31,076 bases of DNA, taken from positions 1 to 31,076 of the IMG/VR virus record IMGVR_UViG_3300008266_000947; one strand, written 5' to 3'. Shown here in pieces: positions 1 through 31,076 of the stretch (its first letter is position 1; each line of letters begins with the position of its first letter). Source of the DNA: a virus. Both the position numbers and the translations under genes were made by a program. The notes beneath the pieces were generated by a model. It saw only the letters and a program-made list of their open reading frames with translations, was not told the origin of the DNA and did no database searches.

Positions 1-627
1 AAAGAGCCTGTTCTCAAAGAGGTCACAGATTTAACAGAGGCAAACCTTGCCGCTTTTGTAGACCCGCCTGAAGAGGAACTGCGGTCTCGCGGATTGACCT
101 TAGAGGCTGCCCGTTTATACGGCGTCCAGTGGGACCTGATTAAGCGTTGCTGGATTCTGCCAATCCGCGACCCCCTTTCTGGAAAACTCTGGGGTTGGCA
201 GGAAAAGGGTGCAAATCGGTATTTTAGGAATTATCCGACAGGGGTCAATAAAAGCCTCAGCCTGTTCGGATACGGTCAGTACCAAGGCGGGACCATGGTT
301 GTGGTCGAGTCTCCGCTGGACGTGGCTCGTATGGCCTCTGTAGGGCTTCTGGGAGGCATCTCTACGTTCGGCTCAGCCGTCTCTAAAACCCAGATAAACC
401 TAATTCGGGGCGCTGAGGCCGTTGTGGTGGCTATGGACAACGATGAGGCAGGTAGGGATTCATCCAAAGCCATACTTGACTGGTCAATCCGATTAGGGTT
501 CGAGGTGCGGTTTTTTGACTACTCGGGCATTGACGTGAAGGATATAGGCGGTATGAGCAAGTCCGAGATTTATCAAGGTCTTGAAAAAGCTAAGCACTCA
601 GTCTACGGAGAAAGGGCGTTGTCATGA
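1..627 (+). CDS. Toprim-domain primase-like protein, 5' end outside window
   Basis: The frame is open from base 1, so this is the C-terminal 208 residues of a longer gene; the TTG at 94 is only an internal codon. A segment reading ILPIRDPLSGKLWGWQEK resembles the catalytic-core region of DnaG-type primases. It is followed by Toprim motifs: VVVESPLDVA with the conserved Glu, and AMDNDEAGRD with the DxD pair. By family knowledge Toprim primases bind metal at these acidic residues and make RNA primers at the fork. The missing N-terminus would hold the zinc-binding domain, and a helicase domain would normally follow but is absent here. The next ORF overlaps by ATGA at 624. A Toprim protein other than a primase (OLD-like or topoisomerase-like) is less likely given the core segment. 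Confidence 0.8.
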   Translation, partial: KEPVLKEVTDLTEANLAAFVDPPEEELRSRGLTLEAARLYGVQWDLIKRCWILPIRDPLSGKLWGWQEKGANRYFRNYPTGVNKSLSLFGYGQYQGGTMVVVESPLDVARMASVGLLGGISTFGSAVSKTQINLIRGAEAVVVAMDNDEAGRDSSKAILDWSIRLGFEVRFFDYSGIDVKDIGGMSKSEIYQGLEKAKHSVYGERALS

Positions 628-761
628 ACAAAGAGTTTCGAGTATTTGATAAATGGATTTCTATTGGGTTTAGTTTTAGGGGATTTGGATTGGGGTTTCG
701 TATCAGCAAGTGGTCTTTTGACATGGACCTTGGCTTCTTTTGGATAGGGATTGAGTTCTAA
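624..761 (+). CDS. small hypothetical protein, 45 aa
   Basis: A 45-codon ORF starts at an ATGA overlap with the Toprim gene and ends in a TAATG overlap with the kinase gene, so it fits the gap between them exactly. The product is rich in Phe, Gly and Trp (MNKEFRVFDKW start, FFWIGIEF end) with amphipathic rather than clearly transmembrane character. I recognise no family. Its support is the double translational coupling, which is typical of real small phage genes; it may also act simply to couple translation of the kinase to the upstream gene. Confidence 0.55.
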   Translation: MNKEFRVFDKWISIGFSFRGFGLGFRISKWSFDMDLGFFWIGIEF

Positions 762-1315
762 TGATTATTGGTTTATCTGGTTATGCCCGTTCTGGAAAAG
801 ACACGGTTGCTGAAATCCTTGTGAATGACTATAACTTTACTCGCGTTGCATTTGCCGATGCGATTAGGGACATCTTGTACGACATGAACGTTATAACTGC
901 CTGCAGCCCTACTGGTCGTGTTCAAGACGCGGTTGACCGTGTTGGTTGGGACGAGGCTAAACAAGACACAGAGGTTCGTCGTCAACTACAGAACCTAGGT
1001 GTTGCCGCTAGAAAGCACATGGGCGAACACATTTGGGTTAAGACTGTGTTAAACAAAATATTTGAAAACCCATATCAAGATTATGTAATTACTGATGTTC
1101 GTTTTAAGAACGAGGCAGAGTACGTCAAGTCTTGCGAGGGTCATATGTGGCGAGTAGTTCGTCCATATGTTTTTGCTGTCAATGACCACATCTCAGAGGT
1201 TGATTTAGACGATTATAAATTTGATGCTTACGTTCACAACAACTCAGATTTAAACGTATTAAAGACGACGGTGGACTTCCATATGGAAGAGTTACGCCAT
1301 GACATTCAAGGGTAA
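761..1315 (+). CDS. deoxynucleoside monophosphate kinase-like P-loop kinase
   Basis: The protein is 184 aa and begins MIIGLSGYARSGKDTVAEIL, whose GYARSGKDT (residues 7-15) is a P-loop of the type found in phage dNMP kinases (T4 gp1 family). FADAIRDIL near residue 32 matches the region after the P-loop in that family, and DVRFKNEAEYV near 113 fits its C-terminal half. The expected reaction is phosphorylation of dNMPs to dNDPs by ATP in the cytoplasm. It sits between a primase and a helicase and upstream of a polymerase, and a ribonucleotide reductase lies further down the same strand, which fits a role in dNTP supply. The start shares TAATG with the preceding small ORF. Substrate range cannot be read from sequence. 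Confidence 0.8.
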   Translation: MIIGLSGYARSGKDTVAEILVNDYNFTRVAFADAIRDILYDMNVITACSPTGRVQDAVDRVGWDEAKQDTEVRRQLQNLGVAARKHMGEHIWVKTVLNKIFENPYQDYVITDVRFKNEAEYVKSCEGHMWRVVRPYVFAVNDHISEVDLDDYKFDAYVHNNSDLNVLKTTVDFHMEELRHDIQG

Positions 1316-2888
1316 ATTACTTCCTTATCAACCTGAGGCCGTTAACCTTATGTGTAAACGCCGCAAGGTTCTTGTTGCCTATGACCTTGGTTTAGGTAAG
1401 ACGGTCTTAACTATTGCTGCCATTGAACGGCTTATGGACCAGAAAAAAATTACTGAGCCAGGTCTTGTTGTATGTCTTAGCAGTATTAAGTATCAATGGA
1501 AGAACCAGATAGAAAAATTTACAGAGAACACTTCAAAAGCTCTTGTCATAGACGGCACCCCAGCAAAGCGTCAAAAGCAGTACGCAGAGGCTATGAACTG
1601 GCGTGAATCAGGCGTTGACTACATCATCATGAACTACGAACAGGTAGTTAACGATTGGGATGTCATAAAGAATCTTCCTAGAGGTTTTGTTGTATTAGAT
1701 GAAGCAACGGCAATCAAATCTTTTAAATCAAAGCGGTCTAAGACAACTAAGCGGTTGTCCGGCGCCCCATTTAAGTTTGCCCTTACTGGTACTCCTATTG
1801 AAAATGGAAAGCCAGAAGAATTGTTTAGCATTATGCAGTTTGTAGATGATTCAGTCTTAGGACGATTTGACATTTTTGATAAGGCTTTCATTGTTAGAAA
1901 CGGGTGGGGTGGCGTAGACCGTTATAGAAATCTGCCCACGCTCCATGAAAAACTAAAAGAAGCCTGTGTTCGTAAATCACAGAAAGACCCAGATGTAGCA
2001 CCTCATTTGCCTGACTCTATTCACAACGACCCAATAACTATTACGTTAGACCGCAAAGCCGCGAAGTTGTATCAAAAGATTCTCAACGATTTATTAGAAG
2101 ACTTAGACAACGCTCAAAACCTTTTTGGTTCTGGGTTTAATATCTTTGCTCACTACGGGTTGGAATCTGCTCGCGGAGGTGAGGCAGACGAAATTCGTGG
2201 GCGCATCATGGCCAAGGTTGGTTGTTTAAAGATGTTGTGCGTGCACCCTGACCTACTACACACTAGCGCTCGCAACTACGACATGATGACCGGGTCTGGG
2301 TCTAAGTACGCATACGAGCTTAGACAAGAAGGTTTGCTAGACGGACTTACATCAGCTCCCAAGTTTGAACTATTAATTAAATACGTCCAAGAGTTTTTAG
2401 AAGAGAATGAAGATAACAAAGTAGTTATATTTGTAACTTACGTCGATATGTTAGAAAAGATGTCACAGGCCTTAGGCCCAGATATCTGTAGAACCTACTC
2501 AGGTAAGTTAGACGCTAAAACAAAAGAAGATAATAAAATCGCCTTTAATACAGACCCAAAGACCAGAGTATTAATAAGCAGTGACGCCGGAGGCTACGGC
2601 GTAGACCTGCCAGCCGCTAACTTGCTCATCAACTTTGACTTGCCATGGTCTGCTGGTTTAGCCACTCAACGCAACGGTCGCATCAAACGTGCCTCTTCGA
2701 AGTGGCCAAGTATTGTTATTCAAGACTTTTTAGTGGCTGGCTCTATTGAGATTAGACAGCATGAGATGCTCCAGCAGAAGAACGCTATAGCCAACGCAGT
2801 CTTAGATGGCGAGGGTATAGACGAAAATGGCGGGGTAGCCATGAGCGTGGGTAGTTTAAGCGGGTTCTTACGCCTTACCTCGGTATAA
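1299..2888 (+). CDS. SNF2-family DNA helicase/translocase
   Basis: This 529-aa protein has the full set of superfamily 2 SNF2-type motifs. Walker A is DLGLGKT (K34), motif II is the DEAT box at 134-137, and motif III is ALTGTPIEN near 161-169. The C-terminal RecA lobe ends in SSDAGGYGVDLPAANLLINFDLPW followed by QRNGRIKRAS, where arginines of motif VI would contact ATP. Such phage proteins are single-polypeptide translocases thought to act in replication or recombination on dsDNA. The ATG at 1299 overlaps the kinase gene by 17 nt. No extra DNA-binding or nuclease domain is seen, so it is close to a minimal SNF2 core. Confidence 0.92.
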   Translation: MTFKGKLLPYQPEAVNLMCKRRKVLVAYDLGLGKTVLTIAAIERLMDQKKITEPGLVVCLSSIKYQWKNQIEKFTENTSKALVIDGTPAKRQKQYAEAMNWRESGVDYIIMNYEQVVNDWDVIKNLPRGFVVLDEATAIKSFKSKRSKTTKRLSGAPFKFALTGTPIENGKPEELFSIMQFVDDSVLGRFDIFDKAFIVRNGWGGVDRYRNLPTLHEKLKEACVRKSQKDPDVAPHLPDSIHNDPITITLDRKAAKLYQKILNDLLEDLDNAQNLFGSGFNIFAHYGLESARGGEADEIRGRIMAKVGCLKMLCVHPDLLHTSARNYDMMTGSGSKYAYELRQEGLLDGLTSAPKFELLIKYVQEFLEENEDNKVVIFVTYVDMLEKMSQALGPDICRTYSGKLDAKTKEDNKIAFNTDPKTRVLISSDAGGYGVDLPAANLLINFDLPWSAGLATQRNGRIKRASSKWPSIVIQDFLVAGSIEIRQHEMLQQKNAIANAVLDGEGIDENGGVAMSVGSLSGFLRLTSV

Positions 2889-2889
2889 T
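2884..2889 (+). promoter_or_regulatory. -10 hexamer placing a leaderless start at 2896
   Basis: A perfect TATAAT lies exactly six bases upstream of the ATG at 2896, so transcription would begin at or next to the A of the start codon. No Shine-Dalgarno sits at normal spacing and no good -35 is visible. The bases that follow, TTTAGG then ATGCCTAA, are almost repeated at 13546-13565. Leaderless mRNAs are common in Actinobacteria, and this geometry is diagnostic of them. Confidence 0.6.
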
Positions 2890-2895
2890 TTTAGG

Positions 2896-3048
2896 ATGCC
2901 TAACGCGCCTAAGACCCCCACACGCACTATCCGCGTGTCCGACGAGCTGTGGACAGCCGTCCAGAAGAAGGCTGCCCTTGAGAAGGTCACTGTGACCAGC
3001 ATCATAATCAAGGCGCTCGAAGCCTACCTAGCCGAGGTTGACAAGTAG
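2896..3048 (+). CDS. ribbon-helix-helix (CopG/Arc-type) DNA-binding protein, 50 aa
   Basis: A 50-aa basic protein reads TRTIRVSDELWTAVQKKAA followed by VTVTSIIIKALEAYLAE. This is the ribbon-helix-helix pattern: a short beta strand (TRTIRV) supplying base contacts, then two helices with the conserved turn between them. Family members are dimeric repressors, often autoregulatory. The gene stands between the helicase and a new group of genes and has its own TATAAT box six bases before the ATG, so it may be transcribed independently as a leaderless message. The target operator is unknown; binding to sites within this window is possible but not shown. Confidence 0.75.
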   Translation: MPNAPKTPTRTIRVSDELWTAVQKKAALEKVTVTSIIIKALEAYLAEVDK

Positions 3049-3088
3049 GGTTTTAATCCCCTAAGTTCTACCCTGAAAGGGGTTGAAC

Positions 3089-3493
3089 ATGTCGTTAAAC
3101 CAACAAACACTTCAAAAAGAAGTACAGCAGTTCGTCGCACTTAAAGACGAAATTAACCTGCTTACAAACCGTCAAAAAGAAATCAAAGAGCGTCTTGTCG
3201 CCAGTCTAAAAGAATATGGCGAGGTAGACGGTCGGGGGCATATAGTTCTTGAGGTCAATGACCCAATAACAGGAACTGAAAAAATTACACATCAACGCAA
3301 GGTATCTAAGTCTTTAGATATGGATGTTGCTGAAAAAATTCTTGGAGAAAAAAATCTAAAGGAACAGTGCATTAAGATGGTTCCTATGTTAGATGAAGCA
3401 GAAATCATGGCGTCTTTTTATCGCGGTGACCTCACCGAAGAAGATATTGACGCAATGTTCCCATCAAAGGTCTCTTACGCTTTCGTAGTATGA
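3089..3493 (+). CDS. hypothetical protein with N-terminal coiled coil
   Basis: The chosen start is the ATG at 3089, preceded by AAAGGGG with a six-base gap; an in-frame TTG at 3083 is less likely. The 134-aa product opens with a heptad-like helix (residues about 5-45, rich in Gln, Lys and Glu), then a beta-rich segment around GRGHIVLEV, then an acidic C-terminal half. I recognise no enzymatic motif. The gene lies between an RHH protein and a MerR-like protein and overlaps the latter by ATGA, so it belongs to the replication operon. The Shine-Dalgarno can weakly pair with an upstream CCCCT at 3057-3061. Confidence 0.8.
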   Translation: MSLNQQTLQKEVQQFVALKDEINLLTNRQKEIKERLVASLKEYGEVDGRGHIVLEVNDPITGTEKITHQRKVSKSLDMDVAEKILGEKNLKEQCIKMVPMLDEAEIMASFYRGDLTEEDIDAMFPSKVSYAFVV

Positions 3494-3963
3494 CCGACGA
3501 CTTCATCGATAAAGCATTTGCTGACCTAGATAACTATTATCCTGGCAGCAAACGCAAGCGCCGCGAAAAGGTTGAGAAACTACCCGAGGATGTAACTTGG
3601 GACGCAAAACCTTTTATCAAAACACTACCTAACGGAAAAAGTGTTGAGATGTTTACTCTCGGGGCGTTAGCGACAGCCTTAAGCCGACCTGTCATAACAT
3701 TACGTGCATGGATGACAGAAGGTTATTTACCAACCTCCCCTTACCGTTTGCCGTCTACAGTTGACAAAAACGGTAAGGAGGTGTTGGGTAGGCGCTTGTA
3801 CACTCGTCCAATGATTGAGATGACGGTTGAGTTATTTACTAAGGCGGGAATTCTTCACGCCAAACGTATAGACTGGGCCTTACATCGGCAACTCATTAAC
3901 GAGATTGCCGAGTCGTGGGATAAAATCCGCGAATCGGAAACGGAAACAACAGAAACTAACTAA
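3490..3963 (+). CDS. MerR/excisionase-like HTH protein
   Basis: The 157-aa protein starts in an ATGA overlap with the previous gene. Residues about 54-82 read MFTLGALATALSRPVITLRAWMTEG, the pattern of a MerR/Xis winged-helix motif (aromatic-T-L-x-x-(L/V)-A followed by a recognition helix with RxW). Then comes YLPTSPYRLP and a GRRLYTRPMIE wing. The N-terminus is lysine/arginine rich (KRKRREK at 21-27), and the C-terminal tail is a charged helix ending in Thr/Glu repeats. It probably binds DNA as a regulator or as an architectural factor in replication or recombination. No integrase is present in the window, so excisionase is not the favoured role. Confidence 0.7.
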   Translation: MTDDFIDKAFADLDNYYPGSKRKRREKVEKLPEDVTWDAKPFIKTLPNGKSVEMFTLGALATALSRPVITLRAWMTEGYLPTSPYRLPSTVDKNGKEVLGRRLYTRPMIEMTVELFTKAGILHAKRIDWALHRQLINEIAESWDKIRESETETTETN

Positions 3964-3975
3964 CAAAGGAAATAT

Positions 3976-4647
3976 ATGGCAGTCGACCGTACAGCCGTCC
4001 CTAATGCGGACGCATACATCACTGAGAACGAGTCCTTCGCAATTGAAGACCGTCCAGTAGGCACTACAACAAATGCAGTGCAGTCAGGTTGGGAAGCAGC
4101 AGAAAAACTAAGTGGTTCTGCAGGTGATTTCCCAATTGAAATGAAACTTGGAGAAGATTTCCAAGTCATTAAGTTCTTGGACCCAGATGGTCCATTTGCT
4201 ACATACAAGCAACACTTCCTCCAACAGAAGACTGTAGGACGCCGTTCTTACATCTCCCTTGGACCAACCGACCCGCTAGCAACAAAGCTTGGAAGCAAGC
4301 CAGAAGATAAGCGGGCATTTACAGTTGCCAATCTCAGTGTTCCAGGCGGAGCACAGCGTCAAATGTTGATTGCAACTCCACGTCTTTATAAGACACTGCA
4401 CTCTGCACATTTCTCACCACAGGGTCCTTTGAACAAGAACTTCTGGGCGATTTCTCGTACAGGAAAGATGCAGCAAACTGTTTATCACCTTAACGCAATC
4501 AAGGCTCGTGACCTCCAAGAAGATTGGGGCATTGATGCCGAAGCAGCTGAAGCAGCAATCGCACAAATGAAGTGCTTTACCAAGGATGACATCAAAACTC
4601 ATTCATGGGCTGAGTTGGAAGAAATTGCCAACTCGTTGCTGGCTTAG
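3976..4647 (+). CDS. putative single-stranded DNA-binding protein
   Basis: The 223-aa protein starts at an ATG with AAAGGAAA seven bases upstream. It has no motif I can name with certainty. The central part (about residues 50-150) looks like a compact beta-rich domain with aromatic and basic residues (KQHFLQQKTVGRRSYISL), and the C-terminal third is helical and ends in acidic segments (WAELEEIANSLLA). Its place directly before the DNA polymerase, and its size and composition, fit a phage SSB, but the assignment rests mainly on context. An alternative is another structural replication factor. It is followed by a long RNA hairpin at 4658-4712. Confidence 0.5.
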   Translation: MAVDRTAVPNADAYITENESFAIEDRPVGTTTNAVQSGWEAAEKLSGSAGDFPIEMKLGEDFQVIKFLDPDGPFATYKQHFLQQKTVGRRSYISLGPTDPLATKLGSKPEDKRAFTVANLSVPGGAQRQMLIATPRLYKTLHSAHFSPQGPLNKNFWAISRTGKMQQTVYHLNAIKARDLQEDWGIDAEAAEAAIAQMKCFTKDDIKTHSWAELEEIANSLLA

Positions 4648-4657
4648 CAAACTAGAT

Positions 4658-4722
4658 GTCTAGGGGCTGAGGATTAATTTGACCCCCTTTCTGTAATCCT
4701 CAGTCCTTAGACCTTAAGGGGG
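4658..4722 (+). promoter_or_regulatory. 19-bp RNA hairpin with loop complementary to the polymerase Shine-Dalgarno
   Basis: Bases 4658-4676 can pair with 4694-4712 along 19 positions, two of them G-U in RNA. The 17-nt loop contains CCCCCTT (4683-4689), an exact complement of the Shine-Dalgarno AAGGGGG (4716-4722) that serves the ATG at 4727. Loop-SD pairing would form a pseudoknot if the basal nine pairs open, leaving a 10-bp stem and a 12-nt connecting loop. No U-tract follows the stem, so it is a poor terminator. The likely role is translational control of the polymerase; phage T4 controls its polymerase and gp32 at mRNA structures, which is analogy only. Confidence 0.5.
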
Positions 4723-4726
4723 ATAT

Positions 4727-6097
4727 ATGAACATCATCACGAATAAAAAACAATTAGACGAAGTAGTTGCTTACTACCTAACGCAAGATGCGTTTGCTTT
4801 TGACGTTGAGACCGTCGGTGACCGACGTGGTGATACTCCTATCAACGAAGTGCTTTGGATTACGCTCGCCACACACGGGAGGGCAGACGTAATTCCTATG
4901 GGTCACCCTAATGGAGAGTTACTTGAAGTAATTTATCCATTAACCGGCCAGGGCGAAAAGCGGGTAGAAAAGGGGCTACCCGCTCGTCCCAGCGATTACT
5001 CTCGAGATGCTAAGAAAGCAACATACGTTTATTCAGAGCCACCCGCTCAATTATTTCCAGCAGATGTTTTTAAGGCGTTAGAGCCTCTGTTCTTTAATGA
5101 CAAGGTATTAACCGTTGGTCACAACTTACTTTTTGATTTAACTTCTGTAGCAAAGTACTACGGAGGTCGCGTCCCATCTGGTCCTTACTTTGACACGATG
5201 ATTGGTTCTTTTGTTTTAGATAACCGTAATAAAAATAAAGTTGGTCTTGACGACTGCTTACAGCGTGAGTTCGGGTATCACATGGTCAAGGGCGTAGGTG
5301 CTGCAGTAGAGAAGCACACGTTTAAAGACGTAGCCAAGTATGCGTATCTAGACGCCAAGTACACGTTTTTACTATGGAAAAATCTAGCGCCTCGCATAAC
5401 CGAGTCTAAAGTAGACAAGATTATGAAGTTAGAGATGGACGTGCTTGCTGTCCTTTGTGCTATGAAACTGACCGGAGCACCTATTGACACAGAAGCTCTC
5501 GAACATTTGTACGAAAAACTTTTAGAGGATATAGAAAAAGCCAAGGCTGAAATATTTAAAACGGCTGGTAGACAGTTCAATATTAATAGCAATCAGGAAA
5601 AACAGTACCTTCTGTATTCATCTAAGAAGGACGGTGGCCGAGGACTTCCTCCTAAGATGCTTACGCTTCGAGGAGAGCAGCGTGATGCTGCAGGCAAAGA
5701 GTTGGACTATTCGGACTATTCAGTCTCTGCCGAAGCACTTGAAGCCTATAGAGACCGTGACCCATTAGTTACCGCACTGCTTACTTATTCAGACTTAAAT
5801 AAGTTGCTTACTACTTATGTTGTTCCATATATGGGCGGAGACGTCACCCGTACCTCTGGTGGCAAAACTAAGATTGAGCATAAAGAAAGTCTTTTAATTA
5901 ACAAACGAATCCACTGCGACTTTGTACAACATGGTGCGGAGACTGGACGTTTTTCTAGTCGTAATCGGCTAGTGAGAACGGTAAAGCAATTCGTAACCTG
6001 TTCTACGCTCCACCAGGCTACAAACTTGTGGTTGCGGATTACTCACAGATTGAACCACGCATTATTGCCTCTATGTCAGAGGACCCAATTATGTTAG
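4727..6097 (+). CDS. family A DNA polymerase, N-terminal part (exonuclease and start of polymerase domain), frame-disrupted
   Basis: From the ATG at 4727 the protein shows a DnaQ-like 3'-5' exonuclease: Exo I FDVET (D26, E28), Exo II GHNLLFD, and Exo III YAYLDAKYT. It then runs into the polymerase domain as far as TGRFSSRN at 5941-5965. Family A polymerases continue there with PNLQNIP, but here the frame reads RLVRTVKQ and then nonsense until a stop at 6097. The true continuation, ENGKAIRNLFYAPPGYKLVVADYSQ, is in another frame starting near 5974. Thus the PNLQNIP segment is missing and the frame is shifted by -1 in the same 15 bases. Real residues of this part therefore end near 5970. No 5'-3' exonuclease domain is present. 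Confidence 0.85.
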   Translation: MNIITNKKQLDEVVAYYLTQDAFAFDVETVGDRRGDTPINEVLWITLATHGRADVIPMGHPNGELLEVIYPLTGQGEKRVEKGLPARPSDYSRDAKKATYVYSEPPAQLFPADVFKALEPLFFNDKVLTVGHNLLFDLTSVAKYYGGRVPSGPYFDTMIGSFVLDNRNKNKVGLDDCLQREFGYHMVKGVGAAVEKHTFKDVAKYAYLDAKYTFLLWKNLAPRITESKVDKIMKLEMDVLAVLCAMKLTGAPIDTEALEHLYEKLLEDIEKAKAEIFKTAGRQFNINSNQEKQYLLYSSKKDGGRGLPPKMLTLRGEQRDAAGKELDYSDYSVSAEALEAYRDRDPLVTALLTYSDLNKLLTTYVVPYMGGDVTRTSGGKTKIEHKESLLINKRIHCDFVQHGAETGRFSSRNRLVRTVKQFVTCSTLHQATNLWLRITHRLNHALLPLCQRTQLC

Positions 6098-6681
6098 ATA
6101 ACTATTTAAACAAACGCGACATCTATACAACCGTTGGCGAGGTTATGGGCGTAGACCGTAAGGCTGGAAAGGTTCTTGTTCTATCTATGGCTTACGGCGT
6201 AGGGCCTGACAAGATTTCGCGCCAAATAGGTTGCTCAGTCAATGATGCTAAAAAACTACTAGATGACTTCTCTAAGACCTTTCCGTCTGTAAGCAAATAT
6301 CGATTGAAGGTACTAGCGGTAACTAGAGCCAGCAACCCTCCATTTGTTTACACGCTTCTTGGACGTCGGCGTTATCTTCCTGAGATTAACTCAAACGACC
6401 GGGGTCTTCGAGCTGCAGCTGAACGTCAAGCTTTTAACACTCGAATCCAAGGTTCAGCAGCGGATATTATTAAAGTAGCCATGGTTCGAGCCCACGCCAT
6501 GATTCCCCAGGAAGCTCGCCTGTTGTTGACCGTCCACGACGAACTAGTTACCCTTACACCAGACCATTTGGTAACTGAAACCGAGGACGCAATTAGAGAG
6601 GCTATGGAAGGAATCAACCTTTTGAACGTACCTTTAATTGCAGACATCACAACTGTACAGCGTTGGGGAGAGGCAAAATGA
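6028..6681 (+). CDS. family A DNA polymerase, C-terminal part (motifs A, B, C)
   Basis: This frame is open from 5965, so the homologous sequence begins before the GTG at 6028. It carries motif A (VVADYSQIEPR), a motif B helix containing RKAGKVLVLSMAYG, and motif C (LLTVHDELVTL with HDE). These are the metal-binding and fingers residues of Pol I-type enzymes. Together with the upstream ORF it would give about 650 residues, normal for a phage exo-polymerase. Separate translation from the GTG would leave out the template/primer contacts before motif A, so a two-subunit enzyme is unlikely but not excluded. The stop overlaps the next gene as ATGA at 6678. Confidence 0.85.
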   Translation: MVADYSQIEPRIIASMSEDPIMLDNYLNKRDIYTTVGEVMGVDRKAGKVLVLSMAYGVGPDKISRQIGCSVNDAKKLLDDFSKTFPSVSKYRLKVLAVTRASNPPFVYTLLGRRRYLPEINSNDRGLRAAAERQAFNTRIQGSAADIIKVAMVRAHAMIPQEARLLLTVHDELVTLTPDHLVTETEDAIREAMEGINLLNVPLIADITTVQRWGEAK

Positions 6682-7136
6682 AGTGGAAGTTTTGGAAGCG
6701 CAATAAAGCGCCAAGACTTGTTGCTGAAATATCACAGGATAAAGTTCCGCTCAGCACTCTTATACGCTGGTATTGCTATGACCTTGGTATTGAAGATGTA
6801 AACGATTTAGTCAAAGCCTTTAGTTTGATGCCGGTAAGTCAAGAGGGCGAAGATTTTGAGAAAGAAGCCAGCGAACGTCGTATTGATGCGGTTGTCCCAC
6901 TTATGCCTTTTATAGACATGATTGCATCCATTAATGCAAAGGCTATAAGCACAATTCAATTACAAGACTTTAAAAATGAAGAGGTATTAGAAGCCGACCT
7001 GGACCCAGAGATTATGGAAGGCTTGTATCGTCAAGTTTCTTTTGCTGCAGTGGTTGCAGCATTTTCCGCAGCATTTGAGTTAGGATTGGCTAACGAAAAT
7101 CACGGACTGATGTTCATGGAAGGAAAAGATGAATGA
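6678..7136 (+). CDS. hypothetical protein
   Basis: The ATG at 6678 is chosen over a TTG at 6663 because it overlaps the polymerase stop as ATGA and has GGGGAGAGG upstream. The 152-aa product has a basic, Trp-rich N-terminus (MKWKFWKRNKAPR) that could bind nucleic acid or a membrane surface, and an otherwise acidic helical body. No family is recognised. It lies between polymerase and a small zinc ribbon protein with 4-nt overlaps at both ends, so a replication accessory role is a reasonable guess only. Confidence 0.8.
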   Translation: MKWKFWKRNKAPRLVAEISQDKVPLSTLIRWYCYDLGIEDVNDLVKAFSLMPVSQEGEDFEKEASERRIDAVVPLMPFIDMIASINAKAISTIQLQDFKNEEVLEADLDPEIMEGLYRQVSFAAVVAAFSAAFELGLANENHGLMFMEGKDE

Positions 7137-7468
7137 GTAATAACTGGTGGGCTCAAAAATTAGGTGGGCAACAACCCGCTCCAGTACAACAACCGCAGGC
7201 TCGTCCTGTAATGCCACAGTCCCCGTCACTTCCTCCAACTCAACAACCAGTACCACTTACTCCACGTTGTCCAGGATGTAACAGCGTTAACTATTCAGGC
7301 ACTGGAGATTCAAGACCTCGCTGTTACGACTGCGGGTATCCACTTCAACAGAGTGGTAGTGGAATGGGTAGAGGTATTAGCGTGCCTTTGGAAGGCCCAA
7401 CTCAAGCCGCAAAACAAGTAGAAACTGGCGGTTGGAACCCTACTGAAATTATTGGTAAGCTGGGGTAA
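7133..7468 (+). CDS. Pro/Gln-rich protein with a zinc ribbon
   Basis: The 111-aa protein has three parts: a short WWAQKLGG start, a disordered Pro/Gln tract (about 12-43), and a zinc ribbon with C46-x2-C49 and C64-x2-C67. The tail is Gly-rich. It begins in an ATGA overlap and ends in a TAATG overlap with the recombinase gene, so the two are probably translated together. Such ribbon proteins are common small partners in phage replication regions, but the partner here is unknown. Confidence 0.8.
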   Translation: MSNNWWAQKLGGQQPAPVQQPQARPVMPQSPSLPPTQQPVPLTPRCPGCNSVNYSGTGDSRPRCYDCGYPLQQSGSGMGRGISVPLEGPTQAAKQVETGGWNPTEIIGKLG

Positions 7469-8526
7469 TGAACGCAGACCTAGCAAAAGTATTAGCAAAG
7501 ATAAATAAAAAATTTGGCGAAGACACCGTTGTTCTTGGCTCAGAGATAGTAGAAGTTCCTCATCGTTTTACTTCTGGCTCTTTATCTCTTGATGTTGCCT
7601 TGGGCGGTGGTTGGCCGGCAAATCAATGGCATGAATTAGTTGGTGAAGCAAGTAATGGAAAGACTGCTATTGCTTTAAAAACAATTGCTGCCAATCAAAA
7701 GAAAGACCCTAACTTTACAACCGTGTGGGTTGCAGCAGAAGAGTGGGTTCCTGGTTACGCTGAACTTTGTGGCGTTGACCCATCTAGAGTGTATGTAATT
7801 TCTACAAATATAATGGAAGAAGCATATGGTGCCGTTATTGAAATTGTTGGGTCTAAAACAATTGATTGTATTGTTATTGACAGTTTACCCGCACTGGTTC
7901 CTTCAACCGAAGACGAGAAAGAAATGGAAGAAGCTACTGTTGGACGCGGAGCTTTACTCACAAATAAGTTCTTCCGCAAAGTTGGAAAAGCATCAAAGCG
8001 TTCATTAACTCAACCAGAGCGTCCTTTTATTGGTTTGTTAATTAATCAGTGGCGTTCAAAGATTGGCGTCATGTATGGAGACCCACGAACAACTCCAGGT
8101 GGGCAAGGAAAAGATTATGCGTTCTTTACACGTATTGAAATTAAACGTGATGATTGGATTGAGGTTGGCTCAGGACAAGAAAAACGTCGAGTAGGCCAGA
8201 CCATCAAGGTTCGCACCTTGAAGAACAAATCCGCCCCACCATCACAGACTGCTTTTGTAGATTTTTACTTTGCTGACGGAGGTAACGCTCTGCCTGGCGA
8301 GTATGACTTTGCTAAGGAGATTGTTGCGCTAGGCATCATAAATAAGGTCATAACTCGCGCAGGAGCCTATTACCGGTATGCCGAACGGCAGTGGCAGGGC
8401 GCAGATGCTATGGTTAGCTCAATACGAGAAGAGATTGACTTAAAAGAATCACTGGAGAAGGAGGTTCTTGAAACTGTCAAGGCTGGGTCTAAGTACGTAG
8501 TGGAACCAGACAATGACGAGGAGTAA
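7468..8526 (+). CDS. RecA/UvsX-like recombinase
   Basis: The 352-aa protein has RecA-core features: a TSGSLSLDVALGGGWP segment before the P-loop GEASNGKT (59-66), a candidate catalytic Glu in VAAEEW (90-93), and Walker B TIDCIVIDSLPAL with D138. GGQGKDYAFFTRIEIKRDD resembles the DNA-binding loop 2 and following strand of RecA. It would form filaments on ssDNA and drive strand exchange using ATP. It lies next to a nuclease-WhiB fusion, a Cas4-like nuclease and a RuvC-like resolvase, which makes a coherent recombination cassette. The C-terminus is short and acidic (PDNDEE). Confidence 0.9.
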   Translation: MNADLAKVLAKINKKFGEDTVVLGSEIVEVPHRFTSGSLSLDVALGGGWPANQWHELVGEASNGKTAIALKTIAANQKKDPNFTTVWVAAEEWVPGYAELCGVDPSRVYVISTNIMEEAYGAVIEIVGSKTIDCIVIDSLPALVPSTEDEKEMEEATVGRGALLTNKFFRKVGKASKRSLTQPERPFIGLLINQWRSKIGVMYGDPRTTPGGQGKDYAFFTRIEIKRDDWIEVGSGQEKRRVGQTIKVRTLKNKSAPPSQTAFVDFYFADGGNALPGEYDFAKEIVALGIINKVITRAGAYYRYAERQWQGADAMVSSIREEIDLKESLEKEVLETVKAGSKYVVEPDNDEE

Positions 8527-9127
8527 AGGACAGAAGGAGTCAAGGAAGCACGAGGACCGACTCGCTAAGAAAGTTGGCGGAAAGCGTAATGCTGGAAGCG
8601 GAGCTTTTTGGAGTCGAAAAGGCGATGTACGTTCAGAAGATTTGCTCATAGAGCATAAGTGGACGGGCAAAGCCTCCGTATCCGTTAAGGCTGCGGTTCT
8701 TGAAAAGATTGTCAAAGAAGCAATTCTTGACAGTCGAATGCCTGTCCTTGGCTTTCATCTCAACGGTGAAAATTACGTTTTGTTAACTGAGGACGACTTC
8801 CTGGAACTGCGCCAATATCTCCAGGAGTGCTCTTGTACGAAGACGAAGGTCGATGCCAAATGTAAAGGCATGGACACCGAGATGTGGTTCCCGCCACGAG
8901 ACAAAGATTTATATAAACCAATTGCTAACCAAGCTAAAGCCGTCTGCTTTGGACGCGACGGTTTGTCAGAGTGCCCTGTTAGAGTACAGTGCCTTCTGTA
9001 CGCAGAGGGCAATGACGAACAACATGGAATCTGGGGCGGACTTTCTCACAGAGAAAGAAACGCTCTTCGCAGAAAAGCGGAGAAAAAAGGTTTCACACTA
9101 GAAGAATGGGTTAGGAATAATAAATGA
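8513..9127 (+). CDS. fusion of resolvase/nuclease-like domain with a WhiB-like Fe-S domain
   Basis: The first 100 residues (KHEDRLAKKVGGKRNAGSGAF, KGDV, then LLIEHKWTGKASVSV) look like a small PD-(D/E)xK nuclease of the Holliday-junction-resolvase type, with D38 and E47-x-K49 as candidate catalytic residues. Residues about 115-190 are WhiB-like: four cysteines (C117, C145, C154, C160), the ECPVRVQCLLYA segment and the GIWGG turn (172-176), then a basic C-terminal helix. WhiB proteins bind 4Fe-4S and regulate transcription in Actinobacteria and their phages. Here the usual C-x2-C is C-x8-C because of a six-residue insertion. No stop separates the halves. The ORF overlaps the recombinase by 14 nt and the next nuclease by ATGA. 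Confidence 0.7.
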   Translation: MTRSKGQKESRKHEDRLAKKVGGKRNAGSGAFWSRKGDVRSEDLLIEHKWTGKASVSVKAAVLEKIVKEAILDSRMPVLGFHLNGENYVLLTEDDFLELRQYLQECSCTKTKVDAKCKGMDTEMWFPPRDKDLYKPIANQAKAVCFGRDGLSECPVRVQCLLYAEGNDEQHGIWGGLSHRERNALRRKAEKKGFTLEEWVRNNK

Positions 9128-10011
9128 CATACAAGCCAACGGGAGCGCTTAAGAAACTGGTTGACCTAGGAAAGGTTGACACTAGAGTTCTTGGGTCGGT
9201 AGAACGGTTTTTACTTTCTAAACCAGCCGATACATCACGTCGAACTGATGTACTGCATCCGTCTGCAATGGTAAAAGATGATTGGTGTTATCGAGCGTCT
9301 TACTTTGAGTTACAGGGCGCAGAACCAGCACCTTCTAAATACAAAGCCAGCCTTAAACAAGCCATGGTGTTTGACGAAGGACACCATATTCACCATCGTT
9401 GGCAAACTTGGTTTAAAGAGATGGGCCGTTTAAAAGGTAAGTATGAATGCTTAGAGTGCGGAGACGTATTCTTTGGACTCCCTAACGACCATGACCCAGA
9501 GGCACCTGCGTCTGCATATGAGTACTTAGAAGTACCGCTTTATTACGAACCGTTACGAATCTCAGGTCACGCAGATGGCTGGTTAGTTGATTTTAACGAC
9601 CCCCTTCTTTTAGAAATTAAGTCTGTAGGCATTGGCACTTTTCGTTGGGAAACTCCAGACCTGTTCTTTAAACACGATGGGAATTTTGAAAAGATTTGGA
9701 AAGATGTAGAAACGCCGTTCTACACCCACATCCAGCAAGCCCAGATGTACATGAAGCTCATGGAGTTAATAGGTTATGAAGATGCGCCAAAAGAGGCCCT
9801 GGTTCTTTACGAATCCAAGGCAACCCAAGATGTAAAAGAGTTTGTAATCCAAAAGAGTGATTTTGGTATCCAGCCGTTGTTTGACGCAGCCCAGATGATT
9901 GTTGACTCGATTAGCGCTGGGGTCATGCCTGACTGTAATATTAACGGTGCGGCAGGATGTCGCAGCTGTAACCACCATATGGAGCAACTAAATGCAAAAA
10001 ATGGAAATTAG
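9124..10011 (+). CDS. Cas4/AddB-like PD-(D/E)xK exonuclease with Fe-S cluster
   Basis: The 295-aa protein shows GHADGWLVD (148-156) and LLLEIKS (E164, K166), the core of RecB/Cas4-type nucleases, followed by a QQAQMY motif (204-209). One early cysteine (C55) and three late ones (C271, C279, C282) match the 1+3 arrangement that holds a 4Fe-4S cluster in Cas4 and AddB. An extra pair, C109-x2-C112, sits in an insertion. The expected activity is ssDNA exonuclease, making 3' tails for the recombinase encoded just upstream. No Cas1, Cas2 or CRISPR repeats are in the window, so this is a phage recombination nuclease rather than an adaptation gene. Confidence 0.85.
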   Translation: MTYKPTGALKKLVDLGKVDTRVLGSVERFLLSKPADTSRRTDVLHPSAMVKDDWCYRASYFELQGAEPAPSKYKASLKQAMVFDEGHHIHHRWQTWFKEMGRLKGKYECLECGDVFFGLPNDHDPEAPASAYEYLEVPLYYEPLRISGHADGWLVDFNDPLLLEIKSVGIGTFRWETPDLFFKHDGNFEKIWKDVETPFYTHIQQAQMYMKLMELIGYEDAPKEALVLYESKATQDVKEFVIQKSDFGIQPLFDAAQMIVDSISAGVMPDCNINGAAGCRSCNHHMEQLNAKNGN

Positions 10012-10495
10012 TACCAGTCACGGTACTCCTACTATTCAAACCCTGGGCAACCAGGGATTACAAGTTCGAACATCCATGCAAATGGATACTCCTAAACTTC
10101 CAATTGATATTACGGAAGTAGCGGATGAAGAACTTATGGATATCTTTTCTAGGTTAACTGCGTATAACAACTTCTTATCAACGCAGTTAGCGTGTGCGTT
10201 TATTGACGAACGAAACGCAGAGCAAGACTTAGACCAAGAGGAAAGCGTTTTGTTCCTGCAGCACTACAACGGTAAAGCAACTAAAGACACTATGACTTTG
10301 ATAAAAGCAAAGGTTGCTGTTGAACCTAGAATTAAAGATTTAAAAGAAGTTTACATGGCCCGGTATAACTATAGAAAACTAGTCGAAGTTATGGTAAATA
10401 ACGTTGAGCGTGATACATCCTTGGTTAGCCGTGAACTTACTCGACGAACCTCAGGATTAGCATTCCGCTCCCGTGGTGAGCGGATGTTTCCGTGA
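9992..10495 (+). CDS. hypothetical helical protein
   Basis: The start codon lies 20 nt inside the nuclease gene, with GGAG nine bases upstream, and the gene ends as GTGA with the resolvase gene. The 167-aa product has a disordered start, then long charged helices (ADEELMDIFSRLTAYNNFL onward), and ends with an Arg-rich segment. Wedged between a Cas4-like nuclease and a RuvC-like enzyme and close to a RecA homologue, it could be a recombination mediator of the UvsY kind, but no sequence motif proves this. Confidence 0.8.
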   Translation: MQKMEISTSHGTPTIQTLGNQGLQVRTSMQMDTPKLPIDITEVADEELMDIFSRLTAYNNFLSTQLACAFIDERNAEQDLDQEESVLFLQHYNGKATKDTMTLIKAKVAVEPRIKDLKEVYMARYNYRKLVEVMVNNVERDTSLVSRELTRRTSGLAFRSRGERMFP

Positions 10496-11061
10496 AAGTT
10501 AAAACATTTGGACCCGGCCTTACACCCAACAAAAATTGTTGGCTAGGCATAGACCAGTCATATAGCGGATTTGCTATGACGTTCCTTGCAGAAGATGGTT
10601 CGTATATAACTTCTGTAAAAAGATTTGAAGACACCGGAATTCGCCGTTTGGCGTCGGTGTATATGTCAACCTTAGATACTCTTAAAGCTGTAGAAGAATC
10701 AAACTTAATTGTTGATACCTGCATGGAAGGTTATGCCTTTGGAAGCCAGATGGCTAACATGGCAGGAGAACTAGGCGGTATGGTTAAGTTCACGTTGTTC
10801 TCCCATTTTCAAGGACGTCAAGGCGAATATCCTCTAATTGTTCCACCAACTACATTAAAAAAGTATGTAACTGGAAAAGGTCAGGGCGTTGCTAAAAGTC
10901 AGATGTTGTTGTACACCTTTAAGAAGTGGCACGCTGAGTTTACAGACGACAACGCCGCCGATTCATACGCGTTGGCCCATCTAGTAGCCAAAAGATGTTC
11001 AACAGCCGTAGAAAAAGAAGTGTACGATAAGATGCAAGACCCAAAGTTTAGGGAGAAATAA
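10492..11061 (+). CDS. RuvC-like Holliday junction resolvase
   Basis: The gene starts with GTG in a GTGA overlap. The 189-aa product has the RNase H-fold pattern of RuvC: CWLGIDQSYSGFA with D21, TCMEGYAFG with E79, and DDNAADSYALAHL with D153/D157 near the C-terminus. These carboxylates bind two metal ions and cut four-way junctions symmetrically. It resembles phage RuvC variants more than bacterial RuvC in having no obvious extended DNA-binding loop. With the recombinase and nucleases upstream it completes a recombination set. It ends in TAATG with the next small gene. Confidence 0.82.
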   Translation: MKVKTFGPGLTPNKNCWLGIDQSYSGFAMTFLAEDGSYITSVKRFEDTGIRRLASVYMSTLDTLKAVEESNLIVDTCMEGYAFGSQMANMAGELGGMVKFTLFSHFQGRQGEYPLIVPPTTLKKYVTGKGQGVAKSQMLLYTFKKWHAEFTDDNAADSYALAHLVAKRCSTAVEKEVYDKMQDPKFREK

Positions 11062-11228
11062 TGCCTACATACGAGTTTAGGTGCACTAAATGTGACGCCA
11101 TGGGCACTGCTCAGTTGTCTATTGAACAAGACAAGGTTATGCGTTGTCCAAGATGCCAGGTATTTATGGACCGTGTTTATTCTGCCCCAGGCTTGGTTTT
11201 TAAAGGCGGCGGATGGGGCGGCAAATGA
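11061..11228 (+). CDS. FmdB-type zinc ribbon protein, 55 aa
   Basis: A 55-aa protein starts MPTYEFRC and has C8-x2-C11 and C29-x2-C32, ending GLVFKGGGWGGK. This is the FmdB/CxxC-CxxC-SSSS ribbon family signature: the MPTYEF start and the Gly-rich FKGGGW end. The family is often called regulatory but its biochemical role is poorly known. The gene overlaps the resolvase gene by TAATG and the next zinc gene by ATGA. Confidence 0.8.
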   Translation: MPTYEFRCTKCDAMGTAQLSIEQDKVMRCPRCQVFMDRVYSAPGLVFKGGGWGGK

Positions 11229-11392
11229 TGGACCTCAGAGATAAAGAAAAGCCGTTACATATCTGCGTTTGCGGCTCAATGCTGTGGAAAGTCCAAGCCA
11301 TGTTTGAAGATGGCGAGATATCCCTATATATGCTTGATATGGAGTGTGCCCTTTGCGGTTCTTTAGCTACAGCTCCAACCCCCATTGACTAA
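11225..11392 (+). CDS. small zinc-binding protein, 55 aa
   Basis: A 55-codon ORF overlaps the preceding ribbon gene by ATGA. The product has C14-x-C16 near the start (HICVCGSMLW) and C41-x2-C44 (ECALCGS), a spacing typical of a minimal zinc ribbon made of two knuckles and a beta hairpin. It has no other recognised feature. Its coupling to an FmdB-like gene suggests a shared function. An ATG at 11228 in the same frame is an alternative start. Confidence 0.7.
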   Translation: MMDLRDKEKPLHICVCGSMLWKVQAMFEDGEISLYMLDMECALCGSLATAPTPID

Positions 11393-11412
11393 GACATAAG
11401 TACAGATATACC
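11385..11412 (+). promoter_or_regulatory. possible sigma-70-type promoter for spoVS
   Basis: TTGACT at 11385-11390 is followed 16 bases later by TATACC at 11407-11412. It precedes the spoVS ATG at 11462 by about 43 bases and stands at the end of the compact recombination operon, before a 69-base gap. Both boxes are imperfect and no start site can be proven. Confidence 0.35.
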
Positions 11413-11461
11413 TCATAATATTTTCCGCGGGACCCACTAAACGTAAACCGAGGTATAAAAC

Positions 11462-11746
11462 ATGTCTGAAACAGTCCAACCTGATGACCAGGTGCTCAGA
11501 GTAAGCGCCGGCTCAAACCCACAATCCGTAGCATCTGCAATTGCCCATAGCATCTATGAGACCCGAAGCTGCAAAATCAGAGCCGTTGGCGCTGGTGCAG
11601 TAAATCAGGCCGTAAAAGCAATCGCCATAGCCAGAGGCTATACAGCCCCAAGAGGCTTAGACCTGGTGTGTATTCCAGGCTTCGCATCGATTGAATCCCA
11701 CGATGGTCAAATTTCTGCCATTGTGTTCGTTGTAAATGCAAGTTAA
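11462..11746 (+). CDS. spoVS: SpoVS-family protein
   Basis: The 94-aa protein matches the stage V sporulation protein S family closely: LRVSAGSNPQSVASAIAH, then the hallmark GAGAVNQAVKAIAIARGY, then GLDLVCIPGF. SpoVS proteins are small Alba-like folds thought to bind nucleic acid; in Bacillus they influence coat assembly and septation. Length is normal apart from an eight-residue leader. Its gene is separated from its neighbours by about 60-70 bases and so may be its own transcription unit. A phage copy might alter host division or nucleoid state, which is inference. Confidence 0.92.
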   Translation: MSETVQPDDQVLRVSAGSNPQSVASAIAHSIYETRSCKIRAVGAGAVNQAVKAIAIARGYTAPRGLDLVCIPGFASIESHDGQISAIVFVVNAS

Positions 11747-11808
11747 GCCTGACATTTATTAATAAAACACCTATTGTTAGTTAAACCCTTTAGGCCAAAG
11801 GAAGTTAA

Positions 11809-12156
11809 ATGAAAGATTCAACAAAGAATCCGAAGCCGATTGCTCCAGCATCAGCTGAGCCATCCGTTTCTGCAAGTGCAAAACCAAGAGTTGCTATGCC
11901 TGAAAAAGGCAAACTCATGAAGAAGACAGGTAACGCCAAGGGCGGAACTGACCCTTACGCACAGCCAAAGCCATCACGTACAAACGTGTTGAGTTCTGGT
12001 GGTCGTAACGGTGCCGCATACGGCATCCGTGCAATGATTCCTGCGTATAAGTCACCGGAAGCTAGTGCGACGCAGGGTAACGGCAGAATCATTTCTGCAT
12101 CAGTGAACCGTTCTCGTCCTAATTTCCAGGATTCGGTTCACGACTCCCTGGCCTAA
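11809..12156 (+). CDS. hypothetical basic, low-complexity protein
   Basis: The 115-aa product is rich in Lys, Pro, Ser and Ala (KNPKPIAPASAEPSVSAS) and looks mostly disordered, with a somewhat more ordered middle (GGRNGAAYGIRAMIP). I recognise no family. The Shine-Dalgarno AAAGGAA lies in a small hairpin, CCTTT (11787-11791) pairing with AAAGG (11797-11801), which may lower translation. A strong terminator follows 15 bases after the stop. Its composition resembles the small-gene train at 13558-15834. Confidence 0.7.
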   Translation: MKDSTKNPKPIAPASAEPSVSASAKPRVAMPEKGKLMKKTGNAKGGTDPYAQPKPSRTNVLSSGGRNGAAYGIRAMIPAYKSPEASATQGNGRIISASVNRSRPNFQDSVHDSLA

Positions 12157-12170
12157 TTTAGGCCGTTAGA

Positions 12171-12207
12171 AACCCCCTGGCATTTGACCGCCAGGGGGTT
12201 TTCTTTT
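12171..12207 (+). terminator. rho-independent terminator
   Basis: AACCCCCTGGC (12171-12181) pairs with GCCAGGGGGTT (12190-12200) over 11 bp around an 8-nt loop, followed by TTTTCTTTT. The stem is strong and lies just after the stop at 12156, so it closes the transcription unit holding the low-complexity gene. Confidence 0.9.
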
Positions 12208-12230
12208 GCTTGTTTAAATTTAACATGTGC

Positions 12231-12236
12231 TAGGCT
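12231..12236 (+). promoter_or_regulatory. possible extended -10 promoter after the terminator
   Basis: TGCTAGGCT fits an extended -10 (TG-N-TANNNT) located 26 bases after the terminator and 42 bases before the next start at 12279. No convincing -35 is seen. A promoter is expected here because the preceding unit is closed by the terminator. A second candidate, TATAAC at 12251-12256, is also close. Confidence 0.35.
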
Positions 12237-12278
12237 TGGCGCGTTGCACATATAACAAACATGCAACAGGGAGACTAC

Positions 12279-12515
12279 ATGTTAGAAGTGCTGCAAAAGC
12301 ATTTGGAGCAACACAAGGCTCCAACTAAATGTGCCGTAGGTACTTGGTTAGACACTCTTGATAATAAATATAGAGAGTTGTTCAAACAATTAATTGAAGA
12401 AAAGGTTGAGTCCGCAGGACTGTATAGAGATTTAGTTAGTAACGGTTATGAACTTCCATTTAAGTCAACCGTTTTCCGTCAACATATGAAGGGTTATTGC
12501 GTATGCCAGAAATAA
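12279..12515 (+). CDS. small hypothetical protein, possible HTH
   Basis: The ATG at 12279 has AGGGAG five bases upstream and is preferred to the ATG at 12261. The 78-aa product is helical: a Cys (C18) and GTWLDTLDNKY, a long amphipathic stretch, then VFRQHMKGYCVC with two further cysteines. The order of helices suggests a compact helix-turn-helix-like fold, but I cannot name the family. It overlaps the phosphoesterase gene by 13 nt, so the two are probably co-expressed. Confidence 0.75.
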   Translation: MLEVLQKHLEQHKAPTKCAVGTWLDTLDNKYRELFKQLIEEKVESAGLYRDLVSNGYELPFKSTVFRQHMKGYCVCQK

Positions 12516-13534
12516 ATCTATCGGAGATTTTAACCCAAGCACTAAACCGAAATGCAGCTGAGTCTTTAAAAGACTGGTCCTGGCCACCTATTCAAGTAGC
12601 AAAACCGACTATTGTTAAACCTTACGAAAATAAAAAAGCACCAAAGAAACCTAAACATCAGTATCGTTTAGTTGTTTTTGTTCCAGACCCACAAATTGGT
12701 TATCGCAAGTATGAGGACGGAACGTTAGACCCATTTCATGATGTTCATGCCATTGACGTGCACTTTCAAATTCTTGCTTATTTGGAAGAACAGTACGGCG
12801 TAGATGAAATTGTGCACTTGGGTGATTACCTAGACCTGCCAACCATGGGTAAGTATGCTCAAGAAGAGATGTTTGCTCATACAGTGCAGCCAGCCTTGGA
12901 CTACGGTCATCATTTACTAGCCGTACAACGTGCTACATGCCCCTCAGCAAAGATTGTGATGTTGGAAGGTAATCATGATTGCCGTATGCAACGGTATGTA
13001 ATTGCCAACGCAATGGCCTCAAAGGGCATTAAACGAGCCGCAGCAGTTCCAGAAGAGTGGCCTGTCCTATCTATCCCATATCTACTACGACTCGACGAAC
13101 TAAAGGTGGACTACATTGGAGCATATCCTGCTGGAGAATACTGGCTTACAAAAACACTACGAGCAATTCACGGAACTATTGCAAGGTCTAATGGCTCAAC
13201 CGCTAGCGCACACGCCAACAAAAACCCGCATATCTCAACAGTATTCGGACACACGCATCGTCAAGAGCTCCAATACAAGACAGTTGCAGACGCAGACGGT
13301 CCAATACGAAGTGTCGCGGCAAGTCCGGGGTGCCTCTGTAGAATTGACGGCGCGGTTCCTTCTTACGGCTCTGGTCTTAACGACTTTGGTCGACCAGTCA
13401 AACATTGGGAAGACTGGCAACAAGGAATCATGATTGGCTGGATACGAGAAGACGGCCACTTCACTTTACAGCCTATTCATATCATGGATGGTTGGGCAAT
13501 TCACGAAGGAACGGAATTTACCTCAAAGTTGTAG
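12503..13534 (+). CDS. calcineurin-like metallophosphoesterase
   Basis: Using the ATG at 12503 (GAAGGG ahead of it; the TTG at 12497 is rejected) gives 343 aa. Motifs in order are VPDPQIG (D62, Q64), HLGDYLD (D108), LEGNHDC (N157, H158), a later AIHGT histidine, and VFGHTHRQE. These ligands hold two metal ions and hydrolyse phosphoesters. The first motif has D-x-Q in place of the usual D-x-H, a variant I believe is common in phage members. A positively charged N-terminal region (about 33-52) precedes the catalytic core. Substrate (nucleic acid, nucleotide or phosphoprotein) is unknown. Confidence 0.9.
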   Translation: MPEINLSEILTQALNRNAAESLKDWSWPPIQVAKPTIVKPYENKKAPKKPKHQYRLVVFVPDPQIGYRKYEDGTLDPFHDVHAIDVHFQILAYLEEQYGVDEIVHLGDYLDLPTMGKYAQEEMFAHTVQPALDYGHHLLAVQRATCPSAKIVMLEGNHDCRMQRYVIANAMASKGIKRAAAVPEEWPVLSIPYLLRLDELKVDYIGAYPAGEYWLTKTLRAIHGTIARSNGSTASAHANKNPHISTVFGHTHRQELQYKTVADADGPIRSVAASPGCLCRIDGAVPSYGSGLNDFGRPVKHWEDWQQGIMIGWIREDGHFTLQPIHIMDGWAIHEGTEFTSKL

Positions 13535-13545
13535 GCATTTAGGCG

Positions 13546-13551
13546 TATCAT
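13546..13551 (+). promoter_or_regulatory. -10 hexamer placing a leaderless start at 13558
   Basis: TATCAT lies six bases before the ATG at 13558, the same geometry as at 2884. The flanking bases TTTAGGTATGCCTAA closely match those at the ribbon-helix-helix gene. There is no properly spaced Shine-Dalgarno, so leaderless transcription of the small-gene train is likely. Confidence 0.55.
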
Positions 13552-13557
13552 TTAGGT

Positions 13558-14091
13558 ATGCCTAATCCACATCAAAATACCCAAAACCTAGGCGGTGGCG
13601 GGCTTGCGGGTACCTATACCAACTATGGTGGCGGTGGTGTTCCAGTCGCACGTTCCGACATGGACTTTTTACGCATGGGTGTTGGTCGTGCGCCACAAGC
13701 AGAATATCCAGATGGTTATTTAGGAACTATTCGTTCACGTCGTGATGACCGTGGCCGTCCTTCTAGCGCATCAGATAAAGTCCTTGATGGTTTGAAAGCT
13801 CGCGTTGGACAACGCAGCTACCAACGTGGTGTGCACAGAGGCGAACGAATTGATTCGTCTGATTATTATTATCCAAAAGGTTTAGAACGCGAACGTGGAG
13901 TTATGCGTCAGATTAAAGCCGCAAACAAAGGCGTACCTGTTTCACGTTACGTGTACGATGCGTTAATTGCTCCAGCACCACACCTACCAAATGATGGAAA
14001 AACAGGACCAACCGCTCGTAGCGATTCGCCTGTTCTAGTTAACGCAGCACGCCAAGACCAAATGGCACGCATGCGTCCACAGTGGAGATAA
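13558..14091 (+). CDS. hypothetical Gly/Arg-rich protein
   Basis: This 177-aa basic protein starts with a Gly-rich tract (LGGGGLAGTYTNYGGGGVP) and continues with repeated Arg and Tyr residues (RSRRDDRGRPSS, DSSDYYYPKG). It appears largely disordered with a short helix near the C-terminus (NAARQDQMARM). No family is recognised. It is the first of seven closely spaced small genes and may be transcribed from a leaderless start. Composition would fit an internal virion or nucleic-acid-coating protein, but this is not shown. Confidence 0.8.
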   Translation: MPNPHQNTQNLGGGGLAGTYTNYGGGGVPVARSDMDFLRMGVGRAPQAEYPDGYLGTIRSRRDDRGRPSSASDKVLDGLKARVGQRSYQRGVHRGERIDSSDYYYPKGLERERGVMRQIKAANKGVPVSRYVYDALIAPAPHLPNDGKTGPTARSDSPVLVNAARQDQMARMRPQWR

Positions 14092-14094
14092 CTA

Positions 14095-14451
14095 ATGCCA
14101 GGTAAATACGCAAACGGCGTTTATTCAAATCGTCCGTGGATAGCACCAGAAGAAGGCGCATACCCACCTCAGGCATATCTAGGCCCATTTCAAGGAAACA
14201 ACGACCGTTTACTTGGTCAAGCTTTGGCCGTTGGCGCTATGACAAGCGAAGAGATTCAAGAGTACGTGCGCCCAAACCTGCCGCAGATAGACCTATTTCC
14301 AGATAGATACGGGTATGTCACTACAGAAATAGGAATTCAAGATATTGTTGAGCTTGGTGGACGTGCTGGTGGACAGCGTGTTGAGTCTGACTACTCCAAC
14401 ACTCCAAACAGTCAGCAGGGAACCAGCCGAAATACGTTAGGACAGGTATAA
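14095..14451 (+). CDS. hypothetical protein
   Basis: The 118-aa protein begins three bases after the preceding stop, with GGAG seven bases ahead of the ATG. It is rich in Tyr, Pro and Gly (KYANGVYSNRPW, AYPPQAYLGPF), with one predicted helical stretch (LLGQALAVGAMTSEEIQEYV) and a disordered Gln/Asn/Ser tail. No family is recognised. Its composition and position link it to the flanking genes of the 13558-15834 train. Confidence 0.78.
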   Translation: MPGKYANGVYSNRPWIAPEEGAYPPQAYLGPFQGNNDRLLGQALAVGAMTSEEIQEYVRPNLPQIDLFPDRYGYVTTEIGIQDIVELGGRAGGQRVESDYSNTPNSQQGTSRNTLGQV

Positions 14452-14453
14452 AA

Positions 14454-14675
14454 ATGAATCCTCCAGATAGAGCTAATGACTCACGACGCGTCCATGAGTA
14501 CCGAACAGAGCCAGATAGAACTAGCCAACAAATGCCAAGCAGAGATACTGAAATTATTACTAAAACTGCTTACAAAGAAAAGCATGGTTGGGTAAGTGCG
14601 TGGCCAGTTGGTCACCCAAATCACAGCCCAGTGGTAACCCCAGAAGAGCAAACAAGAAATATGCAGAGGCGTTGA
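14454..14675 (+). CDS. hypothetical protein, 73 aa
   Basis: A highly polar 73-aa product (NPPDRANDSRRVHEYRTEPDR) with one Trp-containing core (EKHGWVSAWPVGHP). It starts two bases after the previous stop with an AGGACAGG purine stretch upstream. I recognise nothing beyond the shared composition with neighbouring genes. Confidence 0.7.
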   Translation: MNPPDRANDSRRVHEYRTEPDRTSQQMPSRDTEIITKTAYKEKHGWVSAWPVGHPNHSPVVTPEEQTRNMQRR

Positions 14676-14682
14676 TAAACAA

Positions 14683-14913
14683 ATGAAGGACCCAGGACTA
14701 TTCACAGACGCTACCGGTGAGGGTATGGCCGGAGCTACAGATATTTCCTTAGAAACGCAACAAAATTTGAAAGAAACCCAATACAATGGTGCCAAGGCAT
14801 GCAAGGGCTGTGGAAAATCCATTAACCCATACTTGGCTATGACCAACGACCATTGCACGCACTGCTCACGAGTCAAAGCGAGCAAACTAGTAAAGAATAG
14901 GATGGCAGAATGA
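14683..14913 (+). CDS. small zinc ribbon protein, 76 aa
   Basis: The N-terminal 35 residues look disordered. The C-terminal half has C40-x2-C43 (ACKGCGKSI) and C58-x2-C61 (HCTHCSRVKAS), a zinc ribbon followed by a basic tail. The gene ends in an ATGA overlap with the next. A role in protein or nucleic-acid binding is likely but untargeted. The Shine-Dalgarno is weak (GAGG at 12 bases), so translation may depend on the upstream gene. Confidence 0.75.
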   Translation: MKDPGLFTDATGEGMAGATDISLETQQNLKETQYNGAKACKGCGKSINPYLAMTNDHCTHCSRVKASKLVKNRMAE

Positions 14914-15119
14914 CCGTTCGTAAAGTACGCTCAGAGAACGCTGATATGTTGGAAGGCGCAACCGACGGTAAGTATCGCAAGCGTCGTCCTAATACAACAG
15001 TAGCCCCAGGAATGGGAGACCAAACTGTAATGAAGAACCGTGCTGGATTGCACCCTTACATGAATTATGGTTTTATTAATTCAGAAGAACCAAGTAAGGT
15101 CAACCCAGGAGCAAATTAA
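14910..15119 (+). CDS. hypothetical basic protein, 69 aa
   Basis: This 69-aa product overlaps its neighbours by ATGA at the start and TAATG at the end. It is Arg/Lys-rich (RKVRSENADM, GKYRKRRPNT) and Gly/Asn-rich towards the end (HPYMNYGFINSEEPS). No family is recognised; it shares composition with the other genes of the train. Confidence 0.72.
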   Translation: MTVRKVRSENADMLEGATDGKYRKRRPNTTVAPGMGDQTVMKNRAGLHPYMNYGFINSEEPSKVNPGAN

Positions 15120-15349
15120 TGAAACTTCCACGCCGCCGAGAAAAAGACGAAACCCGTGTATTAAAAGATATGGGTAAAGCATTAGGTTGGAGCAACTACG
15201 ACACCACTGGTGGTCGTGCAATTGCTAATCCAAACTATAGAGACAACGCTTTAGAAGTTCCAGGAAAAGGACACGTAGATGTCCGAGCATACGAAGGCGG
15301 TACTGCAGCAAAGTTTAAAGGCACTAGAGGTATCGGAGGCAAAAAGTAA
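15119..15349 (+). CDS. hypothetical basic protein, 76 aa
   Basis: The 76-aa product starts KLPRRREKDETRVLKDMGKAL and ends FKGTRGIGGKK, with TAATG overlaps at both ends. It has a helical basic N-terminus and a Gly-rich, probably disordered remainder. I recognise no family. The perfect overlaps argue that the order of these genes is conserved and that they are translated as a block. Confidence 0.72.
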   Translation: MKLPRRREKDETRVLKDMGKALGWSNYDTTGGRAIANPNYRDNALEVPGKGHVDVRAYEGGTAAKFKGTRGIGGKK

Positions 15350-15834
15350 TGGCAAAAGAATTTGTTCCTGACGAATCTGATTTAAGAGACGTAAGCAGCA
15401 TGGACGCTAGTCCTCAGCTACGTTCAAGTCGTCCAAGCCAAGACCAGCTTGATTCTGAAGCCTCAGCTCGTGCAGCAAAGAACCGCGCTATTTTTAATGA
15501 GATTGACCAAACATGGGGAAACAAAAAGTTTAATCGTGAAGGAACACACGAAGAATTAAAGGCATTGAACACAGCAATTAGTTCATTTAAATCAGCCCCA
15601 AGAGGTCCAAAGAAAGAAGCCGCTCGCAACTCAGCGTGGAATATCGCGCAAGGTATCAAGGCTAATAAGGGTATGACTAACCCTACAAGAGCCATCATTC
15701 CTCACGGCTCAGAGATGCCATGCGGAAACAGCGGGTGCGACAATACTGTAAGCTTCAGTGGAGATGACGCAACCTGCGCTGAAGGCAAGTGCACCGTTTC
15801 AAATGTAGACGTTTGGCGTAACAAAGGACAATAA
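15349..15834 (+). CDS. hypothetical protein with C-terminal cysteine motif
   Basis: The 161-aa protein has a disordered acidic start (FVPDESDLRDVSS), a helical middle (QLDSEASARAAKNRAIFNEI) and a short cysteine-containing end (MPCGNSGCDN, then TCAEGKC), possibly a small metal site. It ends the seven-gene train. The run of basic Asn/Ala-rich helices would fit a nucleoid- or capsid-associated protein, but no homologous family comes to mind. Confidence 0.75.
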   Translation: MAKEFVPDESDLRDVSSMDASPQLRSSRPSQDQLDSEASARAAKNRAIFNEIDQTWGNKKFNREGTHEELKALNTAISSFKSAPRGPKKEAARNSAWNIAQGIKANKGMTNPTRAIIPHGSEMPCGNSGCDNTVSFSGDDATCAEGKCTVSNVDVWRNKGQ

Positions 15835-15871
15835 GTTAGTATTAATTCGTCTCACTGATTAGGAGCATAAA

Positions 15872-16405
15872 ATGGCGGACAATCTCAAGGATATTGCGAC
15901 CAAAGAAACAAAAGAACCGCAGATACGGCTGCTCGTATGCCGTAATTGTAAGACCGCGGAAGAACTTCCCGATTGGGAAGGTCACCCAGACGACGATGTT
16001 TTATTGCAAATTACCGTCGAACGCCATCAACAACCTGCTCCACACACAGGTTTGTTATTTAAGTTTCCCGTAAAGTACTGGATGCGTCCAGACGTCAAAG
16101 CCTCCATCATGAAGCAAATTCAAGAGGGCTCGGCTGGCCTTGACGTATTTGGAACTAAGTTCTACGACACCAAGTCCACCTTCCAAGAAGATGCGATGAA
16201 CTGTTACGCCCTGCATAACCGTCCAATTGGGCAATGCAGTGACTATAAGTCCGATAGAAAAATATTAAAGCCCGATACCGCAAAGGAACGTAAGGCGGAA
16301 GGTCTTGGAGAGTCCCGGGCTCCAAAGATTTATTTATGCGATTTTTGCCCAGTCAAGTCCTACAACATGAAAAAGCACAATGAGCAGAAGGGAATGTACA
16401 AATGA
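15872..16405 (+). CDS. cysteine-rich hypothetical protein
   Basis: The start at 15872 has AGGAG seven bases ahead and follows a 37-base gap. The 177-aa product has C23-x2-C26 (LVCRNCKTAEELP), a folded middle (GLLFKFPVKYWM), two lone cysteines (MNCYAL, GQCSDY) and a C-terminal LCDFCPVKS. The paired cysteines suggest two metal sites in a single protein. I do not recognise the family. It overlaps the next gene by ATGA. Confidence 0.78.
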   Translation: MADNLKDIATKETKEPQIRLLVCRNCKTAEELPDWEGHPDDDVLLQITVERHQQPAPHTGLLFKFPVKYWMRPDVKASIMKQIQEGSAGLDVFGTKFYDTKSTFQEDAMNCYALHNRPIGQCSDYKSDRKILKPDTAKERKAEGLGESRAPKIYLCDFCPVKSYNMKKHNEQKGMYK

Positions 16406-16683
16406 GCGAAGAAACATTGCCAGATTTTGAGACAGCCTTCATCGTGGTCAAGTCCTTTGACGGCTCCTTCCATGCCACCCACGAGTTGGGGTCCGAATTC
16501 ATGGTCGAGAGGCTGGCCAACCGTACTGACATGAAGCAGGGATTCCGGGATTTATTGGACGCCATGGCTGCCGATGACCTGGCTCAGCGGGTTTTTAATA
16601 AAATTCACGAAAATTCCTCCGAGGATAGCCAGCGCAAAGTGGCTGCGATACGGCAGTCTTTGGTCAACAGGGATATCCTGTAA
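16402..16683 (+). CDS. hypothetical protein, 93 aa
   Basis: This 93-aa acidic protein starts in an ATGA overlap. It reads as a beta-rich first third (TAFIVVKSFDGSFHA) and a helical remainder with a conserved-looking DLLDAMAADDLAQRV. No family is recognised. Its codons appear richer in G and C at third positions than those of its neighbours, which could mean a different origin, but I have not measured this. Confidence 0.72.
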   Translation: MSEETLPDFETAFIVVKSFDGSFHATHELGSEFMVERLANRTDMKQGFRDLLDAMAADDLAQRVFNKIHENSSEDSQRKVAAIRQSLVNRDIL

Positions 16684-16699
16684 CGACAGGGGTGTTGGA

Positions 16700-16903
16700 A
16701 TGTTTATTGAAATGTCTTGCAACTGCATGGCCTCATTTCAGGCCGAAGTAGAAGACGCAGATACTTTAATGCTTACTTGGGCGAATTCGTTCGTTGAAGC
16801 GCATCGTGTATGTGGATTTATGAATCCATTGAACACTGATTCGCCAGAAAAAACAAAACGATACGACGTCGCGCCAGAGATTAAACGTAGGGAAAAAGAA
16901 TAA
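16700..16903 (+). CDS. small hypothetical protein, 67 aa
   Basis: The ATG at 16700 is preferred to a start inside the preceding gene because AGGGG lies just upstream. The product starts MFIEMSCNCMASFQAEVEDA and contains W, H and CGF near its middle (EAHRVCGF), then a charged tail. The C-x-C and later Cys could bind metal. It stands alone between two gene blocks; function is unknown. Confidence 0.65.
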   Translation: MFIEMSCNCMASFQAEVEDADTLMLTWANSFVEAHRVCGFMNPLNTDSPEKTKRYDVAPEIKRREKE

Positions 16904-16908
16904 TCAAG

Positions 16909-16914
16909 TAAGAT
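16909..16914 (+). promoter_or_regulatory. possible -10 for a near-leaderless start at 16922
   Basis: TAAGAT (TANNNT) lies seven bases before the ATG at 16922. No Shine-Dalgarno is seen between them. The distance is one base longer than at 2884, 13546 and 29472, so this is the weakest of the four cases. Confidence 0.4.
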
Positions 16915-16921
16915 AAGCCTT

Positions 16922-17851
16922 ATGGACTTTCATGAGGCATTATCTAACAAAGCAGAACCCGTAGAACTTACCCGAGGCGATTCGTCATACTTCAGCAAGC
17001 CTCAACTTGGACTTGACCCCCGTCTATTTCGCAATAATCATATAGTCCCAAGTGTTAGAAACGCAGTCTTGGCCTCGTTGTTTGGTCACCTCAATAATAA
17101 ATATAACGCAGCTGAGTCATGGTCACATGTTTGGTTAGCTGGTTCAGGCGTGTCACATCAATGGGCAGCAGAGCGAGAGCCTGCCGACCTGGATTGTTTG
17201 ATAGGGATAAACTACGAACAGTTTAGAATGTCTAATCCAAACTATCGAGGGTTCAGTGACAAAGAAGTTGCGTCAATGTTAAACGAAGGATTTAGAAACG
17301 AATTACAAGAGGACACCAAAAACTTTTTGGGTTCGTTTGAACTTACATTTTATGTAAACGTTCAAAGCGATATAACAAAGATTAAACCATATGCCGCTTA
17401 TTCGTTGACAGATGATGATTGGACAGTAGAACCTGTGCAGTCTTCAGCGGAACATCGACAAGATTGGGACCTAAAAGTAAATAGGGACCGCATGATGGCG
17501 TTGGACATCCTTAGTAGATATACACAGGCGTTGAATAAACTACAAGCCGCACAGAACGATGCAATGCGAGTAAACGCAGAGCGTGAAATTTTTCTGGCTG
17601 CAACGCAAGGCACTGCGTTATTTGAAGACATCCATCAGGGACGAAAGTCAGCATTTAGTGAGGCTGGCGAAGGTTATTCTGATTTTGCAAACTACAGGTG
17701 GCAAGCCAATAAAGACTCTGGTGTAATACCTGCGTTGAGAAAGTTAAAAGATTTAACTGATGAGTCAAAGAAAGCAACAGAAGTTAGTACATACGGTGTA
17801 GAGTTACCAAGTGCTGACGTATTAATTAGACGGGCAATGATTCGAGAATAG
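16922..17851 (+). CDS. nucleotidyltransferase-fold protein
   Basis: The 309-aa protein has VWLAGSGVSHQW (G73-S75) followed fourteen residues later by ADLDCLIGI (D89, D91). This is the GS...D-x-D signature of the polymerase-beta-type nucleotidyltransferase superfamily. The third acidic residue would be expected on a later strand near FELTFYVNV but no clear Asp is there. The C-terminal half is helical. Superfamily members transfer NMPs to RNA, proteins or small molecules; the acceptor is unknown here. The next gene is HAD-like, so the two may act on a common substrate. Confidence 0.6.
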   Translation: MDFHEALSNKAEPVELTRGDSSYFSKPQLGLDPRLFRNNHIVPSVRNAVLASLFGHLNNKYNAAESWSHVWLAGSGVSHQWAAEREPADLDCLIGINYEQFRMSNPNYRGFSDKEVASMLNEGFRNELQEDTKNFLGSFELTFYVNVQSDITKIKPYAAYSLTDDDWTVEPVQSSAEHRQDWDLKVNRDRMMALDILSRYTQALNKLQAAQNDAMRVNAEREIFLAATQGTALFEDIHQGRKSAFSEAGEGYSDFANYRWQANKDSGVIPALRKLKDLTDESKKATEVSTYGVELPSADVLIRRAMIRE

Positions 17852-17863
17852 ACAGGAATATTC

Positions 17864-18319
17864 GTGGCACTACTGATGTACATAGACGGAGTACTTAGAA
17901 CTAAAAAGAAAGTACCCATCAGAGAAAGCGTTGCGCTTTACCGCACCCTAAAAACAACGCAAAAGATATTTATAATCTGTACGGACAAGACAGAGGCTGA
18001 GCGTTGGTTAAAGGAAAACAACCTTGGCAAGTTTGACGACCTAATCGGTACCGACGTCCCAGATTTCCACAATAACCCGTTGGTAAGTCAGGCAGAGTAC
18101 GTTCGTTCTCAAGGACCAGTAGACCTGGTGATTGTTGCCGATACGGAGACAGCTAAAGAATTGTTAGAAAGAGGGTTTAGAACCCTTTTATTATTAGACC
18201 CATACTATTTAGACCCTGCATCGCGCCCCGACAGCAAAGAGGGCCGCAAGAGCTGGATAGATATCCAAGCTGAGCTAGACAAGCAGCAGGAACTATATTT
18301 AGAAGACCCAAGGGTATGA
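17864..18319 (+). CDS. HAD-like protein lacking the nucleophilic aspartate
   Basis: A GTG start with AGGA upstream gives 151 aa. It opens MALLMYIDGVLRT, which matches HAD motif I (DxDG) except that the first Asp is Tyr6; the second, D8, is retained. IFIICTDKTEAERWL resembles motif II with its Thr, and VDLVIVADTETAKELLERG suggests the late Rossmann strand. HAD phosphatases need the first Asp as nucleophile, so phosphatase activity is not expected. It may be a binding or scaffolding protein. It overlaps the next gene by ATGA. Confidence 0.5.
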   Translation: MALLMYIDGVLRTKKKVPIRESVALYRTLKTTQKIFIICTDKTEAERWLKENNLGKFDDLIGTDVPDFHNNPLVSQAEYVRSQGPVDLVIVADTETAKELLERGFRTLLLLDPYYLDPASRPDSKEGRKSWIDIQAELDKQQELYLEDPRV

Positions 18320-19797
18320 AAATAATATATTTGGGGGCCGAGGTCCCTAGTAATAGAACCCTTCTGGAGTCAGCTGGAGCTACAGAGGTTGGCGTGAGCT
18401 ACTGGCGGCTGGTCAAGCGCGGGTTGCCTAAAACCAAGGCGTATTTGCTATCTAATTATTTTCCAGAGAGCATGAAAATATTTGTCCATGCTGGAATCCC
18501 CCGTAATCAACAGTTAAGCCTGGATGAGCTCGAGCAGTTTGCCGCCGACTACGAAGAATTTATTGCTAATAATATTGACCGTATTACCCTGTTCTCAGAG
18601 GTCATTCACCCTGGCCTAAGCCCGGAGTTCATAGAGGTACAGCGAAAGACAGCCTGGTCTCAACTACCGCCGGCAAAGTTTTTGCCGGTCTGGGACCCAT
18701 CTAGCGGTAAACGCGGGCTAAATGAGATGGCGCAAAAATATTTAGACATTGGCATACCAGGTGAAACCATAGAGGAAATGACCTGGTTAGCATCCGATAG
18801 CCGAATGATTCAACGGAGGCACGGCACCCGGTTCCATGCAATTGGATGTGCAAAACCTGACAATCTACGCCAGATAATATTTGAGTCAGCCTCAACCCTT
18901 TCCTGGTTGTCGCCGATGACTCACGGTGAGACAATTGTCTGGGATGGCACACGTCTAGTACGATACCCAAAACGGATGAAAGAACAGGCACGTTCTAGAT
19001 ACCGCCAGATATACGAGAAGGCATGGCTTGATGTCGACAAGATATTAGCCGACGACCCCCAAGAAGTTTGCCGATTGGCAATCTGGTCATACGAGCAGAT
19101 GGAGACTAAGATAAACATGATGAACCATAGCGGCTCGGATGACGAGTTATATACTAATAGCGATAATCATGACGATGATACTAACGCGGAAACTACCCTT
19201 GCCAATGTTGATAAGAAGGGTGTTGGCATGCGGAAAGTTGAACCCCGTAATCCCGATGAAATGGGACCACTTCCAGTGTTTGGATACGAGTATAAGAGCG
19301 TTGTTGAACAGGATGAACAGGGCCATGATGTCATTAAAGAAGTACCTGTTGTTAGGTCACAATCCGCCACGTTACGTCAGTGCGATACATGCTTCGTAGC
19401 CGCTAACTGCCCAGCGTTTAAGCCCCAATCTGCGTGTGCTTTTAACCTGCCAGTAGAGGTTAAGACTAAAGAACAACTTAAGAGTTTGATTAACGCAATC
19501 ATTGAAATGCAGGGTCAAAGGGTAGCTTTCATGCGTTTTAGCGAAGAAATGAACGGCGGTTACGCTGACCCAAATGTTTCGCAAGAAATTGATAGACTAT
19601 TCAAACTCATCAAAACAGTCAAGGAATTGGATGATTCCCGCGAGTTTATTCGCATGACTGTTGAGCGTCAAGGAACTGGTGGAGTCCTGTCTGCAATCTT
19701 TGGAGACAAGGCGCAAGCCCTCAAAGAGTTACCTAATAATGGACTGAACGAGGAGCAGACCACTAAGATTATCCAAAGTTCTATAGAAGACAATTAG
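18316..19797 (+). CDS. tRNA-guanine transglycosylase/DpdA-like protein with Cys4 and helical C-terminal domains
   Basis: Residues 1-260 of this 493-aa protein have the layout of phage TGT/DpdA-like TIM barrels: IFVHAG (55-60), a helix ending ADYEEFIANN, FSEVIHPG (93-100), KFLPVWD, and a closing RFHAIGCAKPDNLRQ ... STLSWLSP (172-200). The residues expected to be catalytic Asp (in DSGA-like and NLDV-like positions) appear as H58 and E95, so base exchange may be lost or altered. After an acidic Asp/Asn linker (270-300) comes C356-x2-C359-x5-C365-x8-C374, a candidate Fe-S or zinc site, then a helical domain. No 7-deazaguanine synthesis genes are present here. Family membership is my reading and not certain. 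Confidence 0.45.
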   Translation: MKIIYLGAEVPSNRTLLESAGATEVGVSYWRLVKRGLPKTKAYLLSNYFPESMKIFVHAGIPRNQQLSLDELEQFAADYEEFIANNIDRITLFSEVIHPGLSPEFIEVQRKTAWSQLPPAKFLPVWDPSSGKRGLNEMAQKYLDIGIPGETIEEMTWLASDSRMIQRRHGTRFHAIGCAKPDNLRQIIFESASTLSWLSPMTHGETIVWDGTRLVRYPKRMKEQARSRYRQIYEKAWLDVDKILADDPQEVCRLAIWSYEQMETKINMMNHSGSDDELYTNSDNHDDDTNAETTLANVDKKGVGMRKVEPRNPDEMGPLPVFGYEYKSVVEQDEQGHDVIKEVPVVRSQSATLRQCDTCFVAANCPAFKPQSACAFNLPVEVKTKEQLKSLINAIIEMQGQRVAFMRFSEEMNGGYADPNVSQEIDRLFKLIKTVKELDDSREFIRMTVERQGTGGVLSAIFGDKAQALKELPNNGLNEEQTTKIIQSSIEDN

Positions 19798-19807
19798 TAT
19801 ATAAGAA

Positions 19808-19830
19808 GCCAATTCAACCCATGAATTGGC
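19808..19830 (+). promoter_or_regulatory. hairpin upstream of ribonucleotide reductase
   Basis: GCCAATTCA (19808-19816) pairs with TGAATTGGC (19822-19830) around a 5-nt loop, 26 bases before the start at 19856. A short T-run begins nine bases after the stem, too far for a classic terminator. It may be an attenuator, an mRNA-processing site, or an operator with dyad symmetry. Confidence 0.4.
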
Positions 19831-19855
19831 ATTACCTATTTTTGAAAGGGAGAGC

Positions 19856-21886
19856 ATGCTTTCGTTCCATTTAGCAGAAGATTTTGTAGCCACATATAAG
19901 GGTAAGAAAGTCCCTTGGGGATACCAAGATGCGGCTGGAAATTCGGTCGGAGAGATTACATTTTTACGCACATACTCCAGACTAAAAGCGGATGGAACCA
20001 AAGAGACTTGGGTGGATGTATGTGAGCGTGTCATCAATGGCATGTACTCCCTGCAGAAAGACCACGCCAAAACCCAACGCCTTCCATGGTCAGACGCCAA
20101 GGCACAAGCCTCAGCCAAGGAAGCATTTGACCGCCTGTTCAACTTGAAGTGGACACCTCCAGGACGCGGGCTTTGGGTCATGGGTACACCCCTAGTCAAT
20201 GAACAGAAGAACTCGGCCGCTTTACAGAATTGCGCCTTTGTATCCACAATGGAGATGACCAAGAACAACCCAGCCAAGCCGTTTGCCTTTCTAATGGAAG
20301 CCAGCATGTTGGGCGTAGGAGTTGGGTTTGACGACAAGGGTGCGACCAAAGACTTCACCATCTATGAACCACAAGAAGGAGAACAATATGTCATCCCCGA
20401 CACCCGAGAAGGATGGGTCGATTCCACATCCGCTCTCATCAATGCTTACCTCCGACCAGATACGAAGGCTCCAGTATTTCGTTACGAAGAAATTAGACCA
20501 GCAGGGACGCCAATCAAAACCTTCGGAGGAACCGCAGCAGGACCAGAACCACTCGTAAAACTCCATAACTACATCCGTAAAATATTTGCGGGTCGGGCAG
20601 GGGAGAAGTTAACCCGAGTGGATATTGCTGATATTGGCAACCTCATCGGGGTTTGTGTTGTAAGCGGTAACGTCCGTCGCTCCGCTGAGTTGCTCATTGG
20701 CCAGATTGATGACCAAGAGTTCTTAAACTTGAAGAACGCTGATAAGTTTCCTGAGCGTAACTCATACGACCCTAAAACTCCGGGATGGGCCTGGATGTCT
20801 AACAACTCTGTAGAAGCCAAGGTCGGCTCAGACTTCTCAAATATTATTGACGGTATCGTTCGTAACGGAGAGCCTGGAGTTGTCTGGATGGACGTATCAC
20901 GAAAGTACGGCCGTTTGATTGACCCGCCTAATAATAAAGATTGGCGTATTGCTGGGTATAACCCATGCGCTGAGCAATCACTCGAAAGCTTTGAGTGCTG
21001 TACCTTGGTAGAGACGTACTTGAACCGCCATGAGAACTTGGAAGATTTCAAGCGCACCTTGAAGTTTGCGTATCTATACGCCAAGACTGTAACTCTGCTC
21101 CCTACACACTGGGAAGAGACAAACGCAATCATGCAACGCAATCGTCGTATTGGAACCTCAATCTCAGGTATCGCTAACTTTGCAGACAACAATGGCTGGA
21201 CTGTGTTGCGTGACTGGCTAGATGGTGGATACGAAACTGTAAAGAAGTACGATGAGTCATACTCAGAGTGGCTTGGTATTCGTCCGTCAATCAAGATGAC
21301 TACTGTCAAGCCTTCAGGCACAGTTTCAATTCTTGCTGGTGAATCCCCTGGAGTCCACTGGGCTTCGGGCGGTAAGTTCTTCAATCGTGCTATCCGTTTT
21401 GCCAACAGTGACCCCATGCTTCCGTTGTTCAAACTTGCTCAGTATCGAGTTGAACCTGCCTCTGAATCACCTGACACTACAAGCGTTGTGTTCTTCCCAA
21501 TCAAGACTGAAGCCAAGCGTGCTGAGAAAGAAGTTTCGGTTTACGAAAAGGTTTCTCTCGCAGTTGTTACCCAACGCTACTGGTCTGATAACTCAGTATC
21601 GGTAACTGTTACCTTCGACCCTGAGAAAGAGTCAGAGGCAATCCCTTCAATTCTCCACATGCACGACGGTCAGTTAAAGACCATCTCTTTCTTGCCTATG
21701 GGAAACACTGTCTACCCTCAAATGCCATACACGCAGATTACTGCTGAGGAATACGAGGAAGCGACAATGAAATTATTTCCAATTGATTTCTCGGGCGTCT
21801 ACGCAGGTATGGCGGCGGATGCGATTGGTGAAGCCTACTGTACGACTGACGCTTGCGAAGTTAAATTAATTAAAGACAATCAATAA
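19856..21886 (+). CDS. nrdJ: adenosylcobalamin-dependent (class II) ribonucleotide reductase
   Basis: The ATG at 19856 follows AAAGGGAG; a TTG at 19826 is rejected because it lies in the upstream hairpin. The 676-aa protein has SAALQNCAFVST (disulfide Cys), GVGVGFDD, the radical-site YNPCAEQSLE, NRRIGTSISGIAN, TVKPSGTVSILAG, and a C-terminal C-x4-C (CTTDAC) that passes electrons to the active site. These match monomeric B12-dependent reductases of the RTPR type, which reduce NTPs to dNTPs. No NrdB-like subunit or activase is needed or seen. It ends the plus-strand arm. The enzyme depends on host cobalamin; CobS/CobT-like genes lie on the other strand of this window. Confidence 0.93.
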   Translation: MLSFHLAEDFVATYKGKKVPWGYQDAAGNSVGEITFLRTYSRLKADGTKETWVDVCERVINGMYSLQKDHAKTQRLPWSDAKAQASAKEAFDRLFNLKWTPPGRGLWVMGTPLVNEQKNSAALQNCAFVSTMEMTKNNPAKPFAFLMEASMLGVGVGFDDKGATKDFTIYEPQEGEQYVIPDTREGWVDSTSALINAYLRPDTKAPVFRYEEIRPAGTPIKTFGGTAAGPEPLVKLHNYIRKIFAGRAGEKLTRVDIADIGNLIGVCVVSGNVRRSAELLIGQIDDQEFLNLKNADKFPERNSYDPKTPGWAWMSNNSVEAKVGSDFSNIIDGIVRNGEPGVVWMDVSRKYGRLIDPPNNKDWRIAGYNPCAEQSLESFECCTLVETYLNRHENLEDFKRTLKFAYLYAKTVTLLPTHWEETNAIMQRNRRIGTSISGIANFADNNGWTVLRDWLDGGYETVKKYDESYSEWLGIRPSIKMTTVKPSGTVSILAGESPGVHWASGGKFFNRAIRFANSDPMLPLFKLAQYRVEPASESPDTTSVVFFPIKTEAKRAEKEVSVYEKVSLAVVTQRYWSDNSVSVTVTFDPEKESEAIPSILHMHDGQLKTISFLPMGNTVYPQMPYTQITAEEYEEATMKLFPIDFSGVYAGMAADAIGEAYCTTDACEVKLIKDNQ

Positions 21887-21893
21887 TAAAAAG

Positions 21894-21946
21894 CCCCCAG
21901 CATTATAGGTCTCTGCCTAGATTTAATGCTGGGGGTAATTTTTTAG
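21894..21946. terminator. bidirectional terminator between converging arms
   Basis: CCCCCAGCATTA (21894-21905) pairs with TAATGCTGGGGG (21924-21935) over 12 bp. On the plus strand a T-rich run (TAATTTTTT) follows. On the minus strand the run AATAAAAAG becomes CTTTTTATT after the stem. It therefore can stop transcription from both the reductase gene and the long minus-strand operon. Confidence 0.9.
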
Positions 21947-22110
21947 TTTGAGGTTGCTCGGCTGTCGTACTTCTCTTTGACTCCGATTACTTGATTGTAG
22001 ATATTGGCACAGGAATAGCAGATTTGCTCTGTTGGGACACCGAGTACAAAGGCGTCTACCCCGCTATAAATAATCTCTTCGCTGTTGCATGTGGGTACTT
22101 GGCATTTCAT
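21943..22110 (-). CDS. small cysteine-pair protein, 55 aa
   Basis: The last gene of the minus-strand operon. The 55-aa product starts MKCQVPTCNSEE and has CYSC near residue 31 (EQICYSCANIY): a C-x4-C and a C-x2-C, consistent with a zinc ribbon. It overlaps the gene before it by ATGA at 22107-22110 and its stop abuts the bidirectional terminator. Nothing else is known from sequence. Confidence 0.7.
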   Translation of the reverse strand: MKCQVPTCNSEEIIYSGVDAFVLGVPTEQICYSCANIYNQVIGVKEKYDSRATSN

Positions 22111-22463
22111 TTCTTTTTATACTCCTTTAATAATTGAGAGTGCTCAACATACGCTTGGTCTCGGTCTGTATACCGGCCCCGGTAAATTGGAAGCATGTCT
22201 TGGTCATACACGACGCCTTCAAATATTAAAGGTGGGTCGTTTGGAGTCCACCGAGAGTAATTAAACTGCGGAGTTAGCCGAGCTGGGTGTGGCATATCTA
22301 CGCCAGTCCAATAGGTTCTAATAGTAAAACCGTTAACTACGCTCTCTCGATAGTATTTAAGCGAGTCTGCTGAGTGCTGTGACCAAGCCTTGATGGTAAT
22401 TGGCTGACCTTCCTCATCAAACACGCAGTTATCGTAATCTTTAATCTTCAGTGTCGTCGTCAC
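22107..22463 (-). CDS. hypothetical protein, 118 aa
   Basis: A GTG start preceded by AAGGA eight bases upstream gives 118 aa. The product is rich in aromatic residues and prolines (YFRT-type segments such as GFTIRTYWTGVDMPH and RLTPQFNYSRWTP) and looks like a beta-rich domain with a short charged helix at the end. No family is recognised. Overlaps join it to both neighbours. Confidence 0.72.
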   Translation of the reverse strand: MTTTLKIKDYDNCVFDEEGQPITIKAWSQHSADSLKYYRESVVNGFTIRTYWTGVDMPHPARLTPQFNYSRWTPNDPPLIFEGVVYDQDMLPIYRGRYTDRDQAYVEHSQLLKEYKKK

Positions 22464-22668
22464 GTTTGAGTTCCTTGTCCAAGTTAAGGATAGAAACCTC
22501 TAGGTTAGTAGGTTTACCAATAATCTCTATCTCTCCGTTATGTACGGCTATGACTAATTTATGCTTTGTATTACAACGGCATGGTGGCTCACTGTTGTAG
22601 TAGTTATTCTCTAACTGTTTCTTTCTACTAGTCCAGTTGTGCTTGCCATAATAATTTCCACTAGTCAT
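22441..22668 (-). CDS. hypothetical protein, 75 aa
   Basis: The ATG at 22668 is preferred because GAGGA precedes it at six bases; an in-frame ATG at 22692 has only a weak site. The product begins SGNYYGKHNWTSRKKQL, contains a PPCRCN motif and a short beta segment (KLVIAVHNGEIEIIGKP), and ends acidic. It overlaps the gene after it by 23 nt and the tiny acidic gene before it by 8 nt. Function unknown. Confidence 0.65.
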   Translation of the reverse strand: MTSGNYYGKHNWTSRKKQLENNYYNSEPPCRCNTKHKLVIAVHNGEIEIIGKPTNLEVSILNLDKELKRDDDTED

Positions 22669-22762
22669 CGTCGTCCTCAAACTCTTCGTCATCGTAGATT
22701 TCTTCGTCAGGAATATCGGGTGACGGACGACCCCAATCAGGCTGAGGGATTATGTGGCTCAT
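22661..22762 (-). CDS. very small acidic protein, 33 aa
   Basis: A 33-codon ORF fills the space between its neighbours, with an ATGA overlap at 22759-22762. The product MSHIIPQPDWGRPSPDI ends in a stretch of 13 mostly Asp/Glu residues. Very acidic small phage proteins can mimic DNA or bind basic host proteins; that is speculation. Coupling to neighbours is the main support. Confidence 0.5.
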   Translation of the reverse strand: MSHIIPQPDWGRPSPDIPDEEIYDDEEFEDDDD

Positions 22763-23037
22763 AACTTCACGTCAATCGCTGAAGTCATGCTCATCTTGTT
22801 TTCCGCTACGTCCCAACCGAGACGGCTACGACCAACAAGACCAGCACACCAACGCTTGGCAGGTGCGGAACTTGAAAAGGCTTCTGAACCAACTTCTGTC
22901 ATTGAACCTTCGCGGTTGGTCACGACGTACGACGCATGCCATGAGCCACCTTTCTCTAGGTTCTTTGCGATGTTGAACTTGTAATAACGTTTCTTGTCGT
23001 TATCAATCTCATGCTTGAAGTTGTACTTGATTGCCAT
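22759..23037 (-). CDS. hypothetical protein, 92 aa
   Basis: The ATG at 23037 is chosen because AAAGGA lies upstream. The 92-aa product has a basic start (AIKYNFKHEIDNDKKRYY) and a conserved-looking block WHASYVVTNREGSM ... AFSSSAPAKRWCAGLVGRSRLGW. The pattern looks like a compact alpha/beta domain that I cannot assign. It stands between the glycosylase gene and the acidic 33-aa gene. Confidence 0.72.
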   Translation of the reverse strand: MAIKYNFKHEIDNDKKRYYKFNIAKNLEKGGSWHASYVVTNREGSMTEVGSEAFSSSAPAKRWCAGLVGRSRLGWDVAENKMSMTSAIDVKL

Positions 23038-23042
23038 GCTTA

Positions 23043-23459
23043 TTATTTTCCTTTCGTTACTACCCAAAAGTAGGGTAAGTCGTTTGGTATTCCAGGGAAC
23101 TTTGGTTTGTAGAACGTCTCATCTTTCCGTATGAGGTTGGATTGATGAGATATGTGTAGCCGTGAGTCTCCCAACCACGACGGTAGATTATCAGAGTTTG
23201 CTTCGCTCTCAAAGTGAGGCAAGAGCGTATCGTTGTAGCCACGACCAATCCACTCAGTACAGACTACGCGACCATACTCACACAGAGCAGGTTCGTAACC
23301 TTCCCACATAAGAACGGCAGGGTGGTTACGCCAACCCTTTGTTAGACCAGCAAGCACACGCAAGATTTGATACGTCTCTACACGTTGCTTGCCTAATCTT
23401 TTATAGTCAAGAACTTTGGCCGTCTCTTTGAAGTCAGCGTATGGAAGGAACGTTTGAAT
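23043..23459 (-). CDS. pyrimidine-dimer DNA glycosylase-like protein (MSMEG_6728-type), probable ATT start
   Basis: Homology extends upstream of any ATG, GTG or TTG: the frame reads QTFLPYADFKETAKVLDYKR from 23456 down. Members of this family start MQTFLPY. The codon at the Met position is ATT (23457-23459), preceded by AGGAG with a six-base gap and an in-frame stop (TAG) just before that. The 138-aa product continues GKQRVETYQILRVLAG, WRNHPAVLMWEGYEPAL and SHQSNLIRKD. The family is related to T4 DenV, which excises UV dimers by glycosylase/AP-lyase action; activity of this branch is less well established. A G-to-T error at the start codon is the alternative to a real AUU start. Confidence 0.82.
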   Translation of the reverse strand: MQTFLPYADFKETAKVLDYKRLGKQRVETYQILRVLAGLTKGWRNHPAVLMWEGYEPALCEYGRVVCTEWIGRGYNDTLLPHFESEANSDNLPSWLGDSRLHISHQSNLIRKDETFYKPKFPGIPNDLPYFWVVTKGK

Positions 23460-23468
23460 TGTGAACTC

Positions 23469-23687
23469 CTAAACTGTTAAGCCTTGCTTTCGTAGGTCAC
23501 GCTTGATGTTGCGTATAGCGCGACCGTCGCTTGGTGTTGATGATGAATAGTAATGGTAACCGCTAGGCGAAGTCCAGCGTATATGACCATTGTTCCTGCG
23601 TTCTACTGTCCAACCTTGTTGTAACGCGAGCAGGATTACTCGTCGCAAGTCACGGTTAGGACTTAGACGTCGTGTCTCCGAGGACAT
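23469..23687 (-). CDS. HicA-like dsRBD-fold protein
   Basis: The 72-aa protein has the HicA pattern: an initial helix (RDLRRVILLALQQGW), beta strands with a conserved Gly-His (RRNNGHIRWTSP, H35), and a last helix after DGRAIRNIKRDLRKQG. HicA toxins are mRNA interferases using that His. No HicB antitoxin gene is recognisable next to it, so this may be an RNA-binding protein in its own right. GGAG lies nine bases before the start. Its last codons contain the Shine-Dalgarno of the glycosylase gene. Confidence 0.7.
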   Translation of the reverse strand: MSSETRRLSPNRDLRRVILLALQQGWTVERRNNGHIRWTSPSGYHYYSSSTPSDGRAIRNIKRDLRKQGLTV

Positions 23688-23862
23688 CTTTCTCCAATTT
23701 CTCTAATCTCTCCCACCCGTTACTTGGGCGGTCTGTGGGTTCTTCTTCCAAGATAATATATTTAGCCAAGCCAATATAATTTAATTGTTGTTGCTTATTA
23801 ATATCTGAGTGAGTTTTAATAAGGGTTTCTTCTGCTTGGCGGCGGTGGCGGCGGTTATTCAT
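23656..23862 (-). CDS. hypothetical basic/helical protein, 68 aa
   Basis: The ATG at 23862 overlaps the stop region of the tiny Cys-rich gene by 8 nt and is preferred to an ATG at 23931, which would overlap that gene fully. The product starts NNRRHRRQAEETLIK and has a helical Gln/Asn-rich middle and a charged end (ERLEKLEKDV). No family is recognised. A weak ribosome site suggests coupling to the upstream gene. Confidence 0.6.
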   Translation of the reverse strand: MNNRRHRRQAEETLIKTHSDINKQQQLNYIGLAKYIILEEEPTDRPSNGWERLEKLEKDVLGDTTSKS

Positions 23863-23950
23863 ATCCGAACCCGCAATCGTCGCACTCACCGATACAACAG
23901 GCACATGCGCTTTCGTATTGGTCATGCTCACAGCAATCGTTCTTGGGCAT
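23855..23950 (-). CDS. very small cysteine-rich protein, 31 aa
   Basis: A 31-codon ORF starts in a TAATG overlap with the gene before it. The product MPKNDCCEHDQYESACACC ends IGECDDCGFGYE: eight cysteines with a His, enough to bind one or two metal ions. The overlap and the metal-motif density, hard to get by chance, support it as real. The rubredoxin-like C-x2-C GFGYE end is notable. Confidence 0.6.
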   Translation of the reverse strand: MPKNDCCEHDQYESACACCIGECDDCGFGYE

Positions 23951-24174
23951 TACATGTCTCCGTTCATTACTAGCATGGCTCGCCCTAACTGTTCAGAGGC
24001 TTGCTCGTCGATGTCGTAAAGTTTGTGTTGGTCGTTGCCGAAGCAATCGCCCGAGCGCACCCACTTGCCTTCGGTGTAGATAGTTCCCTCAGAGAAGTGT
24101 GCGCTTTCCGTTTCGGTATCCCACTCCCAACCTGTCTCGTTGTTGTACTTGACTACAAAGTAGTGGTCGCTCAT
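23950..24174 (-). CDS. hypothetical protein, 74 aa
   Basis: The 74-aa product (DHYFVVKYNNETGWEWDTE) reads as a beta-rich fold with aromatic residues and a short C-terminal helix (EQASEQLGRAMLVM). TAATG overlaps join it to both neighbours. No family is recognised; such small acidic proteins are common in phage early regions. Confidence 0.72.
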   Translation of the reverse strand: MSDHYFVVKYNNETGWEWDTETESAHFSEGTIYTEGKWVRSGDCFGNDQHKLYDIDEQASEQLGRAMLVMNGDM

Positions 24175-24392
24175 TAGTTCACCTCATAATAATATTCGTC
24201 AGCAGGTGTGAGGTCGTAGTACTCGTTGTACTGAGCCTTGATGGTGTCGTCAGCAAAGCCAACGACCTGCCACTCCAAGTACGCCTCACCTTCGTCGGCA
24301 TGGTTAGCCACCCATTGGTCTAACAGGTGGTCTTTGATGTCCTCATTTATTGCGTCTTGAACCATTTGATTTAGAGAGTCTAAGAAGTTCAT
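24174..24392 (-). CDS. hypothetical acidic protein, 72 aa
   Basis: This 72-aa acidic protein is mostly helical (FLDSLNQMVQDAINEDIKDH) and ends in a Tyr-rich segment (EYYDLTPADEYYYEVN). It overlaps the VWA gene before it by ATGA and the gene after it by TAATG, so all three are translated as a unit. It could be an accessory to the AAA+/VWA pair, based on position only. Confidence 0.7.
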   Translation of the reverse strand: MNFLDSLNQMVQDAINEDIKDHLLDQWVANHADEGEAYLEWQVVGFADDTIKAQYNEYYDLTPADEYYYEVN

Positions 24393-26263
24393 GCGACTCG
24401 TACTCCAATCTCGCCTTGAACGATGTCGGTAGCAATCCGCACAAGGTCGGACGGCTGGGATATAACATTAAAGTATTTAGCGTAGTGACGATAGTGTTCG
24501 ATGTAATCAACGTCCACGTCACGGTGCATGTAACCGATGAACACGGTGCTTGTGATAACGCCCGAGTCATTGAACGCTTTGATGTAATCGTCGCATGGCT
24601 CAGAGTGGTCAAAGCCACCGTCGGTTACGATAAATAATAATTTAGTGGTACGGCTACTCATGTTAAATATTTGCTCGGCTTCTTTTAGAGCCATGAGTGG
24701 GTTAGTTGTACCGCCTGTGTGAAGGACGCGAACGTTCTTAGGGTCAGCGTTCTCGGTAGCAGAGTAGAGAAGTCGGCTTCCGCTATTGAAGGCATAGACG
24801 GTGGTGTTGGCGTTGATACGTTCCAAGCCACGCTTGATAGCCCACACCGAACGGCATGCTTCTGTAATTCGATAGCCCATAGAACGACCTGACGATAACT
24901 CACGCAACCATGTTGGCTCGGCTTCTACCTCTAGACGTTCTAACTCACGACCGAACTTCTCAGCAGATAAGTCGATGTCACTATTGAGAGAGACATGTTC
25001 GTCACGATAGCGAGCCTGTTTCAAAGCACCGTTGTATTCGCTATTGGTATCGACCGCTTCTTTGAAGTTGCGAACCTCACGACGTACCTGCTCGTTCTCA
25101 CGGATTTCTTTGGCACGTTGTTCAAGCATGTCAGCGATGTCTTGGTCGGTCTTGCGTGTGTCCTGCTCTAACTGCTCGGAGTCAACGTTGTCGTTGTACT
25201 CATGGGTTGAGTCGCCTTGACCGTCGCCACCGTTAATAGTTTCGTCGTCGGATTTATTATTTAACTGCTCGGCTTTGTCCTGCTTGTCTGCTTCTTGTGC
25301 TTTAGCAGAGTCAGCGTTCTGTTCTTTCTGTGAGAGTGGGCGACCGTTTTTCATTGGCTTGCGGTCGGCACAACCGTTAGGACAATCGAGGTTTAATTCG
25401 TCGCCTTGTTGGTTGCCTTCGCCTTCGTTACCTTCACCGTTATCGCCCTGAGGATTATTACCTGAGCCAACAATCTTTGAGTAACGCATGATGAGTGGCT
25501 TGGCTAGTTCAAAGTCGCGTGGGAATACAAGAGTACGGTATTGGTCAACCACGTCAGCAACTTCCTGAGCAACCTTGATACCGTGTGCTTCGATGAAGCA
25601 ATCAGCAATACGTTGACGGATAGCAAGAGGAATATAGCGACGACCGCGAGTTAATAGAAAAAGCGTGTCGTTATTATTAACGTCATGGTTGGCAACGTAT
25701 GAGATGAAGTTAGACTCCAAGAACAAGCGAGTGCTTGGGAAGCGAGCCGTGAACAACGTTTCAATACGCATGTCCTCTAAGTAGTTCATGGCACGTTGTA
25801 CCTTGTTCTTGACCGCCCATTGGATTAACTCAGAACCTGCTCGGGGAGTGTAGATAAGGTGGCAGAGTTCGTGATAGTTCAAGCCATTGAGAGCCGTTAG
25901 GTCTGTTTCAGACAACGCACGAACAACGTCTAGATTGAACATGACGGTCTTGCCGTCAGACCAACCTGAGACACCGTCGTACTGTCCTTCGTCGTCAGCA
26001 GTTGGCTTGTAAGTCTTGACACGAACGTCGCCTTCTTTGGTGAGGATACGGTCTGCGGTTGTGAACACGGAACACATTGAGTTTAACTCTGCGTGTTCCA
26101 TGTCCACGATGTCCTCAATGGTGTCAGCGATGTTGGTAATTTCGTCCTCAGTTAACTGACTTGAAATTAGGTCAACCCATGTCTGCTCGTCGTAGCGTTC
26201 AATGACTAGTTCTTTGTAGTCATAGATATTGAACTGTGCTTCGTCTGCCCATTGACGGCTCAT
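24389..26263 (-). CDS. CobT-like protein with metallopeptidase-like HExxH and C-terminal VWA domain
   Basis: The 624-aa protein has three parts. Residues 1-260 form a helical domain with LNYHELCHLIYTPR, an HExxH (H131-H135) like that of putative VWA-linked metallopeptidases. Residues about 266-400 are an acidic, Gly/Asn/Gln-rich linker with a CPNGC pair. The last 200 residues are VWA-like: HTGGTTNPLMAL (T of MIDAS) and LLFIVTDGGFD (D548). The first MIDAS element, normally DxSxS, reads ELSSGRSM, so it looks degenerate. It overlaps the AAA+ gene by ATGA, the usual MoxR/VWA or CobS/CobT pairing. Such pairs remodel or insert metals into client proteins. The client here is unknown. Confidence 0.8.
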   Translation of the reverse strand: MSRQWADEAQFNIYDYKELVIERYDEQTWVDLISSQLTEDEITNIADTIEDIVDMEHAELNSMCSVFTTADRILTKEGDVRVKTYKPTADDEGQYDGVSGWSDGKTVMFNLDVVRALSETDLTALNGLNYHELCHLIYTPRAGSELIQWAVKNKVQRAMNYLEDMRIETLFTARFPSTRLFLESNFISYVANHDVNNNDTLFLLTRGRRYIPLAIRQRIADCFIEAHGIKVAQEVADVVDQYRTLVFPRDFELAKPLIMRYSKIVGSGNNPQGDNGEGNEGEGNQQGDELNLDCPNGCADRKPMKNGRPLSQKEQNADSAKAQEADKQDKAEQLNNKSDDETINGGDGQGDSTHEYNDNVDSEQLEQDTRKTDQDIADMLEQRAKEIRENEQVRREVRNFKEAVDTNSEYNGALKQARYRDEHVSLNSDIDLSAEKFGRELERLEVEAEPTWLRELSSGRSMGYRITEACRSVWAIKRGLERINANTTVYAFNSGSRLLYSATENADPKNVRVLHTGGTTNPLMALKEAEQIFNMSSRTTKLLFIVTDGGFDHSEPCDDYIKAFNDSGVITSTVFIGYMHRDVDVDYIEHYRHYAKYFNVISQPSDLVRIATDIVQGEIGVRVA

Positions 26264-27651
26264 GCTTGAACCGCCTCTGCTACTTGCTCAGCCACGTCGG
26301 TCACAAAGTTGACTTCGATACCAAAGTCTTGGGCGATGTTCGCCTTGTAAGTGTTCTCGACAATTACACGGACGGCGTTGCGTTCCTTCATGTCGCCGAA
26401 CCCATTGAGGAAGGAATAGATAGCGTAATCCAATCCCAACTTGTGGATATTATTAGAGAAGGTCACTAGTGACCGTGTAGAGATTGGCGTCATGATTTCA
26501 CGACGTTCTCCGCCTTCACGCAACGCCTTTGCCATTTCGAGCAAGGACTTTGCCTTGATGAGACGACGCTCGATAGTTGGGTCGTAGTCGAACTCCAACT
26601 TGTGCGCCCAACGGTCTTTGAACGCTTCGTTCATTGGACGTGTACCGCGATAGTTCGGGTTCATGTCAGCGATGATGAGAAGGTTCGGGTGAGCGTGAAC
26701 AATCTCGCCGTTGTTACCCATAAGTTGTAGGTGACGGCGGTCGTCGAGCAGAGAAAAGATAGCGGTCGTGACACGTTCAGGAAGGAAGTTAACTTCGTTG
26801 AGAAGCAATACACCGCCGTTGCGAACAATCTGAGTGACCGCACCGTCTTGCCACTTATAGTGACCGTCAGGCGTTGGTATCCAACGACCAATCCACTCTG
26901 AAGGCTCAGAGCCGTTGTGAGATGAGATGTTGTAGTAATCGAGGTTGCGAGTAGAGGCATAAGCGAGTGCGCTCATGGTCTTGCCCGAACCTGTCGGCCC
27001 AAAGATGAGGACGTTCTCAGCATTGGCTAGGGCAGAGTCAAAGATTTCAAACTCTGTGTGACCTGAGGGCAACTTACGATTGACGTAGGTGTTAGCCCAC
27101 TTCTTATCGGGCACTTCAGCAACGATAACGTCGGTTGAAGTCGGTGCGTGAGTTGCGACAGGGACAACGGTCGTCTCAGGCTCTCGCTCGGGTTGGAACG
27201 ACACCCCTAGAGGATTTCGCGCTTTGCCGATTGGTCGTAGAGAGACGTTAGAACCGTCAATGACAGAGGATTGAAGGTCAGCAGAGCCTTCGATGAGCAT
27301 GTCACGCATGAGTTTGACTACGGTAAGGTAGTCAGAGGTAGTTTCAAGGGTAGTGACAGGGGAGTTCTCGTCCCATAGTTTCATAGCCTTGTTAGAGACA
27401 GGAGTAATAAGACCAATACCTGCCTGAGCGATGTTGTTGGTAGATACGGAGAAGCAGAACGGTGCTTCGACCTTATCCGTATTAGGCAGTTCACCTAGCG
27501 AAATTGTGCGCCAAGCCGAACCGCGACCACGTTGACCTGTATATTCTCTGTGGAATAGGAGAGTGTCAGACTCCTGTGGCATGATGAGTGTTTGATAGCA
27601 AGTAGAGGCGTTATAGCCGACTACTAGTACCGCAAGGCTTTCTTGCGACAT
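26260..27651 (-). CDS. MoxR/CobS-like AAA+ ATPase
   Basis: The ATG at 27651 has AAAGGGG nine bases upstream and is preferred to a start at 27750. The 463-aa protein has an unrelated N-terminal domain (about 1-180), then an AAA+ core: Walker A GPTGSGKT (218-225), Walker B LLLNEVN (282-288, Asn in place of the usual Asp), and a sensor-1 segment IIADMNPNY, then FKDRW. These match the CobS/MoxR branch, whose members work with VWA proteins such as the one encoded next. Roles known in the family include cobalt insertion (CobNST) and chaperone-like activation. The gene leads the long minus operon and sits below operator region 1. Confidence 0.85.
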   Translation of the reverse strand: MSQESLAVLVVGYNASTCYQTLIMPQESDTLLFHREYTGQRGRGSAWRTISLGELPNTDKVEAPFCFSVSTNNIAQAGIGLITPVSNKAMKLWDENSPVTTLETTSDYLTVVKLMRDMLIEGSADLQSSVIDGSNVSLRPIGKARNPLGVSFQPEREPETTVVPVATHAPTSTDVIVAEVPDKKWANTYVNRKLPSGHTEFEIFDSALANAENVLIFGPTGSGKTMSALAYASTRNLDYYNISSHNGSEPSEWIGRWIPTPDGHYKWQDGAVTQIVRNGGVLLLNEVNFLPERVTTAIFSLLDDRRHLQLMGNNGEIVHAHPNLLIIADMNPNYRGTRPMNEAFKDRWAHKLEFDYDPTIERRLIKAKSLLEMAKALREGGERREIMTPISTRSLVTFSNNIHKLGLDYAIYSFLNGFGDMKERNAVRVIVENTYKANIAQDFGIEVNFVTDVAEQVAEAVQA

Positions 27652-27735
27652 CTTGTAAGACCCCTTTCTGTTGGGCATAGGAGTATTCAACCACCGCATA
27701 CCGACAGAACCTGCCACCCGAGCCAATAATCTTTC

Positions 27736-27751
27736 TGTGATTAGCGTCACA
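27736..27751. promoter_or_regulatory. Crp/GlxR-like operator, TGTGA-N6-TCACA (perfect)
   Basis: TGTGA TTAGCG TCACA. It lies 16 bases from block A of copy 1 and about 85 bases before the AAA+ ATPase start. The sequence matches the known Crp/GlxR consensus of Actinobacteria and E. coli CRP. Confidence 0.7.
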
Positions 27752-27823
27752 CTCTCTCTGTCTCTCTCATCTCTCTCTGAGTATGCCTCTCTCTGTTATG
27801 TAATAACTAGCCCGAGAGGGCTT

Positions 27824-27916
27824 CTAACATCTGGTCATACCGCCGTGACCGCCGTCACATTTCGGGCAGTAGCCGAAATAGCCATAAGCAGACATAGCGA
27901 TTTGTCGACATTTCAT
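27824..27916 (-). CDS. possible 30-aa zinc-motif protein
   Basis: A 30-codon ORF gives MKCRQIAMSAYGYFGYCPKC followed by DGGHGGMTRC, with four cysteines and a His that could form one zinc site. It is followed at once by a small hairpin (AGCCC loop GGGCT) on the minus strand, as a gene would be. No Shine-Dalgarno is present, and the operator pair at 27920-27951 ends four bases before the ATG. It may be a real leaderless or repressed gene, or chance. Confidence 0.4.
   Translation of the reverse strand: MKCRQIAMSAYGYFGYCPKCDGGHGGMTRC
27844..27859. promoter_or_regulatory. Crp-like operator with one mismatch
   Basis: CGTGA CCGCCG TCACA differs from the consensus by one base. It lies inside the possible 30-aa gene and may be part of its coding sequence rather than a working site. 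Confidence 0.4.
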
Positions 27917-27919
27917 GTC

Positions 27920-27951
27920 TGTGAGCAATGTCACATGTGACTTACGTCACA
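27920..27951. promoter_or_regulatory. two abutting perfect Crp-like operators
   Basis: TGTGA-GCAATG-TCACA (27920-27935) is directly followed by TGTGA-CTTACG-TCACA (27936-27951). Two 16-bp sites with no gap could hold two dimers only in an unusual side-by-side way, or act as alternative frames of binding. Their junction TCACATGTGA is itself a palindrome. Confidence 0.7.
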
Positions 27952-27962
27952 GCCGGTGGCAG

Positions 27963-27994
27963 TGTGGGCAGAATCACATGTGAGATTGGTCACA
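27963..27994. promoter_or_regulatory. second abutting pair of Crp-like operators
   Basis: TGTGG-GCAGAA-TCACA (27963-27978, one mismatch) abuts TGTGA-GATTGG-TCACA (27979-27994, perfect). The pair sits 11 bp from the first pair, about one helical turn, giving four sites in phase across 75 bp. Confidence 0.65.
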
Positions 27995-28028
27995 TCTCTC
28001 TAACAACAACTCCCTAACGGATAGGGAG

Positions 28029-28054
28029 GGTGGGCCAACACAAACATTTTTCGC
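28029..28054 (-). repeat. conserved block B, copy 1
   Basis: GGTGGGCCAACACAAACATT (plus strand) continues to TTTTTCGC. The same core occurs in all four intergenic regions of this arm, always between a hairpin and an operator. On the minus strand it reads towards the operators, so it lies upstream of them. Confidence 0.8.
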
Positions 28055-28104
28055 TGCCGGCGACGCCGGGCATGGGTTTGAGCCGTTTGAGCGTACGGCA
28101 GGAC

Positions 28105-28144
28105 GCAAAAAACGGGGCTAGGCAGATTGCTCTGCCTAACCCCG
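28105..28144 (-). terminator. rho-independent terminator, minus strand
   Basis: On the minus strand CGGGGTTAGGCAG (28144-28132) pairs with CTGCCTAGCCCCG (28125-28113), one mismatch, followed by TTTTTT. It lies 46 bases after the stop of the 28190 gene and so ends that unit. A separate 9-bp hairpin at 28157-28187 precedes it. Confidence 0.9.
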
Positions 28145-28189
28145 TGTTTCCTATGGATTAGCGGGTGTCGCCTGACCGCCCGCTAATAC

Positions 28190-28459
28190 TTACAGGTATT
28201 CCTCTGACCAGCGTAGTGGTAGAGATACCTCATCTTTCTTGGTTAGCCCGATTGCTTCCAACATCTTGGCTCGCTCAAAATACTTGCCGTGAGATTGGGT
28301 GCGTGGGTCTGTCGGTGCGTATCCCCTACTAGAAGGGATTTCGCCGAAAACTTCGGGCGCAATACCCGACAACTCTATGGATACATCTGACCCATAGGAC
28401 ACTCTTTCGCCGTTTTCCCAGCGATAGCCGTCTCTCTTTCTCATAACTCTTGATTTCAC
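28190..28459 (-). CDS. hypothetical protein, second frame of a frame-ambiguous gene
   Basis: The frame is open from a GTG at 28459; the first ATG is at 28444. The product reads RDGYRWENGERVSYGSD onward and ends LPLRWSEEYL, which looks like ordinary protein, but no good ribosome site precedes either start. The likely N-terminus (MAQGRIVVDKALLI) is in the frame at 28526. Either the two overlap by 131 bases as separate genes or a one-base error joins them near a purine run at about 28430-28445. Confidence 0.6.
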   Translation of the reverse strand: MKSRVMRKRDGYRWENGERVSYGSDVSIELSGIAPEVFGEIPSSRGYAPTDPRTQSHGKYFERAKMLEAIGLTKKDEVSLPLRWSEEYL

Positions 28460-28526
28460 TCTCTTGTAATGAAACCAACTTAGCGATAAGTAGTGCTTTA
28501 TCCACTACTATTCTTCCTTGTGCCAT
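28329..28526 (-). CDS. hypothetical protein, first frame of a frame-ambiguous gene
   Basis: The ATG at 28526 follows GGGAG ten bases upstream, and lies 43 bases downstream of a predicted start site under operator copy 2. The first 33 residues (AQGRIVVDKALLIAKLVSLQ, then ESEIKSYEKER) look natural. The rest (SVLWVRCIHRVVGYCARSFR) is Arg/Cys-rich and looks like out-of-frame sequence. I read it as the true 5' end of the gene at 28190-28459. Confidence 0.5.
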   Translation of the reverse strand: MAQGRIVVDKALLIAKLVSLQESEIKSYEKERRLSLGKRRKSVLWVRCIHRVVGYCARSFRRNPF

Positions 28527-28573
28527 AGGCGTTCATCTCCCAATGAACAGGTAAGCCTTGTTGCTTACATAGA

Positions 28574-28631
28574 GAACTCTAGGTTATGACCTCTCTGAAA
28601 CCTGCCACCCAGCAGTGTGATGCTTCTCACA
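28574..28631 (-). promoter_or_regulatory. promoter/operator module, copy 2
   Basis: On the minus strand in order: operator TGTGA-GAAGCA-TCACA (28631-28616, perfect), five bases, block A GGGTGGCAGGTT (28610-28599), 15 bases, then CCTAGAGTTC with TAGAGT as -10 (28581-28576). Taking the block A end CAGGTT as -35 gives a 17-bp spacer. The inferred start site is near 28569. Confidence 0.6.
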
Positions 28632-28676
28632 ATAATAATAAATCTCTTTCCCATATATTCCCATAATATTAAATGG

Positions 28677-28703
28677 GGTGGGAGGGCCAACACAAACTTT
28701 CGC
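28677..28703 (-). repeat. conserved block B, copy 2
   Basis: GGTGGGAGGGCCAACACAAA then CTTTCGC, matching copies 1, 3 and 4. It touches an extended palindrome that includes the operator at 28708-28723. Confidence 0.8.
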
Positions 28704-28707
28704 CGGC

Positions 28708-28723
28708 TGTGACGCACGTCACA
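28708..28723. promoter_or_regulatory. Crp-like operator in an extended palindrome
   Basis: TGTGA-CGCACG-TCACA is perfect and lies within a longer dyad flanked by GCCGG and CCGGC. It can serve as an operator in DNA and as a hairpin in the minus-strand RNA just after the Gp88-like gene. Confidence 0.6.
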
Positions 28724-28769
28724 CCGGCCAGCGGGCCCGCCGTGGGAGCGACGGGCCGGCCGGGACTGA

Positions 28770-29465
28770 TTACCTCTTCGTTATGGAGAATGTCATGTCT
28801 GCCCTCCCTTTAACACAGATTCCGCATGCAACGCATGCACCGGCCAGTGGCACTTGCTTACGTTGCTCGGGGCACATTGCTGCACGGGGTAGAACAGCCT
28901 TGGCCTCTTCAAACGTATCTTTAAGCATTGCCAGGGCGATTCCCTTCTCCTTAAGGGTCATCGCCGTCTGCAGATTGTCATCGTCTGCAGAAAAGTAAAG
29001 CGCGAGATTCTCTAGATTGTTACCGGCCAGTAGCTGAGCTGCAGCTGCATTGCGTGTATACGTCCAAAAGTGGACATCTTCATGGCGTTTAATAATATTA
29101 ATCCATGCCATGGTATAGGCCTCATTGAAGAAATCGCCATCCCAGTGAATGCGGAATAGTTTATCGGCGTTGAATTTCTCGCATTCGAATTTAAAATCAT
29201 TAATAATTACGTCCAATAGGGCCGTAATAGTGTCGACGTCTGCATCCTTGACTAGGTCCCAATTGTGGGCCATGACATTACGGACCGACGGTCTCATTCT
29301 CTCAAGCCGTCCCGCGTAGCAAACTCTCTCGCATATGGACGTCGCGCCAGGGCACGAGTACTCTTTACCGCTAAGTAACCCGAATGAATTCGCAATACGT
29401 ACGGCACCGCCAGGGGTGAGCGAATTCGTCACCTTGATATCTTTAGACCTCTTCAATTTCTCCAT
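28770..29465 (-). CDS. Gp88-like cysteine-rich phage protein
   Basis: The 231-aa protein has CPGATSICERVCYAG (C38, C45, C49), FRIHWDGDFFNEAYTMAW (104-121), VHFWTYTRN, LYFSADDDN and a late cluster C198 ... C211-x2-C214-x2-C217. This matches my recollection of the Gp88 family of actinophages, sometimes likened to radical-SAM proteins. The cysteine sets could hold one or two Fe-S clusters. Activity is not established. The ATG lies six bases after TAGATT, so the message is probably leaderless. It is a single-gene unit with operator copy 3 upstream and copy 2 downstream. Confidence 0.7.
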   Translation of the reverse strand: MEKLKRSKDIKVTNSLTPGGAVRIANSFGLLSGKEYSCPGATSICERVCYAGRLERMRPSVRNVMAHNWDLVKDADVDTITALLDVIINDFKFECEKFNADKLFRIHWDGDFFNEAYTMAWINIIKRHEDVHFWTYTRNAAAAQLLAGNNLENLALYFSADDDNLQTAMTLKEKGIALAMLKDTFEEAKAVLPRAAMCPEQRKQVPLAGACVACGICVKGRADMTFSITKR

Positions 29466-29471
29466 GGCCTA

Positions 29472-29527
29472 AATCTATAGCCCTATATACCGTTAACCTG
29501 CCACCCGGCCGTGTGACTATGGTCACA
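29472..29527 (-). promoter_or_regulatory. promoter/operator module, copy 3, leaderless
   Basis: On the minus strand: operator TGTGA-CCATAG-TCACA (29527-29512, perfect), five bases, block A GGGTGGCAGGTT (29506-29495), 15 bases, TATAGATTTA with TAGATT as -10 (29477-29472), then six bases and the ATG at 29465. The operator centre is about 54 bp before the inferred start site, as in copies 2 and 4. Confidence 0.65.
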
Positions 29528-29559
29528 GCGTGTCTCTTTAATAATATATTCCCTAATGA

Positions 29560-29588
29560 GGTGGGTGGGTCAACACAAACATTCTCGC
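29560..29588 (-). repeat. conserved block B, copy 3
   Basis: GGTGGGTGGGTCAACACAAA then CATTCTCGC. It is followed on the plus strand by a GC-rich palindrome CGCGGGCCCCGCG at 29586-29598. Confidence 0.8.
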
Positions 29589-29604
29589 GGGCCCCGCGAC
29601 GTGC

Positions 29605-29628
29605 AAAAGCCCCGCCTTTCGACGGGGC
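29605..29628 (-). terminator. rho-independent terminator, minus strand
   Basis: On the minus strand GCCCCG (29628-29623) pairs with CGGGGC (29614-29609) around an 8-nt loop, followed by TTTT. It ends the unit whose last gene stops at 29646. Confidence 0.8.
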
Positions 29629-29645
29629 CTCGCGTTATTCGGGGG

Positions 29646-29813
29646 CTAACCGAAACTTTCGCAATCGTGAGGCTTGGTATAGTCAAACTCACAGTAATAG
29701 CAAATCATATATTCCTCGCACTTATTGCAGATATATTGAAACTGCAATTCGTCACAATGGAGTATTTGCTCATCGACAATCGTGTAATTCGCGTCTTTGC
29801 TAATTGTCGTCAT
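29646..29813 (-). CDS. small zinc-binding protein, 55 aa
   Basis: The ATG at 29813 overlaps the stop region of the preceding gene; longer starts would intrude into that gene. The product contains ICNKCEEYMICYYCEFDY followed by HDC: C-x2-C-x5-C-x2-C plus a His-x-Cys, a dense treble-clef or double-knuckle zinc site. It ends the three-gene unit from 30310. Function unknown. Confidence 0.72.
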   Translation of the reverse strand: MTTISKDANYTIVDEQILHCDELQFQYICNKCEEYMICYYCEFDYTKPHDCESFG

Positions 29814-30021
29814 GCGGGTCGTACCACCCTTCACTAGTGTTGTCGTATCCGCAATACTTACACTTCCACTCGGCATACCATGAGACTATGCCATGAGAGT
29901 ATTCTGAGTAGGCGGGGAACTCACTTTCTTGCTCGCACTCGCCACACTCGGAACTTTGAACTTCCTCGCTAGAGTTAGCGTAGGCAACGGTATCGCCACC
30001 AAGGTACATAGGCTCACTCAT
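29800..30021 (-). CDS. small zinc ribbon protein, 73 aa
   Basis: The ATG at 30021 has GGAGG six bases upstream. The acidic 73-aa product has ECGEC near residue 26-30 and KCKYCGYD near 54, giving C-x2-C twice, i.e. a zinc ribbon, with Tyr/Trp between. It overlaps the gene before it by 8 nt and the one after by 14 nt. Confidence 0.75.
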   Translation of the reverse strand: MSEPMYLGGDTVAYANSSEEVQSSECGECEQESEFPAYSEYSHGIVSWYAEWKCKYCGYDNTSEGWYDPHDDN

Positions 30022-30310
30022 CGCAAGCCTCCAACTTGAAATCAGCATAGTCGCTGATAAACGGGTCGAGGTGATGAGCCTCGGCAATAGCGTTGGCAGG
30101 TGCGGAGGTATTGCCTCGCCATGTCACGCCTTCAGGTAATTCGATTAGGCGTTCATAGTCGCCGTCGGCACACGCATAGATAGCCTCGATACAAGGTATC
30201 ACCATGCTAGTAGGTACAGGTGGATAGTGATTAGAGGTAAGGTGGATAGTCACGCCTTGTTCAAGCGAGATACCGCTATCAACCAAACCGTCCGCATAGG
30301 TACGTCCCAT
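30014..30310 (-). CDS. hypothetical protein, 98 aa
   Basis: The ATG at 30310 follows AAAGGGG by eight bases and lies about 25 bases after the start site inferred from module copy 4. The 98-aa product has a beta-rich start (GISLEQGVTIHLTSNHYP) and an acidic helical remainder with one short DGDYERLIELPEGVTW segment. No family is recognised. It heads a three-gene unit of otherwise zinc-binding proteins. Confidence 0.72.
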   Translation of the reverse strand: MGRTYADGLVDSGISLEQGVTIHLTSNHYPPVPTSMVIPCIEAIYACADGDYERLIELPEGVTWRGNTSAPANAIAEAHHLDPFISDYADFKLEACDE

Positions 30311-30341
30311 ACGATTAGCCCCTTTCTGATTAGGTGAGATA

Positions 30342-30397
30342 AATCTATACCCTCATTACTTACAAACCTGCCACCCGCCGGTGTGATATAGGTCACA
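30342..30397 (-). promoter_or_regulatory. promoter/operator module, copy 4
   Basis: On the minus strand: operator TGTGA-CCTATA-TCACA (30397-30382, perfect), five bases, block A GGGTGGCAGGTT (30376-30365), 15 bases, TATAGATTTA with TAGATT as -10 (30347-30342). Spacing is identical to copy 3. Unlike copy 3, a leader with a strong Shine-Dalgarno follows. Confidence 0.65.
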
Positions 30398-30424
30398 CTC
30401 TCTTCTTTCCCCATTTCCCCTTAT

Positions 30425-30458
30425 GTGGGTGGGTGGGCTACCAACACAAACATTTCGC
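30425..30458 (-). repeat. conserved block B, copy 4
   Basis: GTGGGTGGGTGGGCTACC leads into AACACAAACATTTCGC. It has three extra bases in the middle compared with other copies and an additional GTGG repeat at the start. Confidence 0.75.
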
Positions 30459-30467
30459 GGGCGGGTC

Positions 30468-30491
30468 GTGTGGCAGGTCGCCCTGCCACAC
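30468..30491 (-). terminator. perfect 10-bp hairpin, probable transcript end
   Basis: GTGTGGCAGG (30468-30477) pairs with CCTGCCACAC (30482-30491) around a TCGC loop. It lies 18 bases after the stop of the gene at 30510. No U-tract follows, so termination may depend on Rho or the hairpin may stabilise the 3' end. The arms contain the block A core TGGCAGGT. Confidence 0.5.
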
Positions 30492-30509
30492 TCGCCTTTG
30501 CTAACCTAC

Positions 30510-31076
30510 CTAGCAAATCTCGAATCCGCCAGAGTTTTTACAAAACTCAGCAAACTCTCGAACATTATCAACGGAGAATGGATAGTGAGTATCCCAAGGT
30601 CGGCGTTCGCCCTTGCCGTCACATCCACCGCATTGTTTCGGCTCTTTGATTTGGGTGCTTATGCCCTCTTCCATAGCCTTGATGAACTGATTCTCAGTAG
30701 AGTCCAGCGTTACCACTTGACCACTCTTGACCATATCGGTCACATAATCCATAAACTCAGCGTTCTGCATTTCGGTTGGCGGAGTAATCCACCCACTACC
30801 CTTACAAGCAGAGCACTCTTCATTAGGGATTGCTTCTAGGAACTCGTCACGCTCCTTGCCGTATTGTGCGGTTCGCCCACTCTCGATTTCAGCGAGCAGG
30901 ATTTCCGCTAGGCGTATTGCGCCTTCGGCTTCTAATCCGTCGCCGTCGTTATAGTGACCGCTTACGCCTTCACATAGGTCGGGTGCTACTGATACACAGT
31001 AATCCCATAGTGGTCGCCACCACCACACATTGTTGCGGAAATACTCACCACTTTCATTGGCAGGTGACTTGCCATA
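30510..31076 (-). CDS. phage protein with two DnaJ-type CxxCxGxG motifs, 5' end outside window
   Basis: The frame is open to the window edge, so the GTG at 31028 is internal. The 188 visible residues begin YGKSPANESGEYFRNNVWWW and continue RPLWDYCVSVAPDLC, a block I associate with a widespread uncharacterised phage family. Two cysteine motifs, CSACKGSGW and CGGCDGKGERR, are DnaJ-like zinc knuckles, expected to pair into a single zinc-binding hairpin. A short helical region (AIRLAEILLAEIESGR) lies between. It heads the visible part of the minus-strand arm. Confidence 0.75.
   Translation of the reverse strand, partial: YGKSPANESGEYFRNNVWWWRPLWDYCVSVAPDLCEGVSGHYNDGDGLEAEGAIRLAEILLAEIESGRTAQYGKERDEFLEAIPNEECSACKGSGWITPPTEMQNAEFMDYVTDMVKSGQVVTLDSTENQFIKAMEEGISTQIKEPKQCGGCDGKGERRPWDTHYPFSVDNVREFAEFCKNSGGFEIC

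Follow-up and report, generated by a model that had tools for sequence, protein, structure and literature searches.

How are the repeated promoter-like modules on one strand of an actinophage-like genome read, and does the regulator that reads them belong to the phage or to its host? The DNA analyzed here (the window) is an IMG/VR virus record of 31,076 bases with a GC content of 46%, and its genes include those for RecA, DNA polymerase A, a B12-dependent ribonucleotide reductase, GP88, and a MoxR-like AAA ATPase. The promoter modules, the operator cluster, the block B copies, the hairpins beside them, and the genes downstream of the modules lie on the minus strand.

The phage and its probable host

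A megablast search of the window against phage records returned no match. At the protein level, the closest relatives of its RecA are from Streptomyces phages, e.g., BRock and Alone3 (~47% identity), and those of its GP88 are from mycobacteriophages (~50% identity). The window also encodes a WhiB-family domain (8852 to 9067, plus strand, E 1.6e-17), a candidate co-regulator. WhiB is a family confined to actinobacteria; matches were found in 12 of 15 contigs searched, and among 14 control genomes only in the sole actinobacterium. Because of this distribution, and because WhiB serves as an actinophage marker in the literature (PMC6802176, PMC10202952), the host of the window phage is most likely an actinobacterium; from the same two studies, we would guess that these phages occupy freshwater. 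As a separate observation, the DNA polymerase A ORF (4727 to 6097) breaks off after the first part of the polymerase domain (profile positions 2 to 125 of 381), with a frameshift, a split gene, or an insertion as possible causes.

A promoter module repeated with rigid spacing

The initial annotation had described a phage-made family of four-part promoter modules with fixed spacing, and three exact copies of such a module were found between 28576 and 30397. Each consists of an operator, TGTGAN6TCACA, followed by 5 nt, GGGTGGCAGGTT, 17 nt, and a TAGANT -10 element, so that the gap of 15 bases originally given between the second element and the -10 needs to be amended to 17 nt in all three copies. 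The exact string TGTGAN6TCACA-N5-GGGTGGCAGGTT occurs in the window only at 28599 to 28631, 29495 to 29527, and 30365 to 30397, always on the minus strand, and exact GGTGGCAGGTT occurs at four positions (27708, 28599, 29495, and 30365). Allowing one mismatch, there are 11 operator sites in the window compared to 0.96 expected in shuffled sequences, approximately elevenfold over chance, and 10 of the 11 lie within 27.7 to 30.4 kb.

In copy 4, the operator TGTGACCTATATCACA, of the CRP/GlxR type (30382 to 30397), precedes GGGTGGCAGGTT as the -35-region element (30365 to 30376) and a -10 of TAGATT (30342 to 30347), assigned from sequence and position statistics. The downstream gene (30014 to 30310), which is preceded by the ribosome-site-like sequence AAAGGGG, encodes a 98-aa product with no Pfam or PHROGs match at E<=0.01. 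Copy 3 comprises the operator TGTGACCATAGTCACA (29512 to 29527), GGGTGGCAGGTT (29495 to 29506), and TAGATT (29472 to 29477), with an ATG 6 nt downstream that begins a GP88 family gene (28770 to 29465; PF17338, E 4e-45). Copy 2 comprises the operator TGTGAGAAGCATCACA (28616 to 28631), GGGTGGCAGGTT (28599 to 28610), and TAGAGT (28576 to 28581), followed by a 5'-UTR hairpin, GTAAGC-AACAAG-GCTTAC (28551 to 28568), recognized from sequence and family statistics. With the -10 set at -12 to -7, the operator centre falls at -54.5, in agreement with the value of about -54 proposed earlier.

The fourth proposed part, block B, behaves differently: across 36 modules, its distance from the operator varies from 51 to 98 nt, and only three of the four parts are therefore rigidly spaced. 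Block B was accordingly rejected as a fixed-position promoter part and is treated below as a separate structural element at variable distance.

The family also proved larger than first noted. IMGVR_UViG_3300031857_000987, which overlaps the end of the window (640 nt identical around the seed, with differences further out), contains the same three modules exactly and five more with the same gap, one of these five having an operator mismatch, for a total of eight GGGTGGCAGG modules. Together with the fixed positions of the repeats, this upholds the view that the promoter family is built into the phage genome. A single module searched by blastn against phage records gave no match.

Two promoter types share the operator-to--10 distance

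Relatives were gathered by searching with GP88, the AAA ATPase, and block B. In the type 1 relatives L080 and L082, the operator is followed after ~5 nt by AGGGTGTAGGTC or AGGGTCTAGGGT, in register with GGGTGGCAGGTT, and by TANNNT at the same place. In the type 2 layout (G010 to G013, L073, and G020), the operator is followed by gCAAAg (CAAA..TTGG), TTGG, 17 nt, and the -10. All 17 type 1 modules, which come from three phages, have TANNNT at +34 to +36 relative to the operator (mean 0.93, maximum 5 in 2000 shuffles). Among the 19 type 2 modules, 16 have [TG]ANNNT at +34/35, compared to 1.5 under the null, and TT(G)G precedes it by 17 nt. These counts do not represent independent events, since modules were sorted by post-operator motif before testing and those within a phage are related. 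Over both types, the operator centre reckoned from the -10 position is -54.5/-53.5. Given that types 1 and 2 share their -10 placement, the operator-to--10 distance is conserved across phages while the intervening sequence varies.

Two broader searches were discarded. GGTGGCAGGTT-N15-19-TAGATT in IMG/VR gave, beyond the same phage, chance-like matches without an operator, and the operator followed by GGTGGCAGG at a free gap matched a different element of low-GC phages (L006, L009 to L013) plus single chance sites. In those low-GC phages, TGTGAN6TCACA is followed by CCCTAAACCATTGACAGGTGGCAGGT...AGACCATTAGGGC-like sequence, apparently a leader of a different, structured kind.

Predicted start sites and the polymerase

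The initial annotation placed transcription starts about seven bases past the TAGANT boxes, and two orthologous genes support this placement. In both the window phage (TAGATT-TAGGCC-ATG) and L080 (TAAGGT-CTACCT-ATG), exactly 6 nt separate the -10 from the GP88 ATG, and because of this spacing the GP88 mRNAs are predicted to be leaderless, starting at the ATG. Stems of at least 6 bp beginning 2 to 9 nt past the -10 were present in 15 of 36 modules (null mean 1.3, maximum 7), a count whose criteria were set after the positions had been seen, and an earlier, looser count was weak (20 compared to 13.7 expected). The leaderless GP88 genes and the 5'-end hairpins agree with each other and support a predicted start ~7 nt past the -10 and, with it, an operator centre at -54.5. 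Among the 5'-end hairpins, an AACACC loop between GC closing pairs recurs in 5' UTRs of, e.g., L080, L062, L100, and L033.

The invariable presence of TANNNT at its fixed place in type 1 modules is what a sigma-A-type promoter would show. No TTGACA-like -35 was found 16 to 18 nt upstream, where type 1 modules have CAGGTT, TAGGTC, or similar sequences and type 2 modules have TTGG, a partial match. Many activator-dependent promoters are without a TTGACA-like -35, and its absence therefore weakens only the claim that the modules are standalone promoters. A Sigma70_r4 profile detected nothing on fourteen contigs, while the same search gave matches in control genomes. From the TANNNT -10 and the weak or non-consensus -35 region, we suggest that host RNA polymerase with a housekeeping sigma-A-type factor would read the modules, with a phage-specific conserved element (GGGTGGCAGGTT in the window phage) occupying what would be the -35 region.

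How that element might be recognized is suggested by WhiB7, which contacts sigma-A as well as the DNA immediately upstream of the -35 (PMC3905903). By analogy, a phage-encoded WhiB on sigma-A may read the -35-region element. In WhiB7/sigma-A promoters, a motif adjoining the -35 is read jointly with sigma-A, and the window phage and its relatives encode WhiB proteins, but the WhiB7 motif is AT-rich whereas GGGTGGCAGGTT is GC-rich, and a reading of GGGTGGCAGGTT by WhiB is offered as a proposal only. Phages without CRP boxes carry WhiB too, so nothing links WhiB specifically to the -35 element.

Host CRP/GlxR as the probable reader of the operator

The operator palindrome TGTGAN6TCACA is the CRP consensus. 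The consensus of GlxR, mostly an activator, is TGTGANNTANNTCACA (PMC4254451), and the central TA of that consensus (positions 8 and 9) is the commonest dinucleotide among the operators, although not universal (19 of 48 distinct operators). The initial annotation regarded an operator near -54 as unusual by the class I and class II positions of CRP. That judgment is not supported, as the E. coli class I/II rule is not an appropriate standard for a phage whose host is probably an actinobacterium. CRP sites in Mycobacterium tuberculosis cluster from -60 to -40, a zone that includes the box of the modules, and deletion of crp lowers expression of Rv1592c, whiB1, and Rv1057, with sites at -54.5, -57.5, and -59.5, respectively (PMC4117774). 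Since M. tuberculosis CRP activates from these positions, exactly -54.5 among them, the module geometry is ordinary for actinobacterial CRP.

We consider it reasonably probable, on sequence grounds, that the modules are sigma-A-type phage promoters carrying a box for host CRP/GlxR acting as an activator. The single palindromic box at -54.5 in each module would bind the cAMP-dependent host protein, and CRP there would most likely activate by recruiting polymerase to a promoter without a good -35. From such activation it would follow, as a proposal, that small auxiliary genes are switched on jointly when host CRP-cAMP is present. Host CRP appears to be the simplest reader of the box, assuming that the host carries crp.

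The sign of control is uncertain, because cAMP-CRP represses the phage T1 promoters pir, dam, and recE (PMC6737242). Host CRP could similarly hold the auxiliary genes off in high-cAMP cells and free them when cAMP falls, and the type 2 -35 (TTGG with a 17-nt spacer) could suffice on its own, with no activator needed. However, the type 1 -35 region is unlike TTGACA, and the M. tuberculosis genes with increased expression after crp deletion carry promoter-proximal sites, from +3.5 to +6.5, whereas those with sites from -44 to -60 decrease (PMC4117774); repression therefore seems rather unlikely.

It is also doubtful that a phage-encoded CRP mimic reads the box as part of a phage-internal regulon, e.g., an immunity system. 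Different, largely mutually exclusive operators are repeated behind the same block B, as phage-specific sites would be, but the box matches the CRP consensus exactly, and a CRP-family domain is absent from 15 contigs, including those of 74 to 98 kb. Specifically, HTH_Crp was found on none of eight contigs and a cNMP-binding domain on none of fifteen, several of 70 to 98 kb; the same searches gave matches in controls. Because the contigs are fragments, a phage CRP could still lie outside them.

Stoperators of the mycobacteriophage L5 type are asymmetric, oriented sites bound by the phage repressor. The sites of the window phage are symmetric palindromes and do not fit this description.

If the boxes do bind host CRP, then the phage gene array would be expressed in direct response to host metabolic state.

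Copy 1 and the operator cluster

Upstream of the MoxR-like AAA ATPase gene (26260 to 27657; PF07728, E 2e-20), for which the start at 27657 is our choice (the longest ORF extends to 27750), copy 1 consists of the operator TGTGACGCTAATCACA (27736 to 27751), the 16-nt GAAAGATTATTGGCTC (27720 to 27735), and GGGTGGCAGGTT (27708 to 27719). Its -10 was described as poor, and the candidate, TTGAAT at 27685 to 27690, indeed is. The initial annotation also had its operator moved by 11 bp, or one helical turn. The difference itself is real, with 16 nt separating the operator from GGGTGGCAGGTT, but an additional element explains it better than a displaced operator does: GAAAGATTATTGGCTC is similar to the type 2 element, and GAAAGATTATTGG, between the operator and GGGTGGCAGGTT, resembles the operator-proximal gCAAAgcctATTGG of type 2 promoters in related phages. 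In L019, a relative of the downstream ATPase gene, a one-mismatch operator is followed by AAAATACTTTGG. Copy 1 thus looks like a promoter with both type 1 and inserted type 2 elements.

Further upstream, a block B is followed by four CRP-type operators clustered at 27920 to 27994 (27979 to 27994, 27963 to 27978 with one mismatch, 27936 to 27951, and 27920 to 27935), and similar clusters come after block B in L033, L034, L035, and L039. Between the window cluster and copy 1 lies a 23-codon ORF, MSAYGYFGYCPKCDGGHGGMTRC, with a CPKC motif (27824 to 27895, minus strand). Another sequence, TGTCGACAAA, recurs on the downstream side of both block B and the operator cluster, often near GGCTACTG (27880 to 27920 in the window, and in L040, L057, L059, L080, and L087).

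Block B, a structural element at variable distance

In the window, block B lies at 30398 to 30450 (copy 4; TTTGTGTTG, a C-rich run, and a purine tail), 29528 to 29579 (copy 3), 28632 to 28696 (copy 2), and 27995 to 28044 (copy 1 region). The pattern of TTTGTGTTG plus a C-rich run was found at 90 IMG/VR loci, although some of these sequences are clearly unrelated, and a single contig can carry as many as nine copies. By simple ORF calls, 75 of the 97 short-form copies with both neighbours called lie between two genes oriented like the element itself.

Among the distinct copies with a stem insert, 34 of 44 have a full Watson-Crick stem around CCCNCCCNCC, compared to a mean of 9.3 and a maximum of 20 in 2000 shuffles that exchanged partners of equal length, in a test confined to copies with the insert and not fully blind, as the loop was widened after inspection of the sequences (the narrower version gave a mean stem of 2.85 compared to 2.09 shuffled). 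This covariation supports the interpretation of the family as a hairpin with a C-rich loop, which would form either in the RNA or in one strand of the DNA. The hairpin characterizes the family as a whole but is not established for the window copies, because these have no full stem: the insert is absent from copies 2 and 3 and from the block B of copy 1, and the insert of copy 4 lacks a full stem.

A GC-rich hairpin often precedes block B, the T-rich start of which then falls in a terminator-like tail. Just before the block B of copy 3, for instance, a terminator-like hairpin (29585 to 29599) includes the block B TTTGT within its tail. Because the hairpin and the T-rich start form a terminator-like arrangement, we lean, with confidence just short of even, toward block B being a termination or insulation element. 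Block B, a hairpin element upstream of the promoter and separate from it, would then keep each cassette independent. A perfect CRP-type palindrome, TGTGACGTGCGTCACA (28708 to 28723), forms part of a more extensive GC-rich inverted repeat that ends shortly before the block B of copy 2; it is probably the stem of a terminator and not an operator.

That block B is the most conserved part across phages might instead point to it being the promoter itself or the RNA start, with the CRP box as a downstream roadblock. Yet there is no fixed -10 after TTTGTGTTG, the sole TANNNT peak (position 37, 14 of 107) being in a TTCG hairpin variant, and the -10 and 5'-UTR features place the start downstream of the operator, which makes this highly improbable.

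Block B had no match by blastn among 50,697 phage records or in Rfam 15 (E<=1) for L007 and L017, both rich in copies, and a single match in genome contigs, to an acidobacterium, was at about chance level. Several variants were observed. In long forms (L049, L053, L055, L063, L066, L090, L093, and L112), TTTGTGTTG has a downstream match in CAACACAAA, and other hairpins lie between the two. Reversed copies, most of them with the loop GGGGGGAAGT, lie beside a GC-rich hairpin (L065:1780-1855; also L043, L049, L058, L090, and L118) and may mark the edge of a cassette array. In copies without the stem insert, the bases after CCCC and GGGA usually agree (CCCCATT..GGGAAT or CCCCGTT..GGGAGT), a correlation of identity that simple pairing does not explain, and the short tandem repeats TTGTTGTT, TATGTATG, and TATATA come after such copies.

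Possibly exchangeable operators behind a shared frame

Depending on the contig, the sites behind block B are CRP boxes, CGTTAT pairs, CGACACGC, or DnaA-box-like sequences. For motifs picked after reading the sequences, densities per kb behind block B compared to elsewhere in the same loci were 2.2 and 0.07 for CRP boxes, 0.75 and 0.05 for CGTTAT pairs, 1.55 and 0.08 for CGACACGC, and only 0.56 and 0.16 for DnaA boxes. Other operators are rare on CRP-box contigs, with few mixed cases (4770_42, 32242_2477, and 21137_17), and CGTTAT and CGACACGC often occur together on one contig. Even upstream of the orthologous GP88 gene, the operator varies from contig to contig.

These patterns lead us to suggest, tentatively, that a large family of uncultured actinophages may share a cassette frame placed before many small genes (a terminator hairpin, TTTGTGTTG with the C-loop hairpin, an exchangeable operator, a -10, and a 5'-end hairpin), and that whole lineages may have exchanged one operator for another (CRP box, CGTTAT pairs, CGACACGC, and perhaps DnaA boxes), plugging the array into different, often host-owned, global regulators, with the C-loop hairpin as a new structured element. 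Regulators other than CRP for the swapped operators are guesses. Sister phages that combine this frame with different operators provide natural promoter swaps for comparison, and the C-loop hairpin, which covaries, reaches nine copies per contig, and gave no Rfam match for the two loci examined, is a new element that can be tested. A regulatory code this readable is rare in phages.

Comparison with known systems

Among the nearest cultured relatives of the window phage by RecA or GP88, BRock and Alone3 each contain one TGTGAN6TCACA and mycobacteriophage D29 contains none, in contrast with its repetition in the window phage. The modules resemble the M. tuberculosis Rv1592c and whiB1 promoters and the Corynebacterium glutamicum GlxR regulon, which have the same palindrome in the same -60 to -40 zone, -54.5 included; unlike these, the modules are phage-borne, are present in many copies, and have an invariant second element between the box and the -10. 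The proposed control by a host global regulator has a counterpart in the pir, dam, and recE promoters of coliphage T1, but T1 involves repression and another host phylum, whereas the window phage has a uniform array in which a box precedes each gene or small operon at a fixed distance. Phage promoters with a host CRP box are thus already known in kind, and the newer part is the cassette frame with its exchangeable operators and C-loop hairpin.
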